The notes under the pieces are model-generated. The model was not told where the DNA came from. It saw only the letters and a list, made by a program, of their open reading frames with translations, and made no database searches. Position numbers and translations under genes: made by a program. Of a DNA stretch of 64,000 nucleotides, positions 1-64,000 are shown in pieces; position 1 is the first letter of the stretch; every line of letters starts with the position of its first letter. Source of the DNA: Xenorhabdus nematophila ATCC 19061 (GTDB taxonomy: Bacteria > Pseudomonadota > Gammaproteobacteria > Enterobacterales > Enterobacteriaceae); the NCBI RefSeq assembly GCF_000252955.1, contig NC_014228.1:4124701-4188700 (forward strand), read 5' to 3'.

Positions 1-55
1 TATCAAAAAAATATCTGGAAAACCCAATAGGGATTGAAAGATTGGGAAATTGAAC

Positions 56-2206
56 ATGGAAAACAAAAGCCTCGATCATTTGGCAACAGAGGCTGGCATT
101 GCCAGCGAATACATTAATGCCTATGGCAAACCACAGGCCATTCCGGCTGAAATCAGGCACCGAATACTGGAAGCGATGAGCATGAATATACCGGTCGAAA
201 GACCGGTTTCTTCTCGTATGCCTGCTTTACCTAACGTAAAAGTGATTACTCAAGGACAAACAGCCACCCTGCCTCTGAATGAGGCAGGAAATTACCAATG
301 GCAGATATATACTGAACAAGGCGAAATATTTCACGGCCATTGCCAACAGCAATTCACATTGCCAATCGGGCTTCCTTTGGGATACCACACGCTGACACTC
401 ATACCAGAAGTGGAACAAGAAAACCGTCCTCAACAACAATCAATACAACTTATTGTTGCTCCCGAACGCTGCTACGAACCAAAAGCGTTAACACAAGGTG
501 GAAAACTCTGGGGTGCCTGTGTTCAGCTTTATACTCTGCGTTCAGAAAATAACTGGGGAATTGGTGATTTTGGTGACCTGAAATCTATGCTGCAAGAACT
601 GGCACAACATGGTGGCGCCTTTGTCGGCTTAAATCCTCTACATGCCATATATCCTGCAATGCCCGAAAATGCCAGCCCTTACAGCCCATCTTCCCGTCAC
701 TGGCTTAATATCATTTATATTGCCGTCAATCAGGTAGAAGATTTTAAGCAGAGTGCTTGCGCCCAAGCATGGTGGCAATCACCCGCAACACAGAAAAAAC
801 TCCAACAAGCCCGTGAAGCGGAATGGGTCGATTACACCACAGTGATGACACTGAAAATGGATGCACTTCGTCTGGCTTACCCACAATTTAAGCGCCTACC
901 TGACGATGACCTGCGACACATCAATTTTCAGGAGTTTGTACTTAAAGGGGGGACCAACCTTTACTCTCAAGCAGTTTATGATGCCCTTCACCATCAATTA
1001 TACAGAGAAAATAATACTTACTGGGGCTGGCCTGTATGGCCGGAAAAATACCGTGAGCCAGACAGTGAAGCGGTTAAAGCATTTTGCCATTCACATCCAC
1101 AGGAAGTCGCGTTTTTCCTTTGGTTGCAGTGGCTGGCCGATACACAGCTTGCCGAGTGTTTTACGACAAGCCAGAATAATAATATGTCAATCGGTATTTA
1201 TCGTGATCTCGCTGTAGGTGTCGCACAAGGGGGAGCAGAAACATGGTGTAACCGAACCATTTACTGCACTAAGGCATCAATAGGTGCTCCCCCTGATATT
1301 TTAGGGCCACGAGGACAAAACTGGGGGATTCCGCCGATGAATCCCCATATATTGAAAGTTCAAGCCTATCAACCTTTCATTGAATTACTCCGCAGCAATA
1401 TGCGCCATTGCAGCGCATTGCGCATTGACCATGTCATGTCGCTACTCAGACTCTGGTGGATACCACAAGGGGAAACCGCCGATAAAGGCGTATATGTCTA
1501 TTATCCGGTTGATGATCTGCTGGCAATCCTCGCGCTGGAAAGCCAACGTAATCATTGCATGGTGATTGGCGAAGATTTAGGCATTGTACCGGAAGAAATT
1601 GTCGATAAACTACGGGAACGAGGGGTGTACTCCTATAAGGTATTTTATTTTGAACGAAATGAGCACGGTGAATATCGTTCCCCCAATGAATATCCTGTAC
1701 AAGCGATGGCAACCATTACCACTCATGATTTACCCACCTTACGCGGATTCTGGCAAGGCAGGGATCTGACATTAGGTGAGTCCATTGGCTTATATCCTGA
1801 TAAAACACTGCTTGCTGAGCTATATGCTGAACGTAAACGTTGTAAGCAGGCATTGTTGGAAAGTTTAGATCGACACGGTTATCTATCAGAACTAAACCCG
1901 TTACTTAAGGAAAATATCCCGCTTTCCTTACAACAGACCACATTACAGGAGCAAGCTGAGCAGACCATGTCAGCCTCTATCAATCTCGGGGTACACTGCT
2001 ATACAGCCCATAGCAATTGTGCCTTATTAGGATTGCAACCTGAAGATTGGCAGGATATGGCAAATCCCGTCAATATTCCTGGGACCACAACAGAATATCC
2101 TAACTGGCGACGCAAACTCACCCGTACTCTGGAAGCCATGTTTGCGGATAAACAGATCAACCAATTATTGCAAACAGTAAGCGAATACCGGAAACAAAAC
2201 TCATAA
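56..2206 (+). CDS. malQ: 4-alpha-glucanotransferase (amylomaltase)
   Basis: Transfers 4-alpha-glucan segments between maltodextrins in the cytoplasm, releasing glucose and building longer dextrins for MalP. The 716-residue product has the three GH77 catalytic segments: the nucleophile in RIDHVM (Asp458), the acid/base in GEDLG (Glu506) and the stabiliser in THDLP (Asp558). It is slightly longer than the roughly 694-residue E. coli enzyme. I chose the ATG at 56 over the in-frame TTG at 50; GGGAAA lies about 8 bases upstream. malP would normally lie upstream, outside the window. The gene converges on malG, with a hairpin between them. Confidence 0.97.
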   Translation: MENKSLDHLATEAGIASEYINAYGKPQAIPAEIRHRILEAMSMNIPVERPVSSRMPALPNVKVITQGQTATLPLNEAGNYQWQIYTEQGEIFHGHCQQQFTLPIGLPLGYHTLTLIPEVEQENRPQQQSIQLIVAPERCYEPKALTQGGKLWGACVQLYTLRSENNWGIGDFGDLKSMLQELAQHGGAFVGLNPLHAIYPAMPENASPYSPSSRHWLNIIYIAVNQVEDFKQSACAQAWWQSPATQKKLQQAREAEWVDYTTVMTLKMDALRLAYPQFKRLPDDDLRHINFQEFVLKGGTNLYSQAVYDALHHQLYRENNTYWGWPVWPEKYREPDSEAVKAFCHSHPQEVAFFLWLQWLADTQLAECFTTSQNNNMSIGIYRDLAVGVAQGGAETWCNRTIYCTKASIGAPPDILGPRGQNWGIPPMNPHILKVQAYQPFIELLRSNMRHCSALRIDHVMSLLRLWWIPQGETADKGVYVYYPVDDLLAILALESQRNHCMVIGEDLGIVPEEIVDKLRERGVYSYKVFYFERNEHGEYRSPNEYPVQAMATITTHDLPTLRGFWQGRDLTLGESIGLYPDKTLLAELYAERKRCKQALLESLDRHGYLSELNPLLKENIPLSLQQTTLQEQAEQTMSASINLGVHCYTAHSNCALLGLQPEDWQDMANPVNIPGTTTEYPNWRRKLTRTLEAMFADKQINQLLQTVSEYRKQNS

Positions 2207-2212
2207 CTTACT

Positions 2213-2250
2213 AAACCAGCAATGATAGTGTTTCCTATCGCTGCTGGTTT
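2213..2250 (+). terminator. malQ/malG convergent hairpin
   Basis: An imperfect inverted repeat (AAACCAGC ... GCTGGTTT with paired GATAG/CTATC inside) starts 7 bases after the malQ stop and ends in TTTATT. It probably terminates malQ transcription. Its symmetry would let it act on the opposing malG transcript too, although malG ends at 2374. Confidence 0.7.
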
Positions 2251-2373
2251 ATTCTGGTGAAAATAAGTACCCTTTCAGCTAACTATAAGGCATATAATCA
2301 AGGCCAGAAATATCACTTATATAGTCATACTTCTGACCTGGCTTTTAGCCAATCAATCAGCTTTAACCTGACC

Positions 2374-3264
2374 TCAACCTTTCACGCCGCCCGAAGTCAA
2401 TCCCCCCACTAACCAACGCTGGGCCAGTAAGAAAACCACAGTGATAGGAATGGCTGAAAGCACAGCAGCAGCAGCAAAATCACCCCAGAGATAATTCTGT
2501 GGATGGAGGTATTGCTGCATCCCGACTGCCAATGTGTAATTATCTACATCCCGTAACAACAAGGATGCAACTGGCACTTCTGTAATCACGCCAATAAAAG
2601 ACAGAATAAACACAACAGCCAATATCGGCACGGAAAGCGGCAGAAGTATCAAACGGAAAACTTGCCACGAAGTTGCACCATCCAGCATAGCCGCCTCTTC
2701 CAGTGAGCGATCTATCGTTTCAAAATAACCTTTGATCGTCCATACATGCAGAGCAATCCCGCCCATATAAGCAAAAATCACTCCACCATGGGTATTGAGG
2801 CCAAGAAAAGGGATATATTCTCCTAATCGATCAAACAGGGCATATAAAGCCACCAGCGAAAGTACCGCAGGAAACATCTGAAAAATCAGCATACTTTTCA
2901 GTAAGATGCTCTTGCCACGAAAACGCATTCTGGCGAACGCATAAGCACAGGTCGTTGATAATGCAACAATCCCAGTAGCCGTAATAAATGCAACTTTTAC
3001 CGAGTTCCAAAGCCACTGTATAACGGGAAATGGCGCGAGTATCACATGCCCATCAGCAGATTCTACGCGATAGCCAAATGCCAGCCTCCAGTGCTCCCAT
3101 GAAATGGTATCTGGAATAAGGCTACCTGTCGCAAAGTTTCCCGGACGCAAAGAAATAGCGATCACCATTAATAAAGGAAATAAAATCAAGGCAATAAAAG
3201 CCAGCATAAATAAATGTGTTATCCATACCCGCCACCGTTGCGATTTAGATTGCACCATCGCCAT
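2374..3264 (-). CDS. malG: Maltose/maltodextrin ABC permease MalG
   Basis: Inner-membrane permease subunit that pairs with MalF and the MalK ATPase to import maltose delivered by MalE. The 296 residues match the family length and show about six hydrophobic segments. The cytoplasmic EAA loop ([15 protein letters not shown], about residues 190-204) that docks on MalK is present. The ATG follows the malF stop by 12 bases, with a GAGGAG ribosome-binding site inside that gap, so malF and malG are co-translated. Nothing unusual is seen. Confidence 0.97.
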
Positions 3265-3276
3265 CTTTTTTTCTCC

Positions 3277-4833
3277 TCAATCAAATTTAATGCGGGTGGT
3301 TTTCAAATTGATGATGGCTAATGCCCCCACTAATAAGAATATGAGTGTCGCAATTGCTGCTGCCAGACCAAAGTCTTGCCCACCACCGCCTTCAAACGCA
3401 ATACGGTAGGTATAACTTACCAAAAGATCGGTATAACCCGCCGGTGTCGTTGTACCAATATGATCAGGTCTGCCGTTGGTTAACAACTGAATCAGAACAA
3501 AGTTATTAAAGTTAAAAGCGAAGCTGGCAATCAGCAACGGTGTCAATGGCTTAATCAATAATGGAAAGGTAATTTTGGTGAAGTTCTGCCACGGGCCTGC
3601 TCCGTCAAGTGCCGATGCTTCATAGAGATCATGAGGGATCGCCTTGAGTAGCCCCATGCAGAGAATCATCATATAGGGGTAGCCCAACCATGTATTGACG
3701 ATAATCAACATAGTTCGAGCAAGTATCGGATCTGTGAACCACTCCGGTTTAAGTCCAAATAACCCATTTAATACCAGATTTATTTCACCAAAACTTTGAT
3801 TAAATAACCCCTTAAAAATCAAAATTGAGATAAACGAAGGAACCGCATAAGGCAAAATAAGCAGTACACGGTAAATTGATCGCCCCTTAAGCGCTTCCCA
3901 CTGCATAATACAAGCGAGAACCATACCTAATGCAGCCGTTAGGCTCACCGTCAGTAGAGAAAAAATCACCGTCCAGACAAAAATAGACAAAAAAGGTTTT
4001 TGAATACCTTCATCTTGTATAACCCGCAAAAAATTCTTCCAACCAATAGGAACCGTGAATCCAGGACTTAATGTGTCTTGATCCCATCTCCCCTCAGCAT
4101 TGATAGATTGATAGAACCCGGTTTCCATGTTTGGTCGATACTGTATTCCCGTTTGTTTATTCGTCAGCGTCGTTCTATCTTCATGAAGAGAATAAAGGGG
4201 GTGTATAGCCGAAAACTGACGCAAGGAACTCATTCTCAATTGGCTTCCATCTGGAAGAACCGCGACCAATTGGCCTAATGCTTGTCGATGTTGAGTAATG
4301 GAGCGAAGTGTCGCGGCATCGCCTTCAAAATCTTTTTCCTGTTCCTCGAGAGACAGAATAGTTTCTTCCTTCCCGGAGAGCGAAAAAGGAGCAGATACCA
4401 GTAATTGAGAGCTATCAGGGACGTTTAACGCCAGAATCCATTTTTCAGATACGGGGTAAAGTTTGAAATTAACAGGTTGTCCCGCCTGATATTGGCGGCT
4501 CATTAGCACAGTTTGAGCACGTTCAAAGGTTAACTGGTTAGTACCGCTATAGTTGGTAAAAGCAATGGCAATCGTACAAATAAGCGGAAACAATATAAAT
4601 AACCCTATTCCAGCAATTCCCGGATAGGTATAGCGCCAAACATAAGCCTTACGATTGGCAAAAACATAAATACCGCTTCCCAGCAATACCAATGTCAACA
4701 TAGCGAACAGATATTCACCCCGCGCATACATCAATACAACCAGATAACCTGTACAAAGCAGACACAAACCTATCGCAGACCATTTCAGGGCAGGATGCTG
4801 CCACCATACTGTTTTTTCTAATGTCGCTGACAT
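3277..4833 (-). CDS. malF: Maltose/maltodextrin ABC permease MalF
   Basis: Larger permease subunit of the MalFGK2 importer. At 518 residues it is close to E. coli MalF (514). It has N-terminal membrane helices and then a large periplasmic P2 loop (about residues 90-275), the feature that distinguishes enterobacterial MalF and contacts MalE. The C-terminal core carries an EAA motif (YEASALDGAGPWQNF). It lies downstream of malE across a stable hairpin and upstream of malG in the malEFG operon. Confidence 0.97.
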   Translation of the reverse strand: MSATLEKTVWWQHPALKWSAIGLCLLCTGYLVVLMYARGEYLFAMLTLVLLGSGIYVFANRKAYVWRYTYPGIAGIGLFILFPLICTIAIAFTNYSGTNQLTFERAQTVLMSRQYQAGQPVNFKLYPVSEKWILALNVPDSSQLLVSAPFSLSGKEETILSLEEQEKDFEGDAATLRSITQHRQALGQLVAVLPDGSQLRMSSLRQFSAIHPLYSLHEDRTTLTNKQTGIQYRPNMETGFYQSINAEGRWDQDTLSPGFTVPIGWKNFLRVIQDEGIQKPFLSIFVWTVIFSLLTVSLTAALGMVLACIMQWEALKGRSIYRVLLILPYAVPSFISILIFKGLFNQSFGEINLVLNGLFGLKPEWFTDPILARTMLIIVNTWLGYPYMMILCMGLLKAIPHDLYEASALDGAGPWQNFTKITFPLLIKPLTPLLIASFAFNFNNFVLIQLLTNGRPDHIGTTTPAGYTDLLVSYTYRIAFEGGGGQDFGLAAAIATLIFLLVGALAIINLKTTRIKFD

Positions 4834-4891
4834 CTCGCACTTCCTGTTACTCTTTCTTTCCGGTAATTAAATCCCTATAAAAATAGGCGCT

Positions 4892-4917
4892 CAGGCTCCT
4901 CGCAAATCAGGAGCCTG
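4892..4917 (-). promoter_or_regulatory. malE-malF intercistronic hairpin
   Basis: A perfect 9-bp stem (CAGGCTCCT / AGGAGCCTG) with an 8-base loop lies just past the malE stop and before malF. It has no U-tract on the transcribed strand, so it is better read as an RNA-stabilising or attenuating hairpin than a full terminator. Such structures help express MalE in excess over MalF and MalG in E. coli. That this one does the same is inference. Confidence 0.6.
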
Positions 4918-4925
4918 TAATTCGT

Positions 4926-6125
4926 TTATTTTGTCATTCTCGTTTCAGCGTCATTGAGTGCGGCATCTACTGTTTGGCGTCCGCTAATTACATTGAGAAT
5001 CGCGCTACGCATTGCATACCAGAAACTGCTCATTTGTGAAATGTTCGGCATAATTTCGCCTTTTTGGGCATTTTCCATCGTGGCAGCAATACGGGGATCT
5101 TTTTCGAGGATTTCCTGATAAGATTTCAACGCCACAGCGCCCAACGGCTTATCTTTATCCATCATTGCCAAACCTTCGTTTGTAAGCAGGTAATTTTCCA
5201 GAAACTCTTTCGCCAGTTCTTTATTGGGACTGGCTGCGTTTATTCCCGCAGTTAAAATGCCGACAAAAGGCTTAGAAGGTTTTCCTTTAAACGTTGGCAA
5301 TGAGGTAACACCATAATTAATCTTACTTTTATCTATATTCGACCATGCCCATGGTCCATTAATAGTCATCGCTGTTTTACCTTTGTTGAAGGCGGCTTCA
5401 GCAATGGAGTAATCAATATCAGCATTGAGATGCTTGTTTTTGACTAACTCAACCAGAAATTGCATTCCTGTTTTAGAACCAGAATTATTCACACCACTAT
5501 CTTTAACGTTATAGGTACCGTTTTCCGCCTTAAAAGCATATCCTCCATCAGCTGCAATTAATGGCCAGGTGAAATAAGGCTCCTGCAAATTAAACATAAT
5601 CGCGCTTTTATTTTGCTTTTTCAGTGCATTATCTAAGGCAGGGATTTCTTCCCATGTTTTTGGGGGAGATTTGATCAAATCTTTATTATAGATAAGGGAA
5701 AGTGCTTCAACTGCAACAGGATACCCCATCAATTTTCCATCATAACGAACGGCATCCCATGTAAAGGGAAATAGCTTATTGACAAAAGCGCTATCAGGTG
5801 TAATTTCAGCGACCAAACCTGATTGGGCATAACCACCAAAACGATCATGTGCCCAAAAAATGATATCCGGCCCGTCTCCGGTAGCTGCGATCTGAGTATA
5901 TTTCTCTTCTAATTTATCGGGGTGCTCAACAGCGACAGGAATGCCAGTTTCTTTTGCAAATTTCTCACCGACCTGAGCCAGCCCGTTATAACCTTTATCG
6001 CCGTTAATCCAAATCACCAGCTTGCCTTCTTCAAGCTTTGCAAACGCAGGAGCAGACAGCATCCAAGTCATTAAAACAGAAAGCATCAGAGTGCGGGTGC
6101 CCACTCTCAAAATTTTTTTGGTCAT
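4926..6125 (-). CDS. malE: Periplasmic maltose-binding protein
   Basis: Binds maltose and maltodextrins in the periplasm and hands them to MalFGK2. The 399-residue precursor starts with a basic n-region and a hydrophobic core ending in APAFA, a standard signal peptide cleaved before [11 protein letters not shown], which is nearly identical to the mature E. coli N-terminus. An upstream in-frame ATG (6194) would add 23 hydrophilic residues before the signal peptide, so I use the ATG at 6125. First gene of malEFG, divergent from malK. Confidence 0.97.
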
Positions 6126-6297
6126 TATTCCGCCCTTTTTATCATTTGTCAGTTCAGGATGACTTACTTTATTACTAACTGTTGCATTACTCATTACTTC
6201 ACTGTTGTTTTACTGCATGACTAGAAAATGTTTCTCAGTGTGCTATCAACGAGGAAAATACTCATCCTCCCTTGCTCTACGCCTTAAGCAATATGGA

Positions 6298-6313
6298 TGT
6301 GAACTGGCTTACA
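6298..6313. promoter_or_regulatory. Putative CRP site 1 (malE/malK)
   Basis: TGTGA-N6-TTACA differs by one base from the TGTGA-N6-TCACA consensus and lies within the divergent maltose promoter region. Confidence 0.5.
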
Positions 6314-6360
6314 AAAACAATTAAAATCAGCACGTTAATACCAAGATAACGTCATTTTTC

Positions 6361-6375
6361 GTGACTAAAATCACA
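6361..6375. promoter_or_regulatory. Putative CRP site 2 (malE/malK)
   Basis: GTGA-ctaaaa-TCACA is a near-perfect CRP half-site pair with the correct 6-base spacer, placed between the candidate MalT boxes. Confidence 0.6.
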
Positions 6376-6580
6376 TCTTATTTGACAATTTATCCTTCAA
6401 GCTCCCTATAACATTAATCTCTTCATACTGATCCCTCCCCCATAAAAAACTCTGGGATGGAGGATTTTTATACCTGTTCTTTTGTACACAATCCTGCCAT
6501 CAGTTTTTGACTGGATGCCTGACTACGGTGAATAGGAAGCAAATAGAAAACTGAGCTGGCAAATCCGAGGGAGGGAGCAC

Positions 6581-8980
<2,400 letters not shown>

Positions 8981-8981
<1 letters not shown>

Positions 8982-9952
8982 TGAAAAATAAATTACTTTC
9001 GCTTTGTTTCGGCACTTTGCTTTGTAGCCTAATACCTTCTGTAAGTTATGCCGTATCAGATACGGCTGAATCTGATACAGTAATGGCTAATAAAACAGGA
9101 TCTGGCATAGAGACAAGTGCTATTGCGCCAGTTTTGTCCCTGCCAACCTTACAGAAGTTGCAGTGGCAACCAATTCATACTCAAGCTACACAAACTATTA
9201 GCCTTAATAGTTCATCGCAACAGCTCAATGCTGAAAATATCCGCGGGGCAATAGCTGCATTTGCTTTACCCGCTAATCAAGGTTCATTGGAAGTCACGCT
9301 AAATAGTCTGGTTAAGGATAAACAGGTATATTCGCCAAATGTTTTAATACTTGATGAACAAATGCGTCCTGCTGCCTTTTATCCAAGTCATTATTTTCGC
9401 TATCAACAACCGGGTATTATGTCTGCCGACAGACTGGAAGGCACATTAAAGTTAACTCCAGCATTAGGGCAACAGCGAATTTATCTGCTGATTTATACTA
9501 CCCTTGCTGATTTGAAGACTGTCACACAAATGACTGATCCCGCTAAAGCCTATGCTCAAGGAGTCGGTAACGCAGTACCCAATATTCCAGACCCCATCGC
9601 TCGTCATACAGAAACAGGCTCATTAACCCTAAAAGTCAAATCAGAACGTGACGCCGGCAATATATTGATTGGTCAGATATTCTCTGCATCAGCACCAAAA
9701 CCGGTAACCGTCGGCTCTGCACAGGCAATATCTGCACCTGTAGCCGCACCGACTACAGATATATCGCAATCTGTTGCATCTGCAACTAAGCCAGTGCTGA
9801 ATGATACCGAACTGTATTTTAATGACGCGATAAAAAAAGCAATTAGCCATGGTGATATCGATAAGGCATTAAAGCTTTTGGATGAAGCAGAACGTCTTGG
9901 CTCGCCCACTGCACGGGACACTTTTATCAAGATGATAAAAACCAAAAAGTAA
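8981..9952 (+). CDS. malM: Maltose operon periplasmic protein MalM
   Basis: Periplasmic protein encoded at the end of malK-lamB-malM in enterobacteria; its role is unsettled. The 323 residues begin with a signal peptide (basic MKNKLLS, hydrophobic core, cleavage near SYA). A Ser/Thr/Ala/Pro-rich linker (about residues 245-275) and a short C-terminal helical domain follow. The ATG overlaps the lamB stop by one base, so translation is probably coupled. Slightly longer than the E. coli homologue (about 306 residues). Confidence 0.93.
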
Positions 9953-9994
9953 TTTTGATTTACCAAAGTCTTATTAGTGAAGTTTCATATTTAA

Positions 9995-10024
9995 CTTAAG
10001 AGCCTAAGGGAGTAGGCTCTTAAG
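9995..10024 (+). terminator. Hairpin after malM
   Basis: A perfect 12-bp stem (CTTAAGAGCCTA / TAGGCTCTTAAG) with a 6-base loop lies 42 bases after the malM stop. There is no U-run after it, so it may be a stabilising or partial terminator. The 11-mer CTTAAGAGCCT recurs in direct orientation at 12505-12515, just beyond the IS cluster. Confidence 0.55.
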
Positions 10025-10178
10025 ATGAAACGCTATTTTTGTCTCGGATAAGATTCTATTAACTTAAGTTATCAACATTACATTCACTTAAAATTATCCA
10101 TAGAGTTTTTCTTAAGTTAATCAGATAAATTATCTGCATTACTGTTACAATCGATAACCTGATTCTCTGCCTGTTCTT

Positions 10179-10369
10179 ATGAACTCGAAGATAATACTTT
10201 CTGAGCCTGAACGAATCACATTGCAACAACTTGCTTTGAATCATCCACATCGGGACATTCGTACGCGAGGAACGGGTTTGCTCATGCTTGCCAGAGGGAT
10301 CAAGCCGTCCCAGATCACCGCTGAAATAGGATGCAGTCTCCGGGTTATCTATAATTGGGTTCCGGTAAT
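10179..10369 (+). pseudogene. IS630-family transposase, N-terminal fragment
   Basis: The first 60 or so codons encode a helix-turn-helix region (RGIKPSQITAEIGCSLRVIYNW) typical of the DNA-binding N-terminus of IS630-family transposases. Similarity stops at 10369, where the IS3-family element begins; the remaining frame belongs to the IS3 end. No catalytic DDE part is found on the far side of the IS3 element, so the rest was lost. Transposition-defective remnant. Confidence 0.75.
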
Positions 10370-10395
10370 TGTCAACATAGTTGGCACCCTTGAAT

Positions 10396-11407
10396 TTAAG
10401 CAGCCTGTTTTTCTCGCTCAGGATTCAGGGCCACTGTGCCCACCCATTGCCAGTTTCTTGTGCTGCGCGACCAGCGTTCCGGATGTATGAGCTTAGCTTG
10501 GCGATAAACGGCATCCCGGTGTTTTAAAATCATTTTGTCTTCACCTCTGTGCCGTTGGCCCGGTGTCACATAATTTATCCCACTATGACGGTGTACTTCG
10601 TTATACCAGCCGGTAACGTTATCCCCCCAGAGACGCGTTTGGGTCAGGTCACTGAACCCTTCTTCCGGCCACGCCGGCACATATTTCAGCGTCCGGAACA
10701 ACGATTCCGCATAGCCATTGTCATTGCTGACCCGTGGCCGGCTGTGTGAGGGAGTAATAGCCAGTTCCTGCAGTTTGATCTGCAGAGTTTGAGATTTCAT
10801 CGCCGCCCCATTGTCCGCATGCAATACCAGGGGGTTATGCCCGCATTTTTCCTTCCAGACCGTGCGCTGAACCAGTTCCGCCGCGAGCTCCCCCTTCTCG
10901 GCTTCATGGACTTCATAACCCACGATTTTCCGGCTGAAAATATCGAGTATCATATACAGATAAAACCAGCGGCCTTTGACTGTTGACGGGAGCCACGTAA
11001 TATCCCATGCCCAAAGCTGATTGGGGGGCGGTAGCTGTCCATGTGGTCGGTTTGCCGCTTTTGTGTGCCGTCCGCTTCCGTCCCCGGTGATGAACCTCAC
11101 CATGGCGTCGTAATACCCGGTAAAAGGTAGATTCACTCGCCAGATAGACACCGTTATCGGCCAAGCGTGGCACGATTTGGGAAGGGGGCAGGCGGGCATA
11201 TTCCGGCTGGTGACACACGGCCAATATCTGTTCCTCTTCTTCTGAGGTTAATCGATTTGCCGGCTCAGGCCGGACAGCCTGCGGACGCTGAGCTTCCGGA
11301 TGCGTTTGCCAGCGCCGCCAGGTGCGCTGGCTCAATGGGATCTCGTTGAGCGCCACCCTCAACCGAGCCCCGGCACCGACGGCTTTGCGCACCGCATCCT
11401 TAATCAC
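10396..11407 (-). pseudogene. IS3-family transposase orfB, frameshifted
   Basis: Encodes the rve-type integrase core with the DDE triad visible as WDIT (first Asp), HADNG (second Asp) and NGYAESLF (Glu). The N-terminal helix-turn-helix part (residues from MIKDAVRKAV to about HHRGRKR) and the catalytic part are in different frames. They switch near 11080, consistent with one inserted base in a GGACGG stretch. Functional transposase is not expected without recoding. Confidence 0.85.
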
Positions 11408-11427
11408 CTGACGCTCCTCCGTACAGG

Positions 11428-11910
11428 TCAGTCTTCCTCGTTGTCCATCCCGAAGTGTGCCTGCAACGTCTTTCGCAAAACCAGTATCGCTGCCGCCTCC
11501 GCCAGGGCTTTTTCCTTCCGGGCCAGCTCACGTTTCAGTTGTTTGTTTTCTTTCTGGCTTTGTTTTAATGCCGCCTTATCGTCACGGGCGGGCACGTGTC
11601 AGAACGCCTGTTTCCACCGCTGAATTTGCTCAGGATAGAGCCCTTTTTTACGGCAATATTCAGCCAATTCGGTGGCACTGAGTGTAGCCGTTTCAATAAT
11701 GACCGCCAGTCGGGCTTCTGCGGGCCATTGTTCTGGAGTTTTGTCTGCGCCGGGCACGGGCTTTCCTTCTGCTTTTGCCTGATTACGCCAATTATACAGG
11801 GTAGCTTCCGATATGCCTTCCATCTGTGCAACTGAGGCGACAGTCATGTTGTACGGTGGCAGCAATTTAGCCAGTGCCGCCGATTTTCGTTCAGGTGAAA
11901 TACGGGTCAT
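11428..11910 (-). pseudogene. IS3-family transposase orfA with internal TGA
   Basis: Starts at the ATG at 11910 (MTRISPERKSAALAKLL), a helix-turn-helix protein typical of IS3 orfA, about 160 residues. An in-frame TGA at 11599-11601 interrupts it at codon 104, just before a Lys/Glu-rich leucine-zipper stretch (KENKQLKRELARKEKALAEA) that continues in the same frame to 11428. A point mutation is the simplest reading. Confidence 0.8.
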
Positions 11911-11956
11911 TTTTTTCTCTATCAGTGTTGTTAATGGGGGGACAACTATGCTGACA

Positions 11957-12493
11957 GAGAGGGAATCCATCACTCGCCGAACCAACCGTTCCGAAGTGCT
12001 GGCTCTGATTTGTCGGCGTAATGGCTATGAATTTCGCTTAATTCGTCGCTGGTTTGCCGAAGAAAAACGCTTTTGTCTCTGGTTGAGCAACTTGTCCGTG
12101 GAAGAGTTTACGGCTAATGACATCATGGATATTTATCGTTGCCGCTGGCAAGTAGAACTGCTGTTCAAAGAGTTAAAATCACACACAAACTGGCATGGAT
12201 TTGCCACGAGAAAAGAAACGTTAGTCACGGGCCTCATTTGGCTGAGTTTGCTGGCTCTGTTGCTCAGACGTTCGCTGGCCAGAAGATTATTCCCCGCCGT
12301 TTCATTGCTCAAAGCAGCCCAAAATACGGAAGTCTGGCTGTGGCCCATCATCGAAAACCTACTCCAAAGGGCGTGGTCGGAAACCTGTTTTTGGCTGGAA
12401 AAAGCCCAAGCGTATTTATGTCAGAACGCGTTCAAAACACCACAAAGAAAATCATGTAAATACAAGATACAAGACATTGGATGCGTGTTTTGA
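11957..12493 (+). pseudogene. IS4-family transposase, C-terminal fragment
   Basis: The frame carries the IS4 signature Y-(2)-R-(3)-E-(6)-K in YRCRWQVELLFKELK and ends naturally at 12493. The N-terminal half, with the first two catalytic aspartates, is missing because the IS3 element abuts at 11956. Fragment only. The apparent upstream extension of this frame lies inside the IS3 element and is fortuitous. Confidence 0.8.
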
Positions 12494-12646
12494 AAGGCTT
12501 AATTCTTAAGAGCCTGTATATGAGTTGAACTATGCCCTCAAATATTTTGACAACTTTTCCCACTCTAACTTGATAAATCTTACTATTTGTTTTTTGGTTA
12601 GTCCTGAACGGGGTAATAGGGTAATTTACTACTTAAGAGCATTTGG

Positions 12647-13510
12647 CTAGATTATTTGTGTATAGAAAGCAATATTTGGAATGAAGGTCTTTAACTTTCC
12701 ATAAAAGTCTTTTCTTAATATTAAATCACAACCTTCTAGCCTTGAAATATTGGAGTCTAAGCCAACAAAGGAAGCCCCTTTTCCGATTAAACTTTCTCTC
12801 CAGCATCGATATATCAAAACTGCTTCACCATTTTCATTTAGGGCTCTAAGTCCGTTATCATAACAATCTAGAATCAGGCCTAATATACTCAGCAGTTCAC
12901 CATTCATCCAAATAACTTGTGCTGCCTCTAAGCTATTGTCATTAATACAGAACCCTTGGATAGCTGGGGTTCCGTAACAGTATTCATCTTTCCAAATATC
13001 TTGAGTATGCGGAAAACTTTTCAGGGGGTTCATTTTAATTTTCATAGGTAGACAACCTTCACATACCACTGCGTGATTGCCTTTAGTGTTGCGGCCATAA
13101 TCCCTAGCTTCAAATTGACGCTCAAATCTAGCAATGACAACAAAGTCGTCTAATTCGTCAGGAGCACTGAATCCAGTCGATTTATCAATCGGCTTTACTA
13201 AGTTGGGTCTACTAATGAGAGAGTTAGATGTTGCAATCATTGTTTTAACATCTATTTTTCCGTCACCTTCAAAAATGACCGATTCCCTATCTTGTTGATA
13301 TAAAAATTCATTTACATGCTTAAAAACTAAATCATAGATATAAGTGTTCGGAGAAAGCATACCGCAGGATCTATTAACAAAGTGCTTAAATTCATCTTCA
13401 TTAAAATTCTGCATTATTGCGTTATTTACGTCGTCCCTATCAACCCCTAAGGCATCTAAGTATCTGATGAATTTGGAGTTGTTGATTAAGTTCATGATAT
13501 TGCTATTCAT
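12647..13510 (-). CDS. Unknown protein, partner of the adjacent nuclease
   Basis: A 287-residue protein that I do not recognise. It is acidic, lacks a signal peptide or clear membrane helix, and has a CEGC pair near the middle (HAVVCEGCLPMKIK). The ATG overlaps the end of the upstream gene (GAATAG with ATGAAT), so it is translationally coupled to the nuclease-like gene. That coupling and the AT-rich composition suggest a two-component cargo module of the island. No P-loop, kinase, methylase or helicase motif is visible. A substrate-sensing or immunity role would be a guess. Confidence 0.7.
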   Translation of the reverse strand: MNSNIMNLINNSKFIRYLDALGVDRDDVNNAIMQNFNEDEFKHFVNRSCGMLSPNTYIYDLVFKHVNEFLYQQDRESVIFEGDGKIDVKTMIATSNSLISRPNLVKPIDKSTGFSAPDELDDFVVIARFERQFEARDYGRNTKGNHAVVCEGCLPMKIKMNPLKSFPHTQDIWKDEYCYGTPAIQGFCINDNSLEAAQVIWMNGELLSILGLILDCYDNGLRALNENGEAVLIYRCWRESLIGKGASFVGLDSNISRLEGCDLILRKDFYGKLKTFIPNIAFYTQII

Positions 13511-14856
13511 TACTTAACTCGCAAAAAATACTCTCGACTTCATTATGTATGTACAAATTTTGCACCCCTATGAGTTTTCCAATAGATGGCTTTATCTCTA
13601 GCAACAATGGTTTAAGCTGCTCGATTTCAATCGATATAAGCTCAAGGATTGAGGCGATAGTTGAGTGATGGAACAGATGAAAGTTATTGAAAAACCAATT
13701 AAGAGGTTTCATTAAAAGGTTAGTGTAATTCTTCACCAAGTAATTTAGCGCACAAATAATCTCTCGTTGAACTGATGAATCTAGGTTATTTGCTTTACTA
13801 AGGAGCAATGTAATTGCTCTTTCATCATCATTCATCTCAGATATTTCAATGTAATTTAAACTTTCCCATTCAAATTCACTTTCGTCTGGTAGTCTACTTT
13901 TTATGAAATCAAAACCTGTTTCATACATTGATAAAATAGACTGTTCATCGAAGCCAACGCATTCGAATGCAATAATTAGGTTAGCTGTTGTCTTGCAGGG
14001 CGCGAGCATACTTTGATTAATATTTGAACTTAAAATGTCAATCTTGTTCTTTAATTCTTTAGTTTTCTATAAAAGTCTAAAGAATTGCCTGTGCGATTAA
14101 ATTTCACTCGATAAAAACACTATTAAAACTGAACATTAAGAGATAATCATCTTAAAAACGCAGCTAAAATAGTGTGCTCGCGCCCTGTGTTGTCTTGGAC
14201 GAAAAATCTTTGTCTTTTAAAAAGGTATATAAAACTGAAGCTAAACAGTTTTTCGCAAAATCTATGTCAATCGTAACTGCTTGGAGTAATGAGTCCTTGT
14301 CAACAAAACTGGAAAACCATCCGTCTTTTGAGTAGACGAAATTGTAAATCAATAATATTACTTTATTTTTATTTGAGAGGGGAATTCCTTGAATCAACCA
14401 TCTCAAATTTGTAAAGTGTTCATGTCCTAACTGAAATCTTTTTTTGATAAGAGGAAGAAGTATTTCATTTGCCAGTTTTGTATTGTTTTCTTCCTGAAAA
14501 AAGAAATCTAAACATAACCTAAATTCAGTATGAGTAGTGTTAAGTGCTTTCCATGATTCATATAGCTTATGTAATGCTATCTTATAGTGGCTATCGGCAG
14601 AAAGGTAATCTTTGGTTAGCCTTACAGATGTCTGTTCATTACTATATTTTACTTGCTTACGTTGTATTTTATCCCCGTTAGTTATTACTAAGTCATCGAA
14701 TCTATCCGGGGTATCACCTTTCGTATGCTTCTTGTCTATTGAGAATATGCTTTCTCGATTGCCGTTGAGTATCTCTTCTAGTATGAAATAGCTAGATATC
14801 AGATCTTGGTAATCATATCCTTCATGCGCATTATTTAAGCTCAAACTGTTCCTCAC
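13503..14856 (-). pseudogene. Cap4-like dsDNA nuclease-domain protein, split by a MITE
   Basis: The gene starts at GTG 14856 (preceded by CCAAGG). The N-terminal 223 codons resemble the dsDNA-nuclease domain found in Cap4, Avs and ABC-3C-type defence proteins: an early AHEGYDYQD segment, then DRFDDL (Asp51-Asp55) and QRKQVKYS (Gln68-Lys70), fitting a D...(E/Q)xK core. At 14187 a 192-bp insertion brings a stop. The frame resumes at 13994 as KTTANLIIAFE and runs to 13503. Removing the insertion plus one 10-bp repeat (202 bp) restores a single 383-codon frame. The C-terminal 160 residues are helical and unassigned. Fragments could still be made separately. Confidence 0.8.
13996..14187. mobile_element. 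MITE-like non-autonomous insertion, 192 bp
   Basis: The ends are inverted repeats: CAGGGCGCGAGCATACT at the left and CAGGGCGCGAGCACACT read inward from the right (16 of 17 identical). The insertion is flanked by a perfect 10-bp direct repeat TGTTGTCTTG at 13986-13995 and 14188-14197. The AT-rich interior has no reading frame of note. Precise removal repairs the host gene, which is strong evidence for insertion by a transposase acting in trans. The parent IS family is not identified; the 9-10-bp duplication limits the candidates. Confidence 0.9.
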
Positions 14857-14863
14857 CTTGGAA

Positions 14864-15028
14864 TTAGTATAGGGTGTAAACCGCTTTGCAAAATTCTTTC
14901 GCTGTAATATTTTGAAGTTCGTCAGCGTATTTAATCATTTGCAGGTGCAGGTGCAGCTCAGCCATGCAATGGTTGCGGGGAGCTCTAGCCAGGGCCTGGC
15001 GAATTGCCAGAAATTTATGCTCTTTCAT
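14864..15028 (-). CDS. Small unknown protein (54 aa) upstream of the nuclease gene
   Basis: ATG at 15028 to TAA at 14864, encoding a basic, His-rich helical peptide (MKEHKFLAIRQALARAP ... KEFCKAVYTLY). It ends 7 bases before the GTG of the nuclease-like gene on the same strand, which suggests co-transcription. The abrupt C-terminus could mean truncation of a slightly longer small regulator. I cannot name a family. Confidence 0.5.
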   Translation of the reverse strand: MKEHKFLAIRQALARAPRNHCMAELHLHLQMIKYADELQNITAKEFCKAVYTLY

Positions 15029-15105
15029 CTGTACTTTTTAGCTTCTTGTCGCACTGTTAGCAAAATTAGCTAATCTTGCAAATGGTTTGGCTCACCCTTG
15101 GTAAT

Positions 15106-15123
15106 TTTCACATGTGAAAGTGC
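15106..15123 (+). repeat. 18-bp inverted repeat with palindromic core, copy 1
   Basis: TTTCACATGTGAAAGTGC. Its exact reverse complement occurs at 20546-20563. Each copy has a palindromic core (TTTCACATGTGAAA). The pair brackets the whole recombinase cassette: copy 1 lies 6 bases past the stop of its last gene. It could be a recombinase site or element end, or an operator. Confidence 0.75.
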
Positions 15124-15128
15124 AAGCG

Positions 15129-15389
15129 TCAAAGCCTAAAACCGTGATGTGAGCCGTCAGGTAGGTCAACATGAAAGCGGAGTTTTCCTCCACCTGATTC
15201 AACAAGCTGTTTCAACTGCTGCAAGCTATCGACTGTATGGTCATCAATGTTGCTGCTTGCATCAGCCCCGATGCGCTTTAGTAGCTCGATCAGATGAAGA
15301 TGAATCAACTGCTTTGACGCTATCTCTTCGGCGGCGTGAACAACCTCTTGAGGTTGCTCTGCAATGATGTCTTCAAGTTTTCTACCCAT
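15129..15389 (-). CDS. Small unknown protein, last gene of the recombinase cassette
   Basis: An 86-residue protein, largely helical, ending in GGGKLRFHVDLPDGSHHGFRL. This is reminiscent of the beta tail (GGKL...FPDG) of some XRE-type antitoxin regulators, but no full helix-turn-helix is obvious. It follows the GmtX-like gene by 47 bases on the same strand and stops just inside the inverted repeat at 15106. Function unknown; a regulator or excision accessory factor is possible. Confidence 0.55.
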   Translation of the reverse strand: MGRKLEDIIAEQPQEVVHAAEEIASKQLIHLHLIELLKRIGADASSNIDDHTVDSLQQLKQLVESGGGKLRFHVDLPDGSHHGFRL

Positions 15390-15436
15390 CTTCTCCGCCT
15401 TTGAGGTTAAGCAGGAAAACTAGCTTAGGTATACAA

Positions 15437-15877
15437 TCACTTGATTCTCACAATCTGGCTCTGTTTGAGCTCAACAATCTGAAGTTCAAGATCTTCAATA
15501 CGTGAAAGTGCATTCCTTAGAGCATGGCTTAGTTGATGATGTTCTGCCGCCATTGAAGTTAATCTTTGGTTCAATACAGCAACTTTTTCACGATACTGAA
15601 TTTTTACCTTTCTTTCTTGGTTGCGCTTTCCTCTCAAAATCTCGACGTCGGACTGAGCTGCTGTACCAAGCGCAGGGCACTTTAATTTTTGTACTTCTGA
15701 TTGAACTCTTAGTTTGAAATCTGGATAGTAATAGCAACTTCCATTTCCCAATCCGGCTTCTTCCTCTACAGCTCGAACCGATAATTTACGGTGATCGGGA
15801 ATTCGTTTGGTTTTTCGTTCGATGATCCTCTGCAAAGCTGCTTCAAGCTTGAGGAGTGTATTTTCTGACTTTTTCAT
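15437..15877 (-). CDS. GmtX/TnpC-like coiled-coil protein
   Basis: A 146-residue protein with a winged-helix-like N-terminus (KLSVRAVEEEAGLGNGSCYYY, about residues 27-47) and a C-terminal coiled coil (about 85-140). This is the architecture of the small third protein accompanying paired tyrosine recombinases in Tn554-type elements (TnpC) and, from memory, GmtX of Gamma-Mobile-Trio modules. ATG overlaps the preceding stop (TTATGA), so it is translationally coupled. The protein is intact. The GmtX name is from memory and context, not a search. Confidence 0.6.
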   Translation of the reverse strand: MKKSENTLLKLEAALQRIIERKTKRIPDHRKLSVRAVEEEAGLGNGSCYYYPDFKLRVQSEVQKLKCPALGTAAQSDVEILRGKRNQERKVKIQYREKVAVLNQRLTSMAAEHHQLSHALRNALSRIEDLELQIVELKQSQIVRIK

Positions 15878-16515
15878 AAATCGATAACCTGCAATGGGTG
15901 CTGATACTTCTCAAATTCCAGACCAAAGTCGTTCAACACTTTCTCAGCAGCTCGAATCTGTGTAATACAATGAGCATACTCTGCGTGGCTGACATCGGAT
16001 TGCTGCTTCAGATAGCCGCTCAATGCTTGATGTTTCTTTTGCCACCACGACGCTTTTTTATCATCCACTACGCTCCCGCCGCCACGGCAATCAACGCAGA
16101 ATGCGGCATTTATTACTCCATCCATGTCACATTCATAGCCATTTTTACAATAGCTATGGAGAGTGCCATGTAAAGTTAATCGTTTTTCTTTAACCAATCG
16201 ATACAAGCTGTCCCAGTTGCTATATATAACAGGTTTGTCGTCGCGCATGGCGACAATAGCCTTACCAAAGCTCCCCGTTAGCTTTTCATCACCATTGAAC
16301 CATTTATCAAAGTGCGCCGTCGTTTGCTCAAGTTTAACTTCGTTGAGCAAGTTAATCAGTTCACTGTCTACCTTTATATCCTGCAGGCGAGATTCGATTG
16401 CGCCATTGCTATACCATTCACTCATGCGAACATAGATATGTTTGAATTGCTGCTTAATGGATATGGGGTGGCCCAGTCCGTTGCGAACGAGGTGTCGCTT
16501 TGTTGATTTCCTCAA
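15874..16515 (-). pseudogene. Third recombinase (GmtZ-like), C-terminal part
   Basis: The frame opens with RHLVRNGLGHPIS ... HIYVRMSEWYSNGA, which reads as the end of a tyrosine-recombinase catalytic domain: a GLGH motif, then the probable nucleophile Tyr. A Cys cluster (YCKNGYECDMD ... FCVDCRGGG) and a helical tail follow. There is no convincing start for an independent gene; it opens at a TTG and overlaps the preceding frame by 62 bases. It is best read as the C-terminus of the gene whose N-terminus is at 16454-17353, separated by a frameshift and probably an internal deletion. Confidence 0.6.
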
Positions 16516-17353
16516 CGTATTTTTTATTGTTTAATTTTCCCTGTGTATCATAAAGCCACTTCCATCTACCGATGGCTAGCTTGTAATCTACGGCTGCACG
16601 GCCAATATCATAATTTGATTGTAAATCGCGTTCGAGTTGGGCTAGTTTTCCTCTATGTGGCCATGCTTTTTCCACGTAACTGACAGCTTGCCCGTACAAT
16701 AGATTAACCAATGTTTGTGGTATAGCAAGTGACTGCTTATGTTCTAATTTTTCTTGATCTGCCAGCTTTTTTGCTAACTGTCTATAGATGATGCTCGGTA
16801 ATATTAACTGAAAAGGTAGCCACGGATTCAGTCTTTCAACTGATTGAATAGCTGTGAAAGCAAGTTCAAGCGTGCGTTTGCTTAATGACTCATTTTGCAA
16901 ATCCATTTCAAATTTTTGCCAGACATCATGGTTGTTTAATTCGCTAAAACTATTGGCCCCGTTATTTTTTAAGCTGACTAACGCTCTCTTTAATCCGATA
17001 TTAAATCTAGATGTTAAAGTGAATAGTTTACATTTTTGTCCAAAACAATGCCCTTGTTCGTATAACCAGCCATAGGCAATAAGTTTTGCTTCAAGAAGTA
17101 AGTTAGGAGAGTCAGCTAAATAAGAGAAATCAAATTCTCTTTGGTTTTTATCACTGCCTTTATCCGAGGCATATGGGCTACAATCCCAGCGGTTTTGACC
17201 AAAGTATGCTCTTAATATTTGATGTTGATCTATGCAGACAGGTACTTGGTTCAATTTGTCCCAGTTACGCTCTTTGACTAATCGTTCCACATCTTGGGTG
17301 TAAAGATTGAGTGAACTAGGCGTTTCAATTGGCAAATGTAATAGTGGTTTCAT
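16454..17353 (-). pseudogene. Third recombinase (GmtZ-like), N-terminal part
   Basis: A 299-codon frame beginning 7 bases after the stop of the upstream recombinase-like gene. It is helical with no catalytic Arg-His-Arg cluster. The last 14 residues (ATPRSQRTGPPHIH) are the out-of-frame reading of DNA that encodes recombinase C-terminal sequence in the next frame. The central catalytic region expected of a 600-700-residue integrase is therefore missing. I infer an internal deletion joined near 16510. The alternative, that these are two natural small proteins, is less likely. Confidence 0.55.
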
Positions 17354-17360
17354 TTTGTCC

Positions 17361-19100
17361 TCAGTTCATACTGACACTATCTATATCCATCCACAGGGGA
17401 TGACGACCTTCATTTGCTAATTTTCTTCTAGCTTGCTGTACAACTTTGGGACTTAATTGTTTTAAGCGGAGGTCAATCTTTGCTAAGGCTTCGCCAAAAT
17501 TTTTCTGATAATGAGCATTATCTATATGCAGGCATGCCGATTCTTCAATGCATTCGCGAAAACTAAGAGCACACCATAAATCAGTCACCGATTCGACAAG
17601 AATTTGATGTCCGCAACTCCAACATTTGAGTAAATCGGCACATGCTAGATTTTCACTTTCAGTTATGAGTCCATGTGCACGTGCTCTTGAGGTAAACTTC
17701 TCAGCCATTGCTCCCATCGGCTCTTTGCAATAGCTGCCGTTAGCGCTACGAATTGGAGGAGATGCTCGCCGGATGTATGCTTCATAGGCAAGCACTTCCA
17801 CTTTTTGTGCTTCTCTAACCTTTTGTTTCGCTGACTCCACACTTTGTCTGTCACGCACGATCTGCTCTAAAGTTTGGCTTGTATCTCGGTTCATCAGATC
17901 GTTTTCATGAGGATTTCCACTTGAATATGCACGAGCAACAGTCTGAGGAGTGTTATCCAGAAGAATCGCAGTTTCAAGTGTACCTTTTAGTGCCAAAGTT
18001 AAATGACTGCCTGTGGCTCTGAATCTCCTTGGTGTTGGCCATAATACGTCTCCTCGTTCATCAGTCATTGGGAAGTATTTAGCTAACCAATTTGCTTTGA
18101 ATCCATTGAGCAGACATCCGCTCATCATCTGAACTTTTCTTTTTCGGTAGCTGTAACCCGGTAACAGCAAACCATCAGGTTTAGGATCGATCAGTTTTGA
18201 GACGGTCATTAACTGGTCAAAAAACTGGGTTGCATACTTAGGAATTTCTAGCTTGTTATGGTCCCCTGGCTCTACAGTGATAGTTTTAAATGCTCTGCGT
18301 TTAAATGCTGGCATTTGATACCAATTGCTTGATATGACATGTGTGCTAGTTTGTGGGCGTCTTAAACTATATAAGACGGTACTGTTACTCCACGTGTAAT
18401 AACTTAGGAGAAATGTTGCGGCATAAAAAATTTTTGATGCACCACCGGCTACTGGATAATCTTTCCCCTTCCAAGAAAAAACCATTGTGTGAGCGTTGGA
18501 ACTTGCTTGAATATGAAGTTCGGGATCGATAATGAATTGCTGATACAACTGCTTAAAAATACTTCTTAGCAACGGAAGCAATTGCTTTAAGTCTGCATCA
18601 CTATAGCCGCGTGTTGGCTCTGTTTGCGTGCGTCCTGACCGAACCTCTTGTGGATAAATGTGTCGAACGGGAAGATCTAGCCACTGGTATAAAGATGATA
18701 AATCACCTCGTAGCTTGCTTTCTGTACTATCCTTGATTTCCCCAAGCCGCTGACGGATGGAGTTATATTTTAATTCTTTAACAAATGCCATTTCCGATAG
18801 CGGTTGAAGCGGGGGAGTTTGTGCATCACAAAACGCAAAGTGTCTTCTAGCTGCGGTGAATGCGTTACCTTTGGTTGCTGGTGAAGCATCTTCCCTGCCC
18901 GTAATTGTGAAAAACAGTCTCTGTGCTATATCATCACGGTCTAATAGCTGAACATTTCCCAGCTTTATTTCATGTGTTTGAGGTACCCCGCGATACCTGA
19001 ATCGATTAAAGTCCAATAGCGTATGTGCGTTTGCCCCGTTTCGAATGGGAATACAAAGATGCTCAACCCAAGGTGCTATTAATTTCAACGTCTTGCTCAT
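17361..19100 (-). CDS. Second, divergent tyrosine-recombinase-like protein
   Basis: A 579-residue protein between the GmtY-like and GmtZ-like genes. A degenerate recombinase core is suggested by YSLRRP (Arg), RAFKTITV (Lys), RRFRATGSHLTL (Arg) and LDNTPQTVARAYSSG (Tyr), similar to TnpB of Tn554-type elements. A C-terminal CWSCGH ... CALSF ... C cluster may bind zinc. It resembles the gene lying between gmtY and gmtZ in Vibrio islands (VPA1269 family, from memory). The frame is intact and starts 9 bases after the gmtY stop, so it belongs to one operon. Confidence 0.65.
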   Translation of the reverse strand: MSKTLKLIAPWVEHLCIPIRNGANAHTLLDFNRFRYRGVPQTHEIKLGNVQLLDRDDIAQRLFFTITGREDASPATKGNAFTAARRHFAFCDAQTPPLQPLSEMAFVKELKYNSIRQRLGEIKDSTESKLRGDLSSLYQWLDLPVRHIYPQEVRSGRTQTEPTRGYSDADLKQLLPLLRSIFKQLYQQFIIDPELHIQASSNAHTMVFSWKGKDYPVAGGASKIFYAATFLLSYYTWSNSTVLYSLRRPQTSTHVISSNWYQMPAFKRRAFKTITVEPGDHNKLEIPKYATQFFDQLMTVSKLIDPKPDGLLLPGYSYRKRKVQMMSGCLLNGFKANWLAKYFPMTDERGDVLWPTPRRFRATGSHLTLALKGTLETAILLDNTPQTVARAYSSGNPHENDLMNRDTSQTLEQIVRDRQSVESAKQKVREAQKVEVLAYEAYIRRASPPIRSANGSYCKEPMGAMAEKFTSRARAHGLITESENLACADLLKCWSCGHQILVESVTDLWCALSFRECIEESACLHIDNAHYQKNFGEALAKIDLRLKQLSPKVVQQARRKLANEGRHPLWMDIDSVSMN

Positions 19101-19109
19101 TAGCTTCCT

Positions 19110-20423
19110 CTAATGCTTGATGCGGTCTAGTACAGATATTTTTTCTTTTAACGCTTCTTTTCTTTTGAGGTACTGTAAGTACTTCCATGTTGTGGATTCA
19201 TTCTTATGTCCCATCCAGCCCATCAGCAGGCTCAGTGCATTCGCAGGCTCAATACCTGCTTCAAGTAGGCTATGTAGTCGGTAGGTTGCATAACTACATC
19301 TAAGGTCATGAAACTTATGCTCAAATTGTGTTCCGGACTTAATTATTGAGCGGCGAATTTCTCCAAAGCGAGAGCCAATAGTATTTGGATCGTATGGATT
19401 ACCTTGTTGGCTAATAAATAAGGGTTCGTATCGTTGGGCTGTGGTCAGTGCGTCGAGTTTTTCCTTAGAGGCATGAACAGAATGGGATTTTTTTCTGTCA
19501 TTGATGCCTTTGTGTAACTCAATCTTGCTAAGAAGCTTGTCAAGTCGGCGCATTCGCCGCTCACTAATGGCATAAGTTTTCAAATCTGACAAAAGACGAC
19601 TTGTTATCTCAACAGTTCGAGTTTTATTGTATTTTGTAGGTACACCATTACTTGGCCCTATTGTTAACTCGAAATGAGTTATAGAACCTGCGCGTTGAAC
19701 TGATTGTTCTAGCGCAGCCAAAGTCAATCCCGACGCTTCTTGGATACGTAAGCCACATTGCGCTGCGAGCAAACAGATCAGCCTAAATTCGCAAGGCACG
19801 TTACGTAAATGCAAAGCTAAATGAGTGAGCGCGATTTGAGTTAAGGGCTTTAACCCCCGAATATTCTTACTGGTTGCATCCCTAGGCGTTCTGATACGTA
19901 AATCTGTAGTTTGGATCAGAAATTTGGACATCATATGAGCCAGCATGTCGCTTCTTCGTATTCTTACAAATTCGATCTCGAAGGGTTTGTGTTTCTCGCT
20001 GATGCTGTAATAACGTTCATGTGCAGCCCATAAGTAGAACTGGACGACATGAGTCATATAGGTATTGGCAGTTGAGTATGCTAGCTCACCATCTTTAACA
20101 CTCTTGAGAAGTTTGTCATTTCTATATCAATATGTCGGCTTTAAACCTTTTACTAACGGGAAGACATCCCAGATTAACTTTTCTGATTCTAGAAAATTCC
20201 AATAATGCAAAAGCGCTCTTGCGTAGGAACTTAGATTTTCAAGTCGTTTGTTCGCTTTGAGATGAATGAACCAGTGATTTACTGGTGCAATATATCCCCA
20301 GTTTTTGTCATACAGTGTTGGCAATGACCCTAAATTTCGGCCATTCAGAAACTCTATGGAGTCTTGTTCAGTGATGATTTCACCACCTATATGTACATCG
20401 TCTGATTTGATCAAGTAAGCCAC
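19110..20423 (-). pseudogene. Tyrosine recombinase (GmtY-like) with in-frame TGA
   Basis: A 437-codon site-specific recombinase. The catalytic set is present: CGLRIQEA (Arg I), HDLRCSYAT (His-x-x-Arg), GWMGHKNE (Gly-His) and TWKYLQYL (nucleophile Tyr). A single TGA at 20127-20129 interrupts codon 99, but the frame continues unbroken on both sides (LKPTY-stop-YRNDKLLKS). A CGA-to-TGA change is the simplest cause. Internal initiation at the ATG at 20057 would give a 315-residue catalytic fragment without most of the core-binding domain. First gene of the recombinase operon. Confidence 0.75.
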
Positions 20424-20545
20424 AGGGTGAACTTTGTAATAACTGTTGGTTCATCCAGTATCTGCTACAGCTATCGAGATCCTAAGGCCTGTAATGTACC
20501 AATTTGGGCAGTTTGAGCTCTTTCATTGGATAGTAAAAGTTGTTA

Positions 20546-20563
20546 GCACTTTCACATGTGAAA
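20546..20563 (-). repeat. 18-bp inverted repeat with palindromic core, copy 2
   Basis: GCACTTTCACATGTGAAA, the exact reverse complement of 15106-15123. Here the palindrome extends to 18 bp (ACTTTCACATGTGAAAGT, 20548-20565). It lies 123 bases upstream of the GmtY-like start, where it could also be an operator for the recombinase operon. Confidence 0.75.
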
Positions 20564-20565
20564 GT

Positions 20566-20946
20566 TTTTTGGGGATATTTGTAGGAAAGACATATAGGTT
20601 CACACTGGCCGCAGCCACCCGATCTGAGCCTAGCCACAGCTGAGTATTAAAGTATCATACTAGCTGTAGCTCAGGTTGAGACAAAAGATAGCTAGGAATA
20701 GGAGCACTTTTTATCCTGTTCGGATTAGAAAATGTAAGGCATATTTGGTTCTACTCTTTCTTACACGAATAACCATCAGACTTAAAAAATTATCTTAACT
20801 AGTTTTCATAGTACAGGGCACCGACTGCTGATTTCTGAGTTCTGTACGGCCCGTCAAACTGGGCCTATTGTTTATTCCACCATTGGTTTGAACCAGCCTC
20901 GGCGCAAAAAACGCCATAACCCGGCGTTATCAAGTCCAATGGGCGG
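20566..20946. other. Intergenic region between recombinase cassette and helicase remnant
   Basis: About 380 bp without a convincing gene, AT-rich in its centre. It divides the recombinase cassette from the more GC-rich remnant at 20.9-23.3 kb. I see no tRNA or clear attachment site. Confidence 0.5.
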
Positions 20947-21759
20947 CTATTGAGTAAATAGCACTTTTTCTTGATCTCGCACCGGAACGGTCTGTAATGG
21001 CAGCAAGTCCATGACATCACAGAATAACGCCCGGTGCTTCCAGTCGTTCCTATCACCAATTACATAGAAACGCCGCTTGGCTCGTGTCGCTGCCACGTTT
21101 AGGAGATTCGGTTCAGATACAGCCCAGTTACGGGTGCCTGAGCCATCCGTATTGCCGCCTAACACCATGATGACGACGGATGCTTCCTTACCCTGCATTG
21201 TATGGATCGTGTCAGACACCATCTTGCCACGGAGCATGCGCTTGAGATTCTCATGGACAGCTTTGAAGGGCGTAATGACCGAAATGTCGTTAGCCTCCAC
21301 GCCATCCTCATGCAGCATTGTAAGCAGTTCCTGAAGGGCTTTGCCTTCGGCGGGCACCGAGTTGCCTTGCGACGCTCCACCGGCTTGAATCCATCCCGTT
21401 GGAAGGCTGGTAGGCGTTTCTTTATCGGGGTGCGGTGTAAGCGTGCCGTACACCATTGCTCCGTCATAAGCGATGCGGTTGGCCAGCGCGTACATAGGCT
21501 TGTCACAACAGCGATGTACGACCAGCGGCAGCCCTACCCAGGTCTTGCCATCGGCTGGTCCCGCCATGCGCCCCCAACGGGTGGCTTCATCGGCCAGCGT
21601 CTGCGCGGATTGTCGATTGGGGAGCCAATGGGGATCAACTTGGTAGCGCGTGCGCATGTGTTCGAGCACGGCGTCCGAGACGGTGACAATCGGCTTGAGT
21701 TGCAGGGGATCGCCCACCAACAATGCGCGCCGGGAGCGCCATAACGCGCCGACCGCTGC
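20947..21759 (-). pseudogene. SF1 (Upf1-like) helicase, C-terminal fragment
   Basis: The frame from AAVGALWRSRRALLVGDPLQLKP onward contains SF1 helicase motifs: LLVGDPLQLKP (motif III), ISVITPFKA (IV), DTIHTMQGKEASVVIM (V) and NVAATRAKRRFYVIGD (VI). The Walker A half and the DEAG segment are missing. Upstream of about 21759 the frame reads unrelated sequence (EKRRGSR). The fragment is therefore joined by deletion to the end of the neighbouring unknown gene. Its codon use is GC-richer than the recombinase cassette. Confidence 0.8.
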
Positions 21760-22391
21760 ACGACTTCCTCTGCGCTTCTCATGCTGCGATGAGTAAAACG
21801 CCCCGGATCTGGATTTTGTAACTCCTCGGTAGCCTCATGAAGAACTGCGGCCATTGCCGCGTGGATTAGGCTACGAAAACCATTTCCAAACTGTCCCTTT
21901 GGGGTCGGTTTGGAATGCAACGGTGGAAATTGCAAAAAAGTGGTATTGGGAATCTGTATGACAGGGGTGACATAGTAGTCACCGATACCTCTGACTTCAC
22001 CACAGAACGAAGTCACGTCGTGCTCGGCATCGAAGACCTTGAGAGCCAGCCCAACCGATGTGCGCACCGAATCGCGGCGCATCCTCTCAGGCTTGTCACG
22101 CATACTTGGCTCGTCGCCAAAAAACATGTTCTGTATATCGTGGTTGCGGTAAGTCGATTCGACTGAATCGAGCAAGCCATCAAATAGCGATAATGGCCAT
22201 TTCCCGTATTCTGGCTCTACACACACCGGATTCCGGTTTCCACTATCGGGGCTGCGCGCTCCAACAAGAAGCACCTCTGCTTCCGCTGACGCTCCCAACT
22301 CTCTAAGTACATCGCGGGCCAGAGATCGAATCTGTACTCTGTAGCTGTCTTGGTATCCCCACATGAAAAGATTAATGACGCGACCGCTCAT
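21760..22391 (-). pseudogene. Unknown CD-NTase neighbour, C-terminally truncated
   Basis: About 210 residues from MSGRVINLFMWGYQ to roughly RSAEEVV are likely genuine. The frame then continues to 21534 only as out-of-frame reading of helicase DNA. The ATG at 22391 has GGAG 8 bases upstream; a GTG at 22403 is an alternative. It follows the nucleotidyltransferase by about 60 bases on the same strand, so it may be its effector or partner. I recognise no domain. The original C-terminus has been lost in the deletion that fused it to the helicase fragment. Confidence 0.55.
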
Positions 22392-22454
22392 TCCTAGCTC
22401 CACCTCTTTGCAGGCCGCATTGTCCTCGCGGCGAATGATTGCTTCTTGAGCGAC

Positions 22455-23318
22455 TCACCAAGTATTCCAGAGATCGATACTGGCGTTGATAAATGCCTCC
22501 GCGTCAGCGACTTCCCAACAGGTTGGCGTTCCACTGCGAAGCAAGTAGTACTGCTCATTGGCGCACACCAATTTGCTTTTATCCGCCTCGTTCTAAATCC
22601 AATTTATTGCGTTAACGAAGGAGTCCGCATAGCTGGAACCGAACTTTTCATTCGGCACGTTATAGAGCAAACCTTCAAGGTAGTACGATGGCGCGATGCC
22701 GGGTTGCAATGCGCCGTCATCAACGAGCTTACTTCGAATATTCTTTAGGATGCGAACCATAAGTTTGAGCCACTGGTTGCTGCCCTGATGCTTCGTAGTC
22801 AGGTTATCCGAATGCTGGTTGGGATAGTTGGCGATGAGTTCTCCTGCCCCATTGAAGAAACAAATACCCTCAGTGTACTGCGCGTCGTAGATACTCTTGA
22901 ACTTCCAATAACGCCGGAACTGCATCGCCGCGATGACATCAGCTTTCCGCCTGCTGCCATTCGCCGCTACGGCAATGGCCTTATCCCCCACCTTGATGTC
23001 AGAACCAAAACGATCGGTAAGAGCCTTAATCACATCCTTCTTGTACTGGTCATAAGGGTAGGTGGCCGGAACATGTGCATGGTCGTATGCAGTTTTATTT
23101 TCAGGCGACAGCGACGTCAGGTCGTCGTAGTAGACATCATCAAGGCGTATGACCACATCTACATCGCTTTCCGAGTAGATGTTTGTGTCGTTCCCATAGG
23201 AGCCTTGCAGGAAGACTTGGTAATTCTTGCCGTGGTAAGCAGCACTCGCGGCTTCCAGGGTGCCCTTGATGGTGTTATAGGTGCGGCTGTATACGTCGGA
23301 AAATGCTTCTTGGCTCAA
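22455..23318 (-). pseudogene. CD-NTase (CBASS-type nucleotidyltransferase) with in-frame TAG
   Basis: Encodes a cGAS/DncV-like nucleotidyltransferase: GSYGNDTN (GS motif), ESDVDVVI (two metal-binding Asp) and RKADVIAAM (third Asp). This is the core of enzymes that make cyclic oligonucleotide alarms in CBASS defence. A TAG at 22593-22595 stops translation at codon 242, but the same frame reads on as [16 protein letters not shown] ... DLWNTW to TGA at 22455, giving 287 codons. The catalytic core lies upstream of the stop, so a truncated enzyme could retain activity. Probably operonic with the next unknown gene. Confidence 0.8.
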
Positions 23319-23524
23319 GCCTCACGCCTTCCTAAATTTATTTTGTTTTGGATATTCGTGGCAGAATTTAACATCCGGTTAAGTTCCATATGTTCAGGTT
23401 CGTTTGAGTTTAAGACGGAGCTTTATGTGATACAATGCTTAAGCGTCATAAAAACTCTCATCTTACTAAATCTTAAGCAAATAACATCTTCATCTGAGGC
23501 AATGTATCGATGATTAAATAAAGA

Positions 23525-23543
23525 CCAGAGAACGGTGCTCTGG
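23525..23543 (-). terminator. Hairpin downstream of gor
   Basis: CCAGAG / CTCTGG with a 7-base loop (5-6 GC pairs), followed on the minus strand by TCTTTATTT. It lies about 50 bases after the gor stop codon and is a plausible rho-independent terminator. Confidence 0.6.
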
Positions 23544-23591
23544 CCTCTCAGTTTTTCTACAGTACAAAAGTGTGTAGGTGGGTTTTCTACA

Positions 23592-24947
23592 TTAACTCCT
23601 CATAGTCACAAACTCTTCCGCCGCAGTCGGATGGATAGCCACCGTATTATCAAAATCCTTTTTCGTTGCGCCCATTTTCAACGCAACCGCAAAACCTTGC
23701 AGGATCTCATCCATGCCAAAACCGATACCGTGGATACCAACGATTTTTTCATTTGCTCCGGCACAAACCAGCTTCATACGGCATGGCTGACGATGTTGCG
23801 TCACAGCGGTGTACATCGCAGTAAATGAAGAGGTATACACTTTAACCTGATCATCACCATACTGTGCTTTTGCCTGTGGTTCCGTCAAACCGACGACACC
23901 AATAGGCGGATGACTGAAAACCACTGTCGGTATATCAGCGTAGTCCAGATGCTCTTCCGGTTTGTTATTAAACAGGCGCTCTGACAAACGGCGCCCCGCA
24001 GCAACCGCTACTGGCGTCAATTCGACTGCTCCGGTGTTATCTCCGACCGCATAAATACCGTTAACATTGGTATTCTGATATTTATCAACTTGGATATAAC
24101 CTTTCTCATTCAGCTTAACGCCGGCTGCTGACAGATTCAGACTATCTGTCTTAGGCTCACGTCCGACCGCCCAAATCAATACATCAACGGTTTGCTCTCT
24201 GCCATCCTGCAATTGAACGGTCAGGCTGCCATCACTATTTTTAATCACGGACTTTAATATTGCTTCCGTATGTAATGTTGGCCCTTCATTTTTGATAACT
24301 TCCAGCAGCGTATCCACGATCAATGGATCAAAAGAACGCAACGGTGCATGCTTACGAACAAACAGGTGCGTTTCACTACCCAGCGCATTCAAAACACCCG
24401 CAATTTCCACCGCAATATAGCCCGCACCTACCACCGCAACGCGTTTCGGCATCTCATCCAATTCAAAGAAGCCATCAGAATCAATGCCATATTCCGCCCC
24501 CGGGATCTCCGGATGAGCCGGACGCCCCCCCGTTGCAATCAGGATATGATCCGCTGTAATTTTTTCGCCATTCACTTCAACAGTATGGGCATCAATAAAA
24601 CGGGCAAATCCCTGAATGACATCCACATTATTGTTACCCAACACTCTCTCATAAGACTGATGGATACGATCAATATAGGCAGTGCGGCTGGCAATCAGTT
24701 TTTTCCAATCAAAGCGATTGACTGTGGTATCAAAACCATAATCGGCACCATACTGATGAATAGACTCCGCAATCTGGGCTGCATGCCACATCACTTTCTT
24801 CGGTACACAACCGACATTAACACATGTTCCACCCAATACTTTTGCTTCAATCAGGGCGCACTTCTGCCCATACATGGCTGCACGGTTAATGGAAGCAATG
24901 CCGCCACTGCCACCACCAATTGCAATATAATCGTAATGTTTACTCAT
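23592..24947 (-). CDS. gor: Glutathione reductase
   Basis: NADPH-dependent FAD flavoenzyme that keeps glutathione reduced in the cytoplasm. The 451 residues (E. coli 450) show the N-terminal FAD dinucleotide fold (GGGSGG), the redox-active disulphide [13 protein letters not shown], the NADPH fold ([11 protein letters not shown]) and the C-terminal dimer-interface active-site motif around HPTAAEEF. It neighbours rlmJ, as in E. coli. Confidence 0.97.
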
Positions 24948-25123
24948 CTTAGGTCACTTCCGTCTAATTAATGAACTTACTGTCTAAAGTTCAACCTGAC
25001 TTTAATTATTACAAAAAGTTATCACCAGCTGTGGACGATTCTAGCTTTTATTGTCATAGGTCATAGCTATTAATAGATAAAATCCATGATAATCAAATTA
25101 TTATGGCACACTGAATACTCAAC

Positions 25124-25966
25124 TTATTCAGGTACAATCCACTCCACTAAGGTATGCCCTGTTCCTTCAGGAACCAGTACCTGATGCAGCCATGGCAATA
25201 CGGCCTTCATCTGCTGTTCTAATTTCCAGGGTGGATTAATGACGATCATGCCTGATGCCGTCATACCTCGCTGATCACTGTCAGGACGCACACCAAGTTC
25301 AATCTGTAAAATCTTACGGATGCCTGTTGCTTCCAGCTCTTTAACCATGCGTTTAATCTGCTGGCGTAATACAACGGGGTACCATAATGCATAAGTACCG
25401 GTTGCAAAACGCTTATATCCTTCCAGAAGACCCCGGATGACATTCTGGTAATCCGATTTCAACTCATAAGAGGGATCGATCAGCACAAATCCACGGCGGC
25501 TTTTCGGCGGGAGTTTTGATTTCAACTGCTGGAAACCATCTTCCCGCAGAACGCGCGCGCGTCTGTCACGGGAAAATTCCGTACGTAATAAAGGAAAATC
25601 ACTGGGATGCAGTTCGCTCAGATTAAGCTCATCATATTCCCGCAATAAATGACGGGCAATCAGCGGCGATCCCGGATAATAGCGCAGGGAACCATTTTGA
25701 TTCAGAGCTTTCACCACTTTCATATATGCAGCCAATGCCTCGGGGATATCATCGCGCTGCCAAATACGGGCAATACCTTCCAGATATTCTCCCGTACGCT
25801 CCGCATATTCTCCGCTCAATTGATGACGGCCTGCGCCAGCATGGGTATCCAGGTATAAGAAAGGTTTTTCTTTTATTTTAAATGACTCAATGATCAGGCT
25901 TTGCACCGTGTGCTTCAACACATCAGCATGGTTGCCGGCATGGAAGCTGTGACGATAACTTAACAT
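25124..25966 (-). CDS. rlmJ: 23S rRNA (adenine2030-N6)-methyltransferase
   Basis: Methylates A2030 of 23S rRNA using S-adenosylmethionine. The 280 residues start MLSYRHSFHAGNHADVLKH, the characteristic RlmJ N-terminus. A glycine-rich SAM site (LDTHAGAGRHQL) and the catalytic DPSYE motif (FVLIDPSYELK), the D-P-P-Y-type signature of N6-adenine methyltransferases, are present. Adjacent to gor as in E. coli but transcribed as its own unit. Confidence 0.95.
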   Translation of the reverse strand: MLSYRHSFHAGNHADVLKHTVQSLIIESFKIKEKPFLYLDTHAGAGRHQLSGEYAERTGEYLEGIARIWQRDDIPEALAAYMKVVKALNQNGSLRYYPGSPLIARHLLREYDELNLSELHPSDFPLLRTEFSRDRRARVLREDGFQQLKSKLPPKSRRGFVLIDPSYELKSDYQNVIRGLLEGYKRFATGTYALWYPVVLRQQIKRMVKELEATGIRKILQIELGVRPDSDQRGMTASGMIVINPPWKLEQQMKAVLPWLHQVLVPEGTGHTLVEWIVPE

Positions 25967-26303
25967 TATTAAATAACCTATTGATTTATAATTAATTTTA
26001 ACTCGCGAGAAAGTGGAAAACTCATTTTATTGCCCTGCATATTACCCCACAACTCATTGCATAAGTACGAAAACACGATAAAGCATAGTAACAAAGTAAA
26101 TGCTGTCATCACATCTTAAAAAGAGTAAACAAAGACGAAGCAAAAAGCATGGGAAAACAAATTACCCCACTTTGGGGGCAGAATCATGAGTCATTCGATT
26201 GACTGGTGTTTACCTATGCCTTTATCTGAAAGTGTAGTAGTACATTAAATCCGGACACCTCAAAAGCCTGCTAATGTTATTAACATGACAATGAGGTATG
26301 ACA
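25967..26303. other. Intergenic and left end of a degraded IS
   Basis: Contains the rlmJ promoter region and, from about 26230 (TGTAGTAGTACATTAAATCC), the probable left end of the following IS3-family remnant. No gene is seen. Confidence 0.45.
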
Positions 26304-27290
26304 ATGAAATTGAAACCGACCAAACGCCACGATTCCGTTGAATTTAAGCTGGAAGCGGTTCAGCAGGTTGTTCTCCATCAGCAACGGGTTATTGATATCG
26401 CCCGTTCACTGGCCGTTGATGCCAGTACCTTGAGAAAATGGATCCGCCAGTATAAGGCCGAAATACAGGGGTAACGCCTGCCGGTAAAGCCTTAACGCCC
26501 GAACAACGCCAGATACAGGCGTTGGAAAAACAGGTCAGGCGTCTGGAAAGGGAAAAAGAAATTCTAAAGCAGGCGGCCGTGTTGATGAGCGAGATACGCA
26601 GTGGGGCTATTCGTTGCTCACACGGCTGAGCGCCCAATGGCCGGTCACGGAACTCTGTCAGGCATTTAAGGTGTCACGCAGCGCCTGTTACGATTGGCGG
26701 GAACGTCCTGTCGATACAGAACGTCTGCGGCTGCGCATCCGGACCCGTGAATTGTATAACCAAAGCCGGGGGGCCATCGGCAGCCGCTCCCTGAGCCACT
26801 GGCTGACCCATGAGGGCACACCGGTTGGGCGCTGGCGGGCTCGCCGGCTAATGCAGGAATGCGGCCTGCAAAGTCGTCAGCCGGGGACCCACCGTTATCG
26901 TCCACCGGGGAAAGAGCACGTGGCGTCGCCGGATTTTTTGCAGCCGCATTTTGCCCCGGCCAGCCCAAATACCCGGGGGTGATGGATTTATTTTCCCGCC
27001 GCGTGGTGGGCAGGGCCATCGCTTCCTCACCGGATGCAGAGCGGGTCTGCCGTGCCCTGGAAACGCGCCCTATTGAAGGCCGGCTGATTTTTCACTCCGG
27101 CCAGGGAAGTCAATACAGTAGCAAAAAGTTCCGCCGCTTACTTTGGCGAAACCAGATTATCCAAAGCATGAGCCGCAGGGGCTGTTGCTATGATAATTCG
27201 CCGATGGAACGGGTATTCCAGAGTCTGAAAAGCGAATGGGTGCCAGCGGAAGGCTATCAGGATATTAATACGGTGTATAAACACAAATAG
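26304..27290 (+). pseudogene. IS3-family transposase remnant (orfA + orfB)
   Basis: orfA starts at 26304 (MKLKPTKRHDSVEFKLEAV), stops at 26472 after 56 codons, and continues in another frame with a leucine zipper (LEKQVRRLEREKEILKQA). orfB starts near 26614 and keeps the HTH_21-like domain (GAIGSRSLSHWL). It lacks the segment with the first catalytic Asp, which is deleted near 26975, and resumes as VMDLFSRRVVG ... HSGQGSQYSS ... DNSPMERVF. The second catalytic Asp position reads Gly-Gln rather than Ser-Asp. It is cut at about 27280 by the adjoining IS630 sequence. Inactive. Confidence 0.85.
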
Positions 27291-27293
27291 ATC

Positions 27294-28340
27294 ATGCATC
27301 ATACTGACATGAAGAAAGATACTCGACAACTCTCACCTGAGATACAGCAATATAACCGACAACTCGTGATACGGATGTATCAGGAAGGCGTTTCACGGCA
27401 AACGCTTGCTGCCGCTTTAGGCATTAACTACAACACGATTTGTATTTGGGTCAGAGCCTGGCAAAAAGGGGGCGATGAGGCCCTGGTGCAAGGTCAACGT
27501 GGTCGCCGTATCATGGAAAAACGCCTATTGACCCCCATTGAGGAAGAAAAACTTCAGCAACTCCTGTGTGATAAATCGCCGCCACAAATGCAACTGCCTT
27601 TTGCGCTCTGGGGACGTCGGGCCATTCAAGCCGTCATCTGGCAGATGTGGCGGATTAACGTGGCAGAAAGAACCCTGACCGACGACCTGAAACGCTGGGG
27701 ATTTACACCGCAAAAACCGTTAAAAAGGGCCTATGAACAAAACCCCAAAGCGGTTGAACAGTGGCAGAAGGAAACCTATCCCGTTATTAAGAAAAAAAGC
27801 GGCGGAAGAAGGGGCTGAAATTTGGTGGGGGGATGAAACCGGGATAAAGAATACGTGTCAACACGGTCGTGGCTTTGCCCCCAAAGGACAGACGCCTGTC
27901 GTCGATGTCAGTGCGAAACGCTTTTCACTCAATATGATAGCTGCCATCCACAATCGGGGCAGTGTGAGATTTATGTTGTACAGGGAAACGATGACCGCCC
28001 GAAAATTGCTCCACTTTTTCCAACGATTGATAAAAGAAGCCGGTCGCAAGGTCTATTTAATTCTGGATAACTTACGGGTGCATCATGCCAAAATAGTGAC
28101 AAGTTGGTTGGAAAAGCATCAGGACCGGATTGCGGTGTTTTATTTACGGCGTATTCACCGGAATTGAATCCCGATGAGAATCTCAATGGTGACCTAAAAA
28201 GAGCCCTTCGTCATTCTTCACCGGCAAGAAGTCAGCAGGAATGAGCCGGAAAGGTCAAAAGCCATCTGAGGAAGCTCCAGAGAAGAGAGGCGCATGTTGC
28301 CCGTTTTTTCCACCATCCTAAAATTCGTTATGCAGCATGA
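27294..28340 (+). pseudogene. IS630-family transposase, frameshifted
   Basis: The first frame (from 27294) carries the helix-turn-helix (QTLAAALGINYNTICIWV). At an A7 run near 27791-27797 the coding sequence moves to the +1 frame, which holds the catalytic Asp motifs (WWGDETGIKN and LILDNLRVHH). A second shift near 28145 precedes the final ELNPDENLNGDL with the catalytic Glu, and a TGA interrupts the tail. The A7 shift could be natural slippage in this family, but the second shift and the stop make it a pseudogene. 19-bp imperfect inverted repeats (TATTAATACGGTGT...) flank it. Confidence 0.8.
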
Positions 28341-28419
28341 TAAAAATATAGATATTTAAACACCGTATTAATAACGTCATACTCAAAGAGTGATTCTTAT
28401 CAAATATGTCGGGCTAAAT

Positions 28420-28444
28420 TGGCCTCTAGTCGATGAAGAGGCCA
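28420..28444 (-). terminator. lsrK terminator-like hairpin
   Basis: A perfect 8-bp stem TGGCCTCT / AGAGGCCA with a 9-base loop starts 9 bases after the lsrK stop. The trailing sequence ATTTAG is a weak U-tract. Confidence 0.6.
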
Positions 28445-28452
28445 CTTAAAAC

Positions 28453-30045
28453 TTATAACCCCGGTGCTTTCCACAACGAGGTCGTTAATCCATCATCTAC
28501 CAGATGCAATTGGCCTGCATATACAGCCTGCCAATCTTTTTTCGCTTTCTGATAAATTTCACGATGGCTTAAATTGGGTTGATACTCGCGTTCCCAACGT
28601 ACTAATCTTTCCCCGGTTGCGGGCAGCGAATCATATAACCCAACGCCTACACCAGCCGCAATCGCACAACCTAATGCCGTCGCTTCTTTAACTACCGGAA
28701 CGCGTACTGGTAATCCAGTCACGTCGGACAAAATCTGGCTCCACAGCTGGCCTTTTGAGCCGCCCCCCGCAAAGACCAGTGAATCTGGTTTGACGCCGGA
28801 GAACTCAGAAACCATATCGAGGTTACACGCAGAGACGATCGCTGCGTTTTCTTCCAGCGCCCGGAATAAGGTTGCTTTGTTGCATTTTTCCGGGTCAATC
28901 GAGAGATTGAGGAAAGAAGGGGCAGCGTGATACCACGATTTAAAGCGCATCACATCGGAGAAAATCGGCATTACACCATGTGCGCCCGCTGGAACCCGCA
29001 CTGCCATCTCTTCCAGCAGGCTATAGGTATCAACGCCCAGCCGTTCCGCCAGCAGTTTTTCTTCCGCACAGAAAGCATCCCGGAACCAGCGCATGGTGAG
29101 GCCGGTAAAGAAGCTGATAGATTCTGCCTGTGCCATGCCGGGGATGACGTGTGGGTTAATGCGGATATTCATGTTGGGATCGGTGATGGGATAAGGAAGA
29201 TTGACGACTTGTTGCCAGAATGTTCCACCCAGTACTGCTGTTTGGGCGGGTTTGACGACACCAATGCCAAGGCAGCCAAGTTGGACGTCACCACCTCCCA
29301 TAATCACAGGAGTGCCGCTGTTAAGGCTACACTCTGCCGCTGCTTTCTCTGTGATATAACCGAGTAACGTGCCAGTTTCTTTAACAGGGGAAAGGATATC
29401 GGAACGTAGTCCGGCCATTTCCAGCAAACTGGGTCGCCAATCGCGGCTGACTAAATCCAGCATTCCCGTTGTGCCGGCATTGGAAGGGTCAACCGCCAGT
29501 TCACCACTCAGCATATAAGCCAGCCAGTCGCTGATCATCGTCAGTGTGCTGGCCTGCTGATAGATATCAGCACGGTGATGCGCCAGCCAAAGCAGCCGTG
29601 GCATGGCGCCTAGCGCCAGTGTCTGACCGGAATAACGATAGATGTCAGATTCAAAAGTATTATTGTGAAGTTCTTTTAGCTCGCTGACTTCGTGGCTGGA
29701 GCGGGCATCCACGTTGGCACAGGCCCAAATAGGATCACCATTGCGATTATAAAGGACGATGCCTTCCCGCATTGAACAGGCAGCAACACTCTGAATCGCG
29801 TTGGCTGGCAGTCCTGCTTTTTGCAGTGCCTGCCTGATACACTGGCAGGTCAGTTGCCAGTTGTTTTTCAGGTCAAATTCCATAGAACCAGCAACATTCG
29901 GTACAGGCTGATGTATCCACTCAGCTTGTCCGACGGCGACTTGATTCCCTTCTGGATCAAATATAACTGCACGGATACTGCCAGTTCCCGCATCAAGCGC
30001 CATCAGATACTTTCCTGATGGTTGGGCATGAGCACGTTGATTCAT
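28453..30045 (-). CDS. lsrK: Autoinducer-2 kinase LsrK
   Basis: Phosphorylates imported AI-2 (DPD) in the cytoplasm, trapping it and producing the LsrR inducer. The 530 residues equal the E. coli length. FGGY-kinase landmarks are [17 protein letters not shown] (phosphate 1), the substrate region ([12 protein letters not shown]), [11 protein letters not shown] and [15 protein letters not shown] (adenosine motif). I use the ATG at 30045, preceded by GAGGATA, rather than an in-frame ATG 21 bases upstream. lsrR is not adjacent, unlike in E. coli. The gene is divergent from the small ORF, lsrF and lsrG. Confidence 0.96.
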
Positions 30046-30230
30046 GATGCTATCCTCAGCTGTCATTATGTTCTTATTGGTATGGCACAGGGGATGGATA
30101 GAATAAGCATGAAAAACACTGATTCACTATAAGATTCTTACAAAATTTTGAACTTACTTTAATGTAGTTGTAACTTTTTCATAAAATGTGATCGGAATAC
30201 TGCAATAATCCTAAATTATGAATTAGAGTT

Positions 30231-30509
30231 TTGAGCAAAAATATTTATGACAAATATTCAGATTCAGTAGTATTGATGTCAGCTTTGGCTGCCGCATTAA
30301 GTTTGGCATGTGTTTCTTGGGCATATCAAATAGTTTTCTCTCTGTGGGATGTGGTCAAGCAAGGCAAGATAGCGATTCATATTGGCCATGTTGAAATTTC
30401 ACTTAACAGCGTGCAGGGGAGTCGCTATGAGGCGCAAGGTAATGGTATCGTCGTTATGCCGGAGCGAGTGATTTTCACCAAAGACAATATCAACCAATAC
30501 GATTTCTAA
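30231..30509 (+). CDS. Small membrane-anchored protein of unknown function
   Basis: A 92-codon frame with one hydrophobic helix near the N-terminus ([24 protein letters not shown]), then a soluble tail ending NINQYDF. The start is uncertain: TTG at 30231 with a weak TTAGAG upstream, or an internal ATG at 30276. It occupies the place of lsrACDB, between the lsrK promoter and lsrF, on the lsrF strand, with 66 bases to lsrF. I do not recognise it; nothing links it to AI-2 apart from position. Confidence 0.5.
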
Positions 30510-30575
30510 CTAATACGATTCTTGACTCATAGGGCTGATATATAGCCCGTCGCCGATACCTTTTTGGAGGGAGAA

Positions 30576-31460
30576 ATGGCAGATTTAGATGATATCAAAG
30601 ACGGTAAAGATTTTGGCATTGATACACCGCAAAAAAATACGTTGTTTGAACTGAAAGGCTGTGGCGCATTGGATTGGGGTATGCAGTCTCGTTTGTCACG
30701 GATTTTCAATCCTGCCACCAATAAAACAGTGATGTTGGCGTTTGACCACGGTTATTTTCAAGGGCCAACAACGGGCTTAGAGCGTATTGATATTAATATT
30801 GCTCCGCTGTTTGCACATACTGATGTCTTGATGTGTACTCGTGGTATCTTGCGCAGTCAAGTGCCTCCTGCGACGAATAAACCTGTTGTACTGCGTGCGT
30901 CTGGTGCTAATTCGATTCTGACTGAACTCTCTAATGAAGCCGTCGCGGTAGCGATGGAAGATGCGCTTCGACTCAATGTTTGTGCTGTGGCAGCGCAGGT
31001 GTATATCGGTTCAGAACATGAACATCAATCTATCAAGAATATTATTAAGCTGGTGGATCAGGGAACACGTTATGGCATGCCAACGATGGCAGTAACGGGT
31101 GTTGGTAAAGATATGGCCCGTGACCAGCGTTATTTTTCGCTGGCAACGCGTATTGCGGCGGAAATGGGGGCGCACATTATCAAAACCTATTATGTTGATA
31201 CCGGTTTTGAGCGGATTGCTGCGGGCTGTCCGGTTCCGATCGTGATTGCAGGCGGTAAGAAACTGCCGGAGTTGGATGCGCTTGAGATGTGCTATCAGGC
31301 GATTGATCAGGGGGCATCCGGTGTGGATATGGGGCGCAACATTTTCCAATCTGAAGCCCCTGTTGCGATGCTGAAAGCGGTGCAAGCCGTCGTACATCAT
31401 AATGAGAAACCCGCTCAGGCTTATGAATTGTTCCTGAGTGAAAAGGCCAAGGGAGAATAA
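30576..31460 (+). CDS. lsrF: 3-hydroxy-2,4-pentadione 5-phosphate thiolase LsrF
   Basis: Transfers the acetyl group of the phospho-AI-2 breakdown product HPD-P to CoA, giving acetyl-CoA and DHAP. The 294 residues have a class-I-aldolase-like (DeoC/FbaB) TIM barrel with [11 protein letters not shown] near the start and the Schiff-base lysine region [26 protein letters not shown] is a strong ribosome-binding site and favours the ATG at 30576. Two bases separate it from the lsrG start. Confidence 0.95.
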
Positions 31461-31461
31461 G

Positions 31462-31758
31462 ATGCACGTCACATTAGTTGAGATTAATGTCAAAGCTGAC
31501 AAAATCGACGAGTTTATTGAAGCCTTCCGGGACAATCATCTGGGTGCGGTTAAAGAGCCGGGTAACTTACGTTTTGATGTGCTGCGTGACGAAAATATCC
31601 CGACCCGTTTCTATATCTATGAAGCTTATGTTGATGAAGCGGCCGTTGCGGCACACAAGAAAACGCCTCACTACCTGCACTGTGTTGAAAAACTGGACGC
31701 GTTGATGAGTGAGCCACGGAAAAAAACAATGTTTGTTGGTTTGATGCCGGAATTGTAA
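31462..31758 (+). CDS. lsrG: (4S)-4-hydroxy-5-phosphonooxypentane-2,3-dione isomerase LsrG
   Basis: Isomerises phospho-AI-2 for LsrF, removing the LsrR inducer. The 98-residue ABM-type ferredoxin-like protein starts [18 protein letters not shown] and retains the conserved RFDVL and YEAYVDEAA segments. AAGGGAGAATAAG precedes the ATG at 31462; an upstream in-frame start lies inside lsrF. Last gene of the unit, convergent with mobB. Confidence 0.95.
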
Positions 31759-31807
31759 GTATCAACCTTCTCTATGCCTGGCATCTTAAGAGTCTCAAGA
31801 GGATTTG

Positions 31808-31840
31808 ACGCCCTTGACGTTATTGTCAGGGCGTTAGTTT
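31808..31840 (+). terminator. lsrG terminator
   Basis: ACGCCCTTGAC / GTCAGGGCGT stem with one bulge and a short loop, followed by TAGTTTTTT. A good rho-independent terminator between convergent lsrG and mobB. Confidence 0.75.
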
Positions 31841-31890
31841 TTTGGCGAAATTTTTTAGCAAAAACCGCCGTAAACCCTTGTATTATTTTT

Positions 31891-32415
31891 TTATGGGTAT
31901 AACCACTCGGTGATAAATGTTGCCACTTGAGCTGGCTGATTAATATCAAGCTGCGGAAGTGAGGTTGCCAATGTGATATCACTGGCAATGGCGATCACAT
32001 AGGGATCGAGAATGTCATCAGCGGTATGGTTCAATCCGTCTCGATAAAGCGCGATTTTCGGGATTGGCTCGTGCTTGAACCCTTCAACCAGTATCAGATC
32101 CAGCGAGTCAGCATCAAATCGGCTGGCAAGATAGGACAGATCCAGTTGCGGTAAGTCCGGCGTTTCTGTCATCAATGCCCAGCGCTGCTGACTGGCGACC
32201 AAAGTCTGGCTTGCGCCTGCTTTGCGCAGTTCATAACTGTCTTTGCCCGGTTTATCGACATCCATATTGTGATGAGTATGCTTAATCAATCCGACACGGA
32301 TATTCCGCTGACACAATAATGGGATCACTTGCTTTAACAGCGTGGTTTTTCCGGTTCCGCTATAAGCGGTGATACCCAGGATAGGCAGGGTCGGGTCATT
32401 GATGTTGTGGTTCAT
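31891..32415 (-). CDS. mobB: Molybdopterin-guanine dinucleotide biosynthesis adapter MobB
   Basis: GTP-binding P-loop protein that assists MobA in making the MGD form of the molybdenum cofactor. The 174 residues start with ILGITAYSGTGKTTLLKQ (Walker A) and continue with KHTHHNMDVDKPGKDSYELRKAGA, characteristic of MobB; LILVEGFK is the Walker B region. Its ATG overlaps the mobA stop (ATGA), so the two are co-translated as in E. coli. Confidence 0.95.
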   Translation of the reverse strand: MNHNINDPTLPILGITAYSGTGKTTLLKQVIPLLCQRNIRVGLIKHTHHNMDVDKPGKDSYELRKAGASQTLVASQQRWALMTETPDLPQLDLSYLASRFDADSLDLILVEGFKHEPIPKIALYRDGLNHTADDILDPYVIAIASDITLATSLPQLDINQPAQVATFITEWLYP

Positions 32416-33014
32416 GCTGACTCTCGAAAGAATTCTTCATGCCGGCTTTCCCAGTGATGGCATTCTTCTGGCGTGTTTAAGTTGGTGAAAGCATTGGGAT
32501 CGGGGAAATAGACGGCTTTTGCTTTAATCATCTGCATAAAAAACATGAGCTTTCTGTCCCCCAGTGCGAGATAGCTTTCTAATCGGGGGATCAAACTGCG
32601 GTGCATTAAGGTTAAGGTAGGGTGGGCGCGTTGGCAGTCGTGAGCATAAGCGGCCCAGGCGTGTTGTTTGTAGTGCCACAGTTTTGTCACAAGATCCTCA
32701 GGAAAATCGGGGACATCACAAGGAACAAATACCACCCATTCATGGATGGCCTTTTTCAATACTGTCAGCATACCTGCCAGTGGCCCAGAAAAATCGGTAA
32801 TCATATCCGGTATGATGGGATAGCCGCTCTGCTGATAGATCCCAAAATTGCGATTGGCGTTGATCAACAGTTCATGTACCTGTGGCTGCAATTTCGTGGC
32901 AATGTGCTGGTATAATGGCACGCCATTGCATTGCAGCAATCCTTTGTCATTTCCTCCCATGCGGGTGGATAGCCCACCCGCCAGAATTGCACCACTGATT
33001 TTTGGATGAGTCAT
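32412..33014 (-). CDS. mobA: Molybdenum cofactor guanylyltransferase MobA
   Basis: Attaches GMP to molybdopterin. The nucleotide-binding LAGGLSTRMGGNDKGLL motif, PDMITDFSGPLAGM and the PCDVPDFP metal site are present in a product of 200 residues. I start at the ATG at 33014 (MTHPKISGAILAGG); an upstream in-frame ATG at 33074 would add 20 unrelated residues. Overlaps mobB by 4 bases. yihD, which lies between mobA and srkA in E. coli, is absent. Confidence 0.95.
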   Translation of the reverse strand: MTHPKISGAILAGGLSTRMGGNDKGLLQCNGVPLYQHIATKLQPQVHELLINANRNFGIYQQSGYPIIPDMITDFSGPLAGMLTVLKKAIHEWVVFVPCDVPDFPEDLVTKLWHYKQHAWAAYAHDCQRAHPTLTLMHRSLIPRLESYLALGDRKLMFFMQMIKAKAVYFPDPNAFTNLNTPEECHHWESRHEEFFRESA

Positions 33015-33219
33015 GTTAAACCACCTGATATTGGGCAATAAAATGTTTGGGTAAATGTAACCACAGTGAATCAATATTTAACGATTTTGTGTTGAGGTGG
33101 GAGTATAACTTTACGCTGATTGACAGACCAATTCTTTCTCAGAAGCATTAACCCTGTTAATTTGTATCGTTATTGTGTGCCCGGGATATCATTAAAGATT
33201 GATAAGAGAGAATTGTGTT

Positions 33220-34209
33220 GTGACGGAACCGAAGGCTTTTAATTTCCAAAATATTACACCGGATTTAATCATGGATGCGTTGGTGCAGTCTGGTCTGTAT
33301 ATCAATTCCGGTTTGACTGAACTGAACAGCTATGAGAATCGTGTTTATCAGTTCATGGATGAAGATCGTCAGCGCTATGTTGTTAAGTTTTATCGTCCCT
33401 TGCGTTGGAATCAACAACAAATTCAAGAGGAGCATGATTTTGCGCTGGAATTGCAGCAGGCTGATTTGCCCGTCGCGGCGCCTATGATGTTTGATGGGCA
33501 AACGGTGTTGAATTATGGTGGATTCTTTTTTGCGATTTTCCTAAGTGTGGGGGGACGCCAGTACGAATCAGACAATTTTGATCAGTTAGAAGATGTCGGG
33601 AAATTGTTGGGTAAGATTCATCAAATGGGTCGCAAAAAAACATTTTCTGCTCGCCCGACGCTCAGTCTTGATGAATATTTGTATCAACCGTATCAATATC
33701 TGGCTGAATGTGAACTCATTCCCACCAGACACAAGGGAGCGTTTTTTGCTGCGCTGGATAAATTGAATAAGGCGGTTGCCGTACAGTGGCATGATAATTG
33801 GGAACCTTTACGGCTGCATGGTGATTGCCATGCTGGTAATATCTTGTGGCGTGATGAGGCCTGGTTTGTCGATCTTGATGATGCCCGCAATGGCCCTGCT
33901 GTGCAGGATTTGTGGATGTTACTTAATGGCTCACGGCAAGAACGCCTGATTCAGCTGGATATCGTGCTCGAATCATATAGCCAGTTTATGGATTTTGATC
34001 CAAAGACATTATCGTTGGTTGAACCTTTGCGTGCGATGAGAATGGTCTATTATTTGGCCTGGGTTGCTCGGCGTTGGCAAGATCCTGCTTTTCCCAAAGC
34101 ATTTCCGTGGATGGCCGATAGTGATTTTTGGTTGAAGCAAATAAGTCTTTTTTCTGAGCAAGTTAGGTTGTTACAGGAACCACCTTTACAACTCAATCCA
34201 ATATATTAA
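33220..34209 (+). CDS. srkA: Stress response kinase A (YihE/SrkA)
   Basis: Ser/Thr protein kinase of the APH/choline-kinase fold that counters MazF-mediated death after stress in E. coli. The 329 residues (E. coli 328) have the catalytic loop HGDCHAGN and the metal motif FVDLDDARNGP. The start is GTG 33220 (TEPKAFNFQNITPD follows), with AAGAGAG upstream; this matches the homologue length better than an in-frame TTG at 33199. dsbA follows after 13 bases, as in E. coli. Confidence 0.95.
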   Translation: MTEPKAFNFQNITPDLIMDALVQSGLYINSGLTELNSYENRVYQFMDEDRQRYVVKFYRPLRWNQQQIQEEHDFALELQQADLPVAAPMMFDGQTVLNYGGFFFAIFLSVGGRQYESDNFDQLEDVGKLLGKIHQMGRKKTFSARPTLSLDEYLYQPYQYLAECELIPTRHKGAFFAALDKLNKAVAVQWHDNWEPLRLHGDCHAGNILWRDEAWFVDLDDARNGPAVQDLWMLLNGSRQERLIQLDIVLESYSQFMDFDPKTLSLVEPLRAMRMVYYLAWVARRWQDPAFPKAFPWMADSDFWLKQISLFSEQVRLLQEPPLQLNPIY

Positions 34210-34222
34210 TTTTCTGGAGACC

Positions 34223-34849
34223 ATGATGAAAAAATTTTGGCTGGCATTGGTAGGGACGTTGATGGCATTTAATGTGTCCGCAGCGGGTTTTTCTGAAGGC
34301 AAACAATATGTTGATTTAAAAGATCCGGTTGCGAATCAGCCGCAGGTTGTCGAGTTTTTCTCTTTTTATTGCCCCCATTGTTATCAGTTTGAAAACGTTT
34401 ATCACGTACCTGCTACTGTGGAAAAAAATCTGCCGGCAGGTGTGACGCATGAACGCTATCATGTGAGTTTCCTGGGGCCTTTGGGAGACGCTTTGACCGA
34501 TGCCTGGGCGGTTGCTATCGTCATGAAAATTGAAGATAAAGTCACCCCGATTTTGTTTGACGGTATTCAGAAAACCCGCACTATCAATAGCAAGGATGAT
34601 ATCCGCAATGCGTTTATCAAGGCTGGCGTGACCGGTGAGGATTATGATGCGGCATTGAACAGCTTTATTGTACAATCGGTCGCAGCCAAAGAGCGTCAGG
34701 CAGCCAAAGACTTTGCATTACGTGGTGTTCCGGCCGTTTTTGTTAATGGAAAATATCAGGTTAACAATGGTGGCATTGAGGCGGCTTCAGCGCTGGAGTA
34801 TGGCAAAGGATTCTCTGATGTCGTGAATTATCTGCTGACTAAAAAATAA
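34223..34849 (+). CDS. dsbA: Thiol:disulphide interchange protein DsbA
   Basis: Periplasmic oxidant that donates its disulphide to secreted proteins and is re-oxidised by DsbB. The 208-residue precursor has a signal peptide (MKKFWLALVGTLMAFNVSAA) and a thioredoxin fold with the redox motif FYCPHCYQF. The cis-proline loop RGVPAVFVNG is present. ATG at 34223 or the adjacent 34226. CTGGAGA precedes it; likely co-transcribed with srkA. Confidence 0.96.
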   Translation: MMKKFWLALVGTLMAFNVSAAGFSEGKQYVDLKDPVANQPQVVEFFSFYCPHCYQFENVYHVPATVEKNLPAGVTHERYHVSFLGPLGDALTDAWAVAIVMKIEDKVTPILFDGIQKTRTINSKDDIRNAFIKAGVTGEDYDAALNSFIVQSVAAKERQAAKDFALRGVPAVFVNGKYQVNNGGIEAASALEYGKGFSDVVNYLLTKK

Positions 34850-35233
34850 TCCGGCGGCGTATATTAAGATAAAATAACATAGGTATTGGGCCGGTCGTGA
34901 TAAAGCTGGCACAATACTTGCTGAAAAGCCCCTTTCATAATATAAACTCCGGTTATATCCACAAGTCAGTGATTTTTAAGCAATTGTAATATTTCTTTAA
35001 TATTCCCCGTAATTCATTGATTTTTACCTTCTGTTACTCACTATTTACAGTGATAAACATAAACCTGTTTTATATGCCATTTTTTTGTGCACAAAGTTAT
35101 CCACAGAACATTCATCAGAATATTTGTCAGAAAATGCACGTTATCACGAGAAAATTATCGCAAAATTCGTCTATAACGACACAGTATGGCATTCTATTCT
35201 TTATACATCCCACAGAACGACGAAGAAAATTTT
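34850..35233. promoter_or_regulatory. polA upstream region with a DnaA box
   Basis: 384 bp without a gene. TTATCCACA at 35097-35105 is a perfect strong DnaA-box sequence, and TTGTGCACA at 35085-35093 is a near match. A further partial resemblance, TTATATCCACA, lies near 34953. It may be a DnaA titration or control site for polA. Confidence 0.5.
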
Positions 35234-38026
35234 ATGGCACAGATAGCAGACAATCCCCTGATTTTGGTTGATGGCTCTTCCTACCTTTATCGTGCATACC
35301 ATGCGTTCCCGCCACTGACAAACAGTGCAGGAGAACCAACGGGCGCTATGTATGGCGTGCTGAACATGCTGCGCAGTTTGATCATTCAGTATAAACCCAG
35401 CCATATCGCGGTCGTGTTTGATGCCAAGGGGAAAACGTTCCGTGATGAGTTATTTGCGGAATATAAATCTCATCGTCCTCCGATGCCGGATGATTTACGT
35501 GCCCAGATTGAACCGCTGCATAAGATGGTCGCGGCAATGGGCTTGCCCATTCTGGTCATATCGGGCGTTGAAGCGGATGATGTCATTGGCACATTGGCAT
35601 TGCAGGCTGAAAAAGAGGGCCGTTCTGTGCTGATCAGTACCGGCGATAAAGATATGGCTCAATTGGTCACACCGAATATTACCCTGATTAATACGATGAC
35701 CAATACCATATTGGGGCCGGAAGAAGTCATTGAAAAATATGGTGTTCCCTCTGAATTGATCATCGACTTTCTGGCCCTGATGGGAGACTCTTCCGATAAC
35801 ATTCCTGGTGTACCAGGCGTTGGTGAGAAAACGGCTTTGGGATTATTGCAGGGGATTGGTGGATTGGATGCCATTTATGCCAGACTTGATGACATTGCGA
35901 CATTGAGTTTCCGTGGTGCTAAAACGCTGGGCGGAAAAATGGAGCAGCATAAAGAAGTGGCTTATCTTTCCTATCAGCTTGCGACGATTAAAACTGACGT
36001 TGAGTTGGATAAACACTGTATCGAGCTTTCCGTTGTACCACCCGATGCGGATGAATTGCTGGCACTGTTCAGTCATTATGAATTTAAGCGCTGGATCAAT
36101 GATGTGCAGAATGGAACCTGGCTGGAAGGCAATGGTCAGAAGACGGTCTCCGGTAGTGCTAAACCAGCATTAGCAGTGCCAAACTCAACCACTGTTAAAA
36201 TTTCACCGGAAAGTTACCAAACCATCCTTGAACGTCAGTCGCTTGAGGCGTGGATTGAGAAGCTGAAGCACGCCCCGGCATTTTCCTTTGATACTGAAAC
36301 TGATGGTCTTGACACGCTGACAGCCAATTTGGTGGGGATGTCTTTTGCCATTGCAGCCGGTGAGTCAGAGGTTGAAGCGGCTTATCTGCCGTTGGCACAT
36401 GATTATCTGGATGCGCCACAGCAACTGGATCTGCATGAAGTGCTCACAGCATTAAAACCGTTGCTCGAAGATGCGAACCTGCCAAAAATTGGTCAGAACC
36501 TGAAATTTGACCGTGGTGTTCTGGCGCGTTATGACGTTGTGTTGGAGGGGATTGTTTTTGATACCATGCTGGAGTCGTATGTACTGAACAGCGTCGCGGG
36601 ACGGCATGATATGGATAGTCTGGCAGAACGCCATCTAAGCTATAAAACCACGACATTTGAAGACATTGCGGGCAAAGGCAAAAAGCAGCTGACTTTCAAT
36701 CAAATTCCGTTGGAGGAAGCCGCAAAATACGCAGCAGAAGATGCCGATGTGACTTTGCGATTGCATCAGGCAATGTATCCTCAGTTAGCAAGTGCAGAAG
36801 TGCTGAAAAAAGTGTTTCAGAAAATTGAAATGCCATTAGTGCCCGTGCTTTCCCGTATGGAAAGAACCGGTGTATTGATCGATGCCCGGACACTGGCCGA
36901 GCATTCACGGGAAATCACAGTACGTCTGGATGAATTGGAAAAATCCGCTTACGCGTTGGCGGACGAAGAGTTCAATCTGGCTTCGCCAAAGCAGCTCCAA
37001 GTGATTTTGTTTGAAAAAATGAAGTTGCCTGTCCTGAAAAAGACCCCGAATGGTGCGCCATCGACAAACGAAGAAGTGTTGGAGGAACTGGCAGAAAATC
37101 ATGAATTGCCACGGGTGATTCTGGAGCATCGTGGTCTGGCAAAATTGAAATCCACCTATACCGATAAGTTGCCCCAGATGGTGAATCCTCTGACGAACCG
37201 TGTTCATACGTCTTATCATCAGGCGGTGACGGCAACCGGGCGCCTTTCTTCCCGTGATCCAAACCTGCAAAACATTCCTGTTCGTAATGAAGAGGGGAGA
37301 CGTATTCGTCAGGCATTTATTGCGCCGACAGGTTATCGCATTATGGCGGCGGACTATTCGCAGATCGAATTGCGGATTATGGCGCATCTGTCACAGGACA
37401 AAGGGCTGCTGGCTGCGTTCGCACAGGGCAAGGATATTCATCGGGCCACTGCGGCAGAAGTATTTGGTGTGCCACTGGAACACGTCACTGGCGAACAACG
37501 CCGCAGCGCGAAGGCGATTAACTTTGGTCTGATTTATGGAATGAGTGCTTTTGGTTTATCTCGCCAGTTAGGCATTCCGCGTGGTGAAGCGCAACGTTAT
37601 ATGGATCTCTATTTTGAGCGCTATCCGGGGGTGTTGAATTACATGGAACGTACACGTCAGCAAGCTGCTGAACATGGATTTGTTGAAACCCTGGAAGGGC
37701 GCCGGTTGTATTTGCCGGAGATCAAATCACGGAATGCCATGCGCCGTAAGGCTTCAGAACGTGAAGCGATTAATGCCCCGATGCAGGGCACGGCGGCGGA
37801 TATCATCAAATTGGCCATGATTGCGGTGGATGATTGGATCGTCAGCGAAAAACCCAATGTACGCATGATCATGCAGGTTCACGATGAATTGGTGTTTGAG
37901 GTACATGAATCCGAATTGGCGATGGCAGAGCAAAAAATCAGGGCGTTGATGGAACAAAGTATGCTGCTTGATGTGCCATTAAAAGTCGATGTTGGGATTG
38001 GTGACAATTGGGATCAGGCACATTGA
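35234..38026 (+). CDS. polA: DNA polymerase I
   Basis: Repair and Okazaki-fragment processing polymerase. The 930 residues (E. coli 928) comprise an N-terminal 5' nuclease ([43 protein letters not shown]), a 3'-5' exonuclease domain ([12 protein letters not shown]) and a family-A polymerase domain (DYSQIELRI motif A, the O-helix region [23 protein letters not shown] motif C). The ATG at 35234 gives the family N-terminus; an in-frame ATG at 35186 adds 16 unrelated residues. Confidence 0.98.
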
Positions 38027-38080
38027 TAAATCGCCGGGACACGATTTGAGCAGTCAAAAACTTACCAACGAAATCAGAGA

Positions 38081-38107
38081 GCCGCAAAAATGCGGTTCTT
38101 TTTTTAT
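38081..38107 (+). terminator. polA terminator
   Basis: GAGCCGCA / TGCGGTTC stem (one G-U pair) with a short A-rich loop and TTTTTTTA directly after it, 55 bases beyond the polA stop. Confidence 0.8.
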
Positions 38108-38361
38108 TGAATGATTTTTATGGGATCGCCACTGAATGAACCGACTATAGTCATCTCTGGTACCTCGCGAAGAGGCTTGTGACAACAATTTGAGTGAGGT
38201 TTGAATTAGATCTAGATCTCATTAATATGTAATTAAACTACATTAAAGCGGGTTGTATAACCTGATTTCATTAAATAATAGCGGCTGAATCGAGGTAGTT
38301 GATGAAAATTAATTACAAAAAATTCTTTTTTTGATGGAAAGAATAGGGTAAAGTTGCCGGC

Positions 38362-38471
38362 GTAGGGTACAGAGGTAAGATGTTCTATCTTTCAGACCTT
38401 TTACTTCACGTAATCGGATTTAGCTGAATATTAGCTGCCCCAGTCATATTTTTTGACTGGGGCGTTTTTTT
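38362..38471 (+). ncRNA. spf: Spot 42 RNA
   Basis: A roughly 110-nt Hfq-dependent small RNA that represses central-metabolism and sugar-uptake genes when CRP activity falls. The 5' half, GTAGGGTACAGAGGTAAG onward through the ACCTTTTACTTCACG region, matches E. coli Spot 42 almost base for base from memory. Divergence is seen only near GGATTTAGCTGAATATTAGC. The 3' end is the GCCCCAGTCA / TGACTGGGGC hairpin with a U-run. Location between polA and engB is the conserved one. Confidence 0.95.
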
Positions 38472-38573
38472 ATGTCTGATTGATGTTCTTCATATTTCAA
38501 TTTGCCGCCAAGAAAGCAGCAAATTGAAATTTATTGGGGAAAGAAGACAGGATGTGATGAACACAGCCGGATA

Positions 38574-39203
38574 TTATTCTGCCTCAGGTTCAACCGCAGG
38601 CTGGTTGAACCAAAGATCCAGTTTCTGCTCGAGTTTATCAATGCCAAGTTTTTTCAGGGAAGAGAAATATTCAACCTGAACATCACCATCCAGCTTTGCC
38701 AATTCCTCACGCACTTTCGCCAGTTGGCTCTTGCGTGCGCCGGATGCCAGTTTATCGGCTTTAGTCAGCAATACCATGACCGGTACCTGCATGACGACAG
38801 CCCACTCGATCATCTGCATATCCAGATCTTTCAGCGGATGACGAATATCCATCAGCACCACCAAGCCTAACAGGCATTCACGCTTCTGGAGATATTCTCC
38901 TAAAGCTTTCTGCCACTTGCGCTTCATTTCTTCTGGGACTTCCGCGTAGCCATAACCCGGCAAATCGACCAGACGAATACCGTCTTCCACTTCGAACAGG
39001 TTGATTAACTGAGTACGTCCCGGCGTTTTACTGGTACGTGCCAGACTCTTTTGGCGCGTCAGCGCATTCAGAGCACTGGATTTACCTGCATTTGACCGAC
39101 CGGCAAACGCGACCTCAATGCCCACATCTTGAGGCAGGTGGCGAATGTCAGGTGCACTCGTGACAAAGTGGGTCATGTGATAGTTGTATTTTTTGATGGT
39201 CAA
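38574..39203 (-). CDS. engB: Ribosome biogenesis GTP-binding protein EngB/YihA
   Basis: Essential small GTPase acting in 50S assembly. The 209 residues contain G1 (GRSNAGKSS), the G2 region (KTPGRTQ), G3 (DLPGYGYAE), G4 (LTKADKL) and G5 (SSLKK). The N-terminus [24 protein letters not shown] matches the E. coli homologue and supports the first ATG. Convergent with spf, as in E. coli. Its upstream neighbour here is ppiA, which differs from the E. coli order. Confidence 0.96.
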
Positions 39204-39641
39204 AATGATTATCTCCCAGAGGAATACGCAAAAATAGCGCGGTGATTATAGCGAGAGCGACGGCTTGTGGACAGGTGTAACTTGATCTCGGCACAATACT
39301 GTCATTGATCCTGACATTTATGATTGCTGGAGTGCCAGATACGCCATCGGGGAAAATAACCCGTGGACTTTCTTTAATATCATTGAAATATACCGATATT
39401 GAGGCGATCCAATATTAAATCCCTTTATTGTGGAAAGCCTATCAATATGGAGTCTATTCTTAACATAAGGCTTGGCAAAATATGCGAATATACAAGCCAT
39501 ATAGATAGATTTTATTTTTATTCACCTAAAATACTCGTAAATGTAGGTAAATCTTTGGAACTTATCCCTATAGGGAATTACACTTAATGAGTTTTGTTGT
39601 TATGAGTTTTATTATTGACCTCAAAAATAAAGGAACCATCA
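39204..39641. other. engB-ppiA divergent intergenic region
   Basis: About 440 bp with promoters for both divergent genes but no convincing gene; short frames here look random. This marks a break in E. coli-like gene order (engB side against the ppiA-crp block). Confidence 0.5.
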
Positions 39642-40208
39642 ATGTTTAAACGTATTTTTGTGTCACTTATGGCTGTATGTGCTATCGGTGCGATAGCTAC
39701 CCCTGTATTGGCTGCTGAAACTCACGTAAAGCTGATGACATCAGCGGGAGAAATCGAACTTGAGTTGGACAGCAATAAGGCACCAATTACCACCAAAAAT
39801 TTCGTTGAATATGTGAATGAGGGGTTTTATAACAACACCATTTTTCATCGTGTGATCCCAGGCTTCATGATTCAGGGTGGTGGTTTTACAAAAGATATGA
39901 AGCAAAAACCCACAAGGGACCCAATCAAGAACGAAGCGGATAATGGTTTGCGTAATCTTCGTGGCACGATCGCGATGGCGCGTACCGCTGATAAAGACAG
40001 TGCCACCAGCCAGTTTTTTATTAACGTAACCGATAATGCTTTCCTTGACCATGGTCAGCGTGATTTTGGTTATGCCGTCTTCGGCAAAGTGGTAAAAGGC
40101 ATGGATGTGGTTGATAAAATTTCTCAGGTCAAAACAGAAAATGTTGGCCCTTATCAAAATGTACCAGTGAAACCAATTGTGATTTTGTCAGCCAAGATCG
40201 AACCTTAA
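39642..40208 (+). CDS. ppiA: Peptidyl-prolyl cis-trans isomerase A, periplasmic
   Basis: Cyclophilin-type prolyl isomerase. The 188-residue precursor has a signal peptide ([16 protein letters not shown] ... VLAAE). The cyclophilin core includes [33 protein letters not shown] and [11 protein letters not shown]. The ATG at 39642 has AAAGGA upstream and gives the E. coli-like N-terminus. Confidence 0.95.
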
Positions 40209-40233
40209 TCGTTTCATATAATCCTGCACCTCT

Positions 40234-40296
40234 CAAGTTGCTGCTTTGTTGGCTATGCTACTGGGATTGGCGTTTTTGCTGCCATGCTGCAACTTG
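40234..40296. repeat. Small intergenic inverted repeat
   Basis: CAAGTTGCTGC (40234-40244) and GCTGCAACTTG (40286-40296) form an 11-bp inverted repeat with one mismatch around a 41-bp interior, between ppiA and pabA. It is too long-looped for a simple terminator. It may be a dispersed repeat unit; I could not confirm other copies in the window. Confidence 0.4.
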
Positions 40297-40532
40297 AAAT
40301 TGATCAGGGATTGGCTATAAGTAAATATCCGGATAATCGCGTCTGGTTATTCGAGTTGCCCCTTTTTCTCCGAGCTTCCCTTCTCTGTCGCTACTATTTT
40401 AACAGTGCTTCTGTGGTATGATGAGTTGCTGTTGATGGTGTTTTACCTGATTTTACCGTAATACAGAATGCGTAATATCCCTATGGGGATAGGGCAACTT
40501 ATACAACTATAAAATCAGTAGGATCTACTCCT

Positions 40533-41108
40533 ATGTTATTAATAATAGATAATTACGACTCTTTTACATTCAATTTATATCAATATTTTTGTGAATTAGG
40601 GACAGAGGTCTTAGTAAAGCGTAATAATGAGTTGCAGCTTGAAGATATTGAACAGCTGTCACCCACGCATCTGGTGATTTCACCAGGGCCTTGTACGCCA
40701 AATGAAGCAGGGATTTCGCTGGAAGCGATTTCGCATTTTGCCGGTAAATTACCCATTCTCGGTGTGTGCCTGGGGCATCAGGCGATAGGGCAAGCTTTTG
40801 GTGCGAGTATCGTCAAAGCCCGTGAAGTGATGCATGGAAAGACCAGTTTGCTCCATCATTGCCAACAAGGCGTATTTAAGGGACTGGATCACCCACTGAC
40901 GGTCACGCGGTATCATTCTTTGGTCATTGCCGCTGAAACCCTCCCCGCATCATTTGAAGTGACGGCATGGAGCCAACGTGATGGCAATGTGGATGAAATT
41001 ATGGGAATACGCCACCGGACTTTGCCACTGGAAGGTGTGCAATTTCACCCAGAAAGCATTCTCAGTGAACAAGGGCATGAGTTGTTGAATAATTTCCTCA
41101 AATATTAG
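40533..41108 (+). CDS. pabA: Aminodeoxychorismate synthase glutaminase component
   Basis: Supplies ammonia from glutamine to PabB for 4-amino-4-deoxychorismate (folate) synthesis. The 191-residue class-I glutamine amidotransferase has [12 protein letters not shown], the oxyanion strand [11 protein letters not shown], the nucleophile Cys in [14 protein letters not shown] and the catalytic His/Glu in VQFHPESIL. It precedes argD, as in E. coli. Confidence 0.95.
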
Positions 41109-41113
41109 TCTGA

Positions 41114-42460
<1,347 letters not shown>

Positions 42461-42547
42461 ATGCGCTGACAGCCAAATCAGACCATGACCAGGAAGCCAG
42501 TGCGGAATCGAATCACCTCAGATTACACTGGCTTGGTTTTTCAGGAA

Positions 42548-43180
42548 CTAGCGAGTTCCATAAACGACAATGGTTTTACCGTGCGCGGAGATCAGATTTT
42601 GATCTTCCAGCATTTTCAGAATACGACCTACTGTTTCACGGGAGCAACCCACAATTTGCCCGATCTCCTGACGAGTGATTTTGATTTGCATACCATCAGG
42701 GTGAGTCATGGCATCAGGTTGTTTCGCCAGATTGAGTAATGTTTGGGCGATACGGCCTGTAACGTCCAGAAAGGCTAAGTTACCTACTTTTTCGGAAGTT
42801 GTTTGCAGGCGATTTGCCATCTGAGCGGATAAGCGCATCAGAATGTCAGGGTTAACCTGAATTAACTGGCGAAATTTCTTGTATGAAATTTCAGCCACTT
42901 CACAGGCACTTTTAGCACGTACCCATGCTGTACGTTCTTGCCCCTCTTCAAACAATCCAAGTTCACCAATGAAATCTCCCTGATTTAAGTAAGAGAGGAT
43001 CATTTCTTTACCTTCTTCATCTTTTATTAGAACAGCAACTGAACCTTTAACGATATAGTAAAGCGTTTCTGCTTTCTCGCCTTGATGAATAAGCGTGCTC
43101 TTGGATGGATATTTGTGAATATGGCAGTGTGACAAAAACCATTCAAGAGTAGGGTCTGTTTGTGGCTTGCCGAGAACCAT
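42548..43180 (-). CDS. crp: cAMP receptor protein (catabolite activator)
   Basis: Global cAMP-dependent regulator. The 210 residues are almost identical to E. coli CRP. The cAMP pocket [18 protein letters not shown] has the conserved Glu/Arg/Thr contacts, and the recognition helix region [16 protein letters not shown] and ending VVYGTR are present. It presumably acts at the CRP-like sites between malE and malK and at spf. Convergent with argD. Confidence 0.98.
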
Positions 43181-43698
43181 TCGCTTTATCCTCTGTTGTT
43201 ATTTCCGCCTTTATGATGTGAGAAACAGGTGATTTCTCTTAAGGCTAGTTTTATAAAGTCAATAGATTAACATATTAACTTGCTGAAAAACTGACAAACG
43301 AGAATTTTATATGGATAATAAAAATTTCAATAACAGGTGTATTGATTTTAATCCATATACCTTGCCAGTCTCGCTTGTAACCTTGTTTGTAACACAGGAA
43401 AACTTTTCTATCTTCTCTTGTATCGCTTCAGCATATTAGACTGGCTGACAGATTACCAACAATTAGCATGAAGAAGCGATTTTATTGATTTTGTGTTTAT
43501 GATAACGAAAAATAATTTTTGATACAGCGTCTGTTAAGGAAGCGCTTTATGTTGTTTTTGTCTGTTTTAGCTTCTTCGCGGTGATGTTTTCTATCAATTG
43601 CGTTATTGCTTGCTATAAAAATCGCATATCTTTTCAAGCAAAATAGGCAGCATTATTTTTTTGTTATCTGTTTTATTAAAAATAAGATGAAACTCAGG
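43181..43698. other. crp upstream region
   Basis: About 520 bp, AT-rich, holding the crp promoter and the downstream end of prkB. yhfA, present here in E. coli, is absent, and no other gene is seen. Confidence 0.5.
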
Positions 43699-44568
43699 TT
43701 ATGAGATCTTTTTACCTTCTAATAATTGCTTAACAAGCGGAGCCATAATTAATTCCATGGCCAGTCCCATTTTTCCGCCCGGTACAACGATTGTATTTAT
43801 GCCGGAGATAAATGATCCCTGAAGCATTGCCAATAAATAGGGAAAATCAATTTGGGCTAAGCCCCGGAAGCGAATCACGATAAAACTTTCATCCAACGAG
43901 GGAATCGCTTTGGCAGAAAAAGGATTAGAGGTATCGACAGTAGGAACACGTTGGAAGTTGATGTGAGTACGTGAAAATTGAGGAGTGATATAGCGGATGT
44001 AGTCGTCCATTGAGCGAACAACGGAATCCATGACCGCTTCCCGGGAATGCCCCCGTTCGCCGGTATCACGGATGAGTTTTTGTATCCACTCCAGGTTAAC
44101 GATAGGGACAACACCAACCAGCAAATCAACATGGCTGGCAACATTATGTTGTGGAGTGACAACGCCGCCATGTAGCCCTTCATAGAACAAAATGTCTGTA
44201 TTTGACGGCAGTGGTTCCCAGGGCGTGAAAGTACCTGGTACTTGATTGTAAGGTACGGCTTCATCATAGGTATGGAGATACTTTCGGCTGCGGCCGCTCC
44301 CGGTTTCCCCGTAGTCAAAAAATGTTTTTTCCAGCATTCTGAAATCATTGGCGGCTGGCCCAAAATAGCTGATATGCCTGCCCTGTTCTTTGGCTTTTCG
44401 GATCTCAGCATCCATTTCTGGGCGCGTATAACGATGAAAACTATCTCCTTCAATGAGAGCAGCGGTAGCCCCCAATTTCTGGAAAATCTTGCGAAAGGCG
44501 ACACTGGTGGTGGTGGTACCTGCTCCACTGGAGCCAGTAATTGCAATAACAGGGTGTTTGGTGGACAT
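43699..44568 (-). CDS. prkB: Phosphoribulokinase-like protein PrkB
   Basis: Homologue of the E. coli PrkB/YhfF-locus kinase, a P-loop protein of the PRK/uridine-kinase family whose physiological substrate is not settled. The 289 residues have Walker A GSSGAGTTTTS, YEGLHGG and the IRDTGERGHSREAV segment typical of this family. Start ATG 44568 (MSTKHPVIAITG); an upstream in-frame GTG adds 6 residues. It lies downstream of yheT-yheU, as in E. coli. Confidence 0.93.
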   Translation of the reverse strand: MSTKHPVIAITGSSGAGTTTTSVAFRKIFQKLGATAALIEGDSFHRYTRPEMDAEIRKAKEQGRHISYFGPAANDFRMLEKTFFDYGETGSGRSRKYLHTYDEAVPYNQVPGTFTPWEPLPSNTDILFYEGLHGGVVTPQHNVASHVDLLVGVVPIVNLEWIQKLIRDTGERGHSREAVMDSVVRSMDDYIRYITPQFSRTHINFQRVPTVDTSNPFSAKAIPSLDESFIVIRFRGLAQIDFPYLLAMLQGSFISGINTIVVPGGKMGLAMELIMAPLVKQLLEGKKIS

Positions 44569-44646
44569 TAACAGACTCCTTACCAATAAAAATAGGGTTG
44601 CCTTTCGTTCAATCAGTCATTCTGGGTCATAAAAACAAACCGGACT

Positions 44647-44865
44647 TTATGGACGGAACATCTCTTTAGGCAAGATATTGACGGTTTCATGTAATTCAGA
44701 CCATACCAGCAGAACCTCACCCCGTTCAAGTTGACGTTTAACGTCCTGTACTTTTTGTTCAAGTGTTTTTTCTTGTTCACCGTAATCAGTCCCTTCACGC
44801 AAAACAAAACTTTCAATCAGGTTGAGTAGCGTATCGGGTTCAATTTGCTGCCAGGGGATCATCAT
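44647..44865 (-). CDS. yheU: Conserved small protein YheU
   Basis: A 72-residue UPF0270-type protein ([23 protein letters not shown] ...) of unknown function, located after yheT as in E. coli. Its ATG overlaps the yheT stop by one base (TAATG), so the two are translationally coupled. A longer in-frame opening to 44916 lies within yheT and is rejected. Confidence 0.92.
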
Positions 44866-45863
44866 TATCGTGGCTCCTGATGATGTTTTACGGGTTCTAA
44901 ATAAGGGATTAACCATTCAGGAATGCGCTTTTCCAGCCACATTTGTGGTTTTTTCAAGGAACCGCTGACAAAACCGACATGACCACCATATTGAGTGAGC
45001 TGATACTGAATATTCGGCGGCAAATGAGTGAGGTCAGGGATCACGCCGGGTGCCATAAAGGGATCATCTTTAGCGTGGATAATTAACAAGGGTGTCGTGA
45101 TATCCGGCAAACGCGGCAGTGCGCTGCATTGCTGATAATAGTCATCTGCATCTTTAAAGCCGTGGAGCTTGGCAGTAATCGCATCGTCAAAATCACGCAA
45201 TTTTTTTATTGAATGAAGCTGGCTGAGGCTTAATGGTAGCGAATGGGGATAACGCAGTAACTTACGTATAGCATTATTTTTCAGTTTATTGAGCAGATAG
45301 TGCTGATAAATCCGGGAAAATCCTTGTTCTATCCGTCTGGAGCAAACGTCCAGCATAAACGGAGCAGAAACAATGACAGCGGCATCGATTTGAGCATGAT
45401 CCCGTTCTTCAGCCAGATAGCAAGCCAGCATATTGCCACCCAGTGAATAACCCACCGCCGCAGTCGGCGCATCACCATAAGTGACTTTTAACCAGTTCAG
45501 GAAATAGCGTGCATCGCTGGTTTCCCCTGAGTGGTAAATACGTTGTTGGCGGTTAGGTTCACCACTGCATCCGCGAAAATGCATCACAACGCCGAGCCAG
45601 CCTTTTTCCCGACATGCGTTGATAAGGCCGTGGGCATAGGGGCTATTGAATCCGCCTTCCAGGCCATGAAAAAGAACCAATCGTGGTTTATGGGACGCGG
45701 TTTCAGGATCTTCACTCCATGCCAAATCGACAAAATCATCATCGGGCAGGGTAAGCCGCTGCCAATGGGGTTGCAGTTTGGGGTGACGTCGGAGCAGACG
45801 GGGCAAAAGTGTTTGTAAATGGGGATTACTCGCCCCACTTAAGGGATAAAAATTTTCACTCAT
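44865..45863 (-). CDS. yheT: Alpha/beta hydrolase YheT
   Basis: A 332-residue hydrolase of the AB_hydrolase-4 family. [14 protein letters not shown] (oxyanion region), the nucleophile elbow GYSLGGNML (Ser), the acid in HAKDDPFM and the catalytic His in [10 protein letters not shown] are visible. The physiological substrate is unknown. It starts yheT-yheU-prkB; upstream is a divergent exporter gene, whereas E. coli has yheS here. Confidence 0.93.
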
Positions 45864-45963
45864 AATGAATTGATTTCATGCTTGGTTATCTTGTGTGTGG
45901 AATAACATACTGCTATTTTTCTCGAAAGGAAATGTTGACCATTTGGGTGAGGGGAGTCTACCC

Positions 45964-46569
45964 ATGACTGTAAGTCTGATATTCTCGCTGAGTACATTTA
46001 TGTTTATTTCTGCTGTTACTCCGGGTCCAAATAATTTGCTGTTGACATCGTCGGGCGCTAATTTTGGTATCCACCGTTCTATACCGCTTGGTTTGGGTAT
46101 CGTTTTAGGCATACAGACCATTTTATTGTTGTCCGCCTTTGGTGTTGCCGCATTGCTGTTGATCTATCCTGCAATGCACACGGGGTTGAGAATACTGGGT
46201 AGCGTGTATTTATTGTGGTTGGCCTGGAAAACGGCAACGACCCATTATAAGCAACTGAATACAGGCCAGTCGGCAGGAAAGCCAATGAAAATTCATCAAG
46301 GCTGGTTATTGCAGTTCCTGAACCCAAAAGCCTGGTTGATGGGATTGGGCGCAGTCAGTAGTTACAGCTTGCCGGGGGCATTGTATAACCAGTCAGTGCT
46401 AGCCATTAGCGTTGTGATGTTAATCTCCAGTGTCATCGCGGGTGCAATCTGGCTCATTCTCGGTTCACTGATTGGCCGTCTGTTAAGAAATCGTCACGCC
46501 TGGTTCATCTTTAATATTTCAATGGGGATTCTGACCGCGGCTTGCGTCCCGTTAATCTGGGTTGGGTAA
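45964..46569 (+). CDS. LysE/RhtB-family amino-acid exporter
   Basis: A 201-residue inner-membrane protein with about six hydrophobic segments. The family signature TPGPNNLLLTSSGANFG lies near the N-terminus, and FLNPKAWLMGLGAVSSY in the middle. Such proteins export amino acids or small metabolites; the substrate cannot be told from sequence. ATG at 45964 (TVSLIFSLST follows); an in-frame extension to 45895 lacks membrane-protein character. Convergent with murP. Confidence 0.85.
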   Translation: MTVSLIFSLSTFMFISAVTPGPNNLLLTSSGANFGIHRSIPLGLGIVLGIQTILLLSAFGVAALLLIYPAMHTGLRILGSVYLLWLAWKTATTHYKQLNTGQSAGKPMKIHQGWLLQFLNPKAWLMGLGAVSSYSLPGALYNQSVLAISVVMLISSVIAGAIWLILGSLIGRLLRNRHAWFIFNISMGILTAACVPLIWVG

Positions 46570-46585
46570 ATTTCAGAGACTGAAA

Positions 46586-48052
46586 TCAGTTTAGGTCAAT
46601 ATTTTTGCTGCCAAAGAATAATGTCAGCATAAAACCGGCGATGTAAGCGACGATCAACCCGGCAGCATAGACTGCCATTCCCGTGAAAATACCACTGTTG
46701 GATGTCATCAGAGGCAGGGCGACTATGCCGGCGGGGCCGAAAATACTGTTTAAACCGACGGGCATCCCCAACCAGGCAATCAGGCCGATAAAAAAGCCCC
46801 CCACTGCGCCACCGAGGCAGGCGGTGACAAAGGGTTTTACACGAGGCAGTGTGACACCATAAATCAAAGGTTCCCCTATTCCCAGAAACCCCGGAATGAT
46901 GGCACCTTTGATTTGGGTGCGCAGCAGGGAACCTTTTTGGGATTTCACATATAACGCCAGTGCTGAGCCTACCTGACCTGCTCCACCCATAGCGAGAATA
47001 GGGAATAAGGAATTGAAACCTTGTGCATCCATCAAGGCAATATAGACGGGAATAAAGCCTTGATGCACACCAAACATGACGGCAATTAAGAATAATCCTG
47101 CCAGGATTGCTGTACCGAATGGGTTGCCATTCAAATTGATGAACAGCCATGACATTGCGGTAAATAAATAACTTCCGATGGGCATAATGATGACAAAAGC
47201 AACGGCGCCCATGATAATCAGGGTCATTGCAGAAGTCAGAATCATATCGAGGTCAGATGGCATGATTTTGCGGATCTGCTTTTCCACCCATGCACCGAGA
47301 ATACAGGCAATCAGTACACCGATGATATTGCCTTTAGGATCAATGGCGAACCCAAAGAAATTATTGATCCCAGAATAGAACCCACTGGTCGCTTCTGAGT
47401 TATAACCGAGCACGAACAAAGACGCGATAATGGCACCATTAACACCTGATCCACCGAATGCCTTTTGTGCATTGTAGCCAATCAGGATACTCAGAAAACT
47501 GAACATGCCTTTGCTGAAGATTTTCATATAGCCGATCATCTCCACCAGAAGCGCGTTGGGATGTGCGACATCTTTGATAAAAATCTGCTCCAGCAGGGTG
47601 GCAAACCCCAATAACAGGCCGACAGCAATAAATCCGGGGATGAGGGGCGTGAATATGGTGGCAAATTTAGCCAGAAATTTATGGATTGAACGGGTTTGTT
47701 TTTCTTTGAGATGTTTTTTGTTTGAGGCAGCGATCTCTTTTAGATTTTCAGCAGGGTGCTCAGTCAGTTGAGGCTCTGGTTGATTGGGAAGATGCGATTC
47801 ACTGAGCAGTGTATTCATGATATCTGCCGCTGTTTGCGCTTTACCGGGGCCAAGGACAATCTGGAGCTGGTCATCACTTTCTATGACGCCTAAAACCCCT
47901 GCAATTTTCTGCAATCTGATTTTATTGACCCGTGAATCATTACGCAGCGTCAGCCGCAGTCGGGTCATGCAATGACCACTGTGCGCAACATTATTGGCCC
48001 CACCAATGGCGTTGAGTATGTCGAGCAGCATTTCCTGACTGATTTTAGCCAT
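46586..48052 (-). CDS. murP: PTS N-acetylmuramic acid transporter subunit IIBC
   Basis: Imports MurNAc with phosphorylation to MurNAc-6-P. The 488 residues (E. coli 474) contain an N-terminal EIIB domain with the phospho-Cys in [15 protein letters not shown], an acidic linker and an EIIC domain with about ten membrane segments and the [14 protein letters not shown] motif. I start at the ATG at 48052, preceded by AAAGGGG. The 62 residues upstream in frame overlap murQ. It follows murQ by 26 bases. No EIIA domain; the family uses EIIA(Glc). Confidence 0.94.
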
Positions 48053-48078
48053 TTGTGACCCCTTTGAAGAGGTAATGA

Positions 48079-48987
48079 TTATCGGTTTTTTAAGATAGCC
48101 GGCCGAATAAACCCTTGGTGCTTTTCCAGTAACGTTCCGGCTTCTTCGGCACTGATATCCGATAAAATCATCACGATTGCGGTTTTGCAATGACCACCGC
48201 AGGCGTACAGGGCTTTTTCTGCGGTTTCTCTGCTGCACTCAGTGGCGGCCATAACAATATTTTTCTGGCGTTCGATTAATTTAGCATTCGTGGCTGCCAC
48301 ATCAACCATCAAGTTACCATATACCTTGCCAATGCGGATCATGGCACCTGTTGTAATCATATTCAGTACCAGTTTCTGTGCTGTTCCGGCTTTCATGCGG
48401 GAAGAGCCGGTCACCACTTCAGGCCCTACCACGGGCGTAACCGCAATATCTGCCAATTGCGTCATCGGGCTGTCAGGATTACAACTGATACAGGCTACGG
48501 TAGCGCCAACTGATTTCGCGTATTCTATCGTGCCCAGTACATAAGGCGTCCGGCCACTGGCGGCGATCCCCACCAGAATATCCTGTTGATTAAAGTGTAG
48601 TCTCTTAAGATCATCTGTGCCTAATTGCCGATTATCTTCTGCATTTTCGACCGCTTTCAGGATGGCTTGATGTCCGCCGGCAATTAAACCGACCACTTGT
48701 TCTGGTTTTGTGCCATAAGTTGGTGGGCATTCACTGGCATCCAGAATACCTAAACGCCCGGATGTTCCCGCTCCGCTATAGATTAAGCGACCGCCCTGTT
48801 GAAATGCCTCGGCGACTTTATCAACTACGCAGGCAATTTGTGGGAGCACGTTTTCAACCGCGATAGCCACTTTCTTATCTTCGTCATTGATTACTCGCAG
48901 CATATCGAGGGTTGATAATTGATCGATTTCAGAACTGGCGGGGTTGCGACTTTCTGTCACCATATTGCTTAAGTCTATTTTTAGCAT
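48079..48987 (-). CDS. murQ: N-acetylmuramic acid 6-phosphate etherase
   Basis: Cleaves the lactyl ether of MurNAc-6-P to GlcNAc-6-P and lactate in cell-wall recycling. The 302-residue SIS-domain protein has [21 protein letters not shown], containing the catalytic Glu, and [18 protein letters not shown]. It forms a two-gene unit with murP. The usual repressor murR is not adjacent; a damaged LysR-type gene lies 1.2 kb upstream on the other strand. Confidence 0.95.
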
Positions 48988-50251
48988 TTTCCGGCTCTCT
49001 TTGATAAGAGGTTGAGAATTTAACTTTCAGTGTCAGGTTATCGTAATGAATATCTGAGATAAAATATATATCAGGAAAGCCAGACTGGCTTATTCATCTC
49101 CACAAACGTCAAATATTTAAACACAACTATAAAAGTTGCAGATAGCCATAATCCATCCGACTTTTTCTTATTTTTTCTGCAATACATGGATGTTGAGTAC
49201 ATTCCGATAAAACTGACAGACATAAATCATATTGTACTGAAAACTCCCCGCTCAGGTCGGAAAAGATCAATAGATGAAAATAGTTTATTACGCGTGGGGA
49301 TAAATCAGGGTAATTGTTTGCCAGTACACATAAAAACCAATAAATAATTCCATAAAATAACCTATCAATACAGAACATTCTGATATAAAAAAGATGCAAA
49401 AATTGGAATAAGGATAGGTGTATTTTATCAACAACGACATACTGCCATATTTACCATTTTCTATGACAGTATTGATGTGATATTTTTGAGATATATATTT
49501 ACTCACTTTATGAAGATATGTGTCACTATTGTTGTATTTAATATGATGCTTTAAATGGAAACATCCCTTATTAACGCGTAATAAGAGTAAATGTCATCAT
49601 GGCTAAAAAAATTAAGTGTGGTTTGGTTATAAATAATGGAATACATGTGAATTATCTGCGGTTTATTTCATTATACGAGTAAGCTAGCCATATATTCTTT
49701 TCTTTATTTTTATCAGTTAGATCATTTATACAATAGTTTCGTAGTATGATATTTTAATTTCTATAGTTTTTGGTGTTGCCTTAAGTAGATTCTCAATAAA
49801 TTAACGTTATCAGTTGATAGCCTGATGTTCATTATTTAATTCTCGATGGTAGTCTCAATTGAATGACAGATAACATAATCATAACCAGATCATCTTCATG
49901 ATGTATATATCTATTTAAAACTTTAGTGAAACAAGTAAATGAGTGAAACTAGTAAAGCGATCATTTAAAAAATGAAGGGGGGTTGAAGGGTATGGATAAC
50001 AAGAGAGCTGCTTGTTTTGCATTGGGAATACGAAGAGGCTTATTAGTTTTCATTGAAATTATTTTGTAATGAAATTAAAACATAATGATAATCAATCTTT
50101 TGCTTATTGCACCCTTATTAACTAACATTTTATTAGTTAACATTCTGGCAGACTGACCTGACAAGACCTTTGGTAAAACACGAAGTTAAAATGCTATCAC
50201 CATGAATCTGTAATGTTTTGTCGTTATTTAACAATCATTGGGCGAAAGAAC
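48988..50251. other. AT-rich intergenic region upstream of murQ
   Basis: About 1.26 kb with the murQP promoter but no secure gene. Two overlapping minus-strand frames at 49127-49399 and 49288-49506 might be halves of one decayed small gene, because the first has a protein-like C-terminus (AEKIRKSRMDYGYLQLL). I found no motif to support it. Confidence 0.4.
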
Positions 50252-51077
50252 ATGGATATACGCAATCTTGAAGCTTTTATCGTTTTGGCTGAAACGCTTA
50301 ATTATCACAAGGCTTCGCAGAGGCTTTATCTCTCTCAGCCGGCTTTATCGAAGAAAATACACGGGTTGGAAGATATTCTTGGCGCTTCACTATTTACAAG
50401 GGGGCCAAATGGAACAAGATTGACAGATTTCGGGCAGAAGACGCTGGAAAATGCCAGAAAATTTTTAACGCATTATGAACACTTTAAAAGTCAGGTTCAT
50501 TTTGATTCAAGAGAAGATATGGTGAGGTATTTATATATCGGTTCTTGTTTTCCTATCCATAATTATTCTCAAATAGAGAAGCAGATTGCGGAGAAAAAGG
50601 GGAATGTTGCATGTTGCTGTTATGCCCTTGGCCTCTATGACACAATTAGAACCGAAAAAGGTGTTTACGGAAAGATTGGTTTATATCTTTAAAAAAAGAA
50701 GTCATTTAATTTATAAGTTTAAAACCGCGTTAAGTAAGTTTGGAAATGGGATTGTTACGACAAATTCAGCAGATAAGAAAGAAGTGGCTGAGTTAACAGA
50801 TTGCCTTAATGTTTTTCCTATTTATACTGGTGACAATATGAATTTGCTATTAAAGACAAATGATATCATGTTGATTATTGAGATGATTACAAAAAATAGT
50901 GCCTATACGTGTGTTCCCCGGCGGATCCTTGGCTCTATTCCTGAGTATTATATGAATTTTTTGGAATTCATTGAAACGGATAAAAAAATTGATCTGGGTG
51001 TTGTGTGGGCAAATTCAATTGATAACCATTTGCTTGATGATGCCGAGAATTTTTCCACCTTGGTTGCCGCGGTGTAA
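50252..51077 (+). pseudogene. LysR-type regulator, frameshifted
   Basis: The first frame encodes a clear LysR N-terminal helix-turn-helix (MDIRNLEAFIVLAETLNYHKA; QPALSKKIHGLED). After about residue 113 the coding sequence switches frame: GMLHVAVMPLASMTQLEPKK ... VPRRILGS ... IDLGVVW continues to 51077 as an effector-binding domain. Removing one base from the AAAAAGGGG run at 50594-50602 would give one 274-residue frame. Single-base slippage (or sequencing error) is likely. Its target is unknown. Confidence 0.8.
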
Positions 51078-51341
51078 TTTTATGGGTAATCGTTTTTAAA
51101 GAGTATCTGTTACTTACTCTCTTGTATGAGTGAGATTAAATATATGCTATGAGTAAGGAATGGAAAATGATAAAGAAATATCTGAGTTATTTTTCAACTA
51201 TAAATAACTTGCCTGCATAAATAAGTTATCATTTTTACAACGAATAATTTAGCTGCTTACAGGCAAGTTTTATTTCTGTCCTGTAAACAGGGAACACATT
51301 GTCAATACTTGAGCAAGTGATGAGAAAAAAGAGTGAGAGTG

Positions 51342-51368
51342 ATCGGGCATTGAATGGCAATGCCCGAT
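51342..51368 (-). terminator. yheS terminator
   Basis: A perfect 11-bp stem ATCGGGCATTG / CAATGCCCGAT with a 5-base loop, about 25 bases after the yheS stop, with a TTTTTT run a few bases beyond on the minus strand. Confidence 0.75.
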
Positions 51369-51393
51369 TTCAAGCCGGAGAATATCCAAAAGA

Positions 51394-53343
51394 TTAAGCG
51401 GCACCTTGACTCGCATTAAATGCTTCTGTCATTTGCTCAAGCTGTTCCTGAATATCTATCCATTCCATCTCGACATCTTCCAGTTTGGATTTTGTCTGTG
51501 TTTGTTTATGTAGGCATTCAGTTAACTCAGTTTTGCGGTCATTTTCGTAAAGTGTATTGTCTGACAACTTTGCTTCCAGGATGGTCAATTCTGAACTCAG
51601 TTTTTCCATCTGTTTTTCAAGGGATGCCAACTGTTTACGTAATGGCTGGGTCTGGTTACGAAATTCAGCCTCACGTCGTTTTTGCTCTTTACGTTCTTGG
51701 GCACTGTAGTTTTGGGTGCTGTTCGCTGGAGTTTCAGTATCCTCTTTCTCCTGACTGTCACGCATTTGTTGGCGCTGCAATTCCGTCAGCCATTGTTGGT
51801 AATCTTCTAAATCACCGTTGAAAGGTTCTACTTTGCCATCATGCACCAGATAAAGTTCATCCGTGGTGGAGCGCAGTAAGTGTCTGTCATGCGATACCAC
51901 AACCAGAGCACCTTCAAAATCAATAAGTGCTTCAGTTAATGCTTGTCGCATGTCGAGATCAAGGTGGTTGGTCGGTTCATCAAGCAACAGAAGATTCGGA
52001 CGCTGCCAGACAATCAGGGACAATACCAGCCGGGCTTTTTCGCCGCCGGAAAAACGCCCGCTCGGATCGGTTACTTGATCACCTTTAAAACCAAATCCTC
52101 CCAGATAATCCCGGAGCTGTTGTTCCGCTTCCTGTGGGGCTATACGGGCTAAATGCTGCAACGGGGATTCATCTGCCCGCAGGTATTCTAACTGGTGCTG
52201 TGCAAAGTACCCCAGTTTGATGCCTTTTGATAAAGCGATTTCCCCTAGCTGTGGCGCAAGCTCCCCTGCCAGCAGTTTGATCAACGTGGATTTGCCGGCA
52301 CCATTGCGGCCTAATAATCCTATGCGCGAACCCGGGACTAGGTTTAATTTGATCGAATCCAGTACGGTTTTGTCACCATAGCCAGCACTGATTTTTTCCA
52401 TGTTCAAGAGTGGATTGGGCAGGTTATCCGGCCGGCGGAAACTGAAATGAAAAGGATTATCGACATGGGCCGGAGCGATAAGCTCCATGCGTTCCAGCAT
52501 TTTGATGCGGCTTTGTGCTTGTTTTGCTTTGGAGGCTTTGGCACGAAAGCGATCGATATAGCTTTGCAAATGCGCGACTTTTTCTTGTTGGCTTTGATAT
52601 AGCGCTTGTTGTTGGGCTAGCTTGGCAGCACGCTGCCGTTCGAAAGAGGAGTAGTTACCTGTGTATTCGTATAGTTCCTGCTGTTCAATGTGCAGTACTT
52701 TATCAATGATGGGATCGAGGAAATCCCGATCGTGGGAAATGAGGATCAAAGTGCCGGTATAGCTTTTCAGCCATTTTTCGAGCCAGATAACGGCATCCAG
52801 ATCAAGGTGGTTGGTCGGTTCATCAAGTAGCAGTAAGTCGGAGCGACAAATCAGCGCTTGTGCCAGATTGAGGCGCATACGCCAACCCCCCGAAAATGAG
52901 CTGACTGGTTGTTCCAATTGAGTTTGGGAGAATCCCAAACCATGCAGCAGACTGGACGCTCTGGAGCGAATTGTCCATGCTTGGATCGTGTCAAGTAAGC
53001 CGTGAAGATGGGCGATAGCGTGGCCGTCATTTTGTTCGTTAGCGATTTTTAGCTTCTGTTCCAGTTGCCGGAATTCACGATCGCCGTCAATGACATATTC
53101 CAGAGCGGATGTTTCCAGAGCCGGCGTTTCCTGATTCACCCAGGCAAGTGCCCAGTTGTTGGGAAATGTGATGGAACCGCTCTCTGCCTGAAGTTCATCT
53201 TTCAGTAATGCCAATAAGGTCGATTTACCACAGCCATTCTTGCCAACTAATCCTACTTTTTGGCCGGGATTGATGGTTGCGTTAGCATTGTCCAGCAGGA
53301 CGCGAATGCCACGGCGGATTTGCAGTGAAGAGAAAACAATCAT
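51394..53343 (-). CDS. yheS: ABC-F family ATPase YheS
   Basis: Soluble twin-ABC protein of the ABC-F class, which acts on stalled ribosomes. The 649 residues show Walker A (GKNGCGKST and GRNGAGKST), signatures (SSFSGGWRMRL and GRFSGGEKARL) and Walker B (LLLLDEPTNHLDLD) in both halves, a Lys/Gln-rich linker between them and a C-terminal coiled coil (about 540-640). The gene lies upstream of, and divergent from, kefG-kefB as in E. coli. Confidence 0.95.
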   Translation of the reverse strand: MIVFSSLQIRRGIRVLLDNANATINPGQKVGLVGKNGCGKSTLLALLKDELQAESGSITFPNNWALAWVNQETPALETSALEYVIDGDREFRQLEQKLKIANEQNDGHAIAHLHGLLDTIQAWTIRSRASSLLHGLGFSQTQLEQPVSSFSGGWRMRLNLAQALICRSDLLLLDEPTNHLDLDAVIWLEKWLKSYTGTLILISHDRDFLDPIIDKVLHIEQQELYEYTGNYSSFERQRAAKLAQQQALYQSQQEKVAHLQSYIDRFRAKASKAKQAQSRIKMLERMELIAPAHVDNPFHFSFRRPDNLPNPLLNMEKISAGYGDKTVLDSIKLNLVPGSRIGLLGRNGAGKSTLIKLLAGELAPQLGEIALSKGIKLGYFAQHQLEYLRADESPLQHLARIAPQEAEQQLRDYLGGFGFKGDQVTDPSGRFSGGEKARLVLSLIVWQRPNLLLLDEPTNHLDLDMRQALTEALIDFEGALVVVSHDRHLLRSTTDELYLVHDGKVEPFNGDLEDYQQWLTELQRQQMRDSQEKEDTETPANSTQNYSAQERKEQKRREAEFRNQTQPLRKQLASLEKQMEKLSSELTILEAKLSDNTLYENDRKTELTECLHKQTQTKSKLEDVEMEWIDIQEQLEQMTEAFNASQGAA

Positions 53344-53481
53344 AGATGTCGTCTGTATAAAATGTGTTAAGTTAAGTAAATAGGTTAATATGAAATCGAT
53401 TGGGTATATTTCTATTCAGTTTGATAGCTTGTCGTGCATGGTAGCGGAAAATAGGTGTCCTGACACGTTTTAGGGGGATTG

Positions 53482-54045
53482 ATGTTATTATTACCTCACG
53501 AATTGCCGCCTAAAGTGTTGCTGCTCTATATCCATCCCGAACCTTTAAATTCAGTTGCCAATAAAGTGTTATTGCAGCCAGTGCAGGAATTGGAACATGT
53601 GACGATCCATGATCTTTATGGTTGTTATCCCGATTTCTTTATTGATGTCCCTTTCGAACAGCAGTTGCTGCGTGAACATAAAGTCATTGTTTTTCAACAT
53701 CCTTTGTATACTTATAGTTGTCCTGCTTTATTGAAAGAGTGGATGGATCGTGTATTGAGCCGTGATTTTGTCAATGGCTCAGAGCAGGCATTGAAAGAAA
53801 AATACTGGCGTTCAGTCATCACGACGGGGGAGCCAGAGGGAGCTTATCGAAGAGGTGGATATAATCGTTATCCGATGGAAGAAATTCTTCGTCCTTTCGA
53901 ATTGACGGCATTAATGTGTCAGATGCATTGGTTATCGCCAATGATCATTTATTGGGCCAGACGGCAAAAGTCAGAAGTCCTCGAAAGTCACGCGAAAGCT
54001 TATCGGGACTGGCTGAAAGCGCCGTTGTCCTTGGGAGGATTATGA
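53482..54045 (+). CDS. kefG: Glutathione-regulated K+ efflux ancillary protein KefG
   Basis: Flavodoxin-fold quinone-oxidoreductase-like protein needed for full KefB activity. The 187 residues keep [19 protein letters not shown], the FMN-site region [22 protein letters not shown] and [13 protein letters not shown] at 53482; an adjacent in-frame TTG at 53479 is possible. It overlaps the kefB start region, so the pair is translationally coupled. Confidence 0.95.
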
Positions 54046-54047
54046 TC

Positions 54048-55853
54048 ATGGAGACTTCAGCGCTGTTAAGCGCCGGCACACTGTTCTTGTTTGCTGCTGT
54101 TGTGGCTGTTCCTCTTGCCCAGAAATTCAGGATTGGGGCTGTACTCGGTTATCTTATTGCAGGAATTGCACTTGGTCAGTGGGGGATAGGGTTTATCAAA
54201 GATGTTGATGAAATCCTGCATTTCTCTGAGCTGGGGGTTGTTTTCCTGATGTTTATCATCGGGCTGGAATTGAATCCAGCAAAACTCTGGCAACTCAGAC
54301 ATTTTATCTTCGGTGCAGGTATGACACAGGTGGTCGTGACTGCATTAGTGCTGTTTTTATTCCTTTATTTAACGAATTTTTCATGGCAGGCCGCCGTTAT
54401 TGGTGGAATCGGGCTGGCAATGTCATCTACCGCGATGGCACTGCAACTGATGAAAGAAAACGGGATGACAAGCAATGAAGGGGGACAGCTTGGTTTTTCT
54501 ATTCTGCTGTTTCAGGATATGGCCGTCATTCCTGCTTTGGCTGCGATCCCATTTTTGGCAGGTGGAACGGGATCGAGTGATTGGTATCGTATCGGGCTGA
54601 AAATTGCTGCTTTTGCCGGCATGTTGCTGGGAGGGCGATACCTGCTGCGCCCCCTGTTTCGGTTGGTGGTGAAATCTGGCGTCAGAGAGGTATTTATAGC
54701 GGCTTCGCTGTTAGTTGTTCTGGGCGCTGCCATTTTTATGGAGAAGCTGGGTTTTTCAATGGCACTCGGAACCTTCATTGCCGGGGTTTTGCTGGCGGAC
54801 AGTGAATATCGCCATGAATTAGAGATCGCGATTGAACCATTCAAGGGATTATTACTGGGATTATTTTTTATTTCTGTTGGCATGTCTCTGAATATGGGCG
54901 TATTGCTGACTCACTGGTTGAGTGTTTTGGTGAGCGTTTTGGGGCTGCTGCTGATAAAAGGCGGCATACTTTATGCTATTGGCAGGATCTCTGGTTTACG
55001 GAAAGCATCATGCTTGCAGTTTTCCGGCGTATTGAGTCAGGGCGGTGAATTTGGATTTGTTTTGTTTTCTGCTGCGTTTGGGCAGGGGGTATTAGAACAA
55101 GCGCAGATGTCACTTTTGTTGGTCGTAGTGACCTTATCGATGATGACAACACCTCTGATGATGCAGTTAATAGAAAGTCGGTTAGCACATCAATACAACA
55201 CACAAGAAGAGCATGAAGAGAAACCCTTTGTGGAGGACAATCAGCCGCAAGTCATTTTGGTTGGATTTGGTCGTTTTGGGCAAGTGATTGGCCGCTTGCT
55301 GATGGCGAATAAGATCCGTATTACGGTATTGGAACGTGATGTGAGTGCGATCAGTACTCTGCGCCGTTATGGCTATAAAGTGTACTATGGCGATGCGCGT
55401 GAACTGGAATTGTTACGCTCTGCCGGGGCATCGAAAGCCAAGGCGATAGTTATTACCAGTGATGCCCCAGAGGATACGATGGCGATCGTGCATTTGTGCC
55501 AGAAACATTTCCCTCACCTAAATATTCTTGCCCGGGCAAGGGGGCGTCTGGAAGCCCACGAGCTATTGCAGAAAGGGATACGAGATTTTAATCGAGAAAC
55601 ATTTTCCAGTGCGCTGGATTTAGGGCGTAAGGTATTAGTCAGGTTAGGTATGCACCCACACCAGGCGCATCGCGCGCAGCAACACTTCCGGCGATTGGAT
55701 ATGCGGATGTTGCGTGAACTTATGCCTGAGCTGCATGGTGATGTGGCACAGATATCCCGTGTAAAAGAAGCTCGCCGGGAATTGGAAGAACTGTTTGAAC
55801 GGGAAATGATTAATGAGCGTCGCCAACCGGAAGGATGGGATGAATATGAATAA
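54048..55853 (+). CDS. kefB: Glutathione-regulated K+/H+ antiporter KefB
   Basis: CPA2 antiporter that acidifies the cytoplasm when glutathione adducts form, protecting against electrophiles. With the ATG at 54048 it has 601 residues, equal to E. coli KefB; ATG 54042 is an alternative two codons longer. About 12 membrane segments include [19 protein letters not shown] and the regulatory loop. An RCK/TrkA-N domain ([17 protein letters not shown]) follows and then a charged C-terminal tail. Confidence 0.96.
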
Positions 55854-55867
55854 TGTTGGGGTGAATT

Positions 55868-56071
55868 ATGTCAGTCAGTCGTAAACGTTTTATTGCGGGA
55901 GCGGTGTGTCCGAAATGTCAGTCACAGGATACGCTGGCGATGTGGCAGGAAAATAAGGTTGATATCGTGGAATGTGTCCATTGTGGCCATATGCAGCGGC
56001 AAACCGATGAAGCTGTCACGTCTCATGTCAGGGAGCAGGAACAGGTTATTGGTATTTTTACACCGCAATAA
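55868..56071 (+). CDS. yheV: Conserved zinc-ribbon protein YheV
   Basis: A 67-residue protein with two Cys pairs (CPKCQSQ and CVHCGH) forming a probable zinc ribbon; function unknown. It sits between kefB and slyD, as in E. coli, 14 bases after the kefB stop. Confidence 0.93.
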   Translation: MSVSRKRFIAGAVCPKCQSQDTLAMWQENKVDIVECVHCGHMQRQTDEAVTSHVREQEQVIGIFTPQ

Positions 56072-56258
56072 ATATCTCCTTATTACTTGCTTTGCGTCAT
56101 TTGAAAGGTGACGGGTATAAACGGATCAGCAATAAATTGTGGATAATTTTTGTCGTTGCTAGGTACAGCTGCGTAGAATTCCGTTACAATCGGCAGCATT
56201 TTTTCAGCTGTAAAATTTTCCCTCACGGGGTTTTTCCTTCGGGTATGTAGGAGTTGTC

Positions 56259-56789
56259 ATGAAAGTAGCAAAAGACTTGGTGGTCAGCCTGGCTTATCAA
56301 GTAAGAACAGAAGATGGTGTTTTAGTTGATGAGTCCACGGTGAGCGCGCCGTTAGACTATCTGCATGGCCGTGGTTCTCTTATCAGTGGATTGGAGAAAG
56401 CACTGGAAGGCCGTGAGGCGGGTGAACGCTTCGATGTGAGCGTAGAAGCAAACGATGCTTACGGTCAGTATGATGATAATCTGGTTCAGCGTGCACCAAA
56501 AGATGTGTTTGTTGGTGTTGAGGAGCTTGAAGTGGGCATGCGTTTTCTGGCTGATACGGATCAAGGTCCTATCCCGGTTGAAATCACGGCAATTGAAGGT
56601 GATGAAGTTGTCGTTGATGCTAACCACATGCTGGCGGGTCAAAATCTGAAATTCAATGTTGAAATCGTAGCGATTCGTGAAGCAACTGAAGAAGAGTTGG
56701 CTCATGGCCATGTTCATGGTCAGGGTGGTTGTGGTGATCATCACCATGAGCACGATGAACATGGATGCTGCGGCGGTAGCTGCCACTAA
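56259..56789 (+). CDS. slyD: FKBP-type peptidyl-prolyl isomerase SlyD
   Basis: Cytoplasmic prolyl isomerase, chaperone and nickel-handling factor for hydrogenase maturation. The 176 residues consist of an FKBP domain (YLHGRGSLISGLEKALEG), an inserted IF chaperone domain and a His/Cys-rich metal-binding tail from GHVHGQGGCGDHHHEH to the end. slyX and fkpA do not follow; IS fragments begin about 35 bases later, marking the edge of an acquired region. Confidence 0.97.
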   Translation: MKVAKDLVVSLAYQVRTEDGVLVDESTVSAPLDYLHGRGSLISGLEKALEGREAGERFDVSVEANDAYGQYDDNLVQRAPKDVFVGVEELEVGMRFLADTDQGPIPVEITAIEGDEVVVDANHMLAGQNLKFNVEIVAIREATEEELAHGHVHGQGGCGDHHHEHDEHGCCGGSCH

Positions 56790-56901
56790 TCTGAGATCAT
56801 TGACTAACTAACCTGGATTCTGGATAAGAAATTGACGGGAAGCCTGTTCTAGGAGCAAAGTTTTGGTGAACACCGAAAACAGCTCCGAGGAAGAACAGGC
56901 T

Positions 56902-56964
56902 ATGAACAAATCAGTTGAAATTTTCTGCTATATCAATGATTTTTATCGTTTCTTTATGCCTTAA
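56902..56964 (+). pseudogene. IS982-family transposase, N-terminal scrap
   Basis: Twenty codons (MNKSVEIFCYINDFYRFFMP) resemble the start of IS982-family transposases, preceded by about 80 bp of probable IS end. The frame stops where an IS256-type fragment begins. Confidence 0.5.
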
Positions 56965-56965
56965 T

Positions 56966-57209
56966 AGGAGCTTTGGCTCAGTGTGCTGACGGAACTCAAT
57001 CATCGTGGCTAAAAGGGTTCCCTGAAGCGATTAATACCGTTTACCCGCAAACCCGAGTTCAACTGTGCATTGTTCATACGATACGCAATAATCTGCGTTA
57101 TGGCTATTTGGGTCTGAGCTTTTTAAATGACGAAGCACGGTATTTAGATCAATCTTTGCCAATTGAATGTTCTCCAAATAGACAGACTATACATGATTCA
57201 ATAAATTGA
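56966..57209 (+). pseudogene. IS256-family transposase fragment
   Basis: ADGTQSSWLKGFPEAINTVY and the following PQTRVQLCIVH match the well-conserved middle of IS256/Mutator transposases, but only about 50 codons remain. The rest of the frame is unrelated. No ends or duplications seen. Confidence 0.7.
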
Positions 57210-57853
57210 TGTCACAACCAGTGTCTTGAAAAAATTAATTATTAAGATCCAGTATATGGATTTAGGACTAATTTATTTCATTAAGTTATTTTTCAACTAA
57301 AAAACCATTATGAATTTAATTTATTATTTAAAGTTGTAAATTTATTTTCTGGAAAGTCTTATTTCATTAAGATTGGATAAAAAACACCATTTTCAAGAGT
57401 TGCTCCTGATTTCAATAATCACTTTTTACGCGTAAAAGTAATTTCATTCACTATTATGGCGTTCTATATTTTATTTTACATCATAAAATATGATATTTGT
57501 CTTATAAAAGAACAATAGAGATACTGTATCCGATATCCCGCACCGTATTTATAATTTATTGTTTCAATCAAGAATTGTTATCTGTATGAAAAATTTGAAT
57601 TTACTGATAAATCAAAGTATTAAATAATTGGGTGTGGAATATCGGCTGCATGTCATATTTCATTGAAAATGTGATCGTTAACAATGATATTTTAATTTAT
57701 TTCGTATACATTACTTGTCGTATTTATATGTAGTAATATTGATTGTTATATTTAGTAGTCCTTTTTAAATTACCTGCGTTAGTTTAACGATATGATGGTG
57801 TCGTGTTTGACCGATGAACCGACCTGTCCTTACAGGAGAAGGAAGACTTTAAT
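57210..57853. promoter_or_regulatory. Upstream region of the biosynthetic operon
   Basis: About 640 bp of very AT-rich DNA with no gene, and the only apparent place for the promoter of the six-gene operon. AGGAGAAGG at about 57834-57843 is the probable ribosome-binding site of the M28 peptidase gene, rather far from its ATG. No operator can be named. Confidence 0.5.
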
Positions 57854-59239
57854 ATGAACAGCACTACTAAAAATATATGTATAAAATCCACTTTGCCTTT
57901 TTCTAAAAGCTCTCTATGTCTTCTTGTCGCAGTAGCCTCTTTATTTTTTCCAGCCTTTGCAACTGCAACAATAAAGGATACAAATTCAGTCATAACAAGC
58001 AGTAAAGTAGATAATGTACTGCAACACATTCAGAAACTTCAGGAAATATCAGATAATAATGGAGGTAATCGTGAAGCAGGAAGCAATGGACACGCTGAAT
58101 CAGTACAATACTTTTCCGAGCAGCTTCGCAATGCAGGTTTGAAAGTCTGGACCGAGAAATTCGAATTTCTATATAGCAAAGCCGAACATGCACAATTGAT
58201 GAACAACGGAAAAATGCTGGATCTCGTTCCCGCAATGTTCAGTTCATCGACACCTGGGCCTATTAGTGCCCCTCCACACTTCATCGGTGGAAACGGATGC
58301 GAAAAACAACAGTATCTCGATGTGCCTCGTGGATCAATCGTCATCATACAAGAGTCAACTCATTGTACTACGCAACATCAACATTTGTTGGCCAGTGAAT
58401 CGGGAGCCCGAGCAGCTATCATTGCTTCACATACAGATACCCCTTTATATATATTGCTGAAGGGCACCAGATATCTAGACATACCCCTAGTGGGAATAAG
58501 CCATCCTACTTACATCAAAATCCATTCCGATCCATCTAGTTTGATGCTGGACGTTCTGATGATCACAGAGCGTAGGTGGAGCATGAACCTCATTGCCGAA
58601 AATACTGGAACAAATAACTCTCCAGCAATTGAAGTTGGTGCACATTTAGATTCAGTTCCTCAAGGTCCTGGGATCAATGACAATGCTACGAGCGCGGCAC
58701 TGCTGTTAGATCACGCGATAAGTCATGCTAATCAACCAAAATCTAGAACTTATCGATATATGTTTTGGAGCGCCGAAGAATTTGTATTCGCTGGTTCATG
58801 GAGCTATCTCCAAACTGTGACAAAACCAGACAGCATTTATGCCTACGTGAACCTGGAGATGCAAACATCCCCAAACTCAGGATATTTTTACACCCAAGAC
58901 ACTAGTGGCGGAAATGTCAGCCAAAAGATCTCGAACAGTATTATAGAAGCTTACCAAAAACTGGGCATTGAAGCAGAAGTCGACACTAATACAATCCCTC
59001 GGTCTGATGATTCAAGTTATAAAGATGCTGGAATTCCCACAGGGGGACTCTGGGGAGGATCGTTTGAAATAAAGACTCGTGAGCAGGCTATCAAATGGGG
59101 AGGGCAAGCAGGTTACCCATTCGATGGCTGTTATCATCGTCAATGTGATAATTATGGGCATGTTGATCAGAATAAATTGTATAAAACACAATTTGTTCTT
59201 CACCATCTCCTCGCAAAGCTGGATCATGCACATGATTGA
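57854..59239 (+). CDS. Secreted M28-family metallo-aminopeptidase with PA-like insert
   Basis: A 461-residue precursor with a long signal peptide (hydrophobic LCLLVAVASLFFPAFA, cleavage near AFATA), a protease-associated-type insert (about 125-235) and an M28 domain like Streptomyces griseus aminopeptidase. Zinc ligands are visible at His264 (GAHLDS), Asp276 (GINDNATSA), Glu309 (SAEE, with Glu308 as base) and His428 (CYHRQC). The second-zinc Asp of the usual NxDM motif is Glu here (VNLEM, Glu335). First gene of the operon; its stop overlaps the next start. It may trim a secreted peptide or activate a prodrug, which is inference. Confidence 0.85.
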   Translation: MNSTTKNICIKSTLPFSKSSLCLLVAVASLFFPAFATATIKDTNSVITSSKVDNVLQHIQKLQEISDNNGGNREAGSNGHAESVQYFSEQLRNAGLKVWTEKFEFLYSKAEHAQLMNNGKMLDLVPAMFSSSTPGPISAPPHFIGGNGCEKQQYLDVPRGSIVIIQESTHCTTQHQHLLASESGARAAIIASHTDTPLYILLKGTRYLDIPLVGISHPTYIKIHSDPSSLMLDVLMITERRWSMNLIAENTGTNNSPAIEVGAHLDSVPQGPGINDNATSAALLLDHAISHANQPKSRTYRYMFWSAEEFVFAGSWSYLQTVTKPDSIYAYVNLEMQTSPNSGYFYTQDTSGGNVSQKISNSIIEAYQKLGIEAEVDTNTIPRSDDSSYKDAGIPTGGLWGGSFEIKTREQAIKWGGQAGYPFDGCYHRQCDNYGHVDQNKLYKTQFVLHHLLAKLDHAHD

Positions 59240-60701
59240 TCAATTAAAAGTGACTGTTGCCGCTCTCATTCGACGCCCAGAGGATGGTGCAATTTATCTA
59301 CAGCAACGACGTTGGGATTGCAAGGTACTGCCTGGTGCTTGGGATGTTGTTGGCGGAAAGGTAGAAGAAGGCGAAAGCGAACTTCAAGCTCTTGATCGAG
59401 AGATTTTTGAAGAGACAGGATGGCAGCTAACCCGAATCATCTCCGAACTTGGAGTAGACGAATATGACTTACAAGGCGACAGATGGATCGAAAAGAGTTT
59501 TCTTGTCGAAGTAAACATAAATGAAGCCGAACAGAATATTGAGCTTGATAAATACACTCATGCTCGATGGTTCCTTACCCAAGAAGAAATTCAATCATTC
59601 CTACAGGTTAACCGTTTCTTAGGCTACGGTGAACACATCTGCAATATTGCTACGCGCGCACTTTCAGAAAGTCGCACACTCTCTGAAAATATACGAGAAA
59701 TCTCTGTGTCTAACCGCACCTTGCATCCACTTCAACTTGCAGTTATCGGTGCAGGAGGAAAACAAGCTGCCGAATTCTTAACACATTACTCCCGAGGAGA
59801 GGTGATTGCTGCAGTTGATATCGACATCGAGGCTAGGCGTCGTACCGAAGGAATGGGGTTACAGACATTCACCTCTACTGGTGAGATGCTCGAAAAAAGC
59901 AAAATTAATGTGGAGGTGGCCTATTTGGCTGTTCCGCACAAATATCACACTGAACTTGCTATCCAATTACTATCAAAAGGAATTAGTGTATTAAAGGAGA
60001 AACCCTTCGCAGTTACAAGCAAGGAAGCACGAGAATTATTCCAAATTGCCAGTGAACAATCTACGCCTGTGTTCACTACTGCTCATCGTCCTTTCCGGCT
60101 AATAGGGAGACAGCTTAAATCAAGCCTCCATCTTCTCGGACAGGTGTATGCATACACGTATGAGTACTCACTATCGATTCCTGATCGAACTAGTGGATGG
60201 CGTTCAAAATGGGTCTCTGCACGAGGTGGAGTGATGCTGGATATGGCCTATCATCAGCTAGATTTTATTGTCTGGCTACTGGGTGAGCAGAAAATTGAAT
60301 CTGCCCAGATCGCATACTGTTATGAAGAGACAGAAGCCGAACAGTTAGAGGACACGAGCACAATCCTTACCAGTTCAATCAGTGGTAATGGCGCAGGAAG
60401 AATCATAACCAATCGTCACGCACATCAGAAAACCGAACTACTGACACTGTATGGTTCACAAGGCATTGCAGTGATGAGCGACTCTATACTCCATATCTTT
60501 GACCGCCAGGGGAACCTCAGATGGGAGGTTCGTGAGCCCCAGGGAGGGCAATGGACAATCAAAGCCATGTACCAAGAGTATCTATCTAACCGTAATAACC
60601 CACTGTATTGGTTGCCTCATATGGAACGCCACGTGCACATCGTTGACTGCCTCACGGAAGCCTATGCCATTACTTTTAGTACAAACACAGTACAAACATA
60701 A
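59232..60701 (+). CDS. Nudix hydrolase - Gfo/Idh/MocA oxidoreductase fusion
   Basis: A 489-residue two-domain protein. Residues 5-145 are a Nudix domain with a complete Nudix box (GKVEEGE-x7-REIFEETGW, about 42-64). Residues 168-489 are an NAD(P)-dependent sugar dehydrogenase of the Gfo/Idh/MocA family with GAGG (173-176), KEKPF (255-259) and GGVMLDMAYHQLD (332-344). The start ATG overlaps the M28 stop by 8 bases (an ATG two codons earlier is possible); a longer opening would run inside the M28 gene. The dehydrogenase probably makes a keto-sugar for the next enzyme; the Nudix part could release or clean up a nucleotide-linked substrate. Confidence 0.85.
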   Translation: MIDQLKVTVAALIRRPEDGAIYLQQRRWDCKVLPGAWDVVGGKVEEGESELQALDREIFEETGWQLTRIISELGVDEYDLQGDRWIEKSFLVEVNINEAEQNIELDKYTHARWFLTQEEIQSFLQVNRFLGYGEHICNIATRALSESRTLSENIREISVSNRTLHPLQLAVIGAGGKQAAEFLTHYSRGEVIAAVDIDIEARRRTEGMGLQTFTSTGEMLEKSKINVEVAYLAVPHKYHTELAIQLLSKGISVLKEKPFAVTSKEARELFQIASEQSTPVFTTAHRPFRLIGRQLKSSLHLLGQVYAYTYEYSLSIPDRTSGWRSKWVSARGGVMLDMAYHQLDFIVWLLGEQKIESAQIAYCYEETEAEQLEDTSTILTSSISGNGAGRIITNRHAHQKTELLTLYGSQGIAVMSDSILHIFDRQGNLRWEVREPQGGQWTIKAMYQEYLSNRNNPLYWLPHMERHVHIVDCLTEAYAITFSTNTVQT

Positions 60702-60713
60702 AGGAGCAGACAC

Positions 60714-61949
60714 ATGTCTGAATTTGATATATACCAGTTCCCGCATGATCCATGGCCTCCAGCCCCAACCCCAGAAGAGGAAAATGAATTAATTTTACAA
60801 CGACGCACGGACATCTCGATCAGTGGTCGAGTGGGTCCAATTGCTCAATTTGAAAATGAATTCAAATCGTTCTTAGGAAATAAGGTTAAGCATGCAATTA
60901 CATTCAATTCCGGAACAAGTGCGCTTCAAGCTGCATATTACGCACTAGGGGCTCGCAGAGGGATATCGGTTCTCGGACCGGCATTAACCTATCATGCAGC
61001 ACTTAGCCCTGCCTTTTCCGTGGGAGCTGAAGTTATTCTGGTCGATATAAACCAAGAGTCCCGGTGTATCGATATTGATGCTGCAGAAAAAATGATAACT
61101 GAATCGTGCCGTATATTAACTGTGGTACATCAGTGGGGACATCCTGCCGATATGGATAAAGCTATCAAGTTTGCTGAAAAACACAACCTTAAGATTCTAG
61201 AGGATTGTTCCCATGCGCATGGCAGTAAGTTTCGAGGGCGTCCGGTTGGTACGTTTGGTGATGCCGCAGTCTTCTCCCTGCAAACCAAAAAAGCCGTCTT
61301 CGCGGGTGAGGGTGGTATTCTTGTCACGAGCGATGACCTTGTTGCCGACACAGCGACTCTGGTAGGACATTATCGCGATCGAGCACGCAATGAGGTTAAA
61401 GATAGGGATCTTCAACAATATTGGGTTACCGGCTACGGCCTGAAGACACGAATGTCTCCATTCAATGCCATCGTTGCGAGACACAGTTTGCGCGCGTTCT
61501 CGCAACGCATGAAGTTTCGCCATAAGTGGCTACATCGTCTCAATAATTCACTATCGCTAACAGATATATTTGAACCCATGAAAATCTCCCCGCACGTTGA
61601 TATGGGGGCTTGGTATGGTTTTAAGCCTCTCATCTCACGTGCTGCGCAAAAGTTAATTGGCCGGGACCACTTGGTGAAAATCATGCAGGAAAAAGGTTTG
61701 GATGTGTCTGCTCCCTCTGGAGAGGTTCTTGCCGATCAACCACTATATTCAGCTCCTAGACATATTTGGAATCATGAACCTAGATGCGTCCAACCGATAA
61801 GGGAATTACTCCCTGTCGCATATGATGTTTCCGAAAGAGCAGTCTCTTTTCCAACTTTTTATCGTGAAGAAGATGAGCCCTTAATAGCTCGTTATGAAAA
61901 GACAATTGCCGAAATTGACCTAAAATATAAGAGGTTATTAAAAATATGA
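60714..61949 (+). CDS. DegT/DnrJ/EryC1-family PLP aminotransferase
   Basis: A 411-residue sugar or cyclitol aminotransferase. FNSGTSALQAAYYALG binds the cofactor phosphate, ILEDCSHAHG holds the ring-contacting Asp164, and SLQTKKAVFAGEGG places the Schiff-base lysine at Lys193. An unusual Pro-rich N-terminus (FPHDPWPPAPTPEEE) precedes the fold. AAGGAG lies about 8 bases before the ATG. It likely aminates a keto group made by the upstream dehydrogenase. Relatives act in aminocyclitol, AHBA and kanosamine pathways; the exact substrate cannot be read from sequence. Confidence 0.88.
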   Translation: MSEFDIYQFPHDPWPPAPTPEEENELILQRRTDISISGRVGPIAQFENEFKSFLGNKVKHAITFNSGTSALQAAYYALGARRGISVLGPALTYHAALSPAFSVGAEVILVDINQESRCIDIDAAEKMITESCRILTVVHQWGHPADMDKAIKFAEKHNLKILEDCSHAHGSKFRGRPVGTFGDAAVFSLQTKKAVFAGEGGILVTSDDLVADTATLVGHYRDRARNEVKDRDLQQYWVTGYGLKTRMSPFNAIVARHSLRAFSQRMKFRHKWLHRLNNSLSLTDIFEPMKISPHVDMGAWYGFKPLISRAAQKLIGRDHLVKIMQEKGLDVSAPSGEVLADQPLYSAPRHIWNHEPRCVQPIRELLPVAYDVSERAVSFPTFYREEDEPLIARYEKTIAEIDLKYKRLLKI

Positions 61950-62650
61950 AAAATATCGAGTTAGATGTGTTCCAAGAAGATCCGAACGATGCAGAAAAAG
62001 TACTCATACGAGCCTTGCATGACACAGACTTCCCTACTGAATTTAGTCTGCTTGGACGGCAGTGGGAGCTTATTCGTGGCGTTTTCCCTGGGACACTCAC
62101 AGGTGCGACTGAAGTTATGGCAAGCGCGCTCCCCTATCCAGTTGGTGGGCGTATGCTAGAAGTAGGCTGCGGTTCGGGGGTGATCTCGGTAACTGCTGCT
62201 CTAAACGGAGTTTCAGAAGTCGTTGCATTAGACATCAATCCTAACGCAGTAACTAATACACTTAGAAATGCGATCCGGCATGGTGTAGAGACTAAGGTTT
62301 CCGCCCGTGTGAGTGATGTATTCTCCGCGCTCGAAATGACTGAAGACTTCGACTTAATTTTCTGGAACGTTCCATGGACTTATGTCGATGGTGACTTTGA
62401 TATGGCGAGTGAATTGCACGCTGCGGTATTCGATCCTGAATACGCTGGTCAACGCCGTTTGATCCAAGGAGCTTCAGCCTACTTGCGAAAAAATGGCCGC
62501 CTACTCATAGGCACTGCTGACCTCAAAAATGGAACTGTGCTGGAAGCTATCGCAAAAAGTACATCAGCCACATTGTCGATGGTTCAGCGTATTCGTCGAA
62601 TCGAAGCACCTCGCGTGATGGAATACCACCTAATGGAGGTGTGTTATTAA
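61946..62650 (+). CDS. Class I SAM-dependent methyltransferase
   Basis: A 234-residue methyltransferase with motif I LEVGCGSGV (71-79), an acidic residue in ALDINPNAV (Asp96) and NVPW (141-144) in place of the NPPY seen in PrmC/HemK-type N-methyltransferases. The tail lacks membrane or carrier domains. ATG overlaps the aminotransferase stop by 4 bases. It probably methylates the amino or hydroxyl group of the pathway product. Confidence 0.85.
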   Translation: MKNIELDVFQEDPNDAEKVLIRALHDTDFPTEFSLLGRQWELIRGVFPGTLTGATEVMASALPYPVGGRMLEVGCGSGVISVTAALNGVSEVVALDINPNAVTNTLRNAIRHGVETKVSARVSDVFSALEMTEDFDLIFWNVPWTYVDGDFDMASELHAAVFDPEYAGQRRLIQGASAYLRKNGRLLIGTADLKNGTVLEAIAKSTSATLSMVQRIRRIEAPRVMEYHLMEVCY

Positions 62651-62651
62651 C

Positions 62652-63449
62652 GTGAAACTCAATAGCGGAGATGATCTCCGTCTAGCACAGCGAGTTGCAG
62701 TGGAAGCAGCCACAACAGCTCTTTCTTTAAGAGAATCTGGTGAATTTCAAGTCACTTTAAAGAAAGATGGTAGCCCAGTTACCCCTGCGGATATTGGTGC
62801 TGAATTGCGCGTACGTGAACTTATAGAATCCGAGCGCCCTAATGACCTATTTGTTGGGGAAGAGAGCGGAGGTCTGGCGGTTCAGAAAGGGAGAGTGTGG
62901 ATTATCGACCCGATTGATGGAACCAAGAACTTCGTTCGCGGAATTCCTATCTGGGCCACACTTGTGGCGCTCGTAGAAGATGGAGAACCCAAGATCGGTG
63001 TGGTTTTCGCTCCTGAATTGAAGCGCTGTTGGTGGGCAGAGAAAGGTAGTGGTGCATACGTTAGCAAAAGTCCGCAAGGAAGTGGGAACAGAATGCATGT
63101 ACGGCAAGCTTCAGGTCTGAAAGATGCATACATATCAACCACGGCATTTGATACATGGCATAAACAAGGTTTACTTCAGCAATATCAGCGTTTGGCCGAG
63201 CAGACATTCTGTAACCGTGGGTTTGGTGATTTCTTGCAGCACTGCTTAGTTGCCGAAGGAATATTAGATGTTGCCATAGAGCCAATTGTAGCTCCTTGGG
63301 ATGTAGCGGCACTCGTCCCAATTGTCGAAGAAGCTGGCGGAATATGCACCGATCTAATGGGCCAGCCTGTTCTAGCGAACAAAGGAGTGGGAATCGCGTC
63401 CACCAGTCAGACTTTGCACAAACACGTAATTGATATATTTGGAGAGTAA
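62652..63449 (+). CDS. Inositol-monophosphatase-family phosphatase
   Basis: A 265-residue Mg-dependent phosphatase of the IMPase/HisN type. GSPVTPADIGAE, GEESGG (Glu70-Glu71), IDPIDGTKNF (Asp86, Asp89) and the C-terminal WDVAALVPIVEEAGG carry the metal ligands. The start is GTG at 62652, one base after the methyltransferase stop. In this setting it probably dephosphorylates a sugar or cyclitol phosphate. Histidinol phosphatase is the family alternative but is unlikely outside a his operon. Confidence 0.87.
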   Translation: MKLNSGDDLRLAQRVAVEAATTALSLRESGEFQVTLKKDGSPVTPADIGAELRVRELIESERPNDLFVGEESGGLAVQKGRVWIIDPIDGTKNFVRGIPIWATLVALVEDGEPKIGVVFAPELKRCWWAEKGSGAYVSKSPQGSGNRMHVRQASGLKDAYISTTAFDTWHKQGLLQQYQRLAEQTFCNRGFGDFLQHCLVAEGILDVAIEPIVAPWDVAALVPIVEEAGGICTDLMGQPVLANKGVGIASTSQTLHKHVIDIFGE

Positions 63450-64000
63450 ATGAATATGATTGTCCGGGAATCTAAAGAAATATCAGAAATACAGTTGGTG
63501 CGTTGCGTACAGACGCTGACACGCGCTTTCGATGGATACTCCTTAATGCGGCATTTCCTCGCTGAAGATGATTACCAGCAACGAGTACGGCGCTATCAAG
63601 AGACTTTTCTTAGAAAGGTAGGTATGACAGTAGGTCACGTATGGGCTGCTGATGATGGAGTCGCTATATCAATATGGACGGCACCCGATATTGAAGACGC
63701 AGAGGCAACTTTCGCTCCTCTATCTATCGAATTTGGAAAAATAGCAGGAACGAGAGAAAAGGTAATGCGGGCGTCTGAATCTATCATGGCTAAAGAACGG
63801 CCCAATTTTCCATGCTGGTTCCTGGGGGCAGTGGCAGTGGATCCATATTACCAGGGGAAAGGGTTAGGCCGTGCTGTTATTGAACCTGGCCTTGAGAGAG
63901 CCGAGCGTGAGGGATTTCCTGTGTTCCTTGAAACTTCCGATGACAAAAACGTAAGGATCTATGAGCGCTTGGGATTCGAGGTGACAGCAGCATACCAACT
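63450..64000 (+). CDS. GNAT-family N-acetyltransferase, 3'-truncated by the window end
   Basis: An open frame starting with the ATG immediately after the phosphatase stop and running 183 codons to the window end. The acetyl-CoA site is PCWFLGAVAVDPYYQGKGLGRAV, with typical C-terminal NVRIYERLGFEV. The N-terminal half (RAFDGYSLMRHFLAEDD) resembles GNATs of secondary-metabolite clusters. It could tailor the product or give self-resistance by acetylating an amino group. The final residues and stop lie outside. Confidence 0.88.
   Translation, partial: MNMIVRESKEISEIQLVRCVQTLTRAFDGYSLMRHFLAEDDYQQRVRRYQETFLRKVGMTVGHVWAADDGVAISIWTAPDIEDAEATFAPLSIEFGKIAGTREKVMRASESIMAKERPNFPCWFLGAVAVDPYYQGKGLGRAVIEPGLERAEREGFPVFLETSDDKNVRIYERLGFEVTAAYQ

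Follow-up and report, generated by a model that had tools for sequence, protein, structure and literature searches.

Six forward-strand genes at the right end of a 64,000-nucleotide stretch of the Xenorhabdus nematophila ATCC 19061 chromosome (NC_014228.1, positions 4,124,701 to 4,188,700; referred to as the window), together with a seventh directly past its edge, very probably form an aminonucleoside antibiotic cluster of the cystocin type (cst/pur) that is reduced in content and stems from actinobacteria. This confidence covers the class of the cluster, the product alone being rated separately, at about an even chance, and the class follows from the match of the encoded GNAT to puromycin N-acetyltransferase (PAC) and from gene-by-gene counterparts in the puromycin cluster of a Streptomyces locus (L027). 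Such clusters are already known; what is new is a copy that has lost cstA and tRNA-Cys and carries an intact cstB. From this cluster, an insect-associated bacterium would be expected to produce a translation inhibitor, and the assignment sets right what was likely a mistaken amino-sugar reading.

Operon layout and cluster class

All six ORFs are open and lie on the + strand, and Pfam agrees with the domains named in the original prediction. Gene 1 (57854–59239) encodes a NapH/CstI-like M28 peptidase with a PA domain (PF04389, E 1.2e-32; PF02225) and intact metal-ligand motifs, a probable N-acetyl-aminonucleoside hydrolase. Read by eye, its N-terminus resembles a signal peptide. It is followed by a Pur7-Pur10 (CstH-CstG) fusion of a Nudix hydrolase and a Gfo/Idh dehydrogenase (59232–60701, by Pfam) with intact Nudix box and EKP motif, a Pur4/CstF-like DegT aminotransferase (60714–61949; PF01041, E 3.7e-66) with its PLP-lysine motif, a Pur5/CstE-like methyltransferase (MTS; 61946–62650; PF05175) with an NVPW motif, a Pur3/CstD-like IMPase-family phosphatase (62652–63449; PF00459, E 1.8e-51), likewise with intact motifs, and the PAC/CstC-like GNAT, whose gene (63450–64049) crosses the right window edge at 64000. 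The tight spacing reported earlier was confirmed by measurement (−8, +12, −4, +1, and 0 bases between genes 1 to 6) and continues with +2 bases to gene 7 (64052–66178 in extrapolated window coordinates; positions 7753–9879 of the 20-kb locus L002), encoding a CstB/Pur6-like synthetase of 708 aa without Pfam match. This gene and the cstA and tRNA-Cys remnants behind it were missed at first, as they lie outside the window. On the left, the IS scraps noted before include an IS256 transposase fragment (56940–57206, + strand; NF033543, E 1.6e-9), and the leader is indeed rich in A and T, with a GC content of 30 % for the 1-kb bin 57001–58000; its last 192 bases (57662–57853, + strand), a probable promoter/leader, are 77.6 % identical to X. 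bovienii T228. The operon sits between slyD and slyX-fkpA, a site that is empty in T228.

The window GNAT matches the puromycin N-acetyltransferase structure PDB 7k09 with an E value of 1.6e-49 and 82 of 180 residues identical, and the GNAT of L027 is identical to 7k09 throughout (178/178). By tblastn, counterparts of all seven proteins turned up in the clusters of X. bovienii T228, Nocardiopsis kunsanensis, and Streptomyces, with identities of 79–91 % to T228 and, for L027, of 35 % (M28), 54 % (DegT), 61 % (MTS), and 49 % (IMPase-like). The dN/dS ratios relative to T228 range from 0.09 to 0.18 across the seven genes. The genes co-occur in each of the six loci used for comparison (one Xenorhabdus, one Nocardiopsis, and four Streptomyces), which is far beyond chance, the sole exception being the Pur5-type MTS gene, which was not found in L028; accordingly, the Pur10, Pur7, Pur4, and Pur3 core plus Pur5 gave tblastn matches in L004, L005, L027, L028 (here without Pur5), and L029. 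Of nine loci from the initial search, L003–L005 were compared further, and the remaining six matched the Nudix part alone. In another five Streptomyces genomes, where CstB matched only in part, the other cassette genes were not found within 12–20 kb. A Pur8-like exporter is absent from the operon, which leaves export unaccounted for and counts against this reading.

The operon had been read as producing an amino sugar or aminocyclitol in free form, along the lines of kanosamine (NtdABC) or of inositol-type pathways. This would account for the Gfo/Idh, DegT, and IMPase-like set, and there are NCBIfam matches to sugar and inositol dehydrogenases, albeit below cut-off: the UDP-GlcNAc 3-dehydrogenase model (NF040723), which was dropped, scored 64 against 450 bits, and the inositol dehydrogenase equivalog (iolG model) 57.6 against 355 bits. 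The NtdCAB kanosamine pathway has the Gfo/Idh, DegT, and phosphatase logic in common, but it acts on a sugar phosphate, employs an HAD phosphatase, and involves no nucleoside, PAC, or CstB. Given the PAC match, CstB, and the gene-by-gene agreement with the puromycin cluster, the amino-sugar reading is extremely improbable and was abandoned. What survives of the original prediction is the reaction logic of a small-molecule pathway (Gfo/Idh oxidation, DegT transamination, IMPase-like dephosphorylation, and methylation), self-protection by the GNAT, which corresponds to PAC, and processing of a conjugate by the exported hydrolase, which corresponds to NapH, the remover of the protecting acetyl group. 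The substrate class gives way, by homology, to a puromycin/cystocin-type 3'-aminonucleoside antibiotic, and the supposedly uncharacterised pathway is largely that of a known, characterised cluster, an outcome that the prediction itself had listed against its reading.

The cst-like clusters of X. bovienii and N. kunsanensis have already been published (PMC11641026, PMC10371910), T228 being listed with 'puromycin' by antiSMASH (PMC10371910); they share the seven functions with the window strain in identical order. Nudix and Gfo/Idh are fused in T228 as in the window, and also in the database proteins P0008–P0011, whereas they are separate genes in all five actinobacterial loci looked at, Nocardiopsis included (in different frames in L004, L005, and L029; in the same frame with an intervening stop in L027 and L028). 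The cystocin cluster of Streptomyces sp. VKM Ac-502, compared by its description, has the CstB–CstI set in common (Pur7 and Pur10 being described as CstH and CstG), but retains cstA, and its product was identified by MS and NMR (PMC11641026). Counterparts of NapH, Pur7, Pur10, Pur6, Pur4, Pur5, Pur3, and PAC are likewise found in the puromycin (pur) clusters of L027 and of S. silaceus (L005), the latter being a species named with a puromycin cluster (PMC11641026). However, pur6 precedes pur4 in the Streptomyces pur clusters, unlike in the window, and these clusters contain an O-methyltransferase that the window operon does not; the L005 enzyme (dmpM-type) gave no tblastn match (E 1e-6) within the 20 kb of L002.

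Losses at the cluster end

In comparison to T228, the window strain lacks cstA, carries a truncated tRNA-Cys, and harbors the cluster at a different chromosomal site. What is left behind cstB is a remnant (66190–66241, extrapolated; L002:9891–9942) that comprises the end of cstA and 23 bases of the cluster tRNA-Cys, identical (23/23) to the 5' end of the tRNA, and aligns with T228 at 87 % over 53 columns (blastn). The S-methyltransferase gene cstA had no match anywhere in the strain's own genome in a search whose positive control worked, nor was a relocated cstA or cluster tRNA found elsewhere in this genome, and neither ARAGORN nor Rfam called a tRNA at the cluster end. Among 30 genomes of the genus, only that of T228 (G004) has a full-length cstA. 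A function of the stub as tRNA-like RNA was considered and rejected, as no support came from ARAGORN, from Rfam even at E values of up to 10, or from folding (z −0.73), and an IS110 fragment lies at the same break in a related genome (G017), whose cassette carries a common scar with that of the window.

Both N. kunsanensis and X. bovienii have been reported to carry a tRNA-Cys at the cluster end, and we found one copy in Nocardiopsis and three in T228. Since the T228 cluster tRNA is closer to that of Nocardiopsis (88 %) than to its own housekeeping tRNA-Cys (64 %), it probably travelled together with the cluster. Pur6/CstB has been proposed to take the amino acid from aminoacyl-tRNA, and Xenorhabdus was argued to need the added tRNA (PMC11641026); that the window strain lacks it counts against the reading proposed here. 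The coupling step of puromycin still lacks an explanation, and a close cluster without dedicated tRNA, beside T228 with three copies, makes the tRNA requirement directly testable.

CstB and the candidate product

The CstB of the window strain shares 83 % identity with its T228 counterpart, 53 % with that of Nocardiopsis, and only 27–29 % with the four Streptomyces (Pur6-type) proteins; in a midpoint-rooted tree of 11 sequences, it falls into the cst-type group, separate from these four (support 100/100). His223, Cys285, and four cysteines are invariant in all 11 CstB/Pur6 sequences. A gingipain-like fold of CstB rests on its proposal in PMC11641026, because a PDB sequence search with a CstB profile yielded no gingipain relative (best E 0.73).

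With cstA deleted and the tRNA truncated, the cluster might be a dying remnant that has made no antibiotic since these losses and only decays slowly. Indeed, at least one relative already shows decay: cstB of G017 carries an in-frame TAG. In the window strain, however, all seven genes are open with intact motifs, and the cstB genes of window and G017, despite their common scar, differ by 24 synonymous and 12 nonsynonymous changes (binomial p 6e-8), so that cstB appears to be kept under purifying selection; moreover, a CstB database cluster represented by a 708-aa protein from X. eapokensis has 14 member sequences (by count, not individually inspected). A dying remnant is thus unlikely. A further reading, rated at slightly less than an even chance, is that a tRNA-Cys of actinobacterial lineage crossed phyla together with the genes and then disappeared, along with cstA, from one clade of Xenorhabdus in which CstB is still selected. 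If so, CstB would use the host tRNA pool, and the clade's product would be either S-desmethyl-cystocin, a new aminonucleoside with a free thiol, or an analogue carrying a different amino acid.

In the proposed pathway, the Gfo/Idh half would oxidize ATP at the ribose 3' position, the Nudix half would take off pyrophosphate, and the DegT enzyme would aminate the 3' ketone. The MTS enzyme would dimethylate adenine N6, which we take to be the Pur5-type role, and the IMPase-like enzyme would strip the 5' phosphate. CstB may then couple an aminoacyl group to the 3' amine, probably cysteine from Cys-tRNA via Cys285, before the GNAT would acetylate the product intracellularly and the exported M28 enzyme deacetylate it outside to give a translation-terminating antibiotic. 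Gene content, homology, intact motifs, and losses were observed, while the other enzyme roles in puromycin and cystocin biosynthesis, and cystocin itself, come from the literature (PMC11641026). Given the loss of cstA and the dedicated tRNA-Cys, the product may, with an even chance, be a cysteinyl aminonucleoside without S-methyl group, S-desmethyl-cystocin, made with the host's Cys-tRNA; both host tRNA use and activity in this strain are presumed from sequence. In the literature, we found no metabolite from such a cluster reported for any Xenorhabdus.

The pathway could also end at a free 3'-aminonucleoside, as does that of aminodeoxyguanosine (ADG) in the related nematode symbiont Photorhabdus luminescens, whose five-gene adg operon consists only of an MFS gene and pur10, pur4, pur7, and pur3 homologues, with a different base and target, according to the passages of PMC9239236 examined. 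There, Pur6/CstB, PAC, NapH, and Pur5 are not named for this operon, whereas the window strain retains open genes for CstB, the PAC-type GNAT, and the NapH-type hydrolase, which renders a free aminonucleoside very improbable.

Alternatively, the CstB of this clade might attach a different amino acid, giving a new puromycin analogue without cysteine. The joint loss of both cysteine-linked parts, tRNA-Cys and the S-methyltransferase, is in line with this, but CstB remains close to that of T228, which retains tRNA-Cys, and both GNAT pocket positions are unchanged relative to T228, so that another amino acid seems improbable beside S-desmethyl-cystocin. These two positions, which speak for the cystocin-type class of the cluster, are L/Y in all four of window, G017, T228, and Nocardiopsis, against A plus L, I, or A in the five rows of pur type (7k09 and L027 being one and the same sequence). 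For CstC, they are given as F/F (PMC11641026; the numbering of the first position there is one off from our count), from which the window residues differ, yet they are bulky as well.

A cassette of the puromycin and cystocin type

The six genes described at the right end of the window could be confirmed from ORFs, spacings and Pfam domains: all lie on the + strand, separated by −8, +12, −4, +1 and 0 bases, and encode Peptidase_M28 with PA, a NUDIX–GFO_IDH_MocA fusion, DegT, an MTS methyltransferase, Inositol_P and GNAT. None of the NCBIfam models listed for these proteins (the best 25 for the methyltransferase) attains its own cut-off, the nearest approach being histidinol-phosphatase HisN on the IMPase-like gene (258.9 versus 275 bits). 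The IS remnant at the left border (an IS256 fragment) and the AT-rich DNA upstream of the first gene are also present. Extension of the contig by 12 kb to the right revealed that the operon continues past the window edge: the GNAT gene ends at 64049 (+ strand; window coordinates, extrapolated here and below), and a seventh gene, cstB (64052–66178, + strand), starts two bases after it and encodes a 708-aa protein with no match in Pfam. It is followed by slyX, fkpA, yheO, tusDCB, rpsL, rpsG, and fusA (names assigned by eye from the sequence). Elsewhere in the window, a LysR-type regulator (50213–51077; ORF list, by eye) is apparently divided between two overlapping frames and is possibly a pseudogene.

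The original prediction of an uncharacterised amino-sugar pathway has to be replaced. The GNAT matches the puromycin N-acetyltransferase PDB 7k09 (E 1.6e-49), and the cassette has counterparts in the Streptomyces locus L027, whose own GNAT is identical to 7k09 across the 178 residues compared and which was thus taken as a puromycin cluster. Such clusters are published: according to PMC11641026, they were mined with Pur6 as guide and comprise puromycin clusters, including that of S. silaceus, and a second architecture with a terminal tRNA-Cys, including N. kunsanensis and X. bovienii; the proteins named there are CstA, an S-methyltransferase, the Pur6-like CstB, the PAC-like CstC and CstD–CstI, and cystocin itself was identified by MS and NMR from a Streptomyces strain. 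PMC10371910 reports that antiSMASH assigns X. bovienii T228 a puromycin cluster, and PMC9239236 links aminodeoxyguanosine to a Photorhabdus operon with pur10, pur4, pur7, and pur3 homologues. The roles of Pur10, Pur7, Pur4, Pur3, PAC, and NapH follow these three papers. The cluster is real, well-bounded and of a published kind. In these three papers and in the open-access listings on Xenorhabdus with puromycin or aminonucleoside and on cystocin, neither a product from such a cluster in Xenorhabdus nor a loss of cstA is reported.

Distribution and subtype

Nine loci emerged when genome contigs were scanned with the Nudix-Gfo/Idh protein; those of X. bovienii T228 (87 %), Nocardiopsis kunsanensis (58 %) and Streptomyces silaceus (30 %) were compared further; in the remaining six the match is confined to the Nudix part. 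By tblastn, the M28, Nudix, Gfo/Idh, DegT, IMPase-like, GNAT, and 708-aa families co-occur in these three loci and in the Streptomyces loci L027, L028 and L029; the MTS methyltransferase was found in all of them except L028, and an O-methyltransferase is additionally present in all four Streptomyces loci. Pur5 serves in the N6-dimethylation of the adenine. The pur-type cluster without a Pur5-type match (L028, 6001–15275, in genome G377) may yield a product without the N6-dimethyl group. The 708-aa family occurs in 3/30 Xenorhabdus genomes, in one of 246 genomes of a family-level sample (the window's own), in at least 9/392 Streptomyces genomes (four full-length) and in at least 1/396 of a phylum sample (the Nocardiopsis genome itself), the latter two being lower bounds with at most two candidates scored per genome.

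Apart from the window, the fusion protein occurs in T228 and in four database clusters of 87–94 % identity (P0008–P0011), two of the four being named Xenorhabdus and one possibly equal to the T228 type. Among the best 8000 candidates scored, the next closest are Gfo/Idh proteins that lack the Nudix part; a single remote protein (P0018) is also fused.

In a midpoint-rooted tree of 11 CstB/Pur6 proteins, the window protein groups with T228, X. eapokensis, Nocardiopsis and three other database proteins, while four Streptomyces proteins make up the opposite side (support 100/100); His223, Cys285, C566, C569, C593, and C596 are invariant in all 11. In PMC11641026, CstB is described with a gingipain-like fold and hypothesised to use Cys-tRNA through a cysteine thioester, and CstC is reported to carry F at two PAC positions close to puromycin's O-methyltyrosine. 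In the present alignment, the window, the related Xenorhabdus genome G017, T228 and Nocardiopsis have L and Y there; in the five pur-type rows (7k09, S. silaceus, L027, L028, L029, with 7k09 and L027 being one sequence) the first is A (A31 of PMC11641026, A32 in our count) and the second L, L, L, I and A, respectively. The L/Y pocket is in keeping with an aminoacyl group smaller than O-methyltyrosine, although the residues differ from the published F/F pair.

Streptomyces ORFs of 634–921 codons that match mainly the CstB/Pur6 Cys/His core were also noted in five genomes (L030, L031, L032, L035, and L036 in G187, G292, G308, G191, and G050), with two such ORFs near each other in G187; tblastn found no other cassette genes in the 12–20 kb covered around them. 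They may be relatives of the coupling enzyme that have yet to be characterised.

Loss of cstA and the cluster tRNA

The T228 cluster carries cstA and three tandem tRNA-Cys genes, and that of Nocardiopsis cstA and one. The T228 copies, 198 bases apart at the cluster end (L003:17583–18051), look like an amplified dedicated tRNA. A protein search found no cstA in the window genome; the positive control across 30 Xenorhabdus genomes gave a full-length match in T228 only, and weak partial methyltransferase matches (28–33 %) in 5 of the other 29. Of the cluster tRNA-Cys, the first 23 bases are left. The stub sits in a stretch of 52 bases that aligns with the cstA end, spacer and tRNA start of T228, so the loss reflects deletion rather than primitive absence. 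G017 has the same scar, with a fragment of an IS110 transposase (NF033542, E 6e-8, below cut-off) after it. Moreover, the nine CstA relatives in the protein collection (one X. bovienii, one Nocardiopsis, seven without organism label), set against 14 members in the CstB database cluster represented by X. eapokensis, suggest, without proof, that several strains are without cstA. In the window strain, host Cys-tRNA would be the source for CstB, and S-desmethyl-cystocin the putative product.

The T228 cluster tRNA is 88 % identical to that of Nocardiopsis (87 % for the third copy), whereas its identity to the two tRNA-Cys genes on the Nocardiopsis chromosome is 71 and 68 %, and to the housekeeping tRNA-Cys of T228 itself 64 %; the Nocardiopsis cluster tRNA shares 78 and 77 % with these two chromosomal genes and 80 and 75 % with two of S. 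silaceus. This pattern makes it most likely that the tRNA travelled together with the cluster, contrary to the view in PMC11641026 that Xenorhabdus adapted the cluster via incorporation of an additional tRNA. The same paper states, with reference to its Figure 2C, that clusters of this kind end in tRNA-Cys-like structures in Photorhabdus temperata as well as in further Xenorhabdus, X. nematophila among them, so remnants like that of the window may already have been observed by its authors. What is new is the loss of cstA and the tRNA with cstB still under selection, together with the probable common descent of the cluster tRNAs.

Selection on the cassette and its probable movement

All seven genes are open with intact motifs, and dN/dS between the window and T228 is 0.09–0.18. 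For cstB of the window and of G017, neutrality is rejected at p 6e-8, with 24 synonymous against 12 nonsynonymous changes; given their common scar, selection on cstB continued beyond the loss, provided that the scar predates the split of the two copies. A point to the contrary is the one in-frame TAG in the G017 cstB (L034:7636–9762), which is otherwise 98 % identical to the window copy. Since dS between the two genomes is tenfold higher in fkpA (0.50) than in cstB (0.05), a recent move of the cassette from one species to another is probable, whether by transfer or by recombination at this same site. The locus could be identified in 29 of 30 Xenorhabdus genomes (the other gave no match); in 27 of these 29, T228 among them, slyD adjoins slyX–fkpA with no room for the cassette.
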